From an uncultured Clostridia bacterium (lineage in GTDB: Bacteria; Bacillota; Clostridia; Christensenellales; Borkfalkiaceae), in the NCBI GenBank assembly GCA_930990665.1, contig CAKNQN010000001.1, positions 62,001 to 126,000 of the forward strand: 64,000 nt of DNA. The letters run 5' to 3'. The translations under genes and the position numbers were made by a program. The notes beneath the pieces are model-generated. The model made no database searches and was not told the origin of the DNA. It saw nothing but the letters and a program-made list of their open reading frames with translations. This document shows positions 1 to 64,000 of this stretch, piece after piece. The stretch's first letter is position 1. Each line of letters begins with the position of its first letter.

Positions 1-2
1 CG

Positions 3-1169
3 GGCGACAACCTTTTTTGCGATCCTTTCCGCCGTCTGGGAGGGAGATATTTGCAGGTATTTTTCCATACAGACAGCGTTATTTTGCGTTCGGTTACGGT
101 TTTGCCTGTATTTTATCCGCTGGAACGGCGTCACAAAAAGATCGGAAACCGTCTTTATCGCGATATATACGACGTGGCTGTGCGCACGCTTGAGCTGTGC
201 ATACACGATCATTTTGAAGATACTCCCTGGCGGGAACAGAGTTTTTATGCGATGGACAGCCGCAATCAGATGCTGTTCGGGTATACCGCTTTTCGAAACT
301 ATGAACATGTGCGTGCGGGGCTTCGTCTCTTTGCGGAAGCGCGCCGGCCGGACGGACTGTTGACGCTCTGCTGTCCGCAGGGGCCGGGCAGCGACTATCC
401 GATTCCGTACTTTTCGCTCGTCTATATCATAGAGGTCGCGGAATACTGTGAACATACGGGAGATCTCACCCTTGCCGAAGAAGTTTTCCCCGCGATGCGC
501 GGCGTGCTGGATGCGGTTGAAGCGCGCATCCGTGAAAACGGGCTCATCGAAAATTTCGCGGATCCGAAGATATGGGACTTTTACGAGTGGACAGACGGTA
601 TGGCCGGAGATGAGCATACACCCGCGTATGATGCGCCGCTCAACGGGTACTATCTCCTGGCGGCGGAAAAATTCGTCTGGCTCTGTGCGCAGATGAAGAG
701 GGACGACGGCGGCACGGCGGCACGTGCGGAGCGGGTGGAAAAGGCATGTTCTCTCTTCTACGATGCGGAAAAGAAGCTGTATAAGACGTTTATCGGCCGT
801 CCGGATCATTACAGCGAACTGGCAAACAGTCTTTTTGTCATGGCTGGGGTAGCGCAGGGCGAACAGGCAGACGCGATCCTTGAAAAACTTACGGAGAAAG
901 AGAACGGCATGGTGGCTATTTCCGCAAGCCACTCCATTTTCAAGTATGACGCCCTGTTTACCCGTGGCAAAAAATATGCCGATTTTATCCTGAACGAAGT
1001 GGAAGACCGGTATGTGCATATGCTGCGTGCAGGCGCGACCTCCTTTTGGGAGACAGATCTCGGCTCGGAAGATTTTCTCCGTGCAGGCAGTCTCTGTCAT
1101 GGCTGGAGCTCGGTACCTGTCTATGTTTTTGACAAGCTCGGACTCTGTCCGGATGCAGAAGAGGAGTGA
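3..1169 (+). CDS. Alpha-L-rhamnosidase family (GH78), 5'-truncated by window edge
   Basis: The frame is open to the first bases of the window (reading from base 3), so the N-terminal part of the gene lies upstream; the TTG at 51 is not a credible start. The visible ~388 residues match the (alpha/alpha)6-barrel catalytic domain of GH78 rhamnosidases: an entry segment with GGRYL, then FYAMDSRNQ, a DFYEWTDGM motif and a late ATSFWE segment followed by SLCHGWSS, which is typical of six-hairpin glycosidases. These enzymes release terminal alpha-L-rhamnose from plant or bacterial glycans. The end ASLCHGWSSVP-type region is complete, so only the 5' side is missing. It is followed directly by a T-tailed terminator and then a GH127 gene, suggesting a plant-glycan degradation locus. 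Family-level call is firm; substrate is not. Confidence 0.8.
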   Translation, partial: GDNLFCDPFRRLGGRYLQVFFHTDSVILRSVTVLPVFYPLERRHKKIGNRLYRDIYDVAVRTLELCIHDHFEDTPWREQSFYAMDSRNQMLFGYTAFRNYEHVRAGLRLFAEARRPDGLLTLCCPQGPGSDYPIPYFSLVYIIEVAEYCEHTGDLTLAEEVFPAMRGVLDAVEARIRENGLIENFADPKIWDFYEWTDGMAGDEHTPAYDAPLNGYYLLAAEKFVWLCAQMKRDDGGTAARAERVEKACSLFYDAEKKLYKTFIGRPDHYSELANSLFVMAGVAQGEQADAILEKLTEKENGMVAISASHSIFKYDALFTRGKKYADFILNEVEDRYVHMLRAGATSFWETDLGSEDFLRAGSLCHGWSSVPVYVFDKLGLCPDAEEE

Positions 1170-1176
1170 AATTTTT

Positions 1177-1208
1177 AGAGAGCGGGGCATAAACCCCGCT
1201 CTTTTTTC
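1177..1208 (+). terminator. Rho-independent terminator after the rhamnosidase gene
   Basis: Inverted repeat GAGCGGGG / CCCCGCTC with a six-base loop, followed by a run of T at 1202-1207. It begins 8 bases after the stop codon. Confidence 0.9.
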
Positions 1209-1351
1209 TGATCAGACGGAAAAGATCAGCAAAATCCCCGTTTGTTTTATAGAATATTGTAATATCTCTGTTCTTATCCCGCTGAGCATGACAAACCCAT
1301 GCTCGTTGCCGAACCCGCTTTTTTTGACCGGGCAGAAATTTTTTGAAAATA

Positions 1352-1379
1352 TTGTTTTTTTACTTTCGCATGGTATACT
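1352..1379 (+). promoter_or_regulatory. Putative sigma-A promoter for the GH127 gene
   Basis: TTGTTT, 16-base spacer, TATACT, ending 37 bases before the ATG at 1417. Only moderate agreement with consensus. Confidence 0.5.
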
Positions 1380-1416
1380 TTAACAAATCTGCATATTGTG
1401 CAGCAGGAGGGGAAGG

Positions 1417-3219
1417 ATGAAAACGATTGACTATCGGCAAGTGGAGATCCGCAAAGGTTTTTTCAAAGAATTGCAAAAGCTGAATGCGGAAGTATCTGTT
1501 TATAATATTTATAAACGTTTTGATGAAACGGGAAGATTTCGTGCGTTGAAATGTATACGGGACGACGAGCATAAGTCAAACATTTTCTGGGACAGCGACA
1601 TTGCCAAATGGTTGGAAAGCGTCGCCTACATTCTTGCCAAAAAGAAAGACGCAAAGCTGCAAAAACTGGCAAAGGATGTGATCGACGACATCTGCTCCAA
1701 TCAGTTGGAGAACGGTTATTTTAACAGTTATTTTCAGGTTTACGAGCCGGAGAATATTTTCAAAAGGCGTACCGATCACGAGTTGTACTGTGCAGGGCAT
1801 CTCATCGAGGCGGGCGTCGCCATGCACGAAGCCGGCGTCGATCATAATTTGTATGCGGCGATGAAGAGATATGCCGATTACATCTATGACCGCTTCGTCG
1901 TGAAAAAGGACACCGGCTTTTATACGGGTGGGCACCCGGAAGTTGAACTTGCGCTCGTAAAACTTTATGTCGCTTCGGGGGAAGAGAAGTATCTTGACCT
2001 CGTATCCCATTTTATTGATGAGCGAGGGCGACACAGCGAAGAAACGTATCCCTTTGCCTACAACGATTACGATCAAAGTCATATTCCTGTGCGCGAACAG
2101 CGGGAGGCTGTGGGGCATGCCGTTCGGGCGCTTTATCTTTACAGCGCCATGGCGGATCTTGCGCGCATAAAGGGCGACGGTGCGCTTACAGAGGCGTGTG
2201 AAGCGATCTTTGAAAACATAGCCGAGAAGAAGATGTACATCACGGGCGGCGCCGGTTCCAGTCCGCACGGTGAAACATTCACTTTTGCATACGATCTTCC
2301 CAATATTTATGCATACAGCGAAACTTGCGCCGGGATCGCTCTCGCGCTCTTTTGCGATCGCCTCGCAAAGCTGAAGAACGATGCCAAATACCATGAAGTT
2401 TTCGAACGCGTTTTGTATAACAACATCCTTGCCGGAGAGAGCAAGGACGGAAAGGGATTTTTCTATGTCAATCCGCTTGAGTTTCACGAGGATATCTGCG
2501 ACTACAACAATTCTCTCAGAACAAAGCTTTTCTGTCCCTTGCCGGAGCGTGTTGAGGTATTTGAATGTTCCTGCTGTCCGCCAAATTTTACCCGCCTCAT
2601 CGAGAGCATCGGAGGTTATATCTTCGGAGAGGGGGATGGGGTCGCCTATGTGAACCAGTATATATCCGCTCAGGCGATTGTATGCGGCGCAAAAATCGTG
2701 CTGGATTCATCGTTGCCTTATAAAGGTAAAATTCGATTGAAGGTATCGGGAGCATGCAGGTTGCGGCTGCGCGTTCCGGCGTGGAGCGGCGGCGTCACGA
2801 TGCGCGTGAACGACGAACGTGTTCAGCCGAATATACAAGAAAAATATATTCACCTCGACTGCAGGGAAGAAAGTGTGATCATGTTAGATTTTCATATCCG
2901 CCCGCGTTTCGTGTATGCTAACGAAGGAGTTTGGTACGACGGCGGCCGCAAGGCGGTGGAGTACGGACCTTTGGTTTTGTGCGGTGAAAGTTGCGACAAC
3001 GGGAAAAACCTGTGTTCGGTAAGTATTCCGTCTTTGGCGCGTGCGAAAGTAAGCGAAGGTGAGTTTTTCACGCTTGAAGTTCCGGCACGGAGAATGCATA
3101 CGGACAAGTCGCTGTATTCCTATGAAAAACCTGTACCGGAAGAGTTCACTTTGCACCTCATCCCGTACTTTTTGTGGGCAAACCGCGGGAAAGGGGATAT
3201 GCAAATCTGGTTTTTATAA
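1417..3219 (+). CDS. GH127 beta-L-arabinofuranosidase-like glycoside hydrolase (DUF1680)
   Basis: A 600-residue protein, slightly shorter than the characterised HypBA1 (about 658). ATG 1417 is chosen because AGGAGGGGAAGG ends just before it; an upstream in-frame TTG at 1396 has no ribosome site. The family's cysteine-nucleophile/zinc site is visible: E302-T-C304 in the SETCAG segment and C386-C387 in ECSCCPPN match Glu338, Cys340, Cys417 and Cys418 of HypBA1, and E286 in HGETF sits 16 residues before E302, the same spacing as the acid/base Glu322 in HypBA1. The enzyme is expected to release beta-L-arabinofuranose from arabinooligosaccharides; other GH127 members have different specificities. 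No signal peptide is seen, so it is probably cytoplasmic and acts on imported sugars. Confidence 0.88.
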   Translation: MKTIDYRQVEIRKGFFKELQKLNAEVSVYNIYKRFDETGRFRALKCIRDDEHKSNIFWDSDIAKWLESVAYILAKKKDAKLQKLAKDVIDDICSNQLENGYFNSYFQVYEPENIFKRRTDHELYCAGHLIEAGVAMHEAGVDHNLYAAMKRYADYIYDRFVVKKDTGFYTGGHPEVELALVKLYVASGEEKYLDLVSHFIDERGRHSEETYPFAYNDYDQSHIPVREQREAVGHAVRALYLYSAMADLARIKGDGALTEACEAIFENIAEKKMYITGGAGSSPHGETFTFAYDLPNIYAYSETCAGIALALFCDRLAKLKNDAKYHEVFERVLYNNILAGESKDGKGFFYVNPLEFHEDICDYNNSLRTKLFCPLPERVEVFECSCCPPNFTRLIESIGGYIFGEGDGVAYVNQYISAQAIVCGAKIVLDSSLPYKGKIRLKVSGACRLRLRVPAWSGGVTMRVNDERVQPNIQEKYIHLDCREESVIMLDFHIRPRFVYANEGVWYDGGRKAVEYGPLVLCGESCDNGKNLCSVSIPSLARAKVSEGEFFTLEVPARRMHTDKSLYSYEKPVPEEFTLHLIPYFLWANRGKGDMQIWFL

Positions 3220-3274
3220 GTCAGATAAAATATATTTTTTTCAAGACTTTCTCTGTGGTTGATCGCGAATCGTT

Positions 3275-3317
3275 TATAATTGATGATTTTCGAAGTACTA
3301 TGTCAGACATAAATGGC
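3275..3317 (+). promoter_or_regulatory. -10 box plus palindromic operator-like element (copy A)
   Basis: A TATAAT lies at 3275-3280; no good -35 is seen. Just downstream, 3299-3311 is a perfect interrupted palindrome, TATGTC-A-GACATA, inside a 27-base block (3291-3317) that recurs at 61718-61744 with only three substitutions. Related copies lie at 8058-8075 (minus strand) and 9329-9348. An alternative reading is a tiny ORF, ATG at 3300 encoding MSDINGT. The element lies between the presumed transcription start and the ribosome site of the 61-residue gene. Confidence 0.5.
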
Positions 3318-3342
3318 ACATAATAGGGTTGGAGGAATGCTG

Positions 3343-3528
3343 ATGACGATTCATCACGACAAGCTTGCCTACGGGAAGCTTGCATCATTGACTGAAGAAT
3401 TTTCAGAGGAGCAGTTGCTTGCTATGGTCAATAGTCTTTCTTCGGAAGAGGAGGAAGATAAGCCTCAAAAGGCCGTTCCGGCATCGGGCGGTGAGAGCAA
3501 GAAAATAGAAAAAAGAAGAGAAAAATAA
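3343..3528 (+). CDS. Small hypothetical protein, 61 residues
   Basis: No family recognised. ATG 3343 is preceded by GGAGG at 3331-3335 with 7-base spacing; ATGs at 3313 and 3337 in the same frame lack a usable ribosome site. The product is soluble and strongly charged: a short helix-prone N-terminal half (SEEQLLAMV), an acidic patch SSEEEEDK, and a basic KKIEKRREK tail. The low-complexity tail fits a small regulator or a nucleic-acid-binding adaptor, but nothing here proves a function. The strong ribosome site and the operator-like element upstream argue that it is expressed. Confidence 0.5.
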   Translation: MTIHHDKLAYGKLASLTEEFSEEQLLAMVNSLSSEEEEDKPQKAVPASGGESKKIEKRREK

Positions 3529-3852
3529 TTCGCTCGTCGGTGCGGTGTTCGTGAGGCTTTGCTCAAAAAAGGCAGTTTTTACTCGGCGGCGTACCCTTCT
3601 TGTGTTGTTGTGTTTTACTGGATTCACATGCGTTGCATATTAAAAATAAATATGTAAGAACATCATCAGCCGCGCGAGGTTCCGCGCGGCTGATCGTCAT
3701 TTTTATAAAGGAAAAACAGTTCTGCACCAGAAAGGTCGATTTCGTGTCGGCGAGTTTTTGGAAGGAGAAGCGAAGGGTTGAAGAGGACTCTGCAGCCGGA
3801 AAAATGCGCCAGAAAGAGCGTTTTTCATGCGGGCGCATGGGGGCGAAGAATT
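3529..3852. other. Intergenic region, no gene; one strong hairpin
   Basis: No frame here has a ribosome site or recognisable protein. The only structure is a 12-bp stem (ATCAGCCGCGCG / CGCGCGGCTGAT, 3665-3694) with a six-base loop, followed four bases later by ATTTTTA. It may end transcription of the small gene at 3343. The flanking genes converge here. Confidence 0.6.
3665..3705 (+). terminator. Possible terminator of the 3343 gene
   Basis: 12-bp perfect stem, 6-base loop; the T-run (ATTTTTA) starts four bases after the stem, so termination is plausible but not certain. Confidence 0.5.
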
Positions 3853-4650
3853 TCAGGCGGAGCCGTGTTTTTCCGGCATGTATTTCCAGTAGCGCACGGG
3901 CATATATCCTTTCATCTGTTTTTCGTGCGGGCGTTGCTGGATGTTGACCGAACGATAGTATTCTTTCCATAAGTTCTGGAACGTTTGCTCGTATTCCGAA
4001 AGGCAAATATTCACCTTCTCGTCCGTGGACGTGTAGAGACATTCGCGGGTGTTCCATAGAGCGGCTGTTTTGCGCGAGGTGTCATGGATCACGAACGGCT
4101 GTGTTTTCAGGCGTCGGATAAAATGAGGAACGATGAGTTCAAGGATATCGTTGTCGGGCGAAAAGGGCGCGTAGAATACGCCGCTCTCCCCCTCCATAAA
4201 TCGAAGGAAACCCGTAAAGCGGTGAGCTTCCAGCGTCACCTTTTTGATCTCGGCTGTTGCCTCGAGAACGGCCGGCTGTGCGAGCATGTCTCGAACAGGC
4301 CCGCGCGTCTTTACGATCAGGCGCAGGTATTCGAGCGCCGTCATTTCGCGCGTATCCGAACCGCGGCGCAGGAGAAGTGATATGTCCCGAAGGGCTGCGC
4401 GGTCGTATTCGCACAGTTTTTTCCTTACCCGCTCGGCGTGCGATTCGTCCGGCGCGTCGCATACGATGTTGGCGCCGAGCGGGATTTGCCAGTTGGAAGA
4501 GGAAGTGATGATACAATGTTTATCGGTACACGCAAAAAATGCGGCGGAATAAAACCCGTTTTCGGTACCGTCTGTGATATAAATATTCATTTTTATCATT
4601 TTTTGCAGCGGCCGTGCGGAACGGCCGGGCAGTTCGCGCAAAGATTTCAT
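3853..4650 (-). CDS. TIGR03915-family (DUF4130) partner of the radical SAM protein, putative DNA metabolism protein
   Basis: A 265-residue protein whose core begins at NIYITDGTENGF, the usual N-terminal motif of the TIGR03915/DUF4130 family, and contains the conserved FxGFLRFMEGESGVFYAPFSP-type region (residues ~165-185) and PDNDILELIVPHF. This family is always encoded next to the TIGR03916 radical SAM protein, as here; its biochemical role is unknown, and the database label refers to DNA modification or repair. The start is uncertain: ATG 4650 overlaps the upstream TGA (ATGA), suggesting translational coupling, while ATG 4590 gives the family-typical N-terminus. It contains the C-terminal YYRSVNIQQRPHEKQMKGYMP stretch typical of the family. 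Confidence 0.8.
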   Translation of the reverse strand: MKSLRELPGRSARPLQKMIKMNIYITDGTENGFYSAAFFACTDKHCIITSSSNWQIPLGANIVCDAPDESHAERVRKKLCEYDRAALRDISLLLRRGSDTREMTALEYLRLIVKTRGPVRDMLAQPAVLEATAEIKKVTLEAHRFTGFLRFMEGESGVFYAPFSPDNDILELIVPHFIRRLKTQPFVIHDTSRKTAALWNTRECLYTSTDEKVNICLSEYEQTFQNLWKEYYRSVNIQQRPHEKQMKGYMPVRYWKYMPEKHGSA

Positions 4651-5905
4651 AGTTGTCCTGTGATCGCGGAAAGGGAAGTTTCGGGCGAAGAAAACATGGA
4701 AAGTTGTTCGTACTTTTCCTCTTTGCTCTCCAGCGTGAGCAGAGTGCGCATTTTTGTGGGGTCATCCGAGCCGTAAAACTTCCCGTTGCAGGTGATAAAG
4801 TGTTTGGCGCGTTTGAGCACGACGCGCATTTTTGCAAGGTCCTCAAAGGTAAGTTGCGCGTATTTGCGCGCCCGCAAGATCTTGTAGGCTCCCATACTTC
4901 CGATACCGGGTACGCGCAGGAGCGTTTCGAGCGGAGCGCTGTTGATCTCTACGGGAAAAATTGCAGATGTCTGAGTGCCCAGGCGCATTTGGGGTCATAT
5001 TCTTCGGGCAGGTTCTCTCCTTCGCTCGCGATCTCTTCCGCGGAAAATCCGTAAAAGCGCATCAGCCAGTCGGCCTGGTAGAGTCTGTGTTCGCGCAGGA
5101 GTCCCGTGCATCGGTCGGGCAGAAGCGCGTGGTGTACGACTGGAACATAGGAAGAGTAGTACACGCGTTTGAGAGAAAATTTCCGGTACATGGCCTGGCT
5201 CAGCCGCAAGATTTGTCCGTCCGATTCGGGCGAGGCGCCCACGATCATCTGCGTCGTTTGTCCGGCGGGCAAAAAGTGAGAGCGCTTTTTCTTCGACTCT
5301 GCATCGGTCGCCTGTTTTTCCAAGTGCAGCTGCTGCATGGGCAGAAGCACGCTTTCCCGCGTCTTTTGCGGTGCGAGCAGTTTCAGGCTGTTTGCCGAAG
5401 GAAGCTCCACATTAAAACTCATGCGGTCGGCGTACATCGCCGCGCGGCGGGTGAGCAGTTTGTCCGCGTAGGGGATCCCTTTGAGGTGGATGTATCCGTT
5501 GAAGTTGTATTGCTTACGTAAAAGGATAACGGTTCTCAGCATCCGTTCCATCGTCGAGTCAGGCGTTCCGTCTACCGCCGAGGAAAGAAAGAGTCCTTCG
5601 ATATAATTGCGTCTGTAAAAGGAAATGACAAGTTCGCAGATCTCTTCCGGCGTGGCAGAAGCGCGCGGCACGTCGGCTTCGGCGCGGTTGGGGCAATACA
5701 GGCAGTTGTAGGTGCAGCGGTTGCTCATCAAAATTTTCAGAAGAGAAATGCAGCGCCCGTCCGGAGTGAACGAGTGACAGATTCCGCCCATGCTCGCATT
5801 TCCGATGCCTCCCTGTTTGTTGGTGCGCGCAGATCCGGATGAAGAGCAGGATACGTCGTATTTTGCGCTCTCCGTCAGTATTTTCAAACGTTCGGCATCG
5901 ATCAT
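4647..5905 (-). CDS. Radical SAM protein, TIGR03916 family (putative DNA modification/repair), apparent frameshift near 4962
   Basis: The first part (5905 to 4949, 318 residues) carries the radical SAM cluster motif CTYNCLYCPNR near residue 65 and a GGICHSF segment. It runs into TAG after WALRHLQFFP. The second part is open in the -1 frame (to 4647) and starts FPVEINSAPLETLLRVPGIG, the helix-hairpin-helix tail with which this family normally ends. Reading through the junction gives FFPVEINSAP, so one gene has been split at a run of five T (coding strand, forward 4962-4966); one additional T restores the frame. This may be a sequencing error or a real mutation. AGGAGG precedes ATG 5905. It is translationally coupled to the DUF4130 partner downstream. 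Confidence 0.8.
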
Positions 5906-5934
5906 GCCCTGCTCCTCCGTAATTTTCTGGTTTC

Positions 5935-5963
5935 ATTATACACCAAGATAAAGCAAAAGTCAA
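5935..5963 (-). promoter_or_regulatory. Sigma-A promoter for the radical SAM operon
   Basis: Reading the minus strand: TTGACT, 17-base spacer, TATAAT, about 30 bases upstream of the ATG at 5905. Confidence 0.85.
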
Positions 5964-6022
5964 ACATATGTTCGTATTTTTATCGTGGTAAAATTTTCCG
6001 TATTTTGAAAGCAAGGATTTCC

Positions 6023-6053
6023 AAGAAAATAAAAAGCCTCACGGGAGTGAGGC
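6023..6053 (-). terminator. Terminator of the minus-strand orphan gene
   Basis: On the minus strand GCCTCAC-TCCC-GTGAGGC is followed by TTTTTATTTTC. It lies about 60 bases after the stop of the 6112-6957 gene. Confidence 0.85.
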
Positions 6054-6111
6054 GAAAGGTGATAATTGATTTTTGTTTGGAAGGGTAAGACGGGAGTGAT
6101 ATAAAGGGTGA

Positions 6112-6957
6112 TCAGTTTTTGTGTTGGAGAGCGAGCTTGGCGGCGAGACGGATCGGGAGTGTGGCGACGAATTTATGTTTTTCCAAAGAGTGCAAAAAAT
6201 GCAGCGGGGCACGCTCATATGCCGCGACGCGCAGTGCCATGTTGAGCGATTTTACATTTTCGTCGAAGGCGCACAGCTCGTCGCGCGTACCGTGCAAAGC
6301 GACGTACGCATAGGCAGAAACGAGTCCTGCGGCCACTTTATCAAATAAAAACTTGTAAGCAGGCGCGGTAAGTTGTGTTTTGACCGCGTTAAAGGCGTCC
6401 GTCGCGTCGATGGCATCTTGGCGAGGGTCTCGCGTATTTTTCGTAGCGGGGCGAGGGGTGGATTGAAATTTTCCGGATGAAAGAAGTGCAACGTCATCGC
6501 ATAGTGCAAGTGCGAAAGCGGAAATATATTCGCGTGGAAGGTGCATTTCGGAAAGCAAGAAAGTGCCGATTTTAGCGGAGAGAAAAAAGCCGAATTTCTC
6601 CGGACGGCAGAGCGCATCGCGTCCTGCGGGGGATTGAGGAAGGGTGACTTGTTTTTCGCAGAAGAGGACGAGCGCGGCTGACTGTTCGGATGCGACTTCA
6701 AAAAGATGTTTGGGTTCTTCCGCGGGGAAATAGGGCCCGCAAAAAAAGAAGTAGCGGCCTGTGGGAATGCCGTCTTCGCCGATAAAATGCAGGTTGGGAT
6801 CGGCGCCTGGTTCGGGCGAGAGAAGAATCTCGCAACCCGCCGGCAGGTCGCCCGCGGGAAAACTTCCGCGATAGGGAAAAACAGACAGGGGCGCTTGCGG
6901 CGCCTGCTCACCTTGCGCAGATGGAACAGTTTTCTTTTTTCGGAAAAATAATTTCAT
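6112..6957 (-). CDS. Hypothetical protein, 281 residues
   Basis: Not recognised. ATG 6957 follows AAAAAGGTACTTTC on the minus strand; an earlier in-frame ATG at 6981 has no ribosome site. The N-terminus is basic (MKLFFRKKK) then Pro/Ala/Gln-rich, and there is no signal peptide or clear membrane span. The middle has a hydrophobic GRYFFFCGPYF segment and a charged linker rich in Thr and Asp (residues ~180-200); the C-terminal third is Ala-rich and probably helical. It stands alone between two strong transcription boundaries: the terminator at 6023-6053 and the repeat array at 7066. No function is assigned. Confidence 0.55.
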   Translation of the reverse strand: MKLFFRKKKTVPSAQGEQAPQAPLSVFPYRGSFPAGDLPAGCEILLSPEPGADPNLHFIGEDGIPTGRYFFFCGPYFPAEEPKHLFEVASEQSAALVLFCEKQVTLPQSPAGRDALCRPEKFGFFLSAKIGTFLLSEMHLPREYISAFALALCDDVALLSSGKFQSTPRPATKNTRDPRQDAIDATDAFNAVKTQLTAPAYKFLFDKVAAGLVSAYAYVALHGTRDELCAFDENVKSLNMALRVAAYERAPLHFLHSLEKHKFVATLPIRLAAKLALQHKN

Positions 6958-7065
6958 GAAAGTACCTTTTTGCGGACGCAAGAAAAGTTATAGCAAACTG
7001 ACTCGAAATCAATTGTATCATAAAAAAGAAAAAAATACAACCGAAAAAAGAGCTGGAGGGATTGG

Positions 7066-7352
7066 TTGCCGCCGTGCGGTTGTTTTTTCTGTGTGTGTTA
7101 TACTGCCTGTACGGCTGTTTTTTCTGTGCACGTCATAATCGCTGCTCGGTTGTTTTTTTCTGTACGCGTTATAACCGCCTGTGCGGTTGTTTTCTGTGCG
7201 CGTCATAACCGCCGTGCGGTTGTTTTTTTGTGTGTGTTATACTGCCTGTACGGTTGTTTTATCTGTGTGTGTTATACCGCCTGTTAGGTTGTTTTTTTCT
7301 GCACGCGTTATAACCGCCTGTGCGGTTGCTTTTTTTCTGCACGCATGTTATA
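7066..7352 (+). repeat. Eight imperfect 34-40 bp tandem repeats
   Basis: Units start near 7066, 7103, 7138, 7174, 7208, 7242, 7277 and 7313. The shared pattern is (A/C)CCGCCTGTGCGGTTG, then a run of 5-8 T, then CTG(T/C)(G/A)(C/T)(G/A), ending (C/T)ATA. Each unit thus holds a short GC hairpin with a T-tract, which resembles an intrinsic terminator, and ends in TATA, which resembles a -10 box. Unit lengths are not multiples of three and drift, so it is not coding. The last unit forms the promoter of the HAD gene. Confidence 0.85.
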
Positions 7353-7354
7353 AT
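7326..7354 (+). promoter_or_regulatory. Promoter of the HAD gene, made by the last repeat unit
   Basis: TTGCTT, 17-base spacer, TATAAT. The -10 box ends 7 bases before the ATG at 7362, so the predicted transcription start coincides with the start codon. Confidence 0.8.
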
Positions 7355-7361
7355 AGAGGAT

Positions 7362-8045
7362 ATGATGGAGAACTCTAAATATTCCGCGATCTTTGATCTG
7401 GACGGCACGCTGATCGACAGTATGGAGATCTGGCGGGAGATCGACGAAGAATTTTTTGCCAGGCGGGGCATGTCGGTGCCGGACGGGTATCAGCAAGCGA
7501 TCGCGCATCTGGGTGCGGCCGAGTGTGCCTGCTACACGGTAGAAAGGTATTTGCCGCGCGAGAGGGCGGAGGACATCGTCGCGGAATGGAGTGTACTTTC
7601 CCGCGAGAAGTATGCGGCGAAAGACGCTGCGCGGTATTTTAAGCCGGGTGCGGTCGATTTTCTGCGGAAGCTTTTTGCCTGCGGAGTAAAACTTGCGGTG
7701 GCGACGGCATCGTCGGAAGAACTGTTTATGCCGGTGCTGCAGGCGGGCGGCGTCGCGGAGCTGTTTACCTGTTTTGTGACGGTGGAACAGGCGGGCAGGA
7801 ACAAGAGCTTTCCGGACATCTTTTTGCTCGCGGCGGAAAAGATGGGGGTACGTGCGTCGGAGTGCGTGGTTTTCGAGGATAACCTGACGGCTCTTCGTGC
7901 GGCAAAGAGCGTCGGTATGCGTACGGCGGGCGTATATGACGAAGCCGCAAAAGGGGAAGACGCACAGATGCAGAAGGAAGCGGATTTTTATATACCATCC
8001 TTTCAGGAAATTCCGCAGGCTCTGCTTAAACTGTTTTATTCCTGA
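7362..8045 (+). CDS. HAD-superfamily hydrolase, beta-phosphoglucomutase/phosphatase type
   Basis: A 227-residue protein with HAD motif I FDLDGTLIDS at residues 9-18, a helical cap after it, motif II in VATASSEEL (~residue 110), the motif III lysine in AGRNKSFPD and motif IV VVFEDNLTALRAA. Such proteins dephosphorylate or isomerise small phosphorylated metabolites; the substrate cannot be read from sequence. Two ATGs (7362 and 7365) are possible; the TATAAT at 7349-7354 puts the transcript start at or next to 7362, so the mRNA is probably leaderless. AGAGGA at 7355-7360 is too close to act as a ribosome site. It stands alone between the repeat array and the asnA region. Confidence 0.85.
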   Translation: MMENSKYSAIFDLDGTLIDSMEIWREIDEEFFARRGMSVPDGYQQAIAHLGAAECACYTVERYLPRERAEDIVAEWSVLSREKYAAKDAARYFKPGAVDFLRKLFACGVKLAVATASSEELFMPVLQAGGVAELFTCFVTVEQAGRNKSFPDIFLLAAEKMGVRASECVVFEDNLTALRAAKSVGMRTAGVYDEAAKGEDAQMQKEADFYIPSFQEIPQALLKLFYS

Positions 8046-8057
8046 TTTTTACCATAG

Positions 8058-8075
8058 TATGCCATACATAGTACT
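8058..8075 (-). promoter_or_regulatory. Palindromic operator-like element (copy D)
   Basis: On the minus strand AGTACTATG-TATGG-CATA, sharing AGTACTATG-N5-CATA with copy A. It sits 12 bases after the HAD stop codon and about 235 bases before asnA. Confidence 0.4.
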
Positions 8076-8309
8076 GCGAAGAAAGCGTTTTTCCGCAATT
8101 TGACGAATGAGAATGGGTTATTTGCTTGCCTGGCTTTGTGGTGTACGATGCGAAGTTCCGAAAAGATTCAGCGGGAAAGCGGTTCAATTTTTACGTCTGG
8201 AAAGCATACAGGCGTAAAATCGCAGCAGAATGAAGTATGATCGAAAGTGCTTTGCTCTTTCAAAGAATGTAAAAACAAAGGCCGCCGTGGCGGCAGGAGA
8301 GAGGTAAAT

Positions 8310-9293
8310 ATGTACGAATCAAAACTAGATCTGCTTGAAACCGAGCATGCGGTAAAGCAGATTAAGACGGTATTCGAACGCGAGCTGTCGGCCGCGCTCA
8401 ACCTTACGCGCATCAGCGCGCCGCTGTTCGTTTACAAGAGCAGCGGACTCAACGATGATCTGAACGGGGTAGAGCGTCCGGTATCATTTGATCTGAAGGC
8501 GAACGGTGAGCGGGCGGAGATTGTCCATTCGCTTGCGAAATGGAAGAGGTTTGCCCTTGCCAAATACGGGTTTCAGCCGTATACCGGGCTTTATACCGAT
8601 ATGAACGCTGTCCGGCGCGACGAGGATATGGACAATCTTCATTCTGTCTACGTCGATCAATGGGACTGGGAAGCAGTCATTGAGCGCGGCGACCGGAACC
8701 TCGCATACCTGAAGGGAGCGGTGGAGCGCATCTATATCGCGTTGAAAAATACGGCGGAGGAGATCGGAAAAGCGTATCCGCAGCTGGATAATTTTCTGTC
8801 TCCCGAAATTGCTTTTGTCACCTCGCAGGAGCTGGAAGATGCTTATCCCGATCTTACGCCCAAGGAACGCGAGAGGGCTTTTGTACGCAAGAACGGCTCG
8901 GCGTTTGTCATGCAGATCGGCGGGAAATTGAGGTCGGGGAAAAAGCATGACGGACGTGCGCCCGACTATGACGACTGGTCGCTCAATGGGGACATCATTC
9001 TGTATTATCCGGTCCTTGACTGCGCGTTCGAAGTTTCCTCCATGGGTATCCGCGTCGACGAGAAGAGCCTCGTATCGCAGTTGAAAGAGGAGGGCTGTCT
9101 TTCAAGGCTGGAGCTTCCCTTCCACAAGGCGTTGGCGGCGGGTGAATTGCCTCTTACAATGGGGGGCGGCATCGGCCAGTCGCGCCTGTGTATGTTCCTG
9201 CTGAACAAGATGCACATCGGCGAAGTACAGGTCTCCCTCTGGGATGAGAAGACTTTGGATTACTGCCGGGTGAACAACATACATTTGATGTGA
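8310..9293 (+). CDS. asnA: Aspartate--ammonia ligase (asparagine synthetase A)
   Basis: A 327-residue protein, the usual size for AsnA, which amidates aspartate to asparagine with ammonia and ATP in the cytoplasm. Class II aaRS-like fold features are clear: N-terminal ESKLDLLETEHAVK, GLNDDLNGVERPVSF near residue 45-60, HSLAKWKR, LHSVYVDQWDWE, and the C-terminal GGGIGQSRL motif 3 arginine segment. ATG 8310 follows AGGAGAGAGG. A GC hairpin (GCCGCCGTGGCGGC, 8281-8294) lies just before the ribosome site and may affect translation. No T-box signature (such as the AGGGTGG antiterminator motif) was found in the 264-base leader. Confidence 0.95.
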   Translation: MYESKLDLLETEHAVKQIKTVFERELSAALNLTRISAPLFVYKSSGLNDDLNGVERPVSFDLKANGERAEIVHSLAKWKRFALAKYGFQPYTGLYTDMNAVRRDEDMDNLHSVYVDQWDWEAVIERGDRNLAYLKGAVERIYIALKNTAEEIGKAYPQLDNFLSPEIAFVTSQELEDAYPDLTPKERERAFVRKNGSAFVMQIGGKLRSGKKHDGRAPDYDDWSLNGDIILYYPVLDCAFEVSSMGIRVDEKSLVSQLKEEGCLSRLELPFHKALAAGELPLTMGGGIGQSRLCMFLLNKMHIGEVQVSLWDEKTLDYCRVNNIHLM

Positions 9294-9328
9294 TCAAGCG
9301 CTGATCTTTAATAAAAACAGAATTCATA

Positions 9329-9350
9329 AAGTATTATGTCACGCATAATA
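9329..9350 (+). promoter_or_regulatory. Palindromic operator-like element (copy C)
   Basis: AAGTATTATG-TCACG-CATAATAC, with TATG and CATA arms at 9335-9338 and 9344-9347. It lies about 20 bases upstream of the ribosome site of the GDPD gene. Confidence 0.45.
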
Positions 9351-9377
9351 CGCTTAAATCGGACTTTAGAGGGTGCT

Positions 9378-10103
9378 ATGGACACAATCAGGATAGAACG
9401 CGGAAAGACCCGGATGATCGCACATCGCGGTCTGAGCGGGATCGAAACAGAAAATTCATATGCGGCGTTTGTGGCGGCGGCCAACCGCAACTATTATGGA
9501 ATCGAGACGGACGTGCATGTGACGGCGGACGGCCGCTATGCGATTTATCACGACGATTCGACAGGGAGAGTGTGCGATGCCGATCACCCGGTCGAGGGGA
9601 GCGCGTTTGAAAAACTTCGTGCCTTGTCTATGCGCGAGGCGGGGACGGAAAAGTTTTCTTCCGTGCAGCGCATCCCAGAACTCGGCGAGTATCTGCGCGT
9701 TCTGCATCGGTATGAAAAGGTAGGCGTCGTGGAGCTGAAAAACCCGATGGAGGAGAGACACATCGCCGCGATCGCCGAGGAATGCGCCCGCGAATACGAC
9801 CTTCGGAAGATTGTGTTTATCTCCTTCTGTTATGAAAATTTGGCTGTTTTGCGTGCGTTGCTGCCCGACCAGAAATTGCAATATCTGGTCGGGGACAAGC
9901 GCGCGGACGAAAGCCTGTTGGAGGATCTGGGCCGGCATTCGCTGGATCTTGACATTGCCTATCCGCTCCTTGATCTTCCGCTTTTAGAAAAACTGCACGG
10001 CGCCGGCATCCAGGTCAACTGCTGGACGTGCGACGATCCTGTCGCCGCCGAGCGGCTTGTCGGCTGGGGCGTGGATATGTTGACTACCAATATTTTGCAG
10101 TAA
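9378..10103 (+). CDS. Glycerophosphodiester phosphodiesterase (GDPD family)
   Basis: A 241-residue cytoplasmic-type protein (no signal peptide). The GDPD catalytic signature is present: AHRGLSG with ETENSYAAF around residues 15-33, then the metal-binding GIETDVHVTADG and YHDDS. VGVVELKNP supplies the next conserved acidic/lysine site, and NCWTCDDP and LTTNILQ close the barrel. It hydrolyses glycerophosphodiesters to glycerol-3-phosphate and an alcohol; a glpK gene lies 49 kb away. ATG 9378 is preceded by AGAGGG; an upstream in-frame ATG at 9336 falls inside the palindromic element and lacks a ribosome site. Confidence 0.88.
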   Translation: MDTIRIERGKTRMIAHRGLSGIETENSYAAFVAAANRNYYGIETDVHVTADGRYAIYHDDSTGRVCDADHPVEGSAFEKLRALSMREAGTEKFSSVQRIPELGEYLRVLHRYEKVGVVELKNPMEERHIAAIAEECAREYDLRKIVFISFCYENLAVLRALLPDQKLQYLVGDKRADESLLEDLGRHSLDLDIAYPLLDLPLLEKLHGAGIQVNCWTCDDPVAAERLVGWGVDMLTTNILQ

Positions 10104-10106
10104 ACT

Positions 10107-10147
10107 AAAAGCAGACGCACGCGTTCGGGCGCAGTCTGCTTTTGCTT
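10107..10147. terminator. Bidirectional terminator
   Basis: AAAAGCAGAC / GTCTGCTTTT, 10-bp stem around a 17-base loop, with A-rich and T-rich flanks. It separates the GDPD gene from the convergent aldo/keto reductase gene. The 10148-10284 stretch holds nothing else recognisable. Confidence 0.8.
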
Positions 10148-10284
10148 TATCTTATGACCTTTCCGGGCACTCAGTTCCACTGATGAGCGGAAACAGCCGC
10201 CCGGCCGTATTGACCCTGTACAGCTTTTCAGCCGGGTCGCACGGGAGGGGGAGCACTATTTATCGTCTTGATCGGGTTGGAGAA

Positions 10285-11259
10285 TCAGCCGATGCGGCGG
10301 ACAAAGGGATGATAGTTGAGGATCTTTTCGATCTCGTCGAGGGCATCGGAGGGGATGCGGAAGCCGGAGGCGGCCACATTTTCTTCGATCTGTTCGGGAA
10401 CGGAGGCGCCCGTAATTACGGAAGAGATCTGCGACAGGCGCAGGATCCAGGAGAGGGCCAGAACGGAAAGGGGAACGCCCAGACCGCCTGCGATGCGGGA
10501 GAGGGCTTCGACTTTGTCGAGATTCTCATCGGTGAGCAGATTGTTGATCTGCCTGTCAGCCTGGTGCGTGGCGCGTGAACCGGCGGGCAGAGGCTGGCCT
10601 TTGCGGTATTTTCCCGTCAGAAGTCCCTGCGCGAGCGGGGAGAAGGGCACGATGCCGATTCCGTTTTCGGCGCACAGCCGAACTGTCTCATCCTCGATGT
10701 ATCGGTCGATCATGTTGTATTGCGGCTGGATGACGCTGAGGGGGCGCAGGTGCAGTTCTTTGATGGCGGAAAGCGCTTTGCAAAGCTGCACGGGCGACCA
10801 TTCGCTCACGCCGTAGTACAGGATCTTGCCCTGCGCCACGAGGTCGGAAAGGGCCTGCATGGTCTCTTCGACGGGCGTCGTGGGGTCAAAGCGGTGGCAG
10901 AAAAAGAGGTCGAGGTAATCGAGTTTCATGTTCCGCAGGGAGTTTTCCACCTGCTCGAACAGATGTTTGCGCGAGAGTCCCCAATCGTTCGGGCCGCGCC
11001 CGACGGGGAAAAATGCCTTGGAAGAAACGACGTAGGAGCTGCGCTTGTAGTCGCGGAGGGCGGAACCGAGAAATTTTTCCGCTTCGCCGCCGCTGTATGC
11101 GTCGGCACAGTCGAAGAAATTCACGCCCGCGTCGTAAGCGGCGCGGATGCATTGGCGGGCAGTTTCCGCGGCGCCGAGTCCGTTGAGCTCGGTCATCCAG
11201 CTGCCGATGGAAATTTCGCTGACTTTCAGACCCCATTTACCGAGGTTGCGGTATTGCAT
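10285..11259 (-). CDS. Aldo/keto reductase, voltage-gated K-channel beta-subunit-like
   Basis: A 324-residue NADPH-dependent reductase of the TIM-barrel AKR family. The catalytic tetrad is visible: D in FFDCADAYSGGEAE, Y in the same motif, K in VVSSKAFFP and H in FFCHRFD. The C-terminal cofactor loop SSVITGASVPEQIEENV is typical of the Kv-beta/YghZ-type subgroup. Substrates are usually small aldehydes or ketones; none can be assigned. ATG 11259 follows GGGAGG. It is a single-gene unit on the minus strand with its own promoter. Confidence 0.9.
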   Translation of the reverse strand: MQYRNLGKWGLKVSEISIGSWMTELNGLGAAETARQCIRAAYDAGVNFFDCADAYSGGEAEKFLGSALRDYKRSSYVVSSKAFFPVGRGPNDWGLSRKHLFEQVENSLRNMKLDYLDLFFCHRFDPTTPVEETMQALSDLVAQGKILYYGVSEWSPVQLCKALSAIKELHLRPLSVIQPQYNMIDRYIEDETVRLCAENGIGIVPFSPLAQGLLTGKYRKGQPLPAGSRATHQADRQINNLLTDENLDKVEALSRIAGGLGVPLSVLALSWILRLSQISSVITGASVPEQIEENVAASGFRIPSDALDEIEKILNYHPFVRRIG

Positions 11260-11294
11260 AATATAGCCTCCCGGAAAATTTTGTATTTTATTTT

Positions 11295-11323
11295 ATTATA
11301 GTGCGCAGCCTGCAAAAAGTCAA
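11295..11323 (-). promoter_or_regulatory. Sigma-A promoter for the aldo/keto reductase
   Basis: Minus strand TTGACT, 17-base spacer, TATAAT, 36 bases upstream of the start codon. Confidence 0.85.
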
Positions 11324-11373
11324 TCGGGGCGCGGAATTTTTCCCTTCCGCCGCCGCTGCGCGAGGAGTTTTTT

Positions 11374-12198
11374 ATGAAGATCATGATTGCCGGACTCGGC
11401 CTGATCGGCGGGTCGATGGCAAAGTCGCTCAAACGTGCCGGCTATGCCGTGGCGGGTTCAGACCGTCCGTCTGTGGAAGAGGCGGCGCTGAAGGCGGGTG
11501 CGATCGATGCGATCGCGCGCGACACGGCGGCGTACGACGTCGTCTTTGTGGCGCTGCCGCCGGACGCGGCCATGCAGTTTATCGGCGCGTCCGCATTCCG
11601 GGAGGGCGCGATCGTCGCGGACATCTGCGGCGTGAAAGGGGTTCTCGAAAAGTTTGTCTATTCCGCGCCGCGAGTCTTTCGCTATGTGGGCTGTCATCCG
11701 ATGGCGGGCAAAGAGGTTTCCGGCTTTGAAAATTCTGATGCCTCGCTGTTTGACGGCGCGAGCATGATCGTGACTTTGTGCGAAAAAACCGATCCTGCGG
11801 CCCTTTCGCAGCTGAAAGAGCTGTTCGGGCAGATGGGGTTCGGTCTCGTGCGCGAGTGTACGGCCGCCTATCACGATGAAAAGATCGCCTACACTTCGCA
11901 GCTGGCGCATATCGTGAGCAACGCCTATGTGAAGAGCGGCACGGCGAACGGATTTCCCGGCTTTACGGGCGGGAGCTTTCAGGACATGACGCGCATTGCC
12001 GGCGTGGATGAGGAGGTCTGGACGCGGCTGTATATGCTCAATCTGCCCGCCGTGACGGCGGAGCTGGAGACGCTGATCGGGCATCTTTCCGAATATCTTG
12101 CCGCGCTGCAGGGCGGGGACGAACAGGCTCTGAAAGAGCTTTTGCGGCAGGGGCGCCTTCGGAAAGCGGAGCTGGACCGCGAAAAAAAGATCCTTTGA
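11374..12198 (+). CDS. tyrA: Prephenate dehydrogenase
   Basis: A 274-residue protein that converts prephenate to 4-hydroxyphenylpyruvate for tyrosine synthesis. The Rossmann motif GLGLIGGS begins at residue 7, GCHPMAGKEVSG carries the conserved His/Lys active-site region, and FTGGSFQDMTRIA lies in the helical C-terminal domain. No ACT regulatory domain follows, so feedback control by tyrosine may be absent or act elsewhere. AGGAG precedes ATG 11374. It leads the region that later contains the whole aroC-aroK run, though several unrelated genes lie between. Confidence 0.92.
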   Translation: MKIMIAGLGLIGGSMAKSLKRAGYAVAGSDRPSVEEAALKAGAIDAIARDTAAYDVVFVALPPDAAMQFIGASAFREGAIVADICGVKGVLEKFVYSAPRVFRYVGCHPMAGKEVSGFENSDASLFDGASMIVTLCEKTDPAALSQLKELFGQMGFGLVRECTAAYHDEKIAYTSQLAHIVSNAYVKSGTANGFPGFTGGSFQDMTRIAGVDEEVWTRLYMLNLPAVTAELETLIGHLSEYLAALQGGDEQALKELLRQGRLRKAELDREKKIL

Positions 12199-12242
12199 GG
12201 GGTCTGCGGCCTTGCAGGATGGCGCGGAGAGCGGAAAAAAGA

Positions 12243-12271
12243 TTTACAAACCGCTTGTTTTATGTTATAAT
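12243..12271 (+). promoter_or_regulatory. Sigma-A promoter for the DUF1934 gene and following genes
   Basis: TTTACA, 17-base spacer, TATAAT, with a ~60-base leader before the gene. Confidence 0.8.
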
Positions 12272-12342
12272 AGAGAAAGCCTTCGGCGGGCGATATACTG
12301 AACTGTCTGCGGCGGGAGCATACGAATTTGTCGGGAAAGGAA

Positions 12343-12825
12343 ATGTGTACGGCGGAGATAAAACTGATTTCCTGCGGCGGGGAAGCTGCAGAGGGCGCCG
12401 CTGCGGAGGAATTTGCCGCAGAGGAGATCGCCGTGCGCGGCCGCATGCGGGAAGAAGAGGACTGTGTCACCTTCTTTTTCCGCACGGACGAGGCGGCGTT
12501 TTGCCTGACGTTCGGCAGGGGCGTGCGCATCGTCCGCACGGGCAGTGTCGCCTATACGCTGCAGCTGGAGCCGGGAGGGACTTGCGCCGCGTGCATTCGC
12601 ACCCCTTACGGGGAGATCGCCGCGGAGGCGCGCGTTGCGGAGCAGTTTCTGGAACGCACGCCGGAGAGGCTGGATTACAGGTGTTCCTATGAACTCGGTT
12701 TCGGCGGGGGCGAAGGGCTCCGCCGCGAGATCATATTTACCGCGCGTTTCGGGAAGGACGGGGGCGCGGAGAGGAACCGCGGCGCTTCGGGTAGCCGGGG
12801 CGGGCGAAAAGGAGGAAGGGCATGA
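12343..12825 (+). CDS. DUF1934-family beta-barrel protein
   Basis: About 160 residues. The pattern of the DUF1934 (YwiB-like) calycin-type barrel is recognisable: RIVRTGSVAYTLQLEPGG, then RTPYGEIAAEARV, then a DYRCSYELGF strand. The family has no established activity. Start choice is unclear: ATG 12343 gives the usual short N-terminus, but TTG 12328 has the better-placed ribosome site (GGGAG at 12314-12318). The C-terminal tail (residues ~140-160) is Gly/Arg-rich and probably disordered. Its 3' end overlaps the next start codon by four bases, so the two are translationally coupled. Confidence 0.7.
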   Translation: MCTAEIKLISCGGEAAEGAAAEEFAAEEIAVRGRMREEEDCVTFFFRTDEAAFCLTFGRGVRIVRTGSVAYTLQLEPGGTCAACIRTPYGEIAAEARVAEQFLERTPERLDYRCSYELGFGGGEGLRREIIFTARFGKDGGAERNRGASGSRGGRKGGRA

Positions 12826-13493
12826 AGTTGCTGTATTTGGGGCATTCCTGTTTTCTGCTGCGGGCGGAAAACGGTACGCGCATCGTCATCGATCCGTTTA
12901 CGGGCATCGGATATGAAATGCCGCGCGTGGCGGCCGACTTTACGGTCTGCACGCACGGTCACTATGACCACGCTTACACGGCGGGCGTAGACTGTCCGCG
13001 TCCGGCGGTGACCGGAGCGGGGGAATACGCGCTCGGCGGCGTGAGAGCGGAGGGCGTGCCGAGCTATCATGACGAGGTGCACGGCGCCAAACGCGGCAAA
13101 AATACCGTGTTTCTGTTCGAGGCGGACGGCGCGCGCGTGTGCCATATGGGGGATATCGGCCAGCCCTGCACGGAAGAATTTGTGAAGAGATTGGGCAAGG
13201 TCGACGTGCTGCTGCTGCCCGTAGGGGGAACTTATACGGTGGATGCGAAGGGGGCGATGGAATATGTGCGAGCGCTTTCGCCCAAAATAACCGTGCCGAT
13301 GCACTACGCGCAGGGCGGAAACATCGATATTGCCCCGCCGGACGCCTTTCTGGCGCTGGCGGAAAAGGAAGGATACCGCTGTTCTTCCTGCGAGGAACTG
13401 GACACAAGGGAAGCGTCTGCCTGCAAGGGCGGAGAAGTGAGGATCATGGAGAGGTACGATGGAAAACGAACAGAAGATTCCGGCCGGTTATGA
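12822..13493 (+). CDS. Metallo-beta-lactamase-fold hydrolase (UPF0173/YtkL-like)
   Basis: A 223-residue protein with the metal motif THGHYDHA (HxHxDH) near residue 44-51, further ligands in SYHDEVHG and CHMGDIGQ, and MHYAQGG near residue 165. The order matches the short UPF0173-type MBL proteins, predicted metal-dependent hydrolases of unknown substrate. No membrane segment or signal. It overlaps DUF1934 by four bases (ATGA) and its 3' end overlaps the Rho-like gene by 35 bases, so the three probably share one transcript. Confidence 0.85.
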   Translation: MKLLYLGHSCFLLRAENGTRIVIDPFTGIGYEMPRVAADFTVCTHGHYDHAYTAGVDCPRPAVTGAGEYALGGVRAEGVPSYHDEVHGAKRGKNTVFLFEADGARVCHMGDIGQPCTEEFVKRLGKVDVLLLPVGGTYTVDAKGAMEYVRALSPKITVPMHYAQGGNIDIAPPDAFLALAEKEGYRCSSCEELDTREASACKGGEVRIMERYDGKRTEDSGRL

Positions 13494-14835
13494 GGAGGCG
13501 TACAATTTTCTGAATGCCAAGAGCATTCACGAAATGCGCCAGCTTGCGCGGGCATTCGGCGTGAGCAAACCCAGCCTCGACAAAAAGCACGATCTGATCG
13601 TGCGGGTGATCGGCCTGGCTTCCGGAGCGCTCAAGCCGGACCCGAAGAGCAACAAGGGAGCCAAAGTGAAGGGGGAGGACGCCTCGGCGGAGAGCGTCGA
13701 GAAGGTGCGTGAGGTGGTCTTGCAGTGCAAATCGCGCATTCCGTACGAGCGCGTGGACATCAAGCCGAAGCAATACGAATTCAACGACAGCGGCGTGGGG
13801 ACGGGCGTCGGCAAGATGTATGCGGGCCTGCTCGAATTTGACGAGCGCGGCGGCGGGCGGTTGCGCGGCACGGGCTGTGAAGCGAGCGGGAACGATGCCT
13901 ACCTGTCGGAAAGCATCATCCGCAGGTATTATCTGCGCGAGGGGGATCGGGTGACCTGCCTTGCGGAGGAGCGGGACGGGATCCCGCAGGCGATGCAGGT
14001 GACCGAAGTGGAGGGCTATGCGCCCATCTACGCCGAGCGCAAAAAATTCGGCGAACTTCCCGCCGCCTATCCCAATGAGCAGATCGTCTTTGCGAAAGAG
14101 GATTCTCCGGTATATTTCGCGCTGGATGCGCTCTGTCCGATCGGCTACGGCCAGCGCGTTCTCGCGGTGGCGCCGCGCGAAACGGGCATCACTTCGTTTT
14201 TGAATGCGGCGGCGGATGCGGCGCGCAGGAGCGGGGCAAAACCGCTGTTCGTGCTGCTCGGCCAGCGTCCGGAAGAGATCTCGGAGACACGGAAAAATTT
14301 CCCCGACTGCTGTGTGGCGGCGACGGGATTTGATGAGCCTGCCATGCGCGGGGCGTACATGGCAAAACTGGCGCTTCGCCGCGCCGAACGGTTTGCCGAG
14401 CGGGGTGAGCGAGCGGTGCTGCTTCTCGATTCTCTCGCGGCGCTGTTGCGGGCATACGAGGAGGCGTCGGCGGTTGCGGACGGAAAGGAACGCCGCGAAC
14501 GCGCCCTGCTGTTTGTCAAGCAGTTCTTTGCGGCGGCGCGGCGGCTGGAGGGCGCGGGTTCCTTGACCATCATCGCCGCGGCAGGCGCGCTGGACGCGTT
14601 GCAGACGGGAGAGTTTTCCGCCGCGGCCAACGCGGTCCTCACTTTTTCGGAATCGCTCGCCGCACGCGGGGTGTATCCGGCTATCGACCTCGTGCGGTCG
14701 CATTCCAAACGTCCGCAGAGCTTTCCCGGCTACGATGCCGCGGCGGCGGCTTCGGCGCGGCAGGCGCTTGCCGGCGCGGAAGATGCGGGTGAGTTTCTCT
14801 CCCGATTCATGCGGCAGAAAGAGTCGGAAAGGTAA
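13459..14835 (+). CDS. Rho-like protein with degenerate ATPase site
   Basis: 458 residues laid out like transcription terminator Rho: a Rho-N SAP-type helix pair (residues 14-52, SIHEMRQLARAFGV), a cold-shock RNA-binding region (~100-185, ending in LREGDRV), and the RecA-like ATPase core (from PIGYGQRVLAVAP, 227). Conserved Rho landmarks remain: RPEEISE (270-276), GFDEPA (290-295), LLLDSLAALLRAY (321-333), GSLTIIA (367-373), PAID (407-410). The catalytic elements are lost: the Walker A is APRETGIT (238-245) with Ile for the Lys of GKT, the Asp-Glu before RPEE is Gly-Gln, the Q-loop LTGG segment is replaced, and the FKGTGN R-loop reads FSAAAN. It therefore probably binds RNA or true Rho without translocating. 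Start ATG 13459 follows GGAGAGG. Confidence 0.85.
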   Translation: MENEQKIPAGYEEAYNFLNAKSIHEMRQLARAFGVSKPSLDKKHDLIVRVIGLASGALKPDPKSNKGAKVKGEDASAESVEKVREVVLQCKSRIPYERVDIKPKQYEFNDSGVGTGVGKMYAGLLEFDERGGGRLRGTGCEASGNDAYLSESIIRRYYLREGDRVTCLAEERDGIPQAMQVTEVEGYAPIYAERKKFGELPAAYPNEQIVFAKEDSPVYFALDALCPIGYGQRVLAVAPRETGITSFLNAAADAARRSGAKPLFVLLGQRPEEISETRKNFPDCCVAATGFDEPAMRGAYMAKLALRRAERFAERGERAVLLLDSLAALLRAYEEASAVADGKERRERALLFVKQFFAAARRLEGAGSLTIIAAAGALDALQTGEFSAAANAVLTFSESLAARGVYPAIDLVRSHSKRPQSFPGYDAAAAASARQALAGAEDAGEFLSRFMRQKESER

Positions 14836-14919
14836 AGGCGCCGCGATTGCAGAAAAAAACGCGTGCAGATCTTCCCGCGGGCGGGAAGCAGAGCACGGAA
14901 CTTACAGGAGAAGAAGAAC

Positions 14920-15864
14920 ATGAAGTATTATGCGGGGATCGATTTCGGCGGAATGAGCGCGAAGGCGGGCATTTTTGACGAAAACGGGAAACTTGTGGCA
15001 AAGGACAGCGTGAAGACCTCCAAGGAAGAGGGGTATGCGGTCACGGTCGCCAAGATGGCGCAGCTGGTGCGCGATCTGGCGGCGTCGGCGAAGGTGAAGG
15101 TGAGTGCGGTGGGCATCGGTTCGCCGGGCGTCATCGACGGCAAGGAAGGCGTAGTGGTGCATTGGAGCAACTATGCCTGGGAGGACAGGCCGCTCGCCAA
15201 GGACCTGTCCGAAAAACTTTCCCTGCCCGTCAGCCTCACCAACGACGCCAACGCGGCGGCGCTCGGCGAGGCGAAATTCGGCGCAGGGAAAAACTATGAG
15301 GACAGCATCTTTATCACCCTCGGCACGGGGGTAGGCAGCGGCATTATCCTCGGCGGCAAGGTGTTTGAAGGTTCGCACGGTGCCGGCGCGGAGGCGGGCC
15401 ACATGGTCATCGAGGTCGGGGGGATTCCCTGCACCTGCGGCCGCCGCGGGTGTTTTGAGCAGTATGCTTCCGCCTCGGCGCTGGTGCGCGACACCAAGCG
15501 GGCCATGTTCGAGCACAAGGACAGCCTGCTGTGGGAGCTGACCGGCGGGGATCCAGAAAAGGTGGACGGGAAAACGGCTTTTGCGGCGGCCCGCGAAAAA
15601 GACGCCGCCGCCACGCAGGTCGTCAAGAATTATATCATGTATCTGGGGGAGGGGGTGCTCAATCTCGTCAGCATCTTCCGCCCGGAGGCGGTCATCATCG
15701 GGGGCGGCGTTTCCAACGAGGGCGAAGCGCTCCTGCAGCCGCTGCGCAAATACGTGAGCGAGCGGCTGTACGTCGACTGCGAACGTGTTCCGCTCGCCAT
15801 CCGCCGTGCGGCGCTGGGCAGCGATGCGGGCATGTACGGTGCGTGCGCGCTCGTGCTCGGCTGA
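14920..15864 (+). CDS. ROK-family glucokinase
   Basis: A 314-residue sugar kinase. N-terminal phosphate-binding loop GIDFGGMSAK (the usual Thr is Met), catalytic Asp in TNDANAAALGE, ATP-binding LGTGVGSGII, and the zinc motif CTCGRRGCFEQYAS that defines ROK proteins, preceded by the GHM motif. It most likely phosphorylates glucose to glucose-6-phosphate in the cytoplasm; a few ROK kinases use other hexoses. ATG 14920 follows ACAGGAGAAGAAG; upstream in-frame starts have no ribosome site. The gene lies 84 bases after the Rho-like gene. Confidence 0.9.
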   Translation: MKYYAGIDFGGMSAKAGIFDENGKLVAKDSVKTSKEEGYAVTVAKMAQLVRDLAASAKVKVSAVGIGSPGVIDGKEGVVVHWSNYAWEDRPLAKDLSEKLSLPVSLTNDANAAALGEAKFGAGKNYEDSIFITLGTGVGSGIILGGKVFEGSHGAGAEAGHMVIEVGGIPCTCGRRGCFEQYASASALVRDTKRAMFEHKDSLLWELTGGDPEKVDGKTAFAAAREKDAAATQVVKNYIMYLGEGVLNLVSIFRPEAVIIGGGVSNEGEALLQPLRKYVSERLYVDCERVPLAIRRAALGSDAGMYGACALVLG

Positions 15865-15891
15865 TGTTCGGCTTTCGCAAAAGGAGAGGGA

Positions 15892-16662
15892 TTGAGGATC
15901 ACGAAACGCAAACTGCGCATCGGCGCGGCGCTCGGCAGCGGCGGTGCGCGCGGAATGGCACATCTCGGCGCACTCTGCGCGCTGGAAGAGGCGGGCATTT
16001 CTTTTGACGTCTATGCGGGCACGTCGGCCGGATCGATCGTGGGTGCGCTGCGGGCGCGCGGCTATACCTGCGACGACATCCGCGAGCTCGTCGCGCGCAT
16101 CGATCTGAAAAGCGCCCTGCTTTCCGTGGCGTCTTCGGGCACTTCGCGCCCCGCGCTCGCGCTTCTGCGGCGCCTGCTCGGGGACTGCGACTTTTCCGAA
16201 CTGCAAAAGCCGTTCGCGGCAGTCGCGACGGACACGTCCGACGGTTCGGAGGTGGTCCTGCGCGAGGGAAATGTGGCGGAAGCCGTCCTCGCGTCCTGTT
16301 CGATTCCGCCTCTTTTCCGGGGCGTGCGGCTGGGCGGCTGGACTTTGGCGGACGGCGCTTTTGTCAACGGGATCCCCGGCAATCGCGCGCGGGATCTGGG
16401 GGCGGATTTCGTGATCGGCGTCGCACTCAGTCCCGCAGAGTTTTACCGCGTCCGCGATTTTTATACGGCAAGCGGCGAGAGGAAGCTGATTTTGCAGACG
16501 GGATTCGATTCCTGCGACGTCCTTCTTGAACCCGACCTGTCGAGGTTTTCCCCGGCGGACGTCTTCGGCGGGGCGGAAATGTTCGACATCGGCTACGACT
16601 GCGCACAAAAGAGCGCGGGCGAGATCCTGGATAAACTTGCAAAGGCCAAACGCCGCGCCTGA
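15892..16662 (+). CDS. Patatin-like phospholipase/esterase
   Basis: A 256-residue protein of the bacterial RssA/YlbK-type patatin family. Oxyanion loop GSGGARG (residues 15-21), nucleophile Ser45 in GTSAGS, and the dyad Asp in LADGAFVNG (~residue 154), written DGA instead of the commoner DGG. Expected to hydrolyse acyl esters or phospholipids at the cytoplasmic face. It starts with TTG at 15892, chosen because AAGGAGAGG lies five bases before it and no ATG is available in the conserved N-terminus. Confidence 0.87.
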   Translation: MRITKRKLRIGAALGSGGARGMAHLGALCALEEAGISFDVYAGTSAGSIVGALRARGYTCDDIRELVARIDLKSALLSVASSGTSRPALALLRRLLGDCDFSELQKPFAAVATDTSDGSEVVLREGNVAEAVLASCSIPPLFRGVRLGGWTLADGAFVNGIPGNRARDLGADFVIGVALSPAEFYRVRDFYTASGERKLILQTGFDSCDVLLEPDLSRFSPADVFGGAEMFDIGYDCAQKSAGEILDKLAKAKRRA

Positions 16663-16680
16663 AAAAAAGCGGCGCTTTTA
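16653..16680 (+). terminator. Weak terminator spanning the patatin stop codon
   Basis: CGCCGC / GCGGCG with a 12-base loop, followed by CTTTT. Short T-run, so partial termination is likely. Confidence 0.4.
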
Positions 16681-16686
16681 CAAAAG

Positions 16687-17745
16687 ATGAAGAGTTTGCG
16701 AGAAGCCGCCATGCGTGCGGCGGGGAAGAAGGTTCGGCGCATTTCCGCCGGGACGGTCGCCCTGTCAGCGTTGGCGCTCTTTGCGGCGGCCGTGCTGGCC
16801 GTCGATCTGTTTATTTTTCCGCTGCGGTATGTGTGGGTCTATGCGAAGATGCCGGATATACCCGCGCGCGGCGACGGAGAGATGCGCGTGCACTTTGTGG
16901 ACGTGGGGCAGGGCGACTGTACCGTTCTCGAATTTCCCGGCGGGGAGAGCATGATGATCGACGGCGGCTGCGGTTCGGCCGAATCCAACGGCGCGGTGCT
17001 CTCCGCCTGTGCCGCCCTCGGCATCGATACGCTGGATTATATTCTTCTCACTCATTCGGACACCGATCATGCGGGCGGACTTTCCGCGGTCATGGACGTT
17101 TTCGGTGCGAAAACGGTCTTTCTGCCGCAGTTTCCCGAAGAGAACGCCGCTTTCACTCTTTTCCGCCGCCGTGCGGAGGAGGCGGGTGCGCAGATACGCA
17201 CCTCGCGCATCTACGAGAGCATCATCTCCGGAACGCAGGAGAATTACAGCACCCTGCTTTTTCTCTGGCCCATGTATCTGAAGGAGCCGGACGGAAGGTC
17301 TTCCAACGACACCTCGGCGGTGATCTATCTCGAATATGCGGGCAGGCGGATGCTCTTTACGGGCGATCTGTCCGCGGAGGTAGAGGACAAGCTCCTGAAC
17401 GATTATGTCGGGATCGAAGGGGAGATCTTTCGGCTGGAGGTGCCGGCGCCGTGGGGCAAAGCGTCGGTTGCGGCGCGGCTGGAAGAGCTGGATTTCTACA
17501 AGATGGGTCACCACGGCAGCAGCGGGTCCACGGGCGAAATGCTGGTATCCCTCTGTTGTCCGCGCGAAGTTTTCATAAGCTGCGGCATCGGTAACGGATA
17601 CGGGCATCCCAACCTTGCGGGGATATCCGCCCTGCAGGCGGAGCGTCCGGACGTGAACTTTTACCGTACGGACGAGTTGGGAAGCTATACACTGACCGTC
17701 CGGGCGGACGGGAGCTACACGATCGAGAGGTGGGAAGATGTTTGA
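16687..17745 (+). CDS. ComEC-like metallo-beta-lactamase protein with N-terminal membrane anchor
   Basis: 352 residues: a basic start, one membrane segment (~residues 20-48, ALSALALFAAAVLAVDLFIF), then a metallo-beta-lactamase domain beginning HFVDVGQGDCT, with metal motif LTHSDTDHAGG, further ligands at TGDLSAE and MGHHGSSGS. This arrangement matches the extracytoplasmic MBL domain of ComEC/Rec2 but lacks the multi-pass channel, so it is not a DNA uptake channel. Probably an outward-facing nuclease or phosphodiesterase; unproven. ATG 16687 has no clear ribosome site; ATG 16711 is an alternative that keeps the anchor. Confidence 0.82.
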   Translation: MKSLREAAMRAAGKKVRRISAGTVALSALALFAAAVLAVDLFIFPLRYVWVYAKMPDIPARGDGEMRVHFVDVGQGDCTVLEFPGGESMMIDGGCGSAESNGAVLSACAALGIDTLDYILLTHSDTDHAGGLSAVMDVFGAKTVFLPQFPEENAAFTLFRRRAEEAGAQIRTSRIYESIISGTQENYSTLLFLWPMYLKEPDGRSSNDTSAVIYLEYAGRRMLFTGDLSAEVEDKLLNDYVGIEGEIFRLEVPAPWGKASVAARLEELDFYKMGHHGSSGSTGEMLVSLCCPREVFISCGIGNGYGHPNLAGISALQAERPDVNFYRTDELGSYTLTVRADGSYTIERWEDV

Positions 17746-17861
17746 GCCGGAAAAGGCGCGCGGGTACGGTAAGGCGACGCGGCGGAGCCTTTTTTGGCGG
17801 AAGTTTTTGAGCGGATTTTGCGGGGAAAGCGGATGAAATCTAATTTTTCGGAGATAGAGAA

Positions 17862-18995
17862 ATGCTGAACTGGATGACGAGCGGAGAATCGCACGGGCAG
17901 GCGCTGACGGCTATCGTGGAAGGCCTGCCTTCCAATCTCACCATAGACACGGAGGAGATCGACCGCTACCTTGCGCTCAGGCAGGGCGGCTACGGGCGCG
18001 GCGCGCGGCAGAAGATCGAGACGGACCGCGTGCGCATCTTATCGGGCGTGCGCAACCGCCTGACTTTGGGCAGCCCCGTCTGTCTGATGGTGGAAAACAA
18101 GGATTACGCCAACTGGGAAGCGTATATGTCCCCTTACGGGGCGGACGTGACGGCGCGTCGGCTCACGCGTGTGCGTCCGGGGCATGCCGATCTTTCGGGC
18201 GTGAAGAAATACGATCAGACGGATGCGCGCAACATTCTCGAGCGCGCCTCTGCGCGGGAGACGGCGGTGCGCGTGGCGGCTGGTACGCTCGCGCGCATGT
18301 TCCTTCGCGAGCTCGGCGTGGAAGTGGGCGGCTATGTGCGTTCGGTCGCGGGAATTACCGACGACAAGGAATACACGTTCGAGCAGCTGCGCGGTGTGAA
18401 ATCATCCGAACTTTTTATGCCGGACGAGGCGCTGTGCGAGCGGGCGAAGGCGGAGATCGACGCGATCAAGGCGGCGAAGGACACGGCAGGAGGGATCGCG
18501 GAGATCCGCGTACACGGCCTGAAAAGCGGGTTCGGCAGCTGCATGAGCTACGGCGAGAAGCTGGACGGCCACCTTGCGGGCGCGGTGATGAGCGTCCAGG
18601 CGGTCAAGGGGGTGGAGATCGGCCTCGGCTTTGAGGCGTCCAGACGCCGCGGCAGCGCCGTGCACGACGAAATTTACAACGAAAACGGGAAGTATGTCCG
18701 TCACACCAACAACGCGGGCGGCATCGAAGGGGGCATGTCCAACGGCGAGGAGATCGTGCTCCGCGCCGCGATGAAGCCCATTCCCACGCTGATGCGCGGT
18801 CTGAACACCGTCAATTTCGACACGGGAGAAGCCTGCCGCGCAGCGACGGAGCGCAGCGACGTCTGTTCCATCTGTGCCTTTGAGATCATCGTGGAGAGCA
18901 CGGTGTGCTTTGCGCTTGCGCAAAAGGTCCTGCAGCGCCTTGGCGGAGACAACATGCGCGAGATCAAGGAGCGTTACGCGCTCCTGCCGCAGTGA
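17862..18995 (+). CDS. aroC: Chorismate synthase
   Basis: 377 residues. The family signatures GESHG at the N-terminus, RPGHADLSG(V)KKY, the FMN/substrate region SARETAVRVAAG and NNAGGIEGGMSNG are all present. It removes phosphate from EPSP to make chorismate, using reduced FMN. First of six closely packed shikimate-pathway genes; a 116-base gap separates it from the MBL gene and includes GGAGATAGAG before ATG 17862. Confidence 0.97.
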   Translation: MLNWMTSGESHGQALTAIVEGLPSNLTIDTEEIDRYLALRQGGYGRGARQKIETDRVRILSGVRNRLTLGSPVCLMVENKDYANWEAYMSPYGADVTARRLTRVRPGHADLSGVKKYDQTDARNILERASARETAVRVAAGTLARMFLRELGVEVGGYVRSVAGITDDKEYTFEQLRGVKSSELFMPDEALCERAKAEIDAIKAAKDTAGGIAEIRVHGLKSGFGSCMSYGEKLDGHLAGAVMSVQAVKGVEIGLGFEASRRRGSAVHDEIYNENGKYVRHTNNAGGIEGGMSNGEEIVLRAAMKPIPTLMRGLNTVNFDTGEACRAATERSDVCSICAFEIIVESTVCFALAQKVLQRLGGDNMREIKERYALLPQ

Positions 18996-19003
18996 GGCGC
19001 CGC

Positions 19004-20059
19004 ATGGAAAAGATCGAGCTGCACACAAAATCCCGCCCGAGCACCGTCTTTTGCGGCGGGGGAGCGCTGGATCTGGCGGCGGAATACCTTGCGGGCAAGG
19101 ATGCCATCCTCGTCACCGATTCCAACGTCTGCCGCCTGTATGCGCCTTTGCTGAAAGAAAAATTCCCTGCCGCGCACATCTTTGCGTTTCCGGCGGGGGA
19201 GAGGCATAAGACGCGCAGCACCCTCTTTTCGGTGCTGGACGCCATGTTTGAAAGGGGACTGCACCGCACCTCGTTTGTGGCGGCGGTGGGCGGCGGCGTC
19301 GTGGGAGATCTCGCGGGGCTGGCGGCGGCGCTGTATATGCGCGGCACCCGCCTGGTACAGATCCCGACTACCCTGCTGGCGCAGGTAGACAGTTCTGTCG
19401 GCGGGAAAACGGCGATCGATTACAGGGGCGTCAAGAATGCCGTGGGCGCCTTTTACCAGCCCGAGCGGGTGTTCTGCGACCCGTTGTTTCTGCAGACGCT
19501 TCCCGCGCGGGAGATCCGGTGCGGGCTGGGCGAGATCGTCAAGACGGGCGTTCTTTCCGCGCTGATCGGCGAAAAGATCCGCCGGAATGCGGACAAACTG
19601 CACGACCTCGGCTTTTTGCAGACGCTCGCGGCCGACTGCATCCGTTTCAAGGCGGGCGTGGTGGAGCAGGACGAGACGGAAAAGAGCGGACTGCGCAAGT
19701 GTCTGAACCTCGGGCACACCACCGGCCACGCGCTGGAGCTTCTCTGCGGCCGCCGTTCGCACGGCGAGTATGTCCTCATCGGCATGTGGCTGGAAACCTT
19801 TATCGCGGAAGGTGAAGGGGTCTGTTCGCACGAATACGCCGAAGAGGTGCGGGCGCTCGTCCGCCTCGCCGAAAAACGCATTCCCGCCTTTCCGAACGCG
19901 CAAAAGGGGCTGGAATTTGCCCTCCTCGACAAGAAAAATGCGGGGCAGGGCAGCGTGTCGGTCATTCTTTCCAAGGCGCCCGGGGAGTATGCCGAAGTCA
20001 TACTTCCCGCCGATCGGTATGCGAAATACCTTGCGCTCTTGCAGGGAGGCGCACAATGA
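19004..20059 (+). CDS. aroB: 3-dehydroquinate synthase
   Basis: 351 residues. NAD-binding GGGVVGDLAGLAAA, PTTLLAQVDSSVGGKTAID, the zinc ligands in GLGEIVKTG and LNLGHTTGHALE are visible. Converts DAHP to 3-dehydroquinate. ATG 19004 lies eight bases after the aroC stop and gives the usual N-terminus (EKIELHTKSRPS); longer reading would run into aroC. Its end overlaps the aroA start by four bases. Confidence 0.96.
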   Translation: MEKIELHTKSRPSTVFCGGGALDLAAEYLAGKDAILVTDSNVCRLYAPLLKEKFPAAHIFAFPAGERHKTRSTLFSVLDAMFERGLHRTSFVAAVGGGVVGDLAGLAAALYMRGTRLVQIPTTLLAQVDSSVGGKTAIDYRGVKNAVGAFYQPERVFCDPLFLQTLPAREIRCGLGEIVKTGVLSALIGEKIRRNADKLHDLGFLQTLAADCIRFKAGVVEQDETEKSGLRKCLNLGHTTGHALELLCGRRSHGEYVLIGMWLETFIAEGEGVCSHEYAEEVRALVRLAEKRIPAFPNAQKGLEFALLDKKNAGQGSVSVILSKAPGEYAEVILPADRYAKYLALLQGGAQ

Positions 20060-21300
20060 AGATTCTGCCGCACCGCACGTTTTGCGGCGAATTTGCCATT
20101 CCCGGCGATAAATCGATCACCCATCGCGCCATCATGTTCAATGCCGCCGCCCGCGGCCGTGCGGAGATCACGGGCGCGCTCTTAGGGGAGGATTGCCTCT
20201 CGACGGCGGAGTGCATGCGCGCGCTCGGCGCCCGTGTCGAGGTGCGCGGCGGCGCCGTCTGTGTGGAGGGCACGGAAAAATTCCGCGACGCCAGCCTGTA
20301 TTGCGGCAACAGCGGCACCACGATGCGCCTTTTGATGGGGTTGGCGGCGGGACGGGCGATCAATGCCTGTTTTACGGGCGATCCCTCCCTGTCGGGCAGG
20401 CCGATGGAGCGCGTCGCCGCGCCCCTGCGCCTTTTGGGCGCGGACATAACCACGGAAAACGGAAAGCCGCCCGTGACGCTCCGCGCCGCGCCTCTGCACG
20501 GGGCAGACGTGAAGATCTCCGTCGCCAGCGCGCAGGTGAAGAGCGCGATTCTTCTGGCGGGATTGGGCGCGCGGGGCGAGACGTCGGTCGAAGAGCCCTT
20601 CCGCTCGCGCGACCACACCGAACGCATGCTCGCGGCGATGGGCGCGGACGTGCGCGTCAGCGGCAATACCGTGCGCATCGCTCCCTGTGTCCTGCACGCG
20701 GAGGATGTGACCGTCCCCGCCGACATATCGAGCGCGGCCTATTTCATGGCGCTCGGCGCCCTGCTGGGCGAAACGGTCTGCAAAAACGTGGGCGTGAACC
20801 CCACCCGCACGGGGATCCTGCGGGCGTTTTCGCGCATGAACGTGCAGTATGCCCTTGAAAACGAGCGTACCGTCTGCGGCGAGCCTGTGGCGGATATCCG
20901 CGTGAAGAAGTCGGCGCTCCGCGCGCTCACGCTCACGCGCGAGGATATTCCCTCGCTTGTGGACGAGCTTCCCCTCATCGCCGTGCTCTGCGCGTTTGCG
21001 GAAGGGGAGAGCGTCATCTCCGGCGCGGAGGAACTGCGCGTTAAAGAGAGCGACCGCATCCGCACGACGGCGGAGATGCTCTCCGCCGTCGGGGCGGATT
21101 GCACGGCCACGCCGGACGGGTTTGTCATACGCGGCAGGGAACGTCTTGCGGGCGGAAATATCCGTTCTTACAAAGATCATCGCATCGCCATGAGCGGCGC
21201 AGTGGCACTCACCGCGAGCGACGGGGGCGGGGAGATCGCCGACGCGGAATGCGTGGACATCTCTTTCCCCGGATTTTATGAGTATCTCCGCCGCGGATGA
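20056..21300 (+). CDS. aroA: 3-phosphoshikimate 1-carboxyvinyltransferase (EPSP synthase)
   Basis: 414 residues. PGDKSITHRAIMF near the N-terminus, YCGNSGTTMRLLMG, the GDPSLSGRPM loop, the ASAQVKSAILLAGL segment, and the C-terminal ELRVKESDRI and DHRIAMSGA motifs define the enzyme. Joins shikimate-3-phosphate and phosphoenolpyruvate. The GNSGT and GDPSLSGRPM loops are ordinary; class was not assigned. Confidence 0.97.
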   Translation: MKILPHRTFCGEFAIPGDKSITHRAIMFNAAARGRAEITGALLGEDCLSTAECMRALGARVEVRGGAVCVEGTEKFRDASLYCGNSGTTMRLLMGLAAGRAINACFTGDPSLSGRPMERVAAPLRLLGADITTENGKPPVTLRAAPLHGADVKISVASAQVKSAILLAGLGARGETSVEEPFRSRDHTERMLAAMGADVRVSGNTVRIAPCVLHAEDVTVPADISSAAYFMALGALLGETVCKNVGVNPTRTGILRAFSRMNVQYALENERTVCGEPVADIRVKKSALRALTLTREDIPSLVDELPLIAVLCAFAEGESVISGAEELRVKESDRIRTTAEMLSAVGADCTATPDGFVIRGRERLAGGNIRSYKDHRIAMSGAVALTASDGGGEIADAECVDISFPGFYEYLRRG

Positions 21301-21328
21301 ACGGCGGACGCAGCATGGAGGAGACTTT

Positions 21329-22126
21329 ATGTTAAAAATGGCAGTGATCGGGAAGGATGTGAGCAAGTCGGACAGCGCCAAGATGCACACCTTCGACATG
21401 AAAAAACTAGGGAGCGAATGTTCTTATGAGCTCATCTCCATACCCCGCGAAGAGCTGGACGCCACGGTGAAAAAGCTGATCGCCGGCTACGACGCCTTCA
21501 ATGTGACCATCCCGTATAAGCTGGACGTCATCCCTTATCTGCGGGAGATCGTCGGCGATGCGGAAACTTTCGGGGCCGTCAATCTCGTCAAGGACAGGGT
21601 GGGATACAATACCGACGGTGCGGGATTCATGCTCATGCTCGAAGTGGAGGGCATCGACCCCGCGGGCAGGAAGGTGCTGGTGCTGGGCGCGGGCGGCGCG
21701 GGCCGCAGCGTCATCAAAAAGCTGATCGATGCGGGCGCCGACGTCTATACCTTCGATCTCAACAGGGAGAACGCCGAAAAGGTGCGCCGCGAGTTTGGAA
21801 AAGTGACCGTCCTCGATTCCGTCCAGCCCGCCGATTATTTTATGATCATCAACGTGACGGGCGTGGGCATGCACAAAACGGAGGGGATTTCGCCCGTAGG
21901 AGAGGAGGTGCTTTCCCGCTGCGAAAGGGCGGTCGACCTCATCTATATTCCGCGGAAGAGCGAATTTCTGCGCATCGCCGAGAGCCTAGGAAAGCCCATT
22001 CTGAACGGAGAGGGGATGCTCTTTTACCAGGCCTACTACGGTGACTGCATCATATTGGGCAGACAGCCGAACGCGGCGGAGGCGGCAGAACTTTTCAAAG
22101 AATATATGCAGGAATACGGCGGCTGA
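21329..22126 (+). CDS. aroE: Shikimate dehydrogenase
   Basis: 265 residues. Substrate-binding start IGKDVSKSDS (the usual SKSLSP/SxS motif is slightly altered), NVTIPYK with catalytic Lys, NTDGAGF, and the NADP Rossmann motif GAGGAGRS. A C-terminal GEGMLFYQAYY helix closes the site. Reduces 3-dehydroshikimate to shikimate. ATG 21329 with GGAGGAGAC upstream; a longer frame would overlap aroA but has no ribosome site. Confidence 0.93.
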   Translation: MLKMAVIGKDVSKSDSAKMHTFDMKKLGSECSYELISIPREELDATVKKLIAGYDAFNVTIPYKLDVIPYLREIVGDAETFGAVNLVKDRVGYNTDGAGFMLMLEVEGIDPAGRKVLVLGAGGAGRSVIKKLIDAGADVYTFDLNRENAEKVRREFGKVTVLDSVQPADYFMIINVTGVGMHKTEGISPVGEEVLSRCERAVDLIYIPRKSEFLRIAESLGKPILNGEGMLFYQAYYGDCIILGRQPNAAEAAELFKEYMQEYGG

Positions 22127-22181
22127 GAGGCCGCGGCCAAGAGGGCGGCGCGGCCGCCGGGACCACAAAAAAGGAGAAAGG

Positions 22182-22598
22182 ATGAAACTGCTGTTTCTGA
22201 ACGGGGTCAACCTGAACATGACCGGCCGGCGGGAAAAGGGCGTGTACGGCACGCAGACGCTGGAGGAGATCAACGCCGAGATCGAGGCATTTTGCAAGGC
22301 ACGCGGGGCCGCGTGCGAGTTTTTCCAGAGCAATCTCGAAGGGGAGCTGTGTACCAAGCTGCACACGACGGACGCGGACGGAGTCATTCTGAATGCGGGC
22401 GCATTCACCCATTACAGTTACGCGCTGCGCGACGCGATCGCGAGCATTTCGGTGCCCGTGGTGGAAGTGCATATGTCCAACGTGCACGCGCGGGAGGAGT
22501 TCCGGCACACGTCGGTGATCTCCGAAGTCTGCCGCGGCACGATTCTCGGTTTCGGGAAAAACAGCTATATTCTTGCGGCGGAGAGTTTTTTGCTATGA
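22182..22598 (+). CDS. aroQ: 3-dehydroquinate dehydratase, type II
   Basis: 138 residues, the usual size for the dodecameric type II enzyme. LNGVNLNMTGRREKGVYG carries the active-site Asn, Arg and Tyr; FFQSNLEGEL, NAGAFTHYSYALRDAI and VEVHMSNVHAREEFR follow in family order. Converts 3-dehydroquinate to 3-dehydroshikimate. AAGGAGAAAGG precedes ATG 22182. It overlaps aroK by four bases. Confidence 0.96.
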   Translation: MKLLFLNGVNLNMTGRREKGVYGTQTLEEINAEIEAFCKARGAACEFFQSNLEGELCTKLHTTDADGVILNAGAFTHYSYALRDAIASISVPVVEVHMSNVHAREEFRHTSVISEVCRGTILGFGKNSYILAAESFLL

Positions 22599-23110
22599 AT
22601 ATCGTACTTTGCGGGATGATGGGATCGGGCAAGACGACGACGGGCATCCGCATATCCGAACTCACGGGCATGCGGTGGTATGACACGGATGACCTGATCA
22701 CCCAGAAATACGGAAAAATTTCGGATATTTTCGAGTTTTACGGCGAGGCGCGTTTCCGCGAACTGGAAACGGAGGTCGTGCGCTCGGTAGCGGGCGAGGA
22801 AAACTGTGTGATCTCCACGGGCGGCGGGTGCGTATTGAAGCCGGAAAACAGCGCCGCATTCAAAGAGAGCGGCGGGAAGATCGTCTTTCTCAAAGCGAGT
22901 ATCGAGACGCTCTTTGCGCGCGCCGGGCATACCGGCGACGAGCGTCCGCTTCTGAAAAACACGACGTTCGGGCACATGAAAGCCCTTCTCGACGCGCGCA
23001 CGCCGGTGTACGTCGGCTGTGCGGACGTGACGGTGGAGACGGACGGAAAGAGCGTCGACGAAGTGGCGCGCGAAGTGATCTCCGCCTGCGGCGTACAGGT
23101 GCGCGCATGA
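22595..23110 (+). CDS. aroK: Shikimate kinase
   Basis: 171 residues. P-loop GMMGSGKTTTG at residues 7-17, the shikimate-binding DTDDLI, ARFRELE, STGGG and the lid RPLL. Phosphorylates shikimate at the 3-hydroxyl. Overlaps aroQ upstream (ATGA) and the SDR gene downstream (ATGA), so expression of all three is coupled. Confidence 0.95.
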   Translation: MNIVLCGMMGSGKTTTGIRISELTGMRWYDTDDLITQKYGKISDIFEFYGEARFRELETEVVRSVAGEENCVISTGGGCVLKPENSAAFKESGGKIVFLKASIETLFARAGHTGDERPLLKNTTFGHMKALLDARTPVYVGCADVTVETDGKSVDEVAREVISACGVQVRA

Positions 23111-23814
23111 TACTCGTCACGGGCGGCTCGCGCGGCATCGGCAGGGCGGTGTGCCTGGCGTTTGCCGAAGAAGGCAAAGAGGTTGCCTTCTGTTATTCGA
23201 AGGACGAAGAAGGCGCGGCCGAGACGCTGCGCCTTCTGCAGGAGCGCGGCGCAGGCTGCATGGCTTTTCGGTGCGACGTCTCCGATGAAGCGCAGGTCAA
23301 GGCCATGTTTGCAGCCATACCTTCGCTGACGGTGCTCGTGAACAACGCGGGCATCGACCTCTTTGCGGAGATCGCGCAGACATCCTATGCGCAGTGGCAG
23401 CGCGTCCAGGCGGTCAACGCGGGCGGGACTTTTCTCTGCACGCGCGAAGCGGTGCCGAAATTCCTTCGCCGCGGCGAGGGCTGCATCGTGAACATCGCAT
23501 CCGTCTGGGGAGAGTGCGGCGGGTCGTGCGAGGCGGCCTATTCGGCGAGCAAAGCGGCGGTCATCGGCTTTACCAAGGCGGCGGCCAAGGAGCTGGCACC
23601 CTCGAATATCCGCGTCAACTGCGTCTCCTGCGGTTACATCGACACCGCCATGAACGCGCGGCTGAGCGAGCAGGAACGGGAGTCGTTTTTGCGCAGCGTC
23701 CCGCTCGGCAGGGCGGGAACGCCCGAAGAGGCGGCGCAGGCCGTCCTGTTTCTCGCCAAAAACCGCTATATCACCGGGGAAGTTTTGCGCGTGAACGGCG
23801 GATTGGCCCTGTAA
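23107..23814 (+). CDS. FabG-like short-chain dehydrogenase/reductase
   Basis: 235 residues of the classical SDR family: TGGSRGIGRAV (residues 5-15), NNAG (~80), NIASVWG with catalytic Ser, YSASKAAV with catalytic Tyr and Lys, and the C-terminal ITGEVLRVNGG. It looks like 3-oxoacyl-ACP reductase, but its place as the last gene of the shikimate run, coupled to aroK by ATGA, leaves open a role tied to aromatic metabolism. Substrate not determinable. Confidence 0.88.
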   Translation: MILVTGGSRGIGRAVCLAFAEEGKEVAFCYSKDEEGAAETLRLLQERGAGCMAFRCDVSDEAQVKAMFAAIPSLTVLVNNAGIDLFAEIAQTSYAQWQRVQAVNAGGTFLCTREAVPKFLRRGEGCIVNIASVWGECGGSCEAAYSASKAAVIGFTKAAAKELAPSNIRVNCVSCGYIDTAMNARLSEQERESFLRSVPLGRAGTPEEAAQAVLFLAKNRYITGEVLRVNGGLAL

Positions 23815-24086
23815 CGAAAGCGGGCGGTTACCCGAAAACGCAAAAAATTTCTAAAAACCCGAAAAAATTTTTGCCTCGGGCGCGGGAAAACACATTTTGC
23901 GGCGAAATTATATAACGGAAGACGCACCCCGACCTCGGCCGCGCGGCTTTGGACAAGCCGATCGGAAGCGGCGCAACTCGCGCGCGGTATTTTGCGGGCG
24001 GCCGATCGCGGGAAAGGTCGCACCGCGCGAAGGAGCGGTTGGCGGCAAGGCGGATGCGGGGAGAGCGGAAAAGCGGGAGAAAAAAT

Positions 24087-25124
24087 ATGAAAGACGACGC
24101 GGTAAAACAGCGCACCTATCGCAAGGAGAGGGAATTTCTCTCTCCGTATGCCTGTCGGTCGGAAGACACGCGCGGCAGAGCGCGTGCGGAAGAGCCGTGC
24201 AATATGCGCACGGATTTTCAGCGCGACCGCGATCGCATCATTTACAGCAAGGCGTTTCTGCGGCTGAAAAACAAGACGCAGGTCTTTTTTTCGCCCGAAG
24301 GAGATCATTTCCGAACCCGCATGACGCATACGATCGACGTATCGCAGATCGCGCGGAGCATAGCCCGTTCGCTGGCGCTCAACGAAGATCTTGCCGAGGC
24401 GATCGCCCTGGGGCACGATCTGGGCCACACGCCGTTCGGCCATGCGGGCGAGCGGGTGCTGAGCAGTCTTTCGCCCGAAGGATTTTCGCACAACGTGCAG
24501 TCGCTGCGCGTCGTCGACGTGCTGGAAAAGGACGGGCGGGGGCTCAACCTCACGTTCGAGGTGCGCGACGGCATCCTCAACCATAAAAAGAGCGGGCATC
24601 CCGCCACGCTGGAAGGGAAGGCCGTCTCTCTGGCAGACCGCATCGCCTATGTCAATCACGACATCGAGGATGCGATCCGGGCGGGAATTATTCGGGAAGA
24701 AGATCTTCCCGCGCGGGACGTCAAGGTGCTGGGCCATTCTTCGCGCGACCGCATCAACTGCATGATCACCTCTATCTACGAGAACAGTGCGGGCATCGGC
24801 GACGTGAAGATGGGGGAGCGGGAGGCGCAGGCGCTCGAACATCTGCGCGCTTTCATGTTTGAAAAGGTCTACATAACCCCCGCGTCGATGAAGGAGGAGG
24901 AGCGCGCCAAGCGCATGTTGAGTGCTGTTTACGAATATTTTTATAAGAATGTGGATAAGCTCCCCGCCTTTTACAGAAAGCTGACGGAGGCGTGGCCGCT
25001 GGAACAGGTGCTGTGCGACTATCTTTCGTCCATGACGGACAAGTTTGCCGTGGCGGTATTCAACAATCTGTTCGTGCCGCGCAGCTGGGCGCTTACCCAA
25101 AGGGACATCGAGGAACTCGACTGA
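24087..25124 (+). CDS. dgt: Deoxyguanosinetriphosphate triphosphohydrolase-like HD protein
   Basis: 345 residues with the HD-domain metal ligands in FRTRMTHTIDV and GHDLGHTPFGHAGE, and a late RIAYVNHDIEDA motif, typical of the short Firmicutes dGTPase-like group. Expected to cleave dNTPs to nucleosides and triphosphate, helping control dNTP pools; short forms may prefer other substrates. GGGAGA is eight bases before ATG 24087. The 272-base gap before it holds no recognisable gene. It leads directly to dnaG. Confidence 0.9.
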   Translation: MKDDAVKQRTYRKEREFLSPYACRSEDTRGRARAEEPCNMRTDFQRDRDRIIYSKAFLRLKNKTQVFFSPEGDHFRTRMTHTIDVSQIARSIARSLALNEDLAEAIALGHDLGHTPFGHAGERVLSSLSPEGFSHNVQSLRVVDVLEKDGRGLNLTFEVRDGILNHKKSGHPATLEGKAVSLADRIAYVNHDIEDAIRAGIIREEDLPARDVKVLGHSSRDRINCMITSIYENSAGIGDVKMGEREAQALEHLRAFMFEKVYITPASMKEEERAKRMLSAVYEYFYKNVDKLPAFYRKLTEAWPLEQVLCDYLSSMTDKFAVAVFNNLFVPRSWALTQRDIEELD

Positions 25125-25178
25125 GCGCCGCACCCGCATATGCGGAGGCGGTGAGAGTTGCGGAACGGAGCAAATGCC

Positions 25179-26978
25179 ATGGCGAAAGGGCTGGACCCGG
25201 AATTTTTGGAACAACTGAAAAGCAAAAACGACATTGTGGACGTGATCGGCGGGTATGTGCCGCTGGAAAAGAAGGGGGCAAACTATTGGGCGTGCTGTCC
25301 CTTTCATCATGAAAAGACCCCTTCCTTTTCTGTCAACTCCGTCGACCAGTATTATCACTGTTTCGGCTGCGGCGCGAGCGGGGACGTGATCACCTTTGTC
25401 CGCGAGATCGAATCGGTCGACTTTATGGATGCGGTGAAGATCCTGGCCGAACGCGCCAAGATCCCCGTTCCGGAAGGGGACACGGACACGGAAAAGACGG
25501 CCGAGCGCAAGCGCAAACGGGACGAGATCCTCAAGATCCTGCGCGTCTCGGCGCATTTTTATCTGGACAACCTCAACTCCGGCAAGGCGGATGCGCACAT
25601 ACAGTACATACTTGACCGCAAGATCGCCGCGCCCGTCGTGCGGAAATTCGGGCTGGGGGCGTCGCTGGATTTTTACGGGCTGCCGCGCTTTTTGGAGAAA
25701 AAGGGATTCCGCCGCGAGGATATCATCGACAGCGGCGTCGTGAATGTCTCTGAAAAGAACGGCGCGCTCACCGACGCGCAGGCGGGGCGGCTGATCTTTC
25801 CCGTCATCAACGCATTCGGAGACGTGATCGCCTTCGGCGGGCGGCTTCTGGAAAAGGCAGACTTTGCCAAATACAAGAATACGCGCGAGACGCTCGTATT
25901 CAACAAGAGCAAAGTTCTGTACAATATCAACCTTATAAAAAAGCAGAAACAGGCGCAGGGGCTCAAAGACCTGATCGTGGTGGAGGGGTATATGGACACC
26001 ATCTCCCTTTACCAGGCGGGCTTCACCAACGTGGTGGCGAGCATGGGCACGGCGCTCACGAAAGACCAGGCGCGGCTTGCCAAGCGTTATTGCGAGCATG
26101 TCCTGATCAGTTATGACGGCGACTTTGCAGGCCAGAAAGGCGCGATCCGCGGATTGGAGATCCTGCGCGACGAACAGCTGGACGTGAAGGTGGTGCCGCT
26201 GCCGGACGGGCTGGACCCCGACGACGTCATCAAACGACAGGGTGCGGAGGGATATCGGCGCTGCCTGGACGCGGCGATGCCGCTCATCGATTTCAAACTC
26301 AAAGCGGCGGAGCACGGGTACGATCTGAGCAAAACGGAGGACAAGCGCAGCTACATAGCCGACGCGCTGAAGATCATAGCGGGCGCGGAGAGTGCGAGCG
26401 TGCGGGAAGACCTTCTCAAACAGCTGCGCGACCGCACCGGCACGACGTACGAGTCGCTGCGGAGGGACCTGGAGAACACGCCGGCCGACGAAGAGACGCA
26501 GGAGGAGGAGCCGCGTATGCGCGAAGACGGCGCCGACCGGGAGGTGAAAGCGTGCCGTTTTATCCTCGCATCGGTGCTTTTCGGGGCGAAATATGCGAAA
26601 AATTTCGACCTTTCGGGTGTCATTTTCGACAATCCCGTGCATAATACTATCGCAGATTATATCAAAGACAGACAGAAAAAGGGAGAAACGGTGCGCGCGA
26701 GCGCATTGTTCGACATTCTCGACGAAAATACGCCTGAACTGTCGGAGATCCTCGATCTGAGTCTCGGGGAGACGCTCGAAGGGGAGGGTGCGGCGAGGTA
26801 TTTTGAAGATTGCGTGCGCACGCTCGAGTGCATCCGCATCCGGAAAGAGATTGCGCGGCTGAGCGCGCTGTGCGATGCGGAGACCGACCTTCAGAAAAAG
26901 AAAGAGATCACCAGGCAGGTGCTTGCGCTTGCCGTACAGCTGAAAAATTTTAACACAGGCGGAGGAAAAATAAAATAA
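25179..26978 (+). CDS. dnaG: DNA primase
   Basis: 599 residues. N-terminal zinc-binding [12 protein letters not shown] with CFGCGASGD, then the RNA polymerase domain and TOPRIM motifs VVEGYMD and [12 protein letters not shown]. The C-terminal ~150 residues, less conserved, should bind the helicase. Makes RNA primers for replication. ATG 25179 is preceded by ACGGAG; a TTG at 25158 is also open but the chosen start gives the standard [14 protein letters not shown] opening. The stop is two bases before rpoD. Confidence 0.96.
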
Positions 26979-26980
26979 GA

Positions 26981-28051
26981 ATGAGTGTTTCCGAACAAAT
27001 GAACGACGAGGTCCTCCAACAGATCATCGAGGATTACCGGAAAAAGGGAAGCATTTCCACCGATGCTCTGTACGATATTCTGGAAAAGACGGAAGCGGAT
27101 CCCGCGCGGATCGAGGAGATCTACAACGCGCTCCGCGCCGCGAACATCCAGATCGTGGATGAAGAGGAGCGGGACAGGCAGATTTTCGAACAGTCGCTGC
27201 TGGACGTGAACATCGAGGACCCCGTGAAGATGTATCTCAAGGACATCGGACAGGTCCCCCTGCTTTCGGCGGACGAGGAGGCGGAGTTGGCGCGCCGCGC
27301 CCGCGACGGAGACGAAGCGGCGAAAAAGCGGCTGTCGGAGGCCAACCTTCGCCTGGTAGTCTCCATTGCCAAGCGGTATGTGGGGCGCGGAATGCTCTTT
27401 CTCGATCTTATCCAGGAAGGGAACATCGGCCTGATGCGCGCGGTGGAAAAATTTGATTATCAGAAGGGATTCAAATTTTCGACGTATGCGACCTGGTGGA
27501 TCCGGCAGGCGATCACCCGCGCGATTGCGGACCAGTCCCGGCCCATCCGGCTGCCGGTGCACGTCGTGGAGACCATCCACCGCATGACGCGCGAATCCCG
27601 CCAGCTGTTGCAGCAGCTTGGCAGGGATCCGACGCCCGAAGAGCTTGCCAAAGTGCTCGAACTGCCCGTGGAGAGGGTGCGCGAAATTCAGAAGATCGCG
27701 CAGGACACCGTCTCGCTGGAAACGCCGATCGGCGAAGAGGAAGATTCGCACCTGGCCGATTTCATCGTGGACGACCGCGCGATGACGCCGGGGGAAACGG
27801 TGGAGGCGACCATGCGCAAGGAACAGCTCCTGGAAGTGCTGAACACGCTGACTCCGCGCGAGGAGAAGGTGCTGCGGCTGCGCTACGGCATCGACGACGG
27901 AAAGATCCGCACGCTGGAAGAGGTGGGCAAGGAATTCAACGTGACGCGCGAGCGCATCCGTCAGATCGAGGCGAAGGCGCTGCGCAAGCTCCGCCACCCC
28001 TCGCGCAGCAAAAAGCTCAAAGCCTTTACACAGGAGTCGAAAGAAAATTGA
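26981..28051 (+). CDS. rpoD: RNA polymerase sigma-70 factor, RpoD/SigA type (copy 1)
   Basis: 356 residues with the full principal sigma layout: region 1.1-like N-terminus, region 1.2 ([16 protein letters not shown]), region 2 ([25 protein letters not shown] and [17 protein letters not shown], which contacts -10), region 3, and region 4.2 with the [26 protein letters not shown]. Compared with copy 2, region 2.4/3.0 reads [10 protein letters not shown] rather than [10 protein letters not shown]. It directly follows dnaG, as in many Firmicutes. Its C-terminal tail is longer ([13 protein letters not shown]). Confidence 0.95.
27854..28022 (+). repeat. Block near-identical to the 3' end of the second rpoD gene
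   Basis: 169 bases match 28985-29153 at 168 positions (one C/T difference at 28000). The rest of the two genes is clearly more diverged at synonymous sites, which suggests gene conversion. Confidence 0.9.
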
Positions 28052-28111
28052 CGTTGCAAACATCCGAATCTGATCAAACCTTTCTTACTAAAGCGGAGGA
28101 ACGTATCCGAG

Positions 28112-29167
28112 ATGAGTACATCTGAAGAAAAACTGAACGAAATTTTGGGCCAAATCATTAAGGAGTACAGGCAGAAGGGCAGCATCTCCACCGATGCGCT
28201 CTGCGATATTCTCGAGAAGATCGATGCCGGTGCCGACCAGATCGACAACATCTATAAGCGCATCTCCGAGGCGGGGATCCAGATCGTAGACGAATCCGAA
28301 CGCGACCGCGAGCTTTTCGAACAGGCGCTCAGAGACGTGGGCCTGGACGATCCCGTCAAGATGTATCTGAAGGACATCGGCCAGGTGCCCCTTCTTTCCG
28401 CCGACGAGGAGATCGAACTCGCGCGGCGCATGCAGGAGGGGGACGAGAGCGCGAAAAAGCGGCTGTCGGAGGCCAACCTTCGCCTGGTTGTTTCCATCGC
28501 CAAACGGTATGTGGGGCGCGGAATGCTCTTTCTGGACCTCATCCAGGAGGGGAATCTGGGCCTTATGAAGGCGGTCGAGAAATTTGACTACCAGAAGGGA
28601 TTCAAATTTTCGACGTATGCGACCTGGTGGATCCGCCAGTCGATCACCCGCGCGATTGCCGACCAGGCGCGCACCATCCGTATCCCCGTGCACATGGTGG
28701 AAACCATTCACCGCCTCACGCGCGCGTCCCGTCTCTTGCTCCAACAGCTCGGGCGGGAACCTACGCCGGAAGAGCTCGCCGCGGAAATGGGCATCCCTGT
28801 GGAGCGGGTGCGCGAGATCCAGCGCATCGCGCAGGATCCCGTCTCCCTCGAGACGCCCGTGGGCGAAGAGGACGATTCGCATCTCGGGGACTTTATCGAG
28901 GACGAACACGCAGACGCGCCTTCCGACCATGCGGCCGCGGCGGTGCTCAAAGAGCAGATCCTCGGCGTTCTCGACACGCTGACCCCGCGCGAGGAGAAGG
29001 TGCTGCGGCTGCGCTACGGCATCGACGACGGAAAGATCCGCACGCTGGAAGAGGTGGGCAAGGAATTCAACGTGACGCGCGAGCGCATCCGTCAGATCGA
29101 GGCGAAGGCGCTGCGCAAGCTCCGCCACCCTTCGCGCAGCAAAAAGCTCAAAGATTTTCTCGAATGA
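28112..29167 (+). CDS. RNA polymerase sigma-70 factor, RpoD/SigA type (copy 2)
   Basis: 351 residues, same domain order as copy 1 with a closely similar region 1.1-like N-terminus ([17 protein letters not shown]). Regions 2.4-3.0 ([28 protein letters not shown]) are nearer the widespread consensus than copy 1. Region 4.2 is identical in sequence to copy 1. A 60-base gap with GCGGAGGA separates it from copy 1. Both copies keep all DNA-binding residues, so both are probably functional sigma factors. Its stop overlaps the trmK start (ATGA). Confidence 0.94.
28985..29153 (+). repeat. Second copy of the 169-base rpoD 3' block
   Basis: Direct repeat of 27854-28022, offset 1131 bases, one mismatch. 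Confidence 0.9.
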
Positions 29168-29832
29168 AGACAAAACTTACCCGTCGGCTGGCGGTGCTGT
29201 GTTCGCTGATCCCCGCCGCCGACACGTTGGCGGACGTGGGCTGCGATCACGGCTACTGCACCCTTTACGCGTTGGAAAAGGGGCTCTGCCGCAAGGCGTA
29301 CATTTCCGACATCAGCGCCCTCAGCCTGCACAAGGCGGAAAAACTTCTTTCCCGCTATATGGCGGAGGGAAAGGCGGAGAGCGTATGCTGCGCGGGCTTG
29401 GAAAAGATCCCGCCCTCCGTCGGTGCAGTGATCATTGCGGGGATGGGCGGGGAAGAGATCCTCTCCATCCTGCGCGAAGGTTTTCTGCCCCCGAAACTTC
29501 TCTTGCAGCCCATGCAGAACACGCCGAAAGTGCGGGCGTTTCTGCTGGAAAACGGCTATGCGATCGAGCGGGACTTTACATTCCGCGACGGAAAATATTA
29601 CGACGTGATCTATGCCGAAAAGGGCGGTGCGGCGCGGAAATACGATGCACGTAGCCTGGAATTCGGGTACGACAACCTGCACTTTCCTTCCGAAGATTTT
29701 ATGCGGAAGGTGGAGGAAGACATAGCCAAGTGCCGTGCGCGGCTGGAGCGGGCCGGGAAGTCTGTGCCCGCCGTCGAAGAGAGGCTGCGCGCGCTCACGG
29801 AGATCCGGAATGAAAATACGAGAGATATATGA
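29164..29832 (+). CDS. trmK: tRNA (adenine22-N1)-methyltransferase
   Basis: 222 residues. SAM-binding [14 protein letters not shown], then [13 protein letters not shown], and a late IAGMGGEEI and LQPMQN which define the TrmK (YqfN) family. Methylates A22 of tRNA. It overlaps the second sigma gene by four bases and the following nif3 gene by 23 bases, the usual trmK-nif3 pairing of Firmicutes. Confidence 0.93.
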
Positions 29833-30595
29833 GCGCATCGACGCGCTCTATCCCAAAAGGCTGAGCGACGAATACATCGCCGCCTACGGCGGCCGCGACA
29901 ACAGCGGCCTGCTCATCGACCCCGGCAAAGAGGTGACGGGGGCAGTGTTCTCGCTGGATTTTTCGATGGGCGCGCTCGCCTTCGCGAAGGAGCGGGGTGC
30001 GAACCTGCTCGTGACCCATCATCCCGCCATCTTTTTCCCGATCGCTTCGCTGCGTGCGGACGATCCGCTGGGCGCGCGGCTTCTCGCTGCGGCGCGGGAG
30101 GAGATGGGCGTGATATCCATGCACCTCAACTGCGACTGTGCGGCGGGCGGCATCGACGAGAGCCTCGCGCGTGCGGCGGGCGCGGAAGGGGAAGTGCGGA
30201 TCTGCGAGCCGCTGGAAAATGCGGGCTACGGCCGCATCTACGACGTGCGCGAACAGACGCTTTCCGAATTTGCGGAGCGCCTGAAAAAGGAGCTGGGTGC
30301 CCGCCGTGCATTCGTGTACGGGGAGGCGGAAAGCCCGGTCAGGCGGGCGGCTTCCTTCTGCGGGGCGGGTGCCGACGAGGGCGCCGTGCGCCATGCGCGC
30401 GAGGCGGGTGCGGACGTCATCGTCTCATCGGACATCAAACACAACATCATTTGCGACGCGCGCGAAGCGGGGCTGAAGCTGATCCAGCTCACCCACTACG
30501 CGAGCGAAAATTACGGATTCAAAAAAATATATCAGCATCTTAGCGGAAAGCTGGGCGTTCCCTGCGCATATTGGGAGGACGCCGGCCTGCTTTGA
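29810..30595 (+). CDS. Nif3-like dinuclear metal centre protein
   Basis: 261 residues. Metal ligands appear in VTHHPAIFF (~residue 65), MHLNCDCAAGG, and a C-terminal LTHYASEN. This compact form lacks the PII-like insertion found in B. subtilis YqfO. Family function is uncertain (GTP cyclohydrolase I type 2 label is historical). ATG 29810 overlaps trmK. Confidence 0.9.
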   Translation: MKIREIYERIDALYPKRLSDEYIAAYGGRDNSGLLIDPGKEVTGAVFSLDFSMGALAFAKERGANLLVTHHPAIFFPIASLRADDPLGARLLAAAREEMGVISMHLNCDCAAGGIDESLARAAGAEGEVRICEPLENAGYGRIYDVREQTLSEFAERLKKELGARRAFVYGEAESPVRRAASFCGAGADEGAVRHAREAGADVIVSSDIKHNIICDAREAGLKLIQLTHYASENYGFKKIYQHLSGKLGVPCAYWEDAGLL

Positions 30596-30609
30596 GAGGG
30601 AGGTAAATC

Positions 30610-31311
30610 ATGATAGAAGAATTGCTCAGGTACCAGGAAGAGGACGGAAAACTCCGCGCGGTGGAACAGGAGATCGCCGCCACGGACGAGAGAAAAAAGT
30701 ATATGGCGGCGCGCAAATTCATGGAAAAGGCGCCCGAGAAGCTGGATGCGCTCGAAGCCAAAGCGGTGGAGCTGAAACACGTCTTTGATCTGCTTACCAA
30801 GAAATTTGAAGAGCTGGCCGATACGCTCAAAGATTACGACAATCTCGACGAGATGATCGGGGAGCAGGGAGGCGAGGTCGCCTTTTACAGGCGCAACGCT
30901 TCGCAGATCGCCGATTCCCTCAAGGGGCTGCGCGCGGAGATCAACAAGCTGGCTTCCCAGATCGAGGCGGCTTCCAGGGAATACAAGTCGGCCAAGAAGC
31001 AGACGATCGCCATGCAGCGCCAGTACAAAGAATACAAAGAAAAATATGCGCAGGTGAAAAAATCGCACGAAGCGGAGATCGCGGCCATCGAAGCGGAGTT
31101 GAAAAAACTGGCGGAAAAGGTGCCGGCGGACGTTTTGGCCAAATACGGCGCCAAGCGCAAGGAAAAGCTGTTCCCCGTCGTCTGCGCCGTGGCGGACAAA
31201 CGCTGCCCGCAGTGCGGCATGGAGCTCTCCATCGCCGAGATCGACAAGCTGTCGGGCGGAAAATTCATCGAATGCGACAGCTGCCACAGGATCCTGTTCA
31301 AAAAGAAATGA
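30610..31311 (+). CDS. Coiled-coil protein with C-terminal C4 zinc ribbon
   Basis: 233 residues. A long helical coiled coil (~residues 10-180) is followed by a CPQCGMEL...CDSCHRIL zinc ribbon with four Cys, matching the zf-RING_7/DUF164 C4-type family. The family binds nucleic acids in some species; function here unknown. GAGGGAGG precedes ATG 30610. It closes the dnaG-rpoD-trmK-nif3 unit and is followed by a strong hairpin and terminator. Confidence 0.88.
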   Translation: MIEELLRYQEEDGKLRAVEQEIAATDERKKYMAARKFMEKAPEKLDALEAKAVELKHVFDLLTKKFEELADTLKDYDNLDEMIGEQGGEVAFYRRNASQIADSLKGLRAEINKLASQIEAASREYKSAKKQTIAMQRQYKEYKEKYAQVKKSHEAEIAAIEAELKKLAEKVPADVLAKYGAKRKEKLFPVVCAVADKRCPQCGMELSIAEIDKLSGGKFIECDSCHRILFKKK

Positions 31312-31322
31312 CCTCATCTTTC

Positions 31323-31397
31323 TTCTGCCGCCGCGCAAATTTCTTTTGCGCGGCGGCAGAAAAAAGCCTTTCCGTAACCGGCGGAAAGGCTTTTTTC
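31323..31397 (+). terminator. Strong 17-bp hairpin plus Rho-independent terminator
   Basis: First stem TTCTGCCGCCGCGCAAA and its complement (31323-31361, loop of five). Second stem AAGCCTTTCCG / CGGAAAGGCTT (31361-31395) with a seven-base loop, followed by TTTTTTC. The second element is the true terminator. Confidence 0.9.
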
Positions 31398-31540
31398 TTT
31401 CGGATGCAAGTTTTTTTCGGTGCGGAGAAGGGGCGGATGGCGGAAAATGGCGGAAGGAGAAAATTTCCCCCCCGCAGAAAAGGGGGCTGCGTGCAAAAAA
31501 AAGCGAAAGACGCGCATAATAGGAGCAGGAGGTAAGAAAC

Positions 31541-31774
31541 ATGTTTATAGCGAATCTTGTTTCGTATATTCTTGTCCTTCTCGGGGCAGTGAACTGGGGG
31601 CTGTACGGCATCTTCGATTTCAATCTGGTGCAGGCGATCTTCCAGGGAAGCCGTTCGGTAGGGGCGATCATCGTGTACGTTCTCATTGCGCTTGCGGCGA
31701 TCTGGCTGATCGTGTCCACCGTGTTTGCGGGTGGCATTCTGCGCTTCACCGACCGTCGCGAAGACCGCGCATAA
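31541..31774 (+). CDS. DUF378 small membrane protein (YuzA-like)
   Basis: 77 residues with two membrane segments (~5-27 and ~40-62) and the conserved VLLGAVNWGLYGIFDFNLV motif of DUF378. Cytoplasmic tail is charged (RFTDRREDRA). Function unknown. AGGAGG precedes ATG 31541. Confidence 0.88.
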   Translation: MFIANLVSYILVLLGAVNWGLYGIFDFNLVQAIFQGSRSVGAIIVYVLIALAAIWLIVSTVFAGGILRFTDRREDRA

Positions 31775-31783
31775 GTAAAAAAA

Positions 31784-31827
31784 CGATCAGAAAAGGGGCA
31801 GCCTTCCGGCCGCCCCTTTTTTGATCG
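31784..31827 (+). terminator. Terminator after DUF378
   Basis: GATCAGAAAAGGGGC / GCCCCTTTTTTGATC inverted repeat, with the T-run inside the 3' arm. Confidence 0.85.
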
Positions 31828-31829
31828 GG

Positions 31830-32142
31830 ACGTTTGTTCCGATTCGCCCTATGAATTCTTTTGTGCACTTTGTACAGCAAAAAAAGTCCTCATTTTCGTC
31901 ATAAATTGTGTATAAATTTATATAAAGAGTTAATAATTATCAAAAAGGTTGAAAAAGCCGCTCAAATGCGTAAAATTGTAAAAATTTTACAAAAAAAATG
32001 CACAAAATCTTGCGAAAGGTATATACAAAATGCAGATTCAATGTTATAATATTGGCGGTATAGTAAAATATTCTGTTATAATATAATGCCGAGGGCATTA
32101 GAGAGACGGACAGAAGACATCTTGACATCAGAGGTAGCAAAC
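31830..32142 (+). promoter_or_regulatory. AT-rich leader and tandem promoters of ppx
   Basis: About 300 bases with no gene. It is A-rich (long A runs at 31990-32000) and unlike the GC-rich neighbours. TATACA-17-TATAAT lies at 32022-32050. A second TATAAT pair follows at 32077-32087 but its -35 is poor. AATGCC-GAG-GGCATT at 32086-32100 is a small hairpin. AGAGG precedes ATG 32143. Confidence 0.65.
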
Positions 32143-33657
32143 ATGGAAAAGATCGGTATTATTGATCTGGGTTCGAATTCCGCGCGATTGGTCATCGTGG
32201 AATTGTTCGGCGAAGGCCATTTTATGGTTGTGGACGAGCTGAAGGAGAGTGTACGGCTCGGGCAGGACATGGAGAGGGACGGTTTTCTCAAACCGCAGCG
32301 TGTGGCGGAGACGATCAAGACGCTGAAAATGTTCAAAAAGCTCGCCGATGCGAGCAAGGTAGACCGCATCATCGCCGTGGCGACCGCCGCGGTGCGCCGC
32401 GCCAAGAATCAGCGCAGTTTTCTCGACGAGATCCAGGCGACGTGCGGCATCAAAGTGCGCGTGCTCAGCGAGGAAGAGGAGGCGACGCTCGTCTATCGCG
32501 GCGTGATCAACTCGATGGATATCCCCAAGGGGCTCATTCTCGAGATCGGCGGCGGCAGCACGAAGATCGTCTATTACAACCGCCGCAACATGCTCAACTA
32601 TGTCACCCTCCCGTTCGGTGCGGTGACCCTGACGGACCTTTTCAAGGACGACGGGCTTTCTCCCGAAGAGCAGACGGATAAAGTGGAAGAATTTTTCACC
32701 CAGCAGCTTTCCGGCATCGACTGGCTCGCCAACGTGGATCCCGACGCGCAGATGATCGGCGTGGGCGGGTCCTTCCGCAACATATTCAAGATCAGCAAGA
32801 TGGTGCGCAAATATCCGCTCGACACGGTGCACAATTACAGTATGCCCGTCGAAGATTTCGTATCCATCTACGATATGATCAAAGTACTCGATCTGGACAA
32901 GAAGAAAAAGATTAAGGGCCTCTCTTCCGGGCGTGCGGACATCCTTCCCGCGGCGCTCGCGGTGGTGCGCGCCTTCACCCGCTACATGAACGTAGAGCGG
33001 TTCGTCATCAGCGGCTCCGGCCTGCGCGAGGGGATCATGTTCAACCAGGCGATGCCCGTCACCCTCGAAAAGCCCATTTCGGATATTCTCGGCTACAGCC
33101 TGAGCAGCCTCGTCAAGTATTACGAGTGCGACGAAAAGCATGTGGAGCACGTCGTGAATCTGTCGGTTCAGCTGTTTAAGCAGCTGCGCGTGCTGCACAA
33201 GTTCCCCCGCCAGTATCTGAAGATCCTCAAGGTGGCGGCGGCGCTGCACGATTGCGGTAACCGCATCAAGTTCTACAATCATCAGAAGCACAGCTGTTAT
33301 ATGATCCTCAACTCCACGCTCTACGGCATTACGCACCGCGAGATCGTGCTGGCCGCGTTTGTGGCGGGCTGTCACAAGAAAGAGGACATCTCTCCCTCCG
33401 ATTGGTTCAAATACCGCGATATCGTGCAGGAAGAAGACCTCGAAGCCGTCCGTAAGCTGGGCGTGATGCTCCGCATCGCGGAGAGCCTGGACCGCAGCAG
33501 CTCGGGCAGCATCCGCAGCATCAACTGCGACGTGCTGGGTGATTCCGTGATCATGAAGACGGAAGTGGAGGGAGACGCCTCTTTGGAGATCCGCGACGCG
33601 CTCGCGGCGAATGCGGAGTTCCGCAAATCCTTCCGCAAAAATCTGGAGATCCTTTAA
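32143..33657 (+). CDS. ppx: Exopolyphosphatase / Ppx-GppA phosphatase with C-terminal HD domain
   Basis: 504 residues. ASKHA phosphate loop IDLGSNSARL (residues 6-15), second loop EIGGGSTKIV (~145) and a following FGAVTLTD. The last ~190 residues carry an HD-type domain with LHDCGNRI, as in the long Ppx forms. Degrades polyphosphate or pppGpp. ATG 32143 is chosen for AGAGG; an upstream in-frame ATG at 32086 overlaps promoter and hairpin sequence. Confidence 0.9.
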   Translation: MEKIGIIDLGSNSARLVIVELFGEGHFMVVDELKESVRLGQDMERDGFLKPQRVAETIKTLKMFKKLADASKVDRIIAVATAAVRRAKNQRSFLDEIQATCGIKVRVLSEEEEATLVYRGVINSMDIPKGLILEIGGGSTKIVYYNRRNMLNYVTLPFGAVTLTDLFKDDGLSPEEQTDKVEEFFTQQLSGIDWLANVDPDAQMIGVGGSFRNIFKISKMVRKYPLDTVHNYSMPVEDFVSIYDMIKVLDLDKKKKIKGLSSGRADILPAALAVVRAFTRYMNVERFVISGSGLREGIMFNQAMPVTLEKPISDILGYSLSSLVKYYECDEKHVEHVVNLSVQLFKQLRVLHKFPRQYLKILKVAAALHDCGNRIKFYNHQKHSCYMILNSTLYGITHREIVLAAFVAGCHKKEDISPSDWFKYRDIVQEEDLEAVRKLGVMLRIAESLDRSSSGSIRSINCDVLGDSVIMKTEVEGDASLEIRDALAANAEFRKSFRKNLEIL

Positions 33658-33663
33658 TAATTT

Positions 33664-33693
33664 CCCTTCCGGCATTTTGTGCCGGAAGGGTTT
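33664..33693 (+). terminator. Hairpin after ppx
   Basis: CCCTTCCGGCA / TGCCGGAAGGG with TTTTG loop, then TTT. A second hairpin (GGGGCGCAGT and its complement, 33720-33740) lies in the leader of maf. Confidence 0.65.
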
Positions 33694-33752
33694 GCCGGTT
33701 TTTCCGGCCGGATGTTTCGGGGGCGCAGTGACTGCGCCCCATTCGGTGTGTT

Positions 33753-34313
33753 ATGGAACTCATCCTTGCCAGCGCCTCGCCGCGCAGAAGAGAAATACTG
33801 GCGCAGCTCGGCCTGAATTTCCGGGTCGTTCCGCCCGAAGGGGAGGAGCGGCCGGATGTGTCGGCGCCGCCCGAAGAGATCGTAAAGTCTCTGGCGCGGC
33901 AAAAGGCGGAAAGCGTCCGGGCGCGGTTTCCGCGGGATGCCGTGCTGGGTGCGGACACGATCGTGTACTTTGCCGGGCGGGTGCTCGGCAAACCGCATTC
34001 GGCGGAAGAGGCGTGCCGGATGCTGCGCGGCCTTTCGGGGAATACGCACAGCGTCTATACGGGTTATTGCCTGCTGGCGGGGGATAAGCGCATCGAGGGC
34101 GCCTGTCGGACGGAAGTCTGTTTTCATACGCTGTCGGAGGAGTTCATCCGCGCATATGTGGCGGGCGGTTCGCCGATGGACAAGGCGGGCGCATACGGGA
34201 TACAGGACGATTCACGCCTCGTGCGCGAATACAGGGGAAGTTATACCAACATCGTCGGCCTGCCGCGGGAAGCGATCGCGGCGAGCCTGAAAGAGATCGG
34301 GATACTGAAATGA
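33753..34313 (+). CDS. maf: Maf-family nucleotide pyrophosphatase
   Basis: 186 residues. LASASPRRREIL at the start, VLGADTIV (catalytic Asp) near residue 65, and the late DKAGAYGIQ motif mark the Maf/YhdE family, which hydrolyses dTTP, UTP or modified nucleotides. No ribosome site as strong as elsewhere. It overlaps the MreB-like gene by four bases. Confidence 0.93.
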   Translation: MELILASASPRRREILAQLGLNFRVVPPEGEERPDVSAPPEEIVKSLARQKAESVRARFPRDAVLGADTIVYFAGRVLGKPHSAEEACRMLRGLSGNTHSVYTGYCLLAGDKRIEGACRTEVCFHTLSEEFIRAYVAGGSPMDKAGAYGIQDDSRLVREYRGSYTNIVGLPREAIAASLKEIGILK

Positions 34314-35308
34314 TAAAACTTGCGATAGACCTGGGTTCATCGGTCACCAAAATATTCAAGATCGGCAGCGGCATCGTGCTGGCGGAGCCTTCGTGCGTGG
34401 CGGTTGCCACCGGTTCTTCGGCGGTGAAGGCGATCGGCGAAGACGCGAAGCAGCTTATCGGCAAAACGGCGGAGTTTACCACCATCGTTTCGCCCGTGTT
34501 CGAGGCGGACATCGTCAATGAAAAGATGGCGGCCGTCATGCTTTCGCATTTTCTGCAGAAGATCGAGATCAACCGCTCCCGCGCAAAGAGGACGGAGGCG
34601 GTGTTTTCCGTGCCCTGCGGCGCGGAGAGCGGGCTGATTGCCAAGTACCGCCGCCTGGCGGACGACTGCGGCCTGGGCGGGGTGAGCTTTGTGGAAGTGC
34701 CCTTTCTGTCCGCGTTCGGGCAGGGGCTCACGCTCAGCGAAACCAACCCCGTCTTTGTGGTGGACATCGGCGGGGGAAATACGAATATCGCGGCGTTTTC
34801 GCTGGACGGGATCATTGCGGGCATCGGCCTGAACATCGGCGGCGGGAACCTCGACAGCCAGATCATCGACCGCATCGCCGAGTCATACAATCTGAAGATC
34901 GGCCTTCTGACCAGTGAAAAACTCAAGATCACCGTGGGGAGCCTGTACGGAAACGACGACGAGAAATTTGTCGTCAACGGAAGGGACATCACCTCCGGCC
35001 GACCGCGTTCGGTTTCGGTGTCTTCTTCGGATATTTACGGCTGCGTGAAACTGTTTGCGGACAAGATCGCCGAGTACGCGGGGATGGTCCTTGCCAAACT
35101 TCCTGCGGAAGTTTCGGCTTCGGTCTGGCGGAGCGGGATCTATCTTTCGGGCGGCGGCGCCCAGCTGATCGGGCTGGACGACTACCTCGCCCGCGCGCTG
35201 CAGCTGGACGTGATCCTCGCCGAGGAGCCGCAGATGGCGGTCGTGCTGGGCGGCGGCGCGGCGATCGGCAGCAGCGAGCTTCTGGATACTGTCATGCTGG
35301 ATGCATAA
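34310..35308 (+). CDS. MreB-like actin-family protein
   Basis: 332 residues with the bacterial actin loops: IDLGSSVTKI (phosphate 1), VVDIGGGNTNIAAF (phosphate 2) and LSGGGAQLIGLDDYL (adenosine). N-terminal GIVLAEPSCVAV and IVNEKMAAVML resemble MreB/Mbl. The usual GTANT in phosphate 1 is GSSVT, and a MreC/MreD pair does not follow, so it is probably a paralogue of MreB rather than the main one. Coupled to maf by ATGA. Confidence 0.82.
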   Translation: MIKLAIDLGSSVTKIFKIGSGIVLAEPSCVAVATGSSAVKAIGEDAKQLIGKTAEFTTIVSPVFEADIVNEKMAAVMLSHFLQKIEINRSRAKRTEAVFSVPCGAESGLIAKYRRLADDCGLGGVSFVEVPFLSAFGQGLTLSETNPVFVVDIGGGNTNIAAFSLDGIIAGIGLNIGGGNLDSQIIDRIAESYNLKIGLLTSEKLKITVGSLYGNDDEKFVVNGRDITSGRPRSVSVSSSDIYGCVKLFADKIAEYAGMVLAKLPAEVSASVWRSGIYLSGGGAQLIGLDDYLARALQLDVILAEEPQMAVVLGGGAAIGSSELLDTVMLDA

Positions 35309-35397
35309 AAAATGCCTTTCGGGACGGAAAGATGCCCTCTTAGCGGACAAAAATGCTGCCGCAGGGGCGGAAGGGATGCAAAAGGCGGCGCGAGCGC

Positions 35398-35426
35398 TTT
35401 ACTTTTTTCCAAAAAAATGGTAAAAT
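35398..35426 (+). promoter_or_regulatory. Promoter upstream of nrdR
   Basis: TTTACT, 17-base spacer, TAAAAT, about 45 bases upstream of nrdR. A GGCCGC-TGC-GGCC hairpin lies between. Confidence 0.7.
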
Positions 35427-35470
35427 AACAGGCGATACGGCCGCTGCGGCCGACAAACGGAGCTGAAAAT

Positions 35471-35959
35471 ATGAGATGTATGTATTGCGGCTGCACCGAG
35501 AGCAAGGTGATCGACAGCCGATCGACCGACGAAGACAGGACCATCCGCCGCCGCCGCGAGTGTATGCAGTGCGGGAGGAGGTTCACGACCTACGAGACCA
35601 TCGAGACGACGCCCGTGCTCGTCATCAAGAACGGCGGGAACCGACAGGCGTTCGACCCGAACAAGATCAAAAACGGCATCATCAAGGCGTGTGAAAAGCG
35701 GCCGGTGTCCATGTCCAAGATCGACAAGCTCGTGGAAGACATCAAAAAGCAGGTGTACAACTCTCTCGAGCAGGAGATCTCTTCCAAGAGCATCGGCGAG
35801 ATGGTGATGGACGGGCTCAAAGACATCGACGAAGTCGCGTATGTGCGCTACGCGTCGGTGTACCGTCAGTTTACGGACATCTCTTCTTTCATGCGGGAAC
35901 TGGAAGACATGATGAAGGAAGAGAAGAACAAAAAATCCAAGGAAGAGAAGTCCGAATAG
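35471..35959 (+). CDS. nrdR: Transcriptional repressor NrdR
   Basis: 162 residues. N-terminal zinc ribbon MRCMYCGC...CMQCGRRFTTYE, then the ATP-cone domain (PVLVIKNGG onward) that senses dATP/ATP. NrdR represses ribonucleotide reductase genes. The tail (KKSKEEKSE) is basic/acidic low complexity. No NrdR box pair was seen in its own leader. It precedes ispG by 38 bases. Confidence 0.96.
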   Translation: MRCMYCGCTESKVIDSRSTDEDRTIRRRRECMQCGRRFTTYETIETTPVLVIKNGGNRQAFDPNKIKNGIIKACEKRPVSMSKIDKLVEDIKKQVYNSLEQEISSKSIGEMVMDGLKDIDEVAYVRYASVYRQFTDISSFMRELEDMMKEEKNKKSKEEKSE

Positions 35960-35997
35960 CGGGCTTCTTTTTGATCTTTCTGAAACGAGGAGGGAGC

Positions 35998-37056
35998 ATG
36001 ACCAGACAGATCCGAGTGGGGGGCGTCACGGTGGGGGGCGGAGCGCCCGTGCGCATCCAGTCGATGACGACGACGCCCACCTGTGACACGGAAAAGACGC
36101 TCGCGCAGATCCGCCGTCTGGCGGAAGCGGGCTGTGAGATCGTGCGCGTCGCCGTGCGCGACGAACGCGATGCCCGCGCCATCCGCAGGATTCGGGACGC
36201 ATCGCCCCTTCCCGTGGTGGCGGACATCCATTTTTCGGCGGAACTCGCCGTCCTGGCCGTGGAGAGCGGGGCGGACAAAGTGCGCATCAATCCCGGCAAC
36301 GTGGGGGGCGAGGCGCAGATCCGGAGGGTAGCGGACTGCGTGAAGGCGCACAACATCCCCGTCCGAGTCGGTTCCAATACGGGAAGCATCGAAAAGGGGT
36401 ATCTGGAAAAGTACGGCCGTTCGGCGCGCGCGCTCGTGGAGAGCGCCCTGGCGGATGCCGCGATCTTTGAAAAATACGGCGTACACGATCTCTGCATTTC
36501 GGTCAAGGCGTCTTCCGTTCCGCTCACGGTGGAGGCGTATACGCTGCTCAACTCGCGCGCCGACTATCCGCTGCATCTGGGGGTCACCGAGGCGGGCACG
36601 AAGGAGAGCGGCGTCGTAAAGAGCAGCATCGGTATCGGGTCGCTCTTGTTGCGCGGCATCGGCGATACCATCCGCGTCTCCCTGACGGACGATCCCGTGG
36701 AAGAGATCTATGCCGCCAAGCGCATTCTGCGCGCGTGCGGTTTGGAAAAAGATTTTGTTGAGGTCGTCGCATGTCCGACCTGCGGTCGGTGCGAGTGGAA
36801 CAGCATGGCGCTGGCGCAGGAGGTGGAGCGCCGCACGTTCGGCTGCAAAAAGAGGCTGAAAGTGGCGGTGATGGGCTGTGTGGTGAACGGCCCGGGCGAA
36901 GCGAAAGACTGTGACATCGGCATTGCGGGCGGAAAGGGTTCGTGCGTGATCTTCCGATACGGCGAGCCGGTCCGCACCGTTTCCGCGGATCGGGCGGCGG
37001 AAGAGTTTCTGGCGGAGCTTTCGCGCCGACTGGATGAAAATGGAGAGGAGAAATGA
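35998..37056 (+). CDS. ispG: 4-hydroxy-3-methylbut-2-en-1-yl diphosphate synthase
   Basis: 352 residues. IQSMTTTPT near the N-terminus, ADIHF, RINPGNVGG, and the [4Fe-4S] ligands in ACPTCGRCEWN and in the CVVNGPGEAK region. Penultimate enzyme of the MEP isoprenoid pathway. GAGGAGGGAGC precedes ATG 35998. Overlaps the next gene by four bases (ATGA). Confidence 0.96.
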   Translation: MTRQIRVGGVTVGGGAPVRIQSMTTTPTCDTEKTLAQIRRLAEAGCEIVRVAVRDERDARAIRRIRDASPLPVVADIHFSAELAVLAVESGADKVRINPGNVGGEAQIRRVADCVKAHNIPVRVGSNTGSIEKGYLEKYGRSARALVESALADAAIFEKYGVHDLCISVKASSVPLTVEAYTLLNSRADYPLHLGVTEAGTKESGVVKSSIGIGSLLLRGIGDTIRVSLTDDPVEEIYAAKRILRACGLEKDFVEVVACPTCGRCEWNSMALAQEVERRTFGCKKRLKVAVMGCVVNGPGEAKDCDIGIAGGKGSCVIFRYGEPVRTVSADRAAEEFLAELSRRLDENGEEK

Positions 37057-38618
37057 CACAGGATGAATTTATGCGGCGGCTGCACGAGCGGGAGGGGCTC
37101 CGCAGCGCCGTACTGAACAAGATCACGGTGGACAGGTCGGCGCGCTCCTGCGTGTTCGGCATCGTCACCGATGTACCGTATACCGAAGAGGACGAAAAGG
37201 CGGCGGCCGCGCTTGCGCGCGAAGCGGTTCCCGCCACTCTGCGCACGGGCGTGCGCATCGTAAAACTTTCCGCAGATCCGCAGATCGTGCGGAAGAAGAT
37301 CATGCAGCACCTTTCCGAAAGCCACCGCGCCGCGGCCGCGTGCATCGCGGAGGAAGACATCGAGGTGAGCACGGAAGGGGACACGGCGGAGTTCCGCCTG
37401 GGCGTAGACGCCGCCGAGCGTGGGTTCTTTGAAAAGAACGAGGGGCTGATCCCCGGGATCGTCCGCATGCTCGAGCGGAATTTCTGCAAAAAATTCCGCG
37501 GCGTGCTCGTCGACAAGGTCAAGCCCGAGCGCGGCGACGAGGAGGACGAGGAGCCGGAGGAGACCTTTGACTACCGCCCTTCGCGCACCTTCCCCGTCGC
37601 CGATTTCGAGGCAATCGACGAGGCGGAGGTGCCCAAGACGGCCACCTACATAGCCGACTGCGATTTTGCCAGCGAATCGCTGACCGTCTGCGGGGAGATC
37701 CTCTTTATCCAGGAGCGCACCTCGCGGCCGAAGACGGATGAAAAGGGGGAGGTCGTGCGGGAAGGCAAGCCCTATCTGCGGTTCACCATTTCGGACACGA
37801 CGGGCAAGCTGACCTTTTCCTATTATCCTCGCAAAAAGACGGAGGAGAAGATCCGCGCGCTGAAAGAGGGTGACCGCATCGTCTGCACGGGGCGGATGGA
37901 ACTGTACAAAGATCAGCTCAGCTTTGTGGCGCGGTACATCAACCGCGGCTCGATGCCGCAGGATTTTGTGCCCGAAGCGCGTCCCTCGAAGGCGCTGCCC
38001 GCGCGCTATACGAAGGTCTTTCCGGAAAAGCTCGTCGATTACGACCAGCTCAGCCTGTTCGGACAGAGCGACCTTCCGCCCGACCTCGTGAACAATACCT
38101 TCGTGGTCTTCGACCTGGAAACCACGGGCCTCGTGAATACTCCCGCGAGCGGGAAGATGGACGCGATCACCGAGATCGGCGCGGTCAAGATCGAAAACGG
38201 CGAGATCCGCGAAAAGTTTACCACGCTCGTCAACCCCGAGCGCAAGCTCGACGAAGAGATCGTGCGCCTGACGGGCATCACCGACGACATGCTCAAAGAC
38301 GCGCCCAAGATCGGGGAAGTGATCGGCGATTTCTGCAAATTCTGCGACGGGTGTCTGCTGGTGGGGCACAACGTGCAGTTCGACTATAAGTTCGTGCGCT
38401 ACTATGCCGAGCAGGAAGAGTACGCTTTCGAGCACAAGACGTACGACACGATGACCCTCGCGCAGAGCATGCTTTTTCTGCCCAATTACAAGCTGAATAC
38501 CCTGGCGGATTACTACGGGATCTCTTTCAACCATCACCGCGCCTGGGCGGACGCGCACACGACGGCAAAAATATTTATCGAGCTGATTAAAGCGAAAAAA
38601 TGCTTGCCAAAAAATTAG
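37053..38618 (+). CDS. PolC-derived 3'-5' exonuclease lacking PHP and polymerase domains
   Basis: 521 residues. The first ~300 resemble the N-terminal domains and OB fold of PolC. Residues ~348-515 are a DnaQ-type exonuclease (DLETTG at 354-359, HNVQFD ending at 444, HHRAWAD 494-500), most like PolC. In full PolC the exonuclease is inserted in a PHP domain and followed by the polymerase; here the PHP is replaced by a ~40-residue linker holding QLSLF (332-336), an exact beta-clamp motif. The frame stops cleanly after the exonuclease. It occupies the usual polC position (after ispG, before rimP), so it is probably a reduced PolC working as a separate clamp-bound proofreader. Coupled to ispG. 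Confidence 0.85.
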   Translation: MTQDEFMRRLHEREGLRSAVLNKITVDRSARSCVFGIVTDVPYTEEDEKAAAALAREAVPATLRTGVRIVKLSADPQIVRKKIMQHLSESHRAAAACIAEEDIEVSTEGDTAEFRLGVDAAERGFFEKNEGLIPGIVRMLERNFCKKFRGVLVDKVKPERGDEEDEEPEETFDYRPSRTFPVADFEAIDEAEVPKTATYIADCDFASESLTVCGEILFIQERTSRPKTDEKGEVVREGKPYLRFTISDTTGKLTFSYYPRKKTEEKIRALKEGDRIVCTGRMELYKDQLSFVARYINRGSMPQDFVPEARPSKALPARYTKVFPEKLVDYDQLSLFGQSDLPPDLVNNTFVVFDLETTGLVNTPASGKMDAITEIGAVKIENGEIREKFTTLVNPERKLDEEIVRLTGITDDMLKDAPKIGEVIGDFCKFCDGCLLVGHNVQFDYKFVRYYAEQEEYAFEHKTYDTMTLAQSMLFLPNYKLNTLADYYGISFNHHRAWADAHTTAKIFIELIKAKKCLPKN

Positions 38619-38632
38619 CGATATGGTATAAT
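38604..38632 (+). promoter_or_regulatory. Promoter of the rimP-nusA-infB operon
   Basis: TTGCCA, 17-base spacer, TATAAT, overlapping the 3' end of the exonuclease gene. The same hexamers occur before the tRNA gene at 50784. Confidence 0.85.
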
Positions 38633-38659
38633 TGACATACTGAATACTGTATGCTGGGA

Positions 38660-38691
38660 TTGAGAGTGGGGTTCTGCTCTCAAATCTTTTT
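38660..38691 (+). terminator. Attenuator-like terminator in the rimP leader
   Basis: TTGAGAG / CTCTCAA stem with a ten-base loop, then ATCTTTTT. It lies between the promoter and the ribosome site of rimP, so it can only act by attenuation or read-through control of the operon. Confidence 0.7.
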
Positions 38692-38717
38692 ATGTGAAGG
38701 ATTTTTCGGAGGAAGAC

Positions 38718-39191
38718 ATGAAGGTAAAACCGGTGCAGGAGATCGAGCAGGCGCTCGCGGCCGTGGCGCAGGAAGTCGGCGTGGAGATCTACGCGGTCGA
38801 GTTCCGGCAGGGCCGGAACCCTTCGCTGACGGTGTATCTCGACACCCCGCGCGAAGGGGGCATCGATCTGGACACCTGTGAAAAATTTCATAACGCCGCC
38901 GATCCCGTGCTCGACGAGCTGGACCCGACGTACGGCCAGCCGTACACGCTGAACGTGAGCAGTCCGGGGCTGGACAGACCTTTCCGCAAGCCGTCCGACT
39001 TCGAGCGGAACATGAACAAAAAGGTGGAAGTCAAGCTGTATGCGCCCCGCAAGGGCGAGAAATTTTTCGAAGCGGTGCTGCGCGGGTATGATCCCGTGGG
39101 CGGGAACGTCACGCTGGAAAAGGGGGAGGAAGTGTTTAAGCTCAACCTCACCCAGATCGTGAAGATATCGCAGGCGATCGACTTCGACTGA
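38718..39191 (+). CDS. rimP: Ribosome maturation factor RimP
   Basis: 157 residues. The YxVNVSSPGLDRPFRKPSDF-type central motif is present as LNVSSPGLDRPF near residue 90, with a SH3-like C-terminal domain. Needed for 30S subunit maturation. ATG 38718 follows CGGAGGAAG. First gene of the transcription/translation operon. Confidence 0.95.
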   Translation: MKVKPVQEIEQALAAVAQEVGVEIYAVEFRQGRNPSLTVYLDTPREGGIDLDTCEKFHNAADPVLDELDPTYGQPYTLNVSSPGLDRPFRKPSDFERNMNKKVEVKLYAPRKGEKFFEAVLRGYDPVGGNVTLEKGEEVFKLNLTQIVKISQAIDFD

Positions 39192-39296
39192 GCGCATCCG
39201 CGCGAAAAAGAGCGGGGAACGGAAATGTGTTCCCGCGAAAGGGTGACAGGATCACGGAAAAATCGTTGCAATCGATAATTATTTGAGGAGAAGACA

Positions 39297-40418
39297 ATGG
39301 TAAGCAAGGAATTCTTCGAGGCGCTTGCAGATCTCGAAACGGAAAAGGGTATCAAGAGCGAGGTGTTCATAGAGGCGCTGCGCGGCGCGCTCATTTCCGC
39401 CTATAAGAAGCAGTTTGAAGGCGGAGCCGGCGAAGTGGATGTGCGCATCAATCCGGAAAAGAACAGCATCCGTTATTTTACCGTAAAGACGGCGGTGGAC
39501 GAGGTCACCGACCGTGAAAAGGAGATCTCCGTAGCCGACGCGCAGCTGATCAAGAAGAGCTACAAGGCGGGCGATCTTGTCTACGAAGAGTTCACGCCCA
39601 AGGATTTCGGGCGCATCGCCGCGCAGACGGCGCGCCAGGTGATCCTGCAAAAGCTGCACGAAACCGAGCGGGACAACACCCTCACCGAATTTTCGGATAA
39701 GAAGGACGAACTTCTCACGGGCGTGGTGCGCAAGGTGGACGCCCGCAACGTGTATGTCGAACTGGGCAAAGGACAGATCGAGGGCGTGATGCTCCCGCAG
39801 GACCAGGTGCCCGGCGAGAGGTACGAAGTCAACGACCGTATCAAAGTTTACGTCAAGAACATCAAGAGCGGCGGGCGCGGCACGCAGGTGCTCGTATCGC
39901 GCACGGCGGCTGGCTTTGTGAAGCGGCTTTTCGAAGAGGAAGTGCCCGAGATCAAGTCGGGCGTAGTCGTGATCAAGGCGATCTCGCGCGAGGCGGGCCA
40001 GCGCACGAAAATGGCCATTTACAGCACCGATCCGCAGGTAGACGCCGTGGGCGCATGCGTGGGCAACAAGGGTTCGCGCGTCAACGCCGTAGTCGCGGAA
40101 CTGGGCGGCGAGAAGGTGGACATCATCCAGTGGAGCGAAAACCCGCTGGAATTCATCGCCAAGGCGCTTTCCCCGGCGAAGGTGATCTCGGTCACGCAGA
40201 TCGACGAGAAATCGGCGATCGCCGTCGTGCCCGACGACAAGCTGTCGCTGGCGATCGGCCGCGACGGGCAGAATGCACGGCTTGCGGCGCGGCTGACGGG
40301 CTGGAAGATCGACGTCAAGAGCGAGAGCGCCGCATCCAGGATGGAAGAGCTCCGCAACATCGGCAGGGAAGAAGAGCCGGAGTTTGCGGAAGAGGAGAAC
40401 CGGGACGCACAGGAGTGA
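39297..40418 (+). CDS. nusA: Transcription termination/antitermination protein NusA
   Basis: 373 residues. N-terminal RNA polymerase-binding domain, S1 domain (LLTGVVRKVDARNVYVELG), then KH1 and KH2 (VGACVGNKGSRVNAV; LAIGRDGQNARLAARLTGW). Lacks the C-terminal repeats of E. coli NusA, as usual for Firmicutes. Acidic tail. GAGGAGAAG precedes ATG 39297. Confidence 0.97.
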   Translation: MVSKEFFEALADLETEKGIKSEVFIEALRGALISAYKKQFEGGAGEVDVRINPEKNSIRYFTVKTAVDEVTDREKEISVADAQLIKKSYKAGDLVYEEFTPKDFGRIAAQTARQVILQKLHETERDNTLTEFSDKKDELLTGVVRKVDARNVYVELGKGQIEGVMLPQDQVPGERYEVNDRIKVYVKNIKSGGRGTQVLVSRTAAGFVKRLFEEEVPEIKSGVVVIKAISREAGQRTKMAIYSTDPQVDAVGACVGNKGSRVNAVVAELGGEKVDIIQWSENPLEFIAKALSPAKVISVTQIDEKSAIAVVPDDKLSLAIGRDGQNARLAARLTGWKIDVKSESAASRMEELRNIGREEEPEFAEEENRDAQE

Positions 40419-40442
40419 TGTGCCGGCGAGCGAGGAAGAGCC

Positions 40443-40712
40443 ATGAAGGTCAAAAAGATCCCGATGCGCATGTGCATCGCCTGCCATGAAATGAAGCCGA
40501 AAAAGGAGATGCTGCGCGTCGTCAAGCCCAAGGAAGGGGACGTGTTCATCGATTTTTCGGGGAAGGCGGCGGGACGGGGCGCCTATGTCTGCGACGACCC
40601 GGCATGCATCCGGAAACTCCGCAAGGCGCGCCTTCTGAACAAGACCTTTTCGGCGGATATCCCCCTGTCGGTCTACGACAGGATCGAGGAGGATTTCCTT
40701 GCAAAGAAGTAA
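40443..40712 (+). CDS. ylxR: YlxR-family RNA-binding protein (RnpM)
   Basis: 89 residues. MRMCIACHEMKPKKEMLRVV with two Cys, and GRGAYVCDD...C, the DUF448/YlxR signature. Related proteins bind RNase P RNA (RnpM). Its 3' end overlaps the ylxQ start. Confidence 0.93.
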   Translation: MKVKKIPMRMCIACHEMKPKKEMLRVVKPKEGDVFIDFSGKAAGRGAYVCDDPACIRKLRKARLLNKTFSADIPLSVYDRIEEDFLAKK

Positions 40713-41025
40713 ATCGGAAACGTACGTCGGTTTTTGTGTGCGGGCGGGCAAGCTCACCTGCGGGTTCGACGCGGTGTCGCACCTGCATAAAGAGGTGTAC
40801 CTGCTGCTGCTTTGCGGCACCGCCTCGGAAAATGCCCGGCGCGAAGCATACAAACTGAAAAATAAATTGGGCTGCGAGCTGCTCCTTGCGACGGGAAAGA
40901 CGCTGGAGGAGATCACGGGCAGGGCAAACTGCAAGCTCGTCGCAGTGAGAGACAGAGAATTGGCAAAAGCGATTTTGTCGGCTGAAGACGATATTTTCAC
41001 AACTTATTCGGGAGGCAACAGGTAA
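40699..41025 (+). CDS. ylxQ: L7Ae-family ribosomal protein YlxQ
   Basis: 108 residues of the L7Ae/L30e fold ([30 protein letters not shown]). Starts with TTG at 40699, chosen for GAGGAGG six bases before it and because it matches the usual length; no closer ATG exists. RNA-binding; exact role unknown. Between ylxR and infB, as in most Firmicutes. Confidence 0.9.
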
Positions 41026-41029
41026 GCAC

Positions 41030-43870
41030 ATGGCAGAGGCTGAAAAAAGGTACAAGAATATTGAAGAGATCGACGCCCTTCTCGGCGAAAAAGGCGTTTC
41101 CGCACTGCTGAAAAACGTACAGAACACGGAAAAGAAAGTGGGGGATATCCTCCGCAAACTTTCCGAATACGAAGCGGCGGCAAAACAGCGTGCGGCCGAA
41201 GAGGCTGCGCGCGCCGAAGCGGATGCGTCCGTACAGCCTGTTCCCGAAGAAAAGAGTGCCGCCGCTCCCGAAAAGCCGCAGCCCGCGGCGGAAGAGTCCG
41301 CGGCCAAGCCCGCCGCAGTGAAGGCGGAAGAAAAGCCGCAGCCCGCGGCGGAGCATACAAAAGTGAAGGAAGAGCTCCCCGCGCCCGAGCAGGCACCCGC
41401 GCCCGAAAAGCCGGCAGAAAAGCCCGCTGCGCAAAAGCCTGCGGCCCCCGCACCCGAAGAGCCTGCGGAAAAGCCTGCCGCGCAAAAGCCCGCGGCCCCC
41501 GCGCCCGAAAAGCCTGCGGAAAAACCTGCCGCAGAACAGGCGGCGCCTGCCGCGGAAAAGCCTGCTGAAAAGCCGGCCGCGGAAAAACCTGCCGCAGAGA
41601 AACCTGCGGAAAAGCCTGCACCCCGTCCGGGGCAGGCCAACGTCGTGGAAAAGAAAAACGGCACCACGATCATCAGCACGAAATATGCCGACCCGAAGAT
41701 GCGCGAGCAGATGCGGGCGACGTTTATCAACACCGATCGCCGCCGCGGCGATCGCGGCGCGGCAACGCGTCCCGCGCCCGCCGGCGGCACGTCGAGAGGC
41801 CCCGCGAGCGCTACTTCTCCGCGCCCGCAGCAGCGTCCTCCTCTTTCTTCGCGCCCCGCAGGGGCAAGGCCGGCAGGGCCCCGTTTTGCCGCGGCGCCCG
41901 CTCCCGTTCCCGCACCTTCGAAGACTTTCACGACGCCCGCCAAGAAGAAGGCGGCCTATGAAAAGCCTTACGTTGAAAAACAGCGCACGATGAACAAGCG
42001 CGCGCTCGTCAAACAGCAGGTCTCCGTATCCGATTTCGACGAAGATAAGAGCGGGTACAGGAAGCTCCGTGTGAAGAAGCAGAAACAACAGGCGGTGCAG
42101 ACGATCAAGATCGATCACGCCGTTGTCACGACGGAGAACATTCCGCTGAAAGTGCTCAGCGAAAAACTGGGCATCACGGCAGTCGACATCACCAAGCGCC
42201 TCTTCAAAGAGGGGATCGCCAAGACGATCAACGATTCGATCGATTACGATACCGCAGCCTATATCGCGTCCGACCTCGGCATCGAGCTGGAATATAAGCC
42301 CGAAAAGACGGCCGAAGAGGCGCTCGACGAAATTTATAACATGGAAGCGGGCGGAGACGAAAACACCATCATCCGTCCTCCCGTCGTCACGGTCATGGGT
42401 CACGTCGACCACGGCAAGACTTCGCTTCTCGACAAGATCCGCAGCACGAACGTCACGTCGGGCGAGGCGGGCGGCATCACCCAGCACATCGGCGCCTATT
42501 CGGTGACAGTGAAGGGCAAGACCATCACCTTCCTGGATACCCCCGGTCACGAAGCCTTTACGGCCATGCGTGCGCGCGGCGCATCCGTCACGGATATCGT
42601 CGTGCTCGTGGTGGCGGCAGACGACGGCATCATGCCGCAGACGGTGGAGGCGATCAATCACGCCAAGGCGGCGGACGTCCCCATCATCGTGGCCGTGAAC
42701 AAGATGGATAAACCCGAGGCGAATCTCGACAGGGTGAAACAGGGGCTTACCAACAACGGGCTCGTGCCCGAAGAGTGGGGCGGCGACACGATCGTCGTAC
42801 CCGTATCCGCCAAGACGGGGGCGGGCATCGAGGAACTTCTCGACGCGATCAACCTCGTGGCGGAAGTCAAAGAACTGAAAGCCAATCCGAACAAGATGGC
42901 GCGCGGCGTCATCATCGAAGCCAAACTGGATAAGGGCAAGGGCCCCATGGCGTCCGTGCTCATCCAGAACGGCACGCTGCACACGGGCGACAACGTGATC
43001 TCCGGCACGACTACCGGCCGCGTGCGCGCCATGCTCGACGACAAAGGCCGCATGGTCAAGTCGGCGGGGCCTTCGATGGCCGTGTCCGTGCTCGGCCTGG
43101 AAGAGGTCCCCAACGCGGGCGACTCCATCATCGCCGTCGAAGAAGACAAGCTGATGAAGCAGGTACAGGACGAGCGCAAGCGCAAAGAGAGCGAGTCGAT
43201 GGTGAAATCGCAGACCCGCGTGACGCTCGACGACGTGTTCGGCAAGATCGCCGAAGGCAAGATCAAGGGCCTCAACATCATCGTCAAGGGCGATGTGCAG
43301 GGCTCGGTCGAGGCGGTCAAACAGTCGCTTCTGAAACTTTCGAACGACGAAGTACGCGTGAATGTCCTGCACAGCGGTGCGGGCGCGATCAACGAATCGG
43401 ACGTCATGCTCGCCGATTCTTCCAACGCGATCATCGTGGGATTCAACGTGCGTCCGGACACCAAGGCGAAGGCGCTCGCGGAAAAGAGCCACGTCGACGT
43501 GCGCACCTACCGCATCATTTACGAGCTGCTCGACGATATCCAGGCGGCGCTCAAGGGCATGCTTGCGCCCAAGTACCGCGAAGTGCTGACGGGCAAGTGC
43601 GACGTATTGCAGACCTTCCGCATCACGGGGGTGGGCATGGTCGCAGGCTGCTACGTCACTGAAGGCAAGATCGTCCGCAACGGCAAACTGCGCATCTACC
43701 GCGACGACGTGATGATCGTGGAGGGCGCCGTCCGCCAGCTCAAGCGCTTCAAGGACGACGTGAAGGAAGTATCCGGCGGCTTTGAATGCGGCGTCAGCAT
43801 CGACGGCTTCGACGGCATCCAGGTCGGCGACGTCATCGAGTGCTACATTACCGAAGAGATCCCCGCATAA
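41030..43870 (+). CDS. infB: Translation initiation factor IF-2
   Basis: 946 residues. The N-terminal ~320 residues are disordered and rich in Ala, Pro, Glu and Lys, with near-repeats of [14 protein letters not shown]. The GTPase core follows: [10 protein letters not shown] (G1), [17 protein letters not shown] (G3), NKMDK (G4) and SAKTG (G5), then domains II-IV. Delivers fMet-tRNA to the 30S subunit. The GGAGG at 41011-41015 is rather far (14 bases) from ATG 41030. Last large gene before rbfA. Confidence 0.97.
41400..41630 (+). repeat. Coding repeat in infB N-terminus (Ala/Pro/Glu/Lys)
   Basis: Near-identical stretches encoding [15 protein letters not shown] and AEKPAAEKP follow one another four to five times. 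Base identity between copies is high, suggesting recent slippage. Confidence 0.75.
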
Positions 43871-43926
43871 GCGGCAAGACAGCTTGCGGCCGGGCGGGTG
43901 TAACGACAGTCAAGGAGGCAGCGAGT

Positions 43927-44325
43927 ATGAAATCGCTTCGCGGCGAACGCCTCTCCGCCGAATACCAGAAGGCGGTGTATGAGGTCATTTCCACCAAGCT
44001 CAAAGACAAGACCGGCCGCATCCGTGGCATCGTCAGCATCACCAAGGCGGACGTCTCGCCCGATCTGAAAAACGCGAAGATCTGGGTGAGCGTGTACGGC
44101 AGGAACGCGGAGGAAAGCGCGGCCACCTTTACCGCCATCTGCGAAAATGCGGGCTTTATCCGCCACGAACTGGCGCAGATGATGCGCATGCGCACCGTGC
44201 CCGAACTTCATTTTCTGCGCGACGGCACCATGGAATACGGCGACAAGATCGACAGGCTCATCCGTCAGATTCACAAGGACGAGCCCGCGGATGGGGAAGG
44301 CAAAGAGAGAGACGAGGAGAACTGA
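43927..44325 (+). CDS. rbfA: Ribosome-binding factor A
   Basis: 132 residues with the KH-like RbfA fold (ERLSAEYQKAVYEVIS, ITKADVSPDLKNAKIWVSV, PELHFLRDGTMEYGDKIDRLI). Cold-adaptation factor acting on 16S rRNA 5' helix. AAGGAGG precedes ATG 43927. The acidic tail is poorly conserved. Confidence 0.95.
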   Translation: MKSLRGERLSAEYQKAVYEVISTKLKDKTGRIRGIVSITKADVSPDLKNAKIWVSVYGRNAEESAATFTAICENAGFIRHELAQMMRMRTVPELHFLRDGTMEYGDKIDRLIRQIHKDEPADGEGKERDEEN

Positions 44326-44327
44326 AT

Positions 44328-45284
44328 TTGACGCTGGAAGAGATCGCCCGACAACTGAAGAAGTACAAGAGCGCGGCCATTTTCTGTCATATGCGCCCGG
44401 ACGGAGACACGTTGGGTGCGGCGATGGGGCTGAAATGGCTTCTGGAAAGCGGCGGCGCGCGTTGCAGTGTGGTTTGTGAAAGCCCCGTTCCCGAAAAGTT
44501 TTTCTTTCTGGAAGGATTCCGGGAAGTGGGCATGGCGCCGTCCGGCGCGGAAGAGGCGTATATTGCCATCGATTGCAGCGACGTTTATCGGCTGGGGGCG
44601 CTCGGCGAGACGTTTGAGCGCGCCAAAAAACCGAAATTCAACATCGATCATCATATTTCCAACTCCCGTTTCGGCGATTTCGTTTACGTAGAGGACTGTG
44701 CGGCGACCTGCGAGATCGTCTCGCTTTTGGCAGAGTATTTCGACACGCCGCTATCGCCGACCGCTGCCGACTATCTGATGACGGGCCTGAGCTCGGATAC
44801 GGGCAACTTTGCACACCAGAACGTCACCGAACGCACCTTTCTGTGCGCGGCGAGGCTCATGGCACGCGGGGCGGATATCCATCGCATCCAGTACAATATG
44901 TTCAAAAAGCAGTCGGCCGCACGCGCCTTGCTGTTCGGGCGGACGATGAGCGGGATCCGCTATCTGCTCGACGGCCGTTTTGCGGTGATCAGCATATCGC
45001 GCAGACAGATGGAAGAGTGCAGAGCCACCTCCGATCTTACGGAAGGGTTCATCGATTTTCCGCTCTCTGTCGACGGGGTGGAGGTCGCGGCCTGTCTTTT
45101 GGAAACGGCAGACGAGCGTTACAAGATCTCCCTGCGCTCCAAGGGCCGCGCCGACGTGAATGCCGTGGCGGCGACGTACGGCGGCGGCGGGCATATCCTC
45201 GCCAGCGGCTGTATGCTGAACGGTTCACTCGAAGAAGTGATCGACAAACTGCGCTTCACCGTTTCGCAGTATCTCGAAACGTAA
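44328..45284 (+). CDS. nrnA: DHH-family oligoribonuclease / pAp phosphatase
   Basis: 318 residues. Metal-binding DHH-family motifs: FCHMRPDGDTLGAA, IDCSD, DHHISN and TGLSSDTGNF; the DHHA1 domain at the C-terminus holds GGGGHILASGC. Degrades nano-RNAs and pAp. TTG 44328 is chosen because GAGGAGA lies seven bases upstream and there is no ATG near. Fits the rbfA-nrnA-truB order. Confidence 0.93.
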   Translation: MTLEEIARQLKKYKSAAIFCHMRPDGDTLGAAMGLKWLLESGGARCSVVCESPVPEKFFFLEGFREVGMAPSGAEEAYIAIDCSDVYRLGALGETFERAKKPKFNIDHHISNSRFGDFVYVEDCAATCEIVSLLAEYFDTPLSPTAADYLMTGLSSDTGNFAHQNVTERTFLCAARLMARGADIHRIQYNMFKKQSAARALLFGRTMSGIRYLLDGRFAVISISRRQMEECRATSDLTEGFIDFPLSVDGVEVAACLLETADERYKISLRSKGRADVNAVAATYGGGGHILASGCMLNGSLEEVIDKLRFTVSQYLET

Positions 45285-45293
45285 GCGCTTTGC

Positions 45294-45324
45294 GGGCGCC
45301 GGCGGCGCCCTTTCTCTTATTTTC
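45294..45324 (+). terminator. Terminator after nrnA
   Basis: GGGCGCC-GGC-GGCGCCC followed by TTTCTCTTATTTT. Confidence 0.75.
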
Positions 45325-45558
45325 AATTTTTTTGCCCGCGCGTCTGCTTTCAAACGGTTCGCGCGCGCTTTCAAAATCTTGCCGGTCTGTGCGGCCACAT
45401 TCCTGGGTTTCGTTTTGCACGTTTTTCGGTTTTGCCCGGATGTGGGCCATAGGACCATGTTTGCACGATCTGCACTTTTTTCGGTTTTTGTCCGGTGATT
45501 TGATTTCTTGCATGCAGCCTGCATAAAAGCGGCAAAGCCCGAACGCGAGGGGAAGGAC
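45325..45558. other. Intergenic region between nrnA and truB
   Basis: No gene. Two imperfect copies of TGCAC(G/T)TTTTTCGGTTTT lie at 45416-45440 and 45471-45495, and ATGCAG-C-CTGCAT at 45512-45524 is a small palindrome. No promoter of good quality was identified. Confidence 0.5.
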
Positions 45559-45568
45559 GGAGGTTCTT

Positions 45569-46423
45569 GTGAAATTCACGAGCGGATTTATCAACATCAA
45601 CAAGCCGTCGGGTATTTCCAGCGCGGCGGCGGTCTCGATCGTGAAGCGGGTTACGGGAATGCCGTGCGGGCATATGGGCACGCTCGATCCGCTCGCGTCG
45701 GGCGTTCTGCCCGTGGCGTACGGGAACGCCTCGCGGCTGTTTTCCTATCTTCTCGACAAAGAGAAGGTGTATCGCGCCGTATTCCGTTTCGGCGTCTGTA
45801 CCGACACGCTCGACCTCGCGGGGGAAGTCCTGCAAGAGGGGGAGCGCGTGCCCTCGGAGGGGGAGATCCTCGCGGTATTGCCGCGGTTTACGGGGGAGAT
45901 CGGGCAGGTCCCGCCCGCTTACAGCGCGAAGAGCGTCGGCGGCGTGCGCGCATACAAGCTCGCGCGGCAGGGTGTGGCGGTGGAGCTTTCCCCCAAGCGT
46001 GTGCGCATCTTTTCGATCACTCTGACGGGCCGCCCCGACGAAAAGAGTTACGCATTCCGCATCGTCTGCGGGGGCGGAACGTATATCCGCTCGCTTGCGC
46101 GCGACATCGCCGCATCTTGCGGCACCTGCGCCCTGATGTCCTCGCTCGTACGGGAACAGAGCGGCCCCTTTGTTCTGGAAAACAGCGTCGCGCCGGATGA
46201 GCTGACGAAAGAGAACTGGGAAAGCTTCCGCATCGCTCCCGAGAGCGTGCTCGCCCTCCCCGCGCTTTCTTTCGAGGGAAAGGCGGCCGAGCGCATGCGA
46301 AACGGTCTGCGCGCTGATTGCGGCGCACAAGACGGAGAATACAAACTCTATTTTGACGGCGCGTTTTACGGCATTGCCGCGGTGGAAAACGGCAGTGCGC
46401 GCGCCAGGGTCAAACTGGTCTGA
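45569..46423 (+). CDS. truB: tRNA pseudouridine(55) synthase
   Basis: 284 residues. INKPSGISS at the N-terminus and GHMGTLDPLASGVLP with the catalytic Asp. Makes pseudouridine 55 in the T-loop of tRNAs. GTG 45569 follows CGGAGG. It runs into ribF with a two-base gap. Confidence 0.96.
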   Translation: MKFTSGFININKPSGISSAAAVSIVKRVTGMPCGHMGTLDPLASGVLPVAYGNASRLFSYLLDKEKVYRAVFRFGVCTDTLDLAGEVLQEGERVPSEGEILAVLPRFTGEIGQVPPAYSAKSVGGVRAYKLARQGVAVELSPKRVRIFSITLTGRPDEKSYAFRIVCGGGTYIRSLARDIAASCGTCALMSSLVREQSGPFVLENSVAPDELTKENWESFRIAPESVLALPALSFEGKAAERMRNGLRADCGAQDGEYKLYFDGAFYGIAAVENGSARARVKLV

Positions 46424-46425
46424 AG

Positions 46426-47310
46426 ATGAAAATTATACCATACGGTACGCAAAAATATGCGCCGCCCTGCATTCTGCTTCTGGGCTATTTCGACGCGATG
46501 CACGTGGGGCATCGCGCGCTTGCGGCGCGGGCAAAGGAGGTCGCGGCGGGCGCGGGACTGCGCGTCGGCATCATGACCTTTACGGGCGCCAAAAACGGCG
46601 GACAGGTCTTTGTCTATGAAGAGCGGCTCACGATTTTCCGCAAGCTCGGGCTGGACTTTGTCTATCCCGCCGACTTTTCCGATCCCGCCTTTCGCTCGCT
46701 TTCGGGCGAAGCGTTTTTGCAGCACGTCCTTTCGCAGCTGAACGTGAAGGCGTTTGTCTGCGGAGAGGATTTCACGTATGGCAGGGGTGCGGAATGCGGC
46801 GCGAAAGAATTGCGTCGTTTCGGCGAGGAAAACGGCATCGACGTGTATGTGGAACCGCTTGTATGTCCGGGCGGCGAGAAGGCCGCTTCGGCCGAGGCGA
46901 AGGCACTCCTGGACAGAGGGGACATCCCCGCGCTGGAAAAGCTGCTCGGCGGCAGATATTTTATCGAGGGAAAGGTCTCCACGGAGGGGCGGCACGTCGG
47001 CTCGCGCATCGGGTTTCCCACCGCGAACATCCACCTTTCCGCACAGAAATACCCGCTGCGCGAGGGAGTGTATGCCGTTTCGGCGAAAATCGGGAGAAAG
47101 GTCTACCGCGGGATCGCCAACTACGGAGACAGGCCCACTTTCGGAGACGGGCGGGTGATTTTCGAAACATACTTTCTGGGCTACAAAGGGGATCTGTACG
47201 GCAAAGAGCTCACCGTATACTTTGACTTTTTTATCCGGGAAATACAAAAATTCCACAGCGCCGGGGAGCTCGCGGCGCAGCTGAAAAAAGATCTGGAGAA
47301 GATACAATGA
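46426..47310 (+). CDS. ribF: Bifunctional riboflavin kinase / FAD synthetase
   Basis: 294 residues. N-terminal nucleotidyltransferase with GYFDAMHVGH (commonly GxFDGVHxGH) and C-terminal flavokinase with SRIGFPTANIH and NYGDRPTF. Converts riboflavin to FMN then FAD. Slightly short for the family. Overlaps the downstream gene by four bases. Confidence 0.94.
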   Translation: MKIIPYGTQKYAPPCILLLGYFDAMHVGHRALAARAKEVAAGAGLRVGIMTFTGAKNGGQVFVYEERLTIFRKLGLDFVYPADFSDPAFRSLSGEAFLQHVLSQLNVKAFVCGEDFTYGRGAECGAKELRRFGEENGIDVYVEPLVCPGGEKAASAEAKALLDRGDIPALEKLLGGRYFIEGKVSTEGRHVGSRIGFPTANIHLSAQKYPLREGVYAVSAKIGRKVYRGIANYGDRPTFGDGRVIFETYFLGYKGDLYGKELTVYFDFFIREIQKFHSAGELAAQLKKDLEKIQ

Positions 47311-48158
47311 TCAAATTCGGGCCGAGCGGCAACAGCGAAAGTTTTTACGCGCAGGGGTATGCGCATACCGAACAGTCGGCGCAGTTCGTGCGCTCGATGG
47401 GGTTGGACTGCTTCGAATATTCGTTCGGGCGGGGCGTCCGCATGACGGAGGCGAAGGCCCACTCCATCGGCGAGGCATTCCGCACCGCGGGCGTGGAGAT
47501 CAGCGTGCACGCGCCTTATTACATCAATTTCGCCAATCCGGAAGAGGAGAATGTGCAGAAGTCCTACAATTATGTGTTGGAAAGCGGCCGCGTGCTCCGC
47601 TGGATGGGCGGGAAGCGGTGTGTCTTTCACAGCGCCACGCAGGGGAAGATGGAGCGGGAAGAGGCGGTGCGCCTCACCGAAGAGCGCCTGAAAGTGCTGT
47701 GCGGCCTCATCTATGAAAACGGCCTGCAGGATCTGTATTTCTGTCCGGAAACGATGGGAAAACTGGCGCAGATCGGCACGCTGGAAGAGGTCGTGCGTTT
47801 TTGCAAGATCGATCCCGTATTTTTGCCGGCTGTCGATTTCGGACACCTCAACGCGCGCGAGCAGGGCAGCCTGAAGACGGAGCAGGACTACCTCCGCCGC
47901 CTGGAATACATGATCGACGAACTCGGTTACGAGCGGGTGAAACATTTTCATGTTCATTTTTCCAGAATCGAATATTCTGCCAAGGGCGAAGTGCGGCATC
48001 TGACGTTTGCGGATACCGTTTACGGCCCGGATTTTGCCCCGCTCGCGGCCGCGCTCAAACGGCTGAAACTGGAGCCGTATATCGTCAGCGAATCGGCCGG
48101 AACACAGGCGGAGGACGCTCTGGCGATGAAACGCATCTACGAACAGACTACCATATAA
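47307..48158 (+). CDS. Endonuclease IV-family TIM-barrel (AP endonuclease 2)
   Basis: 283 residues. Zinc ligands as in Nfo: H in SVHAPYYI, H in VFHSA, E in CPETMG, D and H in VDFGHLNAR, HVHFSRI with a later H, and E in SESAG. A true Nfo repairs abasic sites; this member may have a related DNA or sugar role since the family is broad. Coupled to ribF. Confidence 0.85.
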   Translation: MIKFGPSGNSESFYAQGYAHTEQSAQFVRSMGLDCFEYSFGRGVRMTEAKAHSIGEAFRTAGVEISVHAPYYINFANPEEENVQKSYNYVLESGRVLRWMGGKRCVFHSATQGKMEREEAVRLTEERLKVLCGLIYENGLQDLYFCPETMGKLAQIGTLEEVVRFCKIDPVFLPAVDFGHLNAREQGSLKTEQDYLRRLEYMIDELGYERVKHFHVHFSRIEYSAKGEVRHLTFADTVYGPDFAPLAAALKRLKLEPYIVSESAGTQAEDALAMKRIYEQTTI

Positions 48159-48217
48159 AAGCTGCCTTTTTGCGGCGTAAAAATCAGGGACAATTCTGCA
48201 AAAATACGGCGGTATAA

Positions 48218-48246
48218 TTGACTTATAAACGAAAATTTGCTAAAAT
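48218..48246 (+). promoter_or_regulatory. Promoter of the M24 peptidase gene
   Basis: TTGACT, 17-base spacer, TAAAAT ending seven bases before the ATG at 48253; predicted start of the transcript falls on the start codon. Confidence 0.85.
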
Positions 48247-48252
48247 ATCACT

Positions 48253-49308
48253 ATGGATAATACCAGAAAGATCTTTCGCGAACTGAAAGCGGATGCCATG
48301 CTTACGATCAGTTCCGATCTGCGCACATATCTGACGGGCTTTCCTAGCTCGTTCGGCCTCGTATATACCGACGCACAGGAGACGATTTTTTTTACCGACC
48401 CCCGCTATGCAGAAGGCGCCAAAGCGGCGCTCAAAGATACCTACATCAACGTGGAGATCGCCCAGTCGGAGGAGAGCGTCCTCGACTTTATCAAAGGGAA
48501 AAAGATCCGTCGGCTCGCCGTACCGATCGAGCGTGTCACCCTTCCGCTGTATGAGAAGCTGCACGCCCGGCGTTTCCGGCTTACGGACAGCACTCCCGCT
48601 TTTACGCGCGCCATGTCGGTCAAGAGCGAGGAGGAGATCGCCTGCATCGCCAAGGCCTGCGCTATCGCCGAAGAGGCGTATACGGAGCTTCTCGGCATGC
48701 TCAAAGAGGGCATGACGGAGAACGAGACGGCAGGCTTGCTCGAATATCTCATGCGAAAATACGGCGCGGAAGACCGTTCGTTTGAAACGATCGCGGCCTT
48801 CGGAAGCGGAAGTTCCGTGCCCCACCATGCGGCCGGGCAGACAAAGCTGAAAAAGGGCATGCCCGTGCTTCTCGATTTCGGCTGCAAGTACAAGGGGTAT
48901 TGTTCGGATATTACCCGCACGTTTTTGTTCGGGAAAGGGGAGGACAGCGAGGAATTTGTCCGCGCCTACAATGCCGTTTACGACGCGCACACGATCGCGG
49001 CCGATAAGATCCGTCCCGGCATGACCGGGCGTCAGGCGGACGCGTTTGCGCGGGACAAGCTCAAAGAGCAGGGACTGGACAAGTTCTTTACCCATTCGCT
49101 GGGCCACGGCATCGGCATCAACATTCACGAATATCCCCGTCTGAGTATGGCCAGCGACAACGTGCTCGAATGCGGCATGGTATTTTCCATCGAGCCGGGC
49201 GTCTATTTTGAAAACAAGTTCGGTATACGCATCGAAGACAGCGTGCATCTGGAAGAAAGCGGGCCCGTTTCGTTTATGAAGACGGACAAAAAACTGATGG
49301 TTTTGTGA
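48253..49308 (+). CDS. M24 metallopeptidase (Xaa-Pro aminopeptidase/dipeptidase type)
   Basis: 351 residues. Creatinase-like N-terminal domain followed by the pita-bread fold with the five metal ligands: D in LLDFGCKYKGY, D in CSDITRTF, H in SLGHGIGINIHE, E in FSIEPGVY and E in GIRIEDS. Removes residues before proline from peptides. No ribosome site precedes ATG 48253 and the promoter leaves no leader, so the mRNA is probably leaderless. efp follows. Confidence 0.92.
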   Translation: MDNTRKIFRELKADAMLTISSDLRTYLTGFPSSFGLVYTDAQETIFFTDPRYAEGAKAALKDTYINVEIAQSEESVLDFIKGKKIRRLAVPIERVTLPLYEKLHARRFRLTDSTPAFTRAMSVKSEEEIACIAKACAIAEEAYTELLGMLKEGMTENETAGLLEYLMRKYGAEDRSFETIAAFGSGSSVPHHAAGQTKLKKGMPVLLDFGCKYKGYCSDITRTFLFGKGEDSEEFVRAYNAVYDAHTIAADKIRPGMTGRQADAFARDKLKEQGLDKFFTHSLGHGIGINIHEYPRLSMASDNVLECGMVFSIEPGVYFENKFGIRIEDSVHLEESGPVSFMKTDKKLMVL

Positions 49309-49363
49309 GTTGGAAAATTTACAGGGAGCGGCGCTCCGGAAGTAATAAATAAGGAGAACAGTT

Positions 49364-49921
49364 ATGATTTCAGCAGGAGATTTCAGGAAAGGTGTTACCA
49401 TTGAGTACAACGGCAACGTGTATGTTGTCGTCGAGTTTCAGCATGTCAAGCCCGGCAAAGGCGCGGCGTTTGTCCGCACGAAGCTGAAAAACGTGGTGAC
49501 GGGTGCGGTTTTGGAGCAGACGTTCAACCCTTCCGAAAAGGTGGAAAATGCGCACATCGAGACGAAAAAGATGACCTATTCTTATACCGACGGCGAGTTG
49601 TACTGGTTTATGGACGACGAGTTCAACCTTACCCCGCTCAACTATGATCAGGTCGAGGATGCGCTCAAATACATCAAAGAAAATGACGCCGTGACCGTCC
49701 GTTTCTATAAAGGTGCGGCGTTCTCGGTGGAATGCGAGAACTTTGTGGAGCTGAAGATCGTGGAGGCGGAGCCGGGCGTGCGCGGCAATACCGCTACCAA
49801 TGCGACGAAGATGGCGACGCTGGAAACGGGCGCCAAGATCCAGGTTCCCATGTTCGTAAACGAGGGCGAAGTGATCCGCGTGGATACCCGCACGGGCGAA
49901 TATATGGAGCGCGTAAAGTAA
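49364..49921 (+). CDS. efp: Elongation factor P
   Basis: 185 residues. [15 protein letters not shown] at the start, [20 protein letters not shown] loop with the modifiable Lys, and the [28 protein letters not shown]-terminal motif. Relieves stalling at polyproline. TAAGGAG precedes ATG 49364. Confidence 0.97.
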
Positions 49922-49934
49922 TTCAGTTTTGGCA

Positions 49935-49965
49935 GAAACGCCGCTTTTCAGCGGCGTTTCTTTTT
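49935..49965 (+). terminator. Terminator after efp
   Basis: GAAACGCCGC / GCGGCGTTTC, loop TTTTCA, then TTTTT. Confidence 0.92.
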
Positions 49966-49978
49966 ACGGGAGGAGAAA

Positions 49979-50416
49979 GTGAAAGCGGTCATACAGCGTG
50001 TCCGGCATACGACTCTCCGCGTGAACGGGGAGCTTATCGCCGAGATCGAAGGGGGGCTTGCGGTCTATTTAGGTGTGGCACCCTCGGATACGGAAAAAAA
50101 CGCCGCGGCCATGGCGAAAAAGATCGCGGCGCTGCGCATCTTCGAGGACGAACAGGGCAAGATGAACCTGTCTGTGCGCGACGTACAGGGGGAGGTTCTT
50201 CTTATCTCGCAGTTCACGCTGTTCGGGGATGCGACGCACGGCAATCGTCCCAGCTTTATCGGCGCGGCGCGCCCGGAGACAGCGCGCCCGCTCTATGAGA
50301 GGACGGCGCGCCTTTTAGAAGAGGAGGGTGTGCCCGTCAGGACGGGCGTATTCGGCGCGGACATGAAGATCGAACAGTACAATGACGGCCCCGTCACCAT
50401 ACTCTACGAGTGCTGA
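49979..50416 (+). CDS. dtd: D-aminoacyl-tRNA deacylase
   Basis: 145 residues. SQFTLFGDA and the NDGPVT C-terminal motif (cis-Pro loop) mark Dtd, which removes D-amino acids from tRNA. GTG 49979 follows GGAGAAA. It is 57 bases after efp, past the terminator, so expression may depend on read-through. Confidence 0.93.
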   Translation: MKAVIQRVRHTTLRVNGELIAEIEGGLAVYLGVAPSDTEKNAAAMAKKIAALRIFEDEQGKMNLSVRDVQGEVLLISQFTLFGDATHGNRPSFIGAARPETARPLYERTARLLEEEGVPVRTGVFGADMKIEQYNDGPVTILYEC

Positions 50417-50491
50417 TGCGGATGGTTTCGGGCGGAGCATAGCAGCTGGAAGAAGCGGAAAAATTTCACAATAGTACTTGTGCGTATACGC

Positions 50492-50520
50492 TTGAAATTT
50501 TCAGAAGAAAAGAGTATAAT
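50492..50520 (+). promoter_or_regulatory. Promoter of the putative 6S RNA
   Basis: TTGAAA, 17-base spacer, TATAAT. Confidence 0.85.
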
Positions 50521-50526
50521 AGAATT

Positions 50527-50752
50527 ACAAACAACGGCGGGATATCTGCCTGCATAAGAAAGCATATGGTCTGCGGTGTTCGGAGTTCGAATTATCTTAA
50601 TCCACAATATTTTAACGGGAGCGCTTGTAAGTCCGTGCCGATAGGCAAGGTCTGTTTATGAACGGAAAGTCTGATGCGGCACAGCGGCGTACCCACCTGC
50701 GAGAAGCGGGTTAACACTTTTTCGTTCTGCGGCACATGCGGATCTTTTTTTA
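50527..50752 (+). ncRNA. ssrS: Putative 6S RNA
   Basis: A ~226-base non-coding transcript is predicted between the promoter at 50492-50520 and a T8 run at 50744-50751. The closing helix CUGCGGUG (50571-50578) pairs with CACAUGCGG (50733-50741) with one bulged base. It is followed 5' by UUCG and preceded 3' by UUCUGCGG, the arrangement seen around the central bubble of E. coli 6S RNA. An inner AGUCCGUGCCGAUA segment resembles the E. coli stem beginning AGUCC...GAGCCGAUA, and GUGCCG pairs with CGGCAC. A UACCCACC...GCGGGUU hairpin lies on the 3' side. 6S RNA sequesters sigma-A polymerase. The family assignment is by eye and needs a covariance model. Confidence 0.6.
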
Positions 50753-50783
50753 CAAAAATTTTGTGAAAATACAGTAAATCGGC

Positions 50784-50812
50784 TTGCCAATCTGCGGGTT
50801 TTATGCTATAAT
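50784..50812 (+). promoter_or_regulatory. Promoter of tRNA-Glu
   Basis: TTGCCA, 17-base spacer, TATAAT; about 100 bases of leader before the tRNA. Confidence 0.85.
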
Positions 50813-50917
50813 TATCAAGCAAGTTTCGGCGGACTACTTTTGTTGCAATGCTTACAAGAGAAGATACGGCATAGCGGTCAAAGCGCATCGGAATCCGACG
50901 GATCTGTTTTCAAATAT

Positions 50918-50992
50918 GGCCTCATGGTCAAGCGGTTAAGACGTCGCCCTCTCACGGCGAAAACCGGGGTTCGAGTCCCCGTGGGGCTACCA
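50918..50992 (+). tRNA. tRNA-Glu (anticodon CTC)
   Basis: Cloverleaf of 75 bases including an encoded CCA. Acceptor GGCCTCA pairs with TGGGGCT (G1-U72 and a second wobble); anticodon stem TCGCC/GGCGA with loop CTCTCAC; T-arm CGGGG-TTCGAGT-CCCCG. The CTC anticodon reads the GAG codon. Followed within 30 bases by a terminator. Confidence 0.93.
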
Positions 50993-51020
50993 TCATAGCG
51001 GGTGATAATTCAATTTCACC

Positions 51021-51052
51021 AAAAAAACCTCGATAATATCGAGGTTTTTTTA
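51021..51052. terminator. Bidirectional terminator after tRNA-Glu
   Basis: CCTCGATA-A-TATCGAGG flanked by seven A on the left and seven T on the right. Confidence 0.88.
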
Positions 51053-51068
51053 TTTTTTTCGGATTGCC

Positions 51069-51097
51069 TTGCAAAGTGGGTAAATAGATGGTATAAT
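51069..51097 (+). promoter_or_regulatory. Promoter of the GH112 gene
   Basis: TTGCAA, 17-base spacer, TATAAT; 59 bases of leader. Confidence 0.75.
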
Positions 51098-51156
51098 CTC
51101 TACGTTGCGAGAAACCAAACAGAAGGTTTCCAAAAAAAGAAAAGGGCAGGACAGTC

Positions 51157-53322
51157 ATGGGAAAAGGAAGAGTGACCATCCCCACAGACGAAAGTTTTGT
51201 GGAGGGGACAAAAGAGATCGCGAGGCTTTGGGGGGCAGACGCTGTGCGCGACTGCGACGGAACGGAACTTCCCCAAAATGTAACAGAGCTTGCAGATAAG
51301 GTGTATAATACTTATTTTGTCGTGCGGGGCGACAATGCGTGGGCAAAAGCGCATCCGGAAGAGACGCACCGCACCTTTCTGATGAGCGGACGCACACTTG
51401 CGGAAGGGGATACCGTACGCATCGAAGTTGCGCGCGGCTATCTTCCCGAGCAGATCGTACCCGATTGGGAGAATATCGGCTACTGGCAGGTATTCGACCG
51501 CACCGCCGAAAGAGAGACAAAGGAATGGTCTGCGGACGAAAAAAGCGGGTGCGTCACCGTAAAAGACGCACAACCTTACCACGAATACACGGTCAATTTT
51601 ATGGCAAAGGTAGTGTGGCATCCCGTGCAGATCTATAACTACCTCACCAACCACTGGACGTGCGAAAAGCAGAAGATGTACGATCCTGCCTTTCCGCACA
51701 CGGCAAAGTACATAGAGCGGCACATGGAAGAGTGGTGCGTGCAGCATCCGGAAACGAACGTCGTACGCTTTACCACTTTTCTGTATCAGTTTTCGCTGAT
51801 TTTCAACGAGAAGGGTAAAGAAAAGTATGTCGATTGGTTCGGCTACGGACTTTCTGCCTCGCCGGCGCTCTTGTCCGCGTTTGAGAAGGAATACGGCTAC
51901 GCGCTCTGTTCGGAAGATTTTGTGCGCGCGGGCAACTACAACAGTCCCTTCCGCAATTCCGACAAAAAGTTTCTTGACTGGATGGATTTTGTGCAGCGTA
52001 AAGTCAGTTCGACCGTGAAAGGGCTCGTTGATATCGTCCATGCGCATGGCAAAGAAGCGATGATGTTTTTGGGGGATGACTGGATCGGTGCGGAACCTTA
52101 CGGCAAATATTTCAAAGATATGGACCTCGACGCGGTGGTCGGCAGTGTGGGAGGCGGCGTGACGGTGCGCATGCTCTCGGAGATTCCGCACGTCAGATAC
52201 AGGGAGGGCAGGTTTTTGCCCTACTTTTTCCCCGATACCTTTTTTGAGGGAAACGAAGAAAACGCGGTGGCGGAGCTGAACAGGAACTGGACGACGGCGC
52301 GGCGCGCGCTTCTTCGCAAACCTTTCGACAGGATGGGGTTCGGCGGATACCTTTCGCTCGCGGCAAAATTTCCGAAATTTGTCCGAAGGGCGGGAGAGAT
52401 CTGTGAAGAATTCCGCGGCATCGTAGAAACGGCGAATCAGGGGAAACCGTACAGCGGACTGACGGTGGCGATCCTCAATGCGTGGGGGAGCTTGCGCTCG
52501 TGGCAGAGCCACATGGTGGCGCATGAGCTTTGGTATCAGCAGATCTATTCCTACCAGGGGATATTGGAAGCGCTGTCCGGCCTGGCCGTGGATGTGAAAT
52601 TTATTTCTTTCGACGACGTTCTGCAAAGGGGAATAGATAAGGATATCGACGTCATCATCAACGTCGGCGACGCATATACGGCGTTTTCGGGCGGTGAATA
52701 TTGGGCGGATGAAAAGCTCACGGAAGCTGTCCGCGCCTGGGTGCATGAAGGGCACGGATTTATCGGCGTGGGTGAGCCTGCGGCCTGTCGGAAAGGGGGC
52801 AGGTTCTTTCAGCTCGCCGACGTGATGGGGGTGGATAAGGAACTCGGCTTCACGCTCAGTGAAGACAAGTATAATATTGAAAAGAAGGAACATTTTATCA
52901 CGGCGGACGTGAAGGGTGAGATCGATTACGGCGAAGGCATGAAAAATGTGTACGCGCTGGACGGTGCAGACGTGCTGGACATAACATTTTCGGACAGGTT
53001 CAGGCGCAATGTGAACGTGGGTGAAGTCAAACTGGCGGCAAACGGATACGGCAGGGGCCGAGGGGTCTACATTGCAGGACTTCCGTACAGCGCACAGAAT
53101 GCGCGGATACTGTATCGTGCCATGTTCTGGGCGGCACATAAGGAAGACGAAATGTATCGTGCTTTTTCTTCGAACGAGCAGGTCGAATGCAGTTATTATC
53201 CGGACTGTGACAGCTATGCGCTTGTCAACAACAGCGCCCGCAAGCAGACGACGGTCTTTTACGATCGGAACGGACAAAAGAGGGAGATAGAGATCGGCGC
53301 AGGCGCAATACTCAATTTGTGA
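51157..53322 (+). CDS. GH112 phosphorylase (galacto/lacto-N-biose or galactosyl-rhamnose phosphorylase)
   Basis: 721 residues, full length for GH112 (Bifidobacterium GLNBP ~751). Landmarks: LWGADAVRDCDGTELP at the N-terminus, VVRFTTFLYQFSLIF, WFGYGLSASP, the catalytic acid D307 in FLGDDWIG (matches Asp313 of GLNBP), FLPYFFPDTFFEG, GGYLSLAAKFPKFV and the C-terminal GRGRGVYIAGLPYSAQNAR. The enzyme splits beta-1,3- or beta-1,4-galactosides with phosphate, giving Gal-1-P. The acceptor specificity (GlcNAc, GalNAc or rhamnose) cannot be fixed by eye; the rhamnosidase at the window start makes rhamnose worth considering. No signal peptide: intracellular. Confidence 0.9.
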   Translation: MGKGRVTIPTDESFVEGTKEIARLWGADAVRDCDGTELPQNVTELADKVYNTYFVVRGDNAWAKAHPEETHRTFLMSGRTLAEGDTVRIEVARGYLPEQIVPDWENIGYWQVFDRTAERETKEWSADEKSGCVTVKDAQPYHEYTVNFMAKVVWHPVQIYNYLTNHWTCEKQKMYDPAFPHTAKYIERHMEEWCVQHPETNVVRFTTFLYQFSLIFNEKGKEKYVDWFGYGLSASPALLSAFEKEYGYALCSEDFVRAGNYNSPFRNSDKKFLDWMDFVQRKVSSTVKGLVDIVHAHGKEAMMFLGDDWIGAEPYGKYFKDMDLDAVVGSVGGGVTVRMLSEIPHVRYREGRFLPYFFPDTFFEGNEENAVAELNRNWTTARRALLRKPFDRMGFGGYLSLAAKFPKFVRRAGEICEEFRGIVETANQGKPYSGLTVAILNAWGSLRSWQSHMVAHELWYQQIYSYQGILEALSGLAVDVKFISFDDVLQRGIDKDIDVIINVGDAYTAFSGGEYWADEKLTEAVRAWVHEGHGFIGVGEPAACRKGGRFFQLADVMGVDKELGFTLSEDKYNIEKKEHFITADVKGEIDYGEGMKNVYALDGADVLDITFSDRFRRNVNVGEVKLAANGYGRGRGVYIAGLPYSAQNARILYRAMFWAAHKEDEMYRAFSSNEQVECSYYPDCDSYALVNNSARKQTTVFYDRNGQKREIEIGAGAILNL

Positions 53323-53350
53323 GGCGTCTTATAGGGAAATCGATTTGGAA

Positions 53351-53391
53351 AAAAGCGGCGGCCCCTGCTTTTGCGGGGCCGCCGCTTTTTT
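53351..53391. terminator. Bidirectional terminator between GH112 and araC
   Basis: AAAAGCGGCGGCCCC / GGGGCCGCCGCTTTTT, about 15-bp stem with a nine-base loop and runs of A and T on the two sides. Confidence 0.92.
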
Positions 53392-53518
53392 GTCGTGAAC
53401 TCGGTATAGATAGTTTCTGCCCGCGCAAACGGTTCGGCTGGCGGATGCATGAACGGATGGAGAAAATAAGAATTGCTGCGATGCACGGCCGGGAAAAGAT
53501 GCGGGGCAAGGGGAAAGA

Positions 53519-54352
53519 CTACGCATTCAGATGATCTTCCTGTGTTCGGGAAGGGCTCTGACCCGTGATTTTGGTATACATGCGGTAAAAAGTCGTATAG
53601 TCGTTGAAGCCGCAACGGATGAATACCTTTTTGATGGGCATACCGTGAGCGATCAGCGATCTTGCAAGGGAGATGCGTTTGTGGTCGATGTATTTTTTTA
53701 CGCCGATCCCCATGGTATTTTTGAAGGAGTTGCAAAGATGAGACTTGGAAACAAAGAGTTTACCAGCGATCGAATCCAGGGATAAATTTTCGGACAGATG
53801 GATGTTGATGAACTCGAGAGCTTGCTGGATCAGCGGGGGCAGAGGAGAGCCTGCCTTGCGTTTCTGCTGTGTATCGCGGAGCAAAAGGGCTGCATAGATG
53901 GCGAACAAGACCGTATCGAAAATTCTTGCTTGTTCTTGCGGGGTGGGCATGGCGCGGATCCAGGCAGGGAGCTGTTGCAGACATCCGTTCAAAAAGCTGT
54001 CTTCCCGCAGAGTAAAGCACGGTTCCGGCAAGTCAGCCAACAGGGTCGGCATCTCTCGCAATCCGCAGCGGCTGAAATAGTTTTCCGTTGCATTGACGAT
54101 GACCCGGTCATAGATTTCCATATCCTTTAATGTGGCGATGTGATAATCGTGCGGCCGTATGATGAGGAAATCTCCTTCATGCAGGGCAAATGTCTTTTCT
54201 TCCGTCAGCATGTCGATGCTTCCGCGTATGAGGAGAAAGAATTCGTACCCGTCATGACAATGCTTAAAAAATTGTGCGCAATCGGGCGAACTCTCTCTTG
54301 CCAGGGAAAGATAATTGTCGGGGTCGCTCCTTATGAGCATCGTTTGCGGCAT
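53519..54352 (-). CDS. AraC-family transcriptional regulator
   Basis: 277 residues. N-terminal cupin sensor (residues ~20-100; HCHDGYEFFLLIRG, LHEGDFLIIRPHDYH) and C-terminal double HTH (residues ~175-270; LSLDSIAGKLFVSKSHLCNSFK and IKKVFIRCGFNDYTTFYRMYTKITGQSP). Likely controls a carbohydrate locus; it is divergent from the fragment gene and SGNH lipoprotein downstream. ATG 54352 follows GGAGGTAACC. Confidence 0.92.
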   Translation of the reverse strand: MPQTMLIRSDPDNYLSLARESSPDCAQFFKHCHDGYEFFLLIRGSIDMLTEEKTFALHEGDFLIIRPHDYHIATLKDMEIYDRVIVNATENYFSRCGLREMPTLLADLPEPCFTLREDSFLNGCLQQLPAWIRAMPTPQEQARIFDTVLFAIYAALLLRDTQQKRKAGSPLPPLIQQALEFINIHLSENLSLDSIAGKLFVSKSHLCNSFKNTMGIGVKKYIDHKRISLARSLIAHGMPIKKVFIRCGFNDYTTFYRMYTKITGQSPSRTQEDHLNA

Positions 54353-54437
54353 ATCCGGTTACCTCCTGTGTCGGTGATTGGTCAAATTTGTCTTATACAG
54401 ACCGTAAGAAATGCAATCTAAATGAAAAAAAACGCAA

Positions 54438-54466
54438 TTGACATGGTAAAAGTTATCTTCTATAAT
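54438..54466 (+). promoter_or_regulatory. Consensus promoter upstream of the chimeric fragment
   Basis: TTGACA, 17-base spacer, TATAAT: a perfect match at both hexamers, divergent from the araC gene. Confidence 0.92.
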
Positions 54467-54498
54467 AGAGGAAAAGCAGTAAAAAGGAAGGCATTGCA

Positions 54499-54912
54499 TT
54501 GATACATTACGGAAAGCTCAAGCATTTACCGCTCGGCAGCGTGCGGCCTCTGCATTTTCTCAGGGAGCAGATGGAGCGAAATCGCCGCGGGATGGGTGAA
54601 AATCTTCGGAAACTGGCGCCGGAATACGACGTCTTAAAAGTGGAGACGGATGGCGTCAATTTACAGCATATCGGGATCTTGCGCAATTTTACGCAGTATC
54701 TGCTGGGCAGAGAGAAGCTCTTTGTCGACGGCAGAGAAGGTCTGAAAAGCGTGGAGCTGATGGATGCGATGGAACTTTCCTCCTGGACGGGGAAAATGGT
54801 GGCGCTTCCGATCGACGACGGACAATATTACCGTGAGCTGCAAAAGCGTATGGCCGTTTCCCGTTGGAAAGAAGTTTCAGACCGTCTGCTCGATGCGGAA
54901 GGGACGTACTGA
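54499..54912 (+). pseudogene. Chimeric gene remnant: start of a GH127-type hydrolase fused to the end of a Gfo/Idh/MocA oxidoreductase
   Basis: 137 residues from TTG 54499 (AAAGGAAGG upstream). Residues ~6-40 (LPLGSVRPLHFLREQM, then ENLRKLAPE) resemble the opening of glycosidases of the DUF1680/GH127 type, which commonly read LPLGSVRPxGWL. Residues ~56-115 (HIGILRNFTQYLLG, LFVDGREGLKSVELM, AMELSSWTGK) match the C-terminal end of Gfo/Idh/MocA sugar dehydrogenases. Neither part has its catalytic core. The simplest reading is a deletion that fused two neighbouring genes in frame. A full-consensus promoter still drives it. Confidence 0.6.
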
Positions 54913-54951
54913 CAGAACTTGCCGAACGGCGAAATGATGCAGGGAGGATGT

Positions 54952-56319
54952 ATGAGAAAACTTATCACTTGCGGGTTTGCGATCTTTTTCAGTGTGTGCT
55001 TAGGATTTCTGGCTGTTTCCTGTAAACCGGGCGAAGAGACGGAACCGCCGGGCCAGGAGAATCACTGGGTGTTTGTGATCGGCGCGGAGGCGGACAGTGT
55101 AAAGAAAGACGAACGGCTGGAACTGAGCGTACAGACGCTGACTCTGAATGGAGAGGGGGTATCCGAACAGATTGCCTGGCATACGACGGACGATTCGATC
55201 GCGAGCGTAGAGGACGGCATTCTGACTGGCCTTTCGGCGGGCAGTGTCGAGGTATATGCGGAAATTCAAGGCGGCGCTGTCGTGAGCAATCGGCTCACGG
55301 TGAACGTATACGAGGCTTATGAACAGATCCGCGTTTCAGACACAGACCTGATCAACTATTACGGCCGCAACGGGATAGAGGAGTCGTCTGTCACGCTGTA
55401 TAACACTGCCAGCGCATTTGAGGTCAGCTTTATGGGTGAGTCGCTTACAGCCGAGCTGTATTCCGAAAAGGCAGACGCGCGGATGCAGTTGTATGTGAAC
55501 GGGGAGCCCGTTGCCGCACAGCTGACGTTGGATGTCGGATCGAAAAGTTACAATCTCGCCGAAAACTGCGATGCTGATGAAAGGACGACCGTGCGGGCCG
55601 TTAAGGTCAACTCTGCGGATAAAAGCACCATACGCCTGACAGCGTTGGAAACGGACGGAGTTTTCGTTACTCCCTCGGCAAAACCGCAGTTGAAACTGGA
55701 GTTTTACGGCGACTCCATTACGTGCGGCCTGGGGGTCAACGGACTGCAGGGCGATACCCCGGCCAATGAAGACGGCACGGTCACATACGCCTATTTGGCG
55801 GCGCAGCAATTGGGCGCACAGGCATTCATGCAATGCTATTCGGGTATATCGGCGGCCGTCCCCGTCACGCAGTGGGGCTGGCGCGAGGATGAATACATGG
55901 GCACACTGTATGATTGGTATGCGCCGCGGGTAGAGGACGCCAAATGGGATTTTACCTCTTATGAGGCGGATGTGATCGTCGTGAATCTCGGCACGAACGA
56001 CAATAGCGCGATCAGACAGGGAAACGGTTCGTATGATCTGTTTGTGAGACGATATATTGCATTTGTACAGGCTTTGCGCGCACAAAATCCCGACGCGCCC
56101 ATCCTCTTGTGCTACGGGATGATGGGCTCCGACAGCTCACTGAGCGCCTGTGTGCGCCGTGTGCAGCAGGAAGCAGGAGTATCCGGAGTGGAATATCTGA
56201 ACATGCGCAAAGTATCCTGTACGGGCTTCAACGGACATCCCGATGCGGCCGGCCATATGGCAGGCGCGGAGGAACTCATCGCGAAGATCAGGACGCTGAT
56301 CGCTGACACAACGAACTGA
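54952..56319 (+). CDS. Lipoprotein with Ig-like domain and SGNH esterase (CE2-like)
   Basis: 455 residues from ATG 54952 (AGGGAGGATGT upstream). A signal peptide ends in the lipobox LAVSC, so it is exported and lipid-anchored. Residues ~40-120 form a BIG_2-type Ig domain (IAWHTTDDSIASVEDGILTG). ~120-235 is a beta-sandwich domain, and ~240-455 is an SGNH/GDSL esterase: FYGDSITCGLG, NLGTNDN, and the C-terminal GHPDAAGH with catalytic Asp and His. The arrangement fits CE2 acetyl esterases that remove acetyl groups from xylan or other glycans at the cell surface. It follows the chimeric remnant by 39 bases. Confidence 0.85.
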   Translation: MRKLITCGFAIFFSVCLGFLAVSCKPGEETEPPGQENHWVFVIGAEADSVKKDERLELSVQTLTLNGEGVSEQIAWHTTDDSIASVEDGILTGLSAGSVEVYAEIQGGAVVSNRLTVNVYEAYEQIRVSDTDLINYYGRNGIEESSVTLYNTASAFEVSFMGESLTAELYSEKADARMQLYVNGEPVAAQLTLDVGSKSYNLAENCDADERTTVRAVKVNSADKSTIRLTALETDGVFVTPSAKPQLKLEFYGDSITCGLGVNGLQGDTPANEDGTVTYAYLAAQQLGAQAFMQCYSGISAAVPVTQWGWREDEYMGTLYDWYAPRVEDAKWDFTSYEADVIVVNLGTNDNSAIRQGNGSYDLFVRRYIAFVQALRAQNPDAPILLCYGMMGSDSSLSACVRRVQQEAGVSGVEYLNMRKVSCTGFNGHPDAAGHMAGAEELIAKIRTLIADTTN

Positions 56320-56340
56320 ATCTTCCCTCTTGAAAAAATA

Positions 56341-56372
56341 AAAAAGCACAGGAACAGACCTGTGCTTTTTTT
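56341..56372 (+). terminator. Terminator after the SGNH lipoprotein
   Basis: AAAAAGCACAGG / CCTGTGCTTTTTTT with AACAGA loop. Confidence 0.92.
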
Positions 56373-56483
56373 GTTAAGGTGGTACAGAAACGGGTATGCC
56401 GCTTGACCAAACGGGGGAAAGGCTTTACGAGTTTCTCTTCTCGTAAATTCCTGCGGGCGAATGCGGAAAATGAATGCCGCGCG

Positions 56484-56618
56484 GGACTAAATTTTCCGAA
56501 ACTATAGAGGGACGAAACTTCGCGGAATACCGTGCGGGAAAAAATTTTTTGAAATATCCGAGGGACAGAACTTTCCGAAACTCCGGCGGGACAAAACTTT
56601 CTGAAACGCCTGCGGGAC
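56484..56618 (+). repeat. Five 26-27 bp tandem repeats plus partial sixth
   Basis: Units begin at 56484, 56510, 56537, 56563 and 56589, each GGAC(A/T)-AAACTTTC(C/T)GAAAC-(N)7-GCG; the sixth is partial at 56615. The core TTTCCGAAA is palindromic. The period is 26 (once 27), so it is not coding by design. It runs up to the stop codon of the minus-strand kinase gene. Confidence 0.85.
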
Positions 56619-57464
56619 TTATTTTTTCAGTGATTTATCAAGCGCTTCCAAAAAAGAGAGCATCTGGCTTTCGGAATTCAGACCGTAGCGGGCGGGCGTA
56701 CCGTCTTTTTTGGTCTGGCGGATGGAGGCAGTGGTGAACTCTGCGGAAAGCCGCACGGCGGTGTCCATGTCCGTGCCGCGCGCCAGTGCTCCGGCGAGTG
56801 CGCTCGAATATACGTCGCCCGCACCGTGGAATGCGCCTTCGATCTTTTCGGTCGAATAGGTCTTCATGTTTCCCGCGTCATCGGAATAGTAAACGGTGCT
56901 CATCATCTTTCCGCCGATCTTTTCGTCGCAGCCGGTCACGGACGGGCGGGGGCAGAGCGATTTGAGCGCTTGCCAAACCGCGGCATAGTTTCCCTTGATC
57001 GCTTCACTGTAGGGGATTCCGGTCAGATAACAGGCTTCGGTCAGATTGGGGACGAGAATGTCTGCCTTGCGGCAAAGCCCCTTCATCTCTTCCACATATG
57101 CATCGTCAAAATGCGCATAGAGCTTTCCGTTATCTCCCATGACGGGGTCGACGATCATTGTGCCGCCCGGGCGCAGAAAGCTGTCTTTCACACCCTTGAC
57201 CATGTCGATCTGCGCGATGCTGCCGAGGTAACCGCTGATGATGATGTCATAGCGCAGCTCCAAGCTCTTCCAATGATCGAGAATAGCGGGAATATCTTCG
57301 CTCAGGTCGCGGAAGGTATAACCTGTGAATCCGCCCGTATGGGTGGAGAGAATGGCGGTGGGCAAAATATCGCACGTCACGCCGCAAGCGGATATGATCG
57401 GCAGGGCGACGGTGAGAGAACATTTTCCCACGCAGGAGATGTCGTTGATGGCAAGAATGCGCAT
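56619..57464 (-). CDS. Pyridoxamine/pyridoxal kinase-type PfkB kinase
   Basis: 281 residues. MRILAINDISCVGKCSLTVALPI opening, ILSTHTGGF, the GYLGSIAQI and VDPVMGDNGK motifs, and the C-terminal FHGAGDVYSSALAGAL with catalytic Asp. Resembles PdxK/PdxY (salvage of B6 vitamers) rather than ThiD. ATG 57464 is chosen because AAGGAGCGG lies just upstream on the minus strand and because it gives the family-typical start; a longer frame to 57761 crosses two promoters. Confidence 0.88.
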   Translation of the reverse strand: MRILAINDISCVGKCSLTVALPIISACGVTCDILPTAILSTHTGGFTGYTFRDLSEDIPAILDHWKSLELRYDIIISGYLGSIAQIDMVKGVKDSFLRPGGTMIVDPVMGDNGKLYAHFDDAYVEEMKGLCRKADILVPNLTEACYLTGIPYSEAIKGNYAAVWQALKSLCPRPSVTGCDEKIGGKMMSTVYYSDDAGNMKTYSTEKIEGAFHGAGDVYSSALAGALARGTDMDTAVRLSAEFTTASIRQTKKDGTPARYGLNSESQMLSFLEALDKSLKK

Positions 57465-57503
57465 AGAAGCCGCTCCTTTGTGATGATTTTGAAAGCTGCT
57501 GTT

Positions 57504-57532
57504 ATTATAGGACGGCGCGGCGGATTTGTCAA
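57504..57532 (-). promoter_or_regulatory. Promoter of the pyridoxal kinase gene
   Basis: Minus strand TTGACA, 17-base spacer, TATAAT; divergent from the SDR promoter at 57583. Confidence 0.92.
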
Positions 57533-57582
57533 TCATATGGGGGCGCAAAATGAATTTTGGCTCGCTTTGTCGGGTGCAAAAC

Positions 57583-57611
57583 TTTACAAGAATGCGGAAA
57601 TGTGTTATAAT
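57583..57611 (+). promoter_or_regulatory. Promoter of the SDR gene
   Basis: TTTACA, 17-base spacer, TATAAT ending nine bases before the ATG at 57621, so the leader is very short or absent. Confidence 0.85.
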
Positions 57612-57620
57612 AAATTCAAT

Positions 57621-58418
57621 ATGGAAACGCAGGAAGGATTCACGTTCATCAGCGGCGCCACGGGCGGCATCGGCAGAGCATTTTGTGATATCTGTGTGCA
57701 GGAAGGGGACCTGTTCCTGACGGGGAGGAGTGCTTCCCGTCTGGAAGAATTGCGGACGCATCTTCAGACCCGTTATCCGACGCGGAAAATCGAATATTTT
57801 GCCTGCGACCTCACCGACGAGGCGGCGCGAGCGGAGATGTTTTCGTACATTGCGGAACGGGGACTGCGTTTTTCGCGCCTGATCAATGTGGCGGGAGCGG
57901 ATATTCAGAAGGCTTTTGAAAAGTATACGCAGGAGAAACTGACATTTCAGTGTCGCACCAATTTTGAGGCGGCCGTTTCGCTGACCAGATTTGTGCTCGA
58001 AAATCGTACGGATTTACTGGAGATTTTGACGGTGGGAAGCATATCGGCGGTCTATCCCATGCCGTATTTTGCGCTGTATAGCGCCACGAAGAAGGCGGAG
58101 GAGCAGTTTTTTTATGCTCTTCGCACCGAACTGAGTGGTCGGAATGTGAAGGTGACCGTCGTGGAGCCGGGCGGTGTTTATACCCGTCCGGACGTGATCG
58201 CCGACATCCGCGGGCAGGGACTTTGGGGAAAGCTTTCCGCCAAAACGCCTGCGTACATTGCGCGCAAGAGCCTGTCAGCCGTGTGCAGGAACAAGCGGGT
58301 ATATCGGCCTGGGTTCTGGAACAGGGTCATTGCCACGGTGCCGCGGCTGCTTCCGCCCGGGGTTCGCCTGCATTTTATCGCCCGCCGCTGGAAAAAACTC
58401 GAAAAGGACGCATTCTGA
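57621..58418 (+). CDS. Short-chain dehydrogenase/reductase
   Basis: 265 residues. ISGATGGIGRAF (residues ~9-20) for NAD(P), the NVAGAD segment, GSISAVYPM with catalytic Ser, and YSATKKAEEQF with Tyr and Lys. An extended C-terminal part with LLPPGVRLHFI resembles membrane-associated, sterol- or lipid-type SDRs (YqjQ/DltE-like). No ribosome site precedes ATG 57621; the promoter is only nine bases upstream. glpK follows one base after the stop. Confidence 0.87.
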   Translation: METQEGFTFISGATGGIGRAFCDICVQEGDLFLTGRSASRLEELRTHLQTRYPTRKIEYFACDLTDEAARAEMFSYIAERGLRFSRLINVAGADIQKAFEKYTQEKLTFQCRTNFEAAVSLTRFVLENRTDLLEILTVGSISAVYPMPYFALYSATKKAEEQFFYALRTELSGRNVKVTVVEPGGVYTRPDVIADIRGQGLWGKLSAKTPAYIARKSLSAVCRNKRVYRPGFWNRVIATVPRLLPPGVRLHFIARRWKKLEKDAF

Positions 58419-58419
58419 A

Positions 58420-59907
58420 ATGGGGAACAAATACGTCGCCGCTTTCGATCAGGGCACGACCAGTTCGCGCACCATCCTGTTTGACGAGAAGGGGAAGATC
58501 GCCGCGTCCGCGCAGGCGGAATTTCCGCAGATCTATCCCAAACCCGGCTGGGTGGAACACGACCCGAAGGAGATTCTCTCGTCGCAGCTGCACTCTTTCC
58601 GCCGCGCCCTCAAGGCGGGCGGGATCGCTCCCGACGAAGTGGCGGCGATCGGCATCGCCAACCAGCGGGAAACCACCCTGGTCTGGGATAAATTCACGGG
58701 CAAACCCGTCTACAATGCCATCGTGTGGCAGTGCCGCCGCACTTCGGCGTATTGCGAAGCGCTCAAAGCGCGGCATGGGAAATTTATCTATGAGCGCACG
58801 GGATTACAGCCGGACGCCTATTTTTCGGCGTCCAAGATCCGTTGGATTCTCGACAATGTCCCGTTCGCGCGCGAGCGCGCGGAGAAAGGTGCGCTCCTGT
58901 TTGGAACGATCGACACCTATCTGTTGTGGCATCTCACGCGGGGCAGGGTGCATGCCACCGATTTTACCAACGCTTCGCGCACGATGCTGTTCAATATCCA
59001 TACCCTGCAATGGGACGAGGAACTTTGCCGCCTGTTTGGCGTACCCATGTCCATGCTGCCCGAGGTCAAGGCGTCGGGTGCGGATTACGGACATGCGGCG
59101 GCGGAGATCCTCGGGGCAGAGATCCCGCTCTGCGCGGCGGTCGGCGACCAGCAGAGCGCGCTGTTCGGGCAGTTCTGCACGCAGCCGGGCGATGTGAAAA
59201 ACACTTACGGCACAGGCTGTTTTCTGTTGGCGAATACGGGCAGGAATGCGGCTTGTTCGGAAAACGGACTCATCACTACGCTGACGGCTTCGCTGGAGAA
59301 GCCGGACTATGCGTTGGAAGGAAGCGTGTTTGTGGCGGGCGCGGCGGTACAATGGCTGCGCGATGGGCTAGGGCTTGTCTCTACGGCCTCGGAGACGGAA
59401 GCGCTTGCTCTTTCCGTCCCGGATACGGGCGGCGTGAGCTTTGTTCCGGCGTTCGTGGGGCTGGGCGCACCGCATTGGGACCCGGAATGCCGCGGCCTTC
59501 TCTGCGGCATCACGCGCGGCGCGACGCGCGCGCACATCGTGCGGGCGGTGCTCGAATCCATCGCACTGCAGGTCTTTGACGTCGTCCATGCCATGGAACA
59601 GGACCTTCGCCATACGATCACGCGGTTGTCTGCGGACGGCGGTGCGAGCGCAAACAACTTCCTCATGCAGTTTCAGGCAGATATCCTCGGCGTGCCCGTC
59701 GTGCGGCCCGCAGTCATGGAAACCACCGCATTCGGTGCGGCATGCCTGGCGGGGCTGTACAGCGGCTTTTATACCGACATCGCATCGCTGCGCGACGCGG
59801 TGGGGGAAAGCCGCACCTTCCGACCCGTCTGTGACGAGGCGTGGCGCGTGGAAAAGCTCAGGGATTGGGAAAACGCCCTCCGCCGTACGATGTACCGCGT
59901 GCGTTGA
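58420..59907 (+). CDS. glpK: Glycerol kinase
   Basis: 495 residues. FDQGTTSSRTILFD (ATP phosphate loop), GIANQRETTLVWD, NAIVWQCRRT, TYGTGCF, ADGGASANNFLMQ and the FGAACLAGL end motif. Phosphorylates glycerol to glycerol-3-phosphate. Only a weak ribosome site (AAAGGA, 11 bases upstream); the start one base after the SDR stop suggests coupling. No glpF or glpD adjacent. Confidence 0.95.
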   Translation: MGNKYVAAFDQGTTSSRTILFDEKGKIAASAQAEFPQIYPKPGWVEHDPKEILSSQLHSFRRALKAGGIAPDEVAAIGIANQRETTLVWDKFTGKPVYNAIVWQCRRTSAYCEALKARHGKFIYERTGLQPDAYFSASKIRWILDNVPFARERAEKGALLFGTIDTYLLWHLTRGRVHATDFTNASRTMLFNIHTLQWDEELCRLFGVPMSMLPEVKASGADYGHAAAEILGAEIPLCAAVGDQQSALFGQFCTQPGDVKNTYGTGCFLLANTGRNAACSENGLITTLTASLEKPDYALEGSVFVAGAAVQWLRDGLGLVSTASETEALALSVPDTGGVSFVPAFVGLGAPHWDPECRGLLCGITRGATRAHIVRAVLESIALQVFDVVHAMEQDLRHTITRLSADGGASANNFLMQFQADILGVPVVRPAVMETTAFGAACLAGLYSGFYTDIASLRDAVGESRTFRPVCDEAWRVEKLRDWENALRRTMYRVR

Positions 59908-60221
59908 ACGGGGCGCGAATTCCGATGATCGTGCGGTGATTTCTGAACTCGTTTACAGTATAGCGCCAGGCTCGATATTTCGGATGAGGTTTCAGTCTGT
60001 GGCTTGCCGAAAGGGAAAAGACTGACCGGATCGCAAGACGATCGGCGGACAAGGTGTTTGTGCGAAATGCCGACGATCTTATGGAGCAGAGCGATTCATG
60101 TATGTTTGCATTCAGCCGAAAGTTTGCGGCGAAGGAATATTTACGACTCGATTTTACGGGAGAGAATGAGTATCTCCCGGGCAGATTTTATGTTTAGAGC
60201 TTGTCTGAAAAAGGAGAATGA
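59908..60221. other. Intergenic region, possible gene remnant
   Basis: No complete gene. One frame from about 59992 to the TAG at 60195-60197 reads like real protein (LAEREKTDRIARR, then NADDLMEQ and FSRKFAAKEYLRLDF) but has no ribosome site and no upstream start, so it may be the tail of a decayed gene. CGGGAGA / TCTCCCG forms a small hairpin at 60159-60181. Confidence 0.4.
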
Positions 60222-60875
60222 ATGACCGAGCGAGAGAGAATGGACAGGGGTCTTGTGTACCTTCCGACTGACGAAAACATTCAGAAGGAACAGCAGGATT
60301 GCCTGGAACTTCTGTATGACTACAATCATACCCGACCGCACGACACAGAGCGGCGGGCGGAGCTTTTGCGGCAGATGTTTGCGGAGATAGGAGAAAACTG
60401 TTATTTTGAACCCCCGCTATACAGCAATTTCGGATGCCGGCATGTACATGTCGGAAACAATGTTTACGGCAATTTCGGGGTCACGTTTGTGGACGACGCC
60501 GATATCTTTGTAGGGGATTGCGTGATGCTGGCACCGCATGTGGTCATTGCCACGGCGGGACACCCTGTCCTTCCCGCGCTGCGCGAGCGTGGGATGCAGT
60601 TTAACCGCAGCGTGCACATCGGGAGAAATGTTTGGATCGGAGCGGGAGCGGTCGTGCTTCCCGGGGTGAGTGTCGGCGAAAATTCGGTGATCGGGGCGGG
60701 GAGCATCGTGACGAAGGACATCCCGTCCAATGTCGTCGCGGCGGGTAATCCCTGCCGCGTGCTGCGCGAGATCGGAGAAAAAGATAAGCTGTATTTTTTC
60801 AAAAACGAGCAGTTTGATTTTTCGGTTGGGGCGAACGGCGAACTGATCGGATATGACAAGGAGGAAAGAGAATGA
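60222..60875 (+). CDS. Sugar O-acetyltransferase (maltose/galactoside type, hexapeptide repeat)
   Basis: 217 residues. LbH hexapeptide repeats run from ~65 to 180: HVGNNVYGNFGVTFVDDADIFVG, APHVVIATAGHP with catalytic His, GRNVWIGAGAVVLPGV and ENSVIGAGSIVTKDIPSNVVAAGNPCRVLR. Matches Maa/LacA, acetylating sugars with acetyl-CoA. AAGGAG is five bases before ATG 60222. Overlaps thyA by four bases. Confidence 0.92.
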   Translation: MTERERMDRGLVYLPTDENIQKEQQDCLELLYDYNHTRPHDTERRAELLRQMFAEIGENCYFEPPLYSNFGCRHVHVGNNVYGNFGVTFVDDADIFVGDCVMLAPHVVIATAGHPVLPALRERGMQFNRSVHIGRNVWIGAGAVVLPGVSVGENSVIGAGSIVTKDIPSNVVAAGNPCRVLREIGEKDKLYFFKNEQFDFSVGANGELIGYDKEERE

Positions 60876-61702
60876 GCCGTGCAGATGAGATCTTTATCCG
60901 CAATTGCAGGGATATTCTGGAAAACGGTACCTGGGATACCGACCGTGAAGTGCGTCCGCGCTGGGAAGACGGGACGCCTGCCCATACCATCAAAAAATTC
61001 GGGCAGGTATCGCGCTACGATTTGCGCGAAGAGTTCCCCATTCTGACCATCCGCCGCACCTATCTGAAATCGGCGATCGACGAGATTCTGTGGATCTGGC
61101 AGAAGAAGAGCAATAACATCCACGACCTTTCTTCGCACATCTGGGACAGCTGGGCAGACGCGAGCGGGTCGATCGGCAAGGCGTACGGATACCAGCTTGG
61201 TATAAAGTATGACTTTCCCGAAGGCCGTTTCGACCAGGTGGACAAAGTTTTGTTCGATTTGAAAAACAACCCGGCCAGCCGTCGGATCATTGCACATATG
61301 TACAATGTGGCAGACCTTAAAGACATGCACCTGTACCCGTGTGCCTATTCGATGACGTTCAACGTCACTGGAAACACGCTCAACGGCATACTCAACCAGC
61401 GCAGCCAGGATATGCTGGCTGCGAGTAACTGGAACGTCGTGCAGTACAGCATTCTCCTGATGATGTTTGCACGGGCGAGTGGCTTGGAGGCAGGGGAGCT
61501 CGTGCACGTCGTTGCGGATGCGCACATCTACGACCGTCACGTTCCTCTCGTGGAAAAGATTCTGGCCAACCCGCAGTATCCGGCGCCCACGCTGAAAGTG
61601 GACGAAAGCATCACGGATTTTTACCGCTTCACCAAAGAAAGCTTTACGCTCGAAAACTATCGATATAACGAATTTCACGATAAAATTCCCGTCGCAATTT
61701 AA
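60872..61702 (+). CDS. thyA: Thymidylate synthase
   Basis: 276 residues. RTYLKSAIDEILW, SQDMLAASNWNVVQYS, LHLYPCAYSMT with nucleophile Cys, and HVVADAHIYDRH. The long Lactobacillus-type insert is absent. Methylates dUMP with methylene-THF. Works with the folA gene 60 bases downstream. Confidence 0.96.
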   Translation: MSRADEIFIRNCRDILENGTWDTDREVRPRWEDGTPAHTIKKFGQVSRYDLREEFPILTIRRTYLKSAIDEILWIWQKKSNNIHDLSSHIWDSWADASGSIGKAYGYQLGIKYDFPEGRFDQVDKVLFDLKNNPASRRIIAHMYNVADLKDMHLYPCAYSMTFNVTGNTLNGILNQRSQDMLAASNWNVVQYSILLMMFARASGLEAGELVHVVADAHIYDRHVPLVEKILANPQYPAPTLKVDESITDFYRFTKESFTLENYRYNEFHDKIPVAI

Positions 61703-61717
61703 GAAAATCTATAAAAA

Positions 61718-61744
61718 CGAAGTACTATGCCAGATATAAACGGC
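61718..61744 (+). promoter_or_regulatory. Palindromic operator-like element (copy B)
   Basis: CGAAGTACTATGCCAGATATAAACGGC; 24 of 27 bases are the same as copy A at 3291-3317. The central TATGCC-A-GATATA has one arm mismatch. It lies just before the ribosome site of folA. As a mini-ORF it would read MPDING then stop. Confidence 0.5.
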
Positions 61745-61761
61745 TAAAAATGGAGGAAATC

Positions 61762-62265
61762 ATGAAGACAATCGTCGTTGTGGACAAAAACTGGGGTATC
61801 GGGAAAAAGAATGATCTCCTGTTTTCGCTCCCTGCGGACATGAAGCATTTTCGCGAAACGACCTTGGGGAAGGTCGTGGTGATGGGGAGCAATACGCTCC
61901 TGTCTTTCCCGGGCGGGAAGCCTTTGAAAAACCGTATAAATATTGTGCTATGGCCGGGCGGCGAGGCGCGCGAGGATTGCACGGTGGTGCAGTCGCTGCC
62001 TGCGCTCTTTGCGGAGATCGCAAAGTATCCGCCGGACGACGTGTTTGTTGTCGGCGGTGCCATGCTTTACAGAACGCTTTTGCCTTACTGTTCGGAAGCG
62101 ATCGTCACCAAGGTGGACGCAGACGGCGGGGCGGAAGTTTTCTTTGAAGATCTCGACGCACTGAAAAATTGGAGCTGTGTCAGCGAAAGCGCACCTGAAC
62201 AGACGGGCGGGTTTACCATTCGCTTTACCGTCTATCGCAACGCCGAGGTTTGCCTTCCGCAATAG
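61762..62265 (+). CDS. folA: Dihydrofolate reductase
   Basis: 167 residues from ATG 61762 (TGGAGGAAATC upstream). VVVDKNWGIGKKNDLLFSLPADMKHF with the substrate loop, VVMGSNT and the NADPH-binding FVVGGAML. Reduces dihydrofolate; pairs with thyA. Upstream in-frame ATG 61750 is probably not used. Confidence 0.95.
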   Translation: MKTIVVVDKNWGIGKKNDLLFSLPADMKHFRETTLGKVVVMGSNTLLSFPGGKPLKNRINIVLWPGGEAREDCTVVQSLPALFAEIAKYPPDDVFVVGGAMLYRTLLPYCSEAIVTKVDADGGAEVFFEDLDALKNWSCVSESAPEQTGGFTIRFTVYRNAEVCLPQ

Positions 62266-62414
62266 AGCGGCAACCGATATGAGAGAAATTCGGGTATTTT
62301 TGGGCCATACAGAGGCGGAAAAAGAGGTGGGCTTTTTCCGTGAAGATGCAAAGATATGGGAAAGAACGGAAAAGGAGACTTTTCCGCCTATAAAATAAAA
62401 GGAGAAAAAATAAA
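62266..62414. other. Short intergenic region
   Basis: No gene supported. A frame of 39 codons from ATG 62279 lacks a ribosome site. AAAAGGAG at its end serves the next gene. Confidence 0.5.
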
Positions 62415-63662
62415 ATGCAACAGCAAAGCATGCAGCAGGCGCCTGACCCGCAGGCGCAAAGCCGCCGTCTGCACAAGAAACTTGTGCCGGCCAACATCGT
62501 GATCCTTATTCTGGCACTCACGGCAGTCGTATCCCTTCTGGCCGGTTCGATGCTCAGCGTCAGCGTTCGGATCAATGGCGATTTTGTATCGCAGGTCATG
62601 GAACAGGCCATGGCAGGGTCATCGGGCGGGCAGAGCCCGTCGCAGGGAGAAGGAGAAACGGGCGGCTCGGACGGCAGTGCAGATTCCGGGTCCGGACAGA
62701 CAGAGTCCACCGACCAGAATGAACAGATGGTCGAGATGATGCAGTATGTATTCAGCGACGTCGATTATACTCTCCATGTTCGCGTCAATCCCGTCGAGAT
62801 GTTCCTTGCGGGCGTCGCGGCGGATAACCAGGCAGTCCGCGATTACCTGACGGAACTTTTGTCGGAGGCGCGCACCTCGCTGGAAGGTCTGATCAAGCAG
62901 ATCATGCCTGCGTTCCTGTCCGTGGTCGTGGCGACTGCGGTCGAAAATGTGGATGTGGACCAGCTGGAAAATGTCAGCACGGAGGAGATCGGGCAGGTCG
63001 TGACCCTTCTGTCGGAGAACCAAACGGAGGAAGCGAAGGCGCAATTCCCTGCGCTCGCGCAAAAATTTGCTTCCGAACAGTTGGGCAAGGAATTGACATC
63101 CGACCAGCTCACACAGGCGAGCGATATATTCAATACCATCGTGGACAACGGAACCAAAGACGGAGAGTTCAGTTTTTACAGCGTCATCACGACGATGTCC
63201 GGCGGCTCGGGTGAAGGAAGCTCGCAAAACCCTCTGGATACGATTTTTTCGGCGGCTGACAATCTGGACGATAATACCGTATCTACGGTCAAGCTGGTCT
63301 TTGTGGCTGTCACGGCTGCCGGGGTAGGTCTGGCGGCGTTCTGCTGGTTCATGCTGGCGCTCCTGTCTTTTATACATATCTTTGCAAAGAACAAAAAGGT
63401 GGCCATGTGGTACGTGAAGCTATTCGGCTTCCTGCCTTGCATGCTCTTCTTTGTGGCGCCTACCCTTGCCCTGGCGATTGTGCCGGGTATGGTGGGAGGC
63501 AGCAATCCGGCGATGGCGATGATCTCTTCGCTCGGCGCAAGTTTTGTGGGAACGGTCCTTTTGTCGGGTGCGTGCTACATTCTTTTGTGGCTCGTCTCGA
63601 TCTTCTGGTGCTTCCCGATCAAACGCAAGATCCGTAAACTCAAAAAGACGGGTGCAATTTAA
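62415..63662 (+). CDS. Uncharacterised membrane protein, 415 residues
   Basis: Not recognised. One membrane segment (~29-48), then a ~240-residue extracytoplasmic domain that starts with a Gly/Ser/Asp-rich linker (~70-100) and holds a helical stretch (VEMMQYVFSDVDYTLHVRVNPVEMF), then three further membrane segments (~296-325, ~337-360, ~370-405). C-terminus is basic and cytoplasmic. It has no enzymatic motif, and could be a sensor, transporter accessory or envelope protein. AAAAGGAG precedes ATG 62415. Terminator follows. Confidence 0.65.
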   Translation: MQQQSMQQAPDPQAQSRRLHKKLVPANIVILILALTAVVSLLAGSMLSVSVRINGDFVSQVMEQAMAGSSGGQSPSQGEGETGGSDGSADSGSGQTESTDQNEQMVEMMQYVFSDVDYTLHVRVNPVEMFLAGVAADNQAVRDYLTELLSEARTSLEGLIKQIMPAFLSVVVATAVENVDVDQLENVSTEEIGQVVTLLSENQTEEAKAQFPALAQKFASEQLGKELTSDQLTQASDIFNTIVDNGTKDGEFSFYSVITTMSGGSGEGSSQNPLDTIFSAADNLDDNTVSTVKLVFVAVTAAGVGLAAFCWFMLALLSFIHIFAKNKKVAMWYVKLFGFLPCMLFFVAPTLALAIVPGMVGGSNPAMAMISSLGASFVGTVLLSGACYILLWLVSIFWCFPIKRKIRKLKKTGAI

Positions 63663-63668
63663 TGAAAG

Positions 63669-63697
63669 AGAGGACGGTTCGCTCGTCCTCTTTTTTT
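63669..63697 (+). terminator. Terminator after the membrane protein
   Basis: AGAGGACG / CGTCCTCT with GTTCGCT loop, then TTTTTT. Confidence 0.9.
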
Positions 63698-64000
63698 ATG
63701 AAGAGCCTCGCACATTCTGCGAGGACAACGGTAAGAATGCCTTCTCTTTCGCATTGTTTTTTGCGGGCGAAACTTGCTGGTTCCGGTATAACTTACTCAC
63801 CGGCTTTGGCGAATCGTCAAAATTTCCGGCAGAACTCTTTTTCAGCCATGACTCCGCATACGAGCAGAATATTGTTTCTGGCGGAGTGTTCTCCGGTTTT
63901 TATGTGGGGGGACAAACTCTTTCGGGCGGAAAGAGGTGAAATGCCCGTTTTTACTTGCTTTTTTTTGGGTAAACGGGTACAATAATATGTGAATCCAAAG
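63698..64000. other. Window end, no confirmed gene
   Basis: A minus-strand frame of about 65 codons reads like the end of a protein (SWLKKSSAGNFDDSPKP, ending VRGSS) but lacks a start inside the window. Plus-strand frames begin inside the terminator and have no ribosome site. Confidence 0.4.
63955..63983 (+). promoter_or_regulatory. Promoter pointing out of the window
   Basis: TTGCTT, 17-base spacer, TACAAT; the gene it serves lies beyond 64000. Confidence 0.65.

Follow-up and report, generated by a model that had tools for sequence, protein, structure and literature searches.

Rho, the ring-shaped factor that ends transcription in most bacteria, is usually seen as a motor that exists for the sake of its ATPase, and bacteria are commonly divided into species with Rho and species from which it has gone. 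The window analyzed here, a stretch of 64,000 nucleotides from an uncultured Clostridia bacterium, carries a gene for a Rho homologue that was predicted to have a dead ATPase site. We asked whether this gene is a second Rho beside a normal one, a decaying relic, or the organism's own Rho in altered form.

The gene and its active-site residues

The open reading frame (Table 1) encodes 458 amino acids without an internal stop. It starts with an ATG that has GGAGAGG 4 nucleotides upstream, and the start overlaps the final 35 nucleotides of the preceding gene for an MBL-fold protein. In Pfam, ATP-synt_ab (66.4 bits) and Rho_RNA_bind (37.2 bits) were matched above cut-off, while Rho_N reached 16.5 bits (cut-off 24.9) and was evident when the protein was aligned with canonical relatives. 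Three NCBIfam Rho models matched at 160.5-176.8 bits and none reached its cut-off (315-628). TIGR00767 gave 160.5 bits; its cut-off of 509 is strict here, as canonical Rhos of the same genus reach only 457-500 bits. NF006886 gave 176.8 bits (cut-off 315), and paralog_Rho2 (NF041509, the short form of Rho, Rho-like as is the window protein) gave 175.5 bits (cut-off 628). The monomer model predicts an OB-fold and a RecA-like core arranged as in Rho. The protein is the full-length Rho homologue that had been predicted.

Table 1. Features at the rho locus of the window.
Feature	Position	Strand	Evidence or remark
Prephenate dehydrogenase gene, upstream in conserved block	11374..12198	+	Pfam; same strand in 31/38 genus rows
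DUF1934-like gene	12328..12825	+	Sub-threshold match: 18.4 bits, cut-off 22.5
MBL-fold protein gene, directly upstream of rho	12822..13493	+	PF13483, 4.8e-48; neighbour of canonical and degenerate rho
Degenerate single-copy rho orthologue, 458 aa	13459..14835	+	Open frame, profile matches, predicted fold
Rho_N-like domain and basic linker, aa 8-80 (LARAFGV...KKHDLI...SNKGAKVK)	13480..13698	+	Best conserved part of degenerate clade; pooled dN/dS 0.14
Cys90	13726..13728	+	Invariant in 26 degenerate genus rows; variable in canonical Rho
OB-fold (primary RNA-binding) domain, aa 116-188; GYGFLR to GGGRLR	13804..14022	+	Pfam, alignment
Former Walker A APRETGIT, aa 238-245; Lys to Ile244	14170..14193	+	Alignment
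GQRPEE for DERPEE, aa 268-273; catalytic Glu to Gln269	14260..14277	+	Alignment
Walker B Asp324	14428..14430	+	Kept in 26/26 degenerate genus rows
Gly404 at catalytic Arg position	14668..14670	+	26 degenerate genus rows: Gly 22, Arg 0
Lys417 at arginine finger position	14707..14709	+	26 degenerate genus rows: Lys 15, Arg 8
ROK-family gene, downstream	14920..15864	+	Pfam; adjacent in 34/38 genus rows

We aligned the window protein to 10 canonical Rhos from its genus. The Asp-Glu of DERPEE is replaced by Gly268-Gln269, and both catalytic arginines are changed, to Gly404 and Lys417, which we take to be the positions of R353 and R366 in E. coli. The Q-loop has lost its match to GKxLSGG, the R-loop TGSRMDDV has shrunk to a short stretch, and the RNA-contact motif is altered (Table 1). 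The E. coli Rho residue numbers R66, D78, and Y80 were taken from PMC9908020. Walker B Asp, the P-loop Thr and Arg270 were retained, and the other elements checked for hydrolysis or RNA threading were lost or changed. The set for an active ATPase (Walker A Lys, catalytic Glu, arginine finger) was found to be absent, and the set for RNA handling (primary-site aromatics, Q-loop, R-loop) is lost or changed; it is in these residues, including both arginines, that the protein differs from bacterial Rho as modelled by TIGR00767 and NF006886.

The alignment agrees with the claim that the Q-loop and R-loop are rewritten, and the ATPase site appears as dead as had been predicted. A Rho without the P-loop Lys, the catalytic Glu, the arginine fingers and the channel loops is not expected to hydrolyze ATP or pull RNA. 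With a motorless Rho of this kind, RNA translocation and hence classical Rho-dependent termination would be gone. It was also suggested that the protein binds rut-like RNA. This is doubtful, since the window protein and the majority of degenerate members have lost the primary-site aromatics: both (His allowed at the first) are present in 30 of 30 canonical but 11 of 84 degenerate rows, the latter including partial and duplicate rows.

Copy number and genomic setting of rho

The genome containing the window (1.50 Mb in 28 contigs) is 74% complete, and a profile search of this assembly found no further rho-like match. The genus was represented by 40 genomes. A single canonical Rho (457-500 bits) is present in 10 of them and a degenerate one in 27, three have neither, and no genome has both. 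The original prediction held that the protein competes with true Rho or forms mixed hexamers with it, and this paralogue model was rejected, as the genome yielded no other Rho and none of the 40 carries both kinds. The three genomes with neither (G026, G031, and G038) gave only matches at the level of ATP synthase or of N-terminal fragments, or none. Their missing rho may reflect assembly gaps, since the upstream MBL gene was not found there either. In G031 the downstream run of ROK, patatin, MBL2, aroC and aroB is present, and the stretch ends inside ROK, before the place of rho. G005 has two degenerate Rhos (L066 and L067), one of them nearly identical to that of G012, which probably reflects contamination.

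Absence of a second Rho together with a restored P-loop in close relatives had been named as the sign of a sequencing error. A second Rho is indeed absent, but the P-loop is not restored: in G018 and G033, the two closest relatives, the Walker A Lys position is occupied by Val and Met, and the Gln is the same, which excludes such an error.

The window's own neighbours were searched in 10 canonical and 28 degenerate rows of the genus, some of them loci at contig ends. The MBL gene was found directly upstream of rho in 10/10 canonical and 23/28 degenerate rows; in the other five it is present and overlapped by an open rho frame reaching further upstream. At these five loci (L069, L070, L084, L090, and L065, in G007, G008, G022, G029, and G004) the rho frame is open for 558-907 codons, beyond the expected start. 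ROK lies directly downstream in 10/10 and 24/28 rows, and prephenate dehydrogenase is on the same strand in 10/10 and 21/28. Patatin (10/10 and 20/28), chorismate synthase (10/10 and 25/28), and dehydroquinate synthase (10/10 and 24/28), the synthases named by Pfam, complete the setting. The DUF1934-like protein of the window had a same-strand match (E 1e-10) in only 2/10 canonical and 9/28 degenerate rows, 11/38 in total. Of the transcript predicted to be shared with the DUF1934 and MBL genes, the position behind MBL is thus conserved, while the part of DUF1934 is less clear.

Beyond the genus (76 rows) rho has the MBL gene as its neighbour in 49/56 degenerate and 12/20 canonical rows; in g6, g7, and g14 no MBL gene precedes canonical rho. 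There are 20 adjacency misses, and three outside the genus carry an overlapping frame (G040, G136, and G137). In all eight genera with both states at least one canonical and at least one degenerate locus have the MBL gene.

A tree of this neighbour was made from 100 of 113 loci, with no Rho residue used; it has modest support and rests on a short protein. All 37 genus rows grouped together (support 94), and the 27 degenerate ones formed one subclade (93) beside the 10 canonical ones. Canonical and degenerate members also paired in g9 (98) and g13 (95), and at least 10 changes of the canonical/degenerate label were needed, in a tree where 21 of 97 inner branches are starred and g2, g3, g8, g10, and g16 are not single groups. 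Synteny and the MBL tree place the window gene at the ancestral rho locus, descended from canonical rho. Horizontal transfer of a degenerate Rho is not favoured, given the locus shared within genera and an MBL tree that follows genus in g1, g9, and g13. In a tree of Rho itself (111 rows) many degenerate rows join across genera, with only four label changes and with long branches flagged. Because of these long branches independent losses were counted by genus labels, and the changes in the MBL tree were used as support only. No PHROGs match that would point to phage origin was found at E 0.01.

Recurrence in the family and order of residue loss

Of 201 genomes of the family, 104 were scored canonical, 82 degenerate, 13 without rho (several of them incomplete) and two as having fragments only. 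The scores are bimodal, with none between 1e-90 and 1e-105 bar the two fragments. Motifs were checked in 73 of the 82 degenerate genomes, and G177 was counted as degenerate on a match. Eight genera hold both states (g1, g2, g4, g8, g9, g10, g13, and g16), the loss in g4, g9, g10, and g13 being represented by one degenerate genome each. Since the many lost residues are unlikely to be regained and the locus is shared, we infer at least eight independent losses in the family.

Outside the family, within the same order, degenerate Rho was found in four genomes of f4/g21 and one of f28, and two f29 genomes (G240 and G301) look degenerate. Three cut-off genes (G390, G362, and G233) have canonical motifs in the available part; the fragments from G472, G308, G326, and G218 were left out of the motif table. 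Among 397 other genomes of the phylum (at least 95% complete) no best match fell between 1e-22 and 1e-95. In 65 of them the best matches lay at 1e-12 to 1e-22, and re-searching these 65 with a degenerate-Rho profile gave core matches only (positions 189 onward of 453); about 45 other phylum genomes had a weaker match or none. A hidden degenerate Rho in the 65 was rejected on these core-only matches, and the three that were opened proved to be active-looking ATPases, presumably of the FliI type. In the phylum sample Rho is either kept or apparently absent.

Within the family, G191 (g8; L263:985-2942) lacks rho cleanly between the MBL gene and obg (by Pfam), where other g8 genomes have it, an apparent case of completed loss and the end point of the series. 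The nearly complete small genomes of f28 (0.8-1.3 Mb) and those of f32 have no Rho or weak matches only, and both families may be largely without it. G300 (f28) has a degenerate Rho, and G243 (f32) matches the degenerate-Rho profile at 132-416 (3.6e-21).

The order of loss was read from 26 degenerate genus rows, that is, the 27 genomes minus G036, in which the gene is split over contig ends. The catalytic Glu was kept in none of the 26 and is Gln in 12; the R353 equivalent is Gly in 22 and never Arg; and a basic residue at the R-loop position was found once. The Walker A Lys is retained in 15, Walker B Asp in all. Seven rows have a full-length Q-loop ending in GG and none has GKxLSGG. The distribution suggests that the ancestor of the degenerate clade had probably already lost the Glu, the R353-equivalent Arg and the R-loop base, and that Walker A went later, with parallel losses possible. 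As read from the Rho tree, Walker A was lost on five branches, one of them leading to the window genome (G000), G018, and G033 (Ile, Val, and Met, respectively). Over 81 degenerate rows of the family, Walker A was kept in 43 and the Glu in eight, with Gln the commonest replacement (29); a GG or CG Q-loop was found in only 26 and a gap-free R-loop in 29. G107 and G199 kept both Walker A and Glu, and may represent an early stage or still be active.

Constraint on the degenerate Rho and its possible role

Frequent frameshifts in relatives would have pointed to a decaying pseudogene. Among the 28 degenerate genus rows, however, the only broken frame is that of G036 at its contig ends. Pooled dN/dS was 0.21 over 14 degenerate pairs (range 0.09-0.31) versus 0.11 over eight canonical pairs; these NG86 values are rough, as synonymous sites are near saturation in many pairs. 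The pairs G007-G008 and G007-G029 gave 0.34-0.43 with the upstream run-in included. Resolved by domain, degenerate versus canonical dN/dS was 0.14 versus 0.14 in the N-terminal domain, 0.19 versus 0.096 in the OB fold, 0.22 versus 0.067 in the core, a threefold rise, and 0.35 versus 0.15 at the C-terminus. In a neutral simulation at half the synonymous distance of six pairs, 0-1.1% of copies stayed open. Modal-residue conservation within the degenerate clade was 0.72 and 0.67 in the N-terminal parts and 0.60 and 0.54 in the core parts. Relative to canonical Rho the core fell from 0.91 to 0.54-0.60, and Rho_N from 0.81 to 0.72. Three residues, Cys90, Val70, and Ile51, show no variation within the degenerate clade but are not fixed in canonical relatives.

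The predicted selection on the gene was thus upheld. At the level of gene sequence, these data show that the window rho is not a pseudogene, that purifying selection acts on the open frames and that constraint has shifted to the N-terminal domain. An N-terminal dN/dS equal to that of canonical Rho shows retention there, and not a new role.

The alignments and the monomer model show a predicted Rho fold at the same locus with loss of the Glu, the Arg and the R-loop base, a non-canonical Q-loop and repeated loss of the Walker A Lys. That the organism's own rho was converted in place to a motorless Rho, and kept as a static binding protein or scaffold, is in our judgment an evenly balanced proposition. 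The broader statement, that within a single uncultured Clostridia family Rho became non-catalytic independently in eight or more genera, as sole Rho and under selection, and that the motor has there been separated from a second function in the N-terminal domain and scaffold, is on balance slightly favoured. The working surface would chiefly be the N-terminal domain and basic linker; RNA polymerase or nucleic acid is a conceivable partner, and the RecA-like part might serve as a ring or structural base. A static N-terminal binding protein is favoured because the N-terminal domain and the fold are conserved and Rho can bind RNA polymerase N-terminally. Rho structures show that RNA polymerase can be bound via the N-terminal side of Rho, although the Thermus authors judge this mode unlikely to be relevant for termination (PMC9908020).

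The raised core dN/dS and the eroded primary RNA site speak against a motorless scaffold and fit slow decay as well, and one relative, G191, cleanly lost the gene. Decay without function is the main rival, and an unlikely one: Rho would have become dispensable and its sites drifted, the residual constraint reflecting avoidance of misfolding or recent relaxation. The graded losses (first Glu and R-loop, next Walker A in some clade members, and the RNA site) and the family genomes without rho agree with this, but at least 26 sampled species in one degenerate clade of the genus keep an intact full-length gene, the simulated copies rarely stay open, the 14 pairs have low dN/dS, and residues such as Cys90 are fixed clade-wide.

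It is improbable that the protein is instead an ATP-locked clamp, a Glu-to-Gln ring that would bind ATP without hydrolysis and stay shut around RNA or RNA polymerase; the lineage of the window genome would then have come to do without ATP at a later stage. Such a clamp would suit the prevalence of Gln and the Walker A kept in 43 of the 81 family rows; it does not suit G000 and the two relatives closest to it, which lack the Walker A Lys, or the scarcity of GG/CG Q-loops and gap-free R-loops.

Loss of termination was also sought in the genomes. According to PMC13323073, coding-strand purine bias relaxes in Rho-less Bacilli. At the rho locus purine bias did not differ between canonical and degenerate genomes. 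Strand-balanced bias in stretches of at most 20 kb was 0.525 versus 0.517 (p 0.15), no clear difference, and bias at the first codon position was 0.647 versus 0.623 (p 0.02). Genomes were included if their weaker strand offered at least 5 kb (7 canonical, 11 degenerate), and genes were called by a home-made codon-usage finder; the test has low power because canonical members of the genus have little synonymous purine preference. In G027 and G014 the purine strand asymmetry at four-fold sites was 0.144 and 0.093, compared to at most 0.051 in sampled canonical genomes, which suggests that replication-linked skew dominates in their sampled regions. More intrinsic terminators were looked for in degenerate genomes and the opposite was found, 139 of 448 gene ends versus 95 of 232 in canonical ones (per genome p 0.014). 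Altogether, the terminator and purine results speak mildly against a simple loss of termination compensated by intrinsic terminators.

These same results could be taken to favour a terminator that is still active, through altered nucleotide chemistry or motor-independent inactivation of RNA polymerase, the latter having been proposed in the literature for canonical Rho. We hold this to be quite improbable, as the checked elements for hydrolysis and threading in G000 are lost or changed save the three named above, and the tests that failed to show termination loss are weak. A second Rho competing with a normal one or poisoning its hexamers is very improbable: nothing beyond the dead site itself speaks for it, and the 27 genus genomes that carry a degenerate Rho yielded no normal one. 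An assembly or sequencing artefact is hardly credible despite the incomplete, fragmented assembly, because 27 genus genomes with conserved synteny have this state and the nearest relatives carry the same changes.

The motorless Rho differs from systems described before. NF041509 Rho2 is named as a paralogue, an extra short Rho beside a normal one, whereas the window Rho is the sole copy at the ancestral locus. Loss of rho within Bacillota is already known, and the Rho-less Bacilli likewise lack Rho activity, but there the gene is absent (PMC13323073) while here a motorless gene is kept. Pseudoenzymes in general also retain their fold after catalytic loss; iRhoms, for example, are extra members beside active enzymes (PMC3149277), while here the sole copy has changed. 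We found no description of a degenerate or motorless bacterial Rho in the open-licence literature; what appears to be new is an orthologue of Rho, sole-copy and selected, that fails the features defining Rho activity. A whole radiation that keeps the Rho protein without its motor raises the question of whether Rho has a selected ATP-free function. It also offers a natural series, from canonical Rho through loss of Glu with the P-loop kept and loss of the P-loop to deletion of the gene, with sister species on both sides for transcriptome comparison. Annotation that relies on domains only would name such genes Rho and predict Rho-dependent termination, which these bacteria probably lack.

Small free-standing proteins similar to the N-terminal domain of degenerate Rho were observed at L254:5788-6201 (G023), L255:5952-6419 (G027), L256, L257, L258, L259, L260, L261, and L262. 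They occur in canonical and degenerate genomes, and Pfam Rho_N was matched in four of four scanned, two above cut-off. The one in G023 immediately precedes a PemK/MazF-type toxin gene (6375-6731), a position typical of an antitoxin, and that in G027 lies between what we take to be dnaJ-like and prmA-like genes. Elsewhere in the window, a 6S RNA was found at 50565-50748 (58.9 bits), followed by tRNA-Glu(ctc) at 50918-50992.
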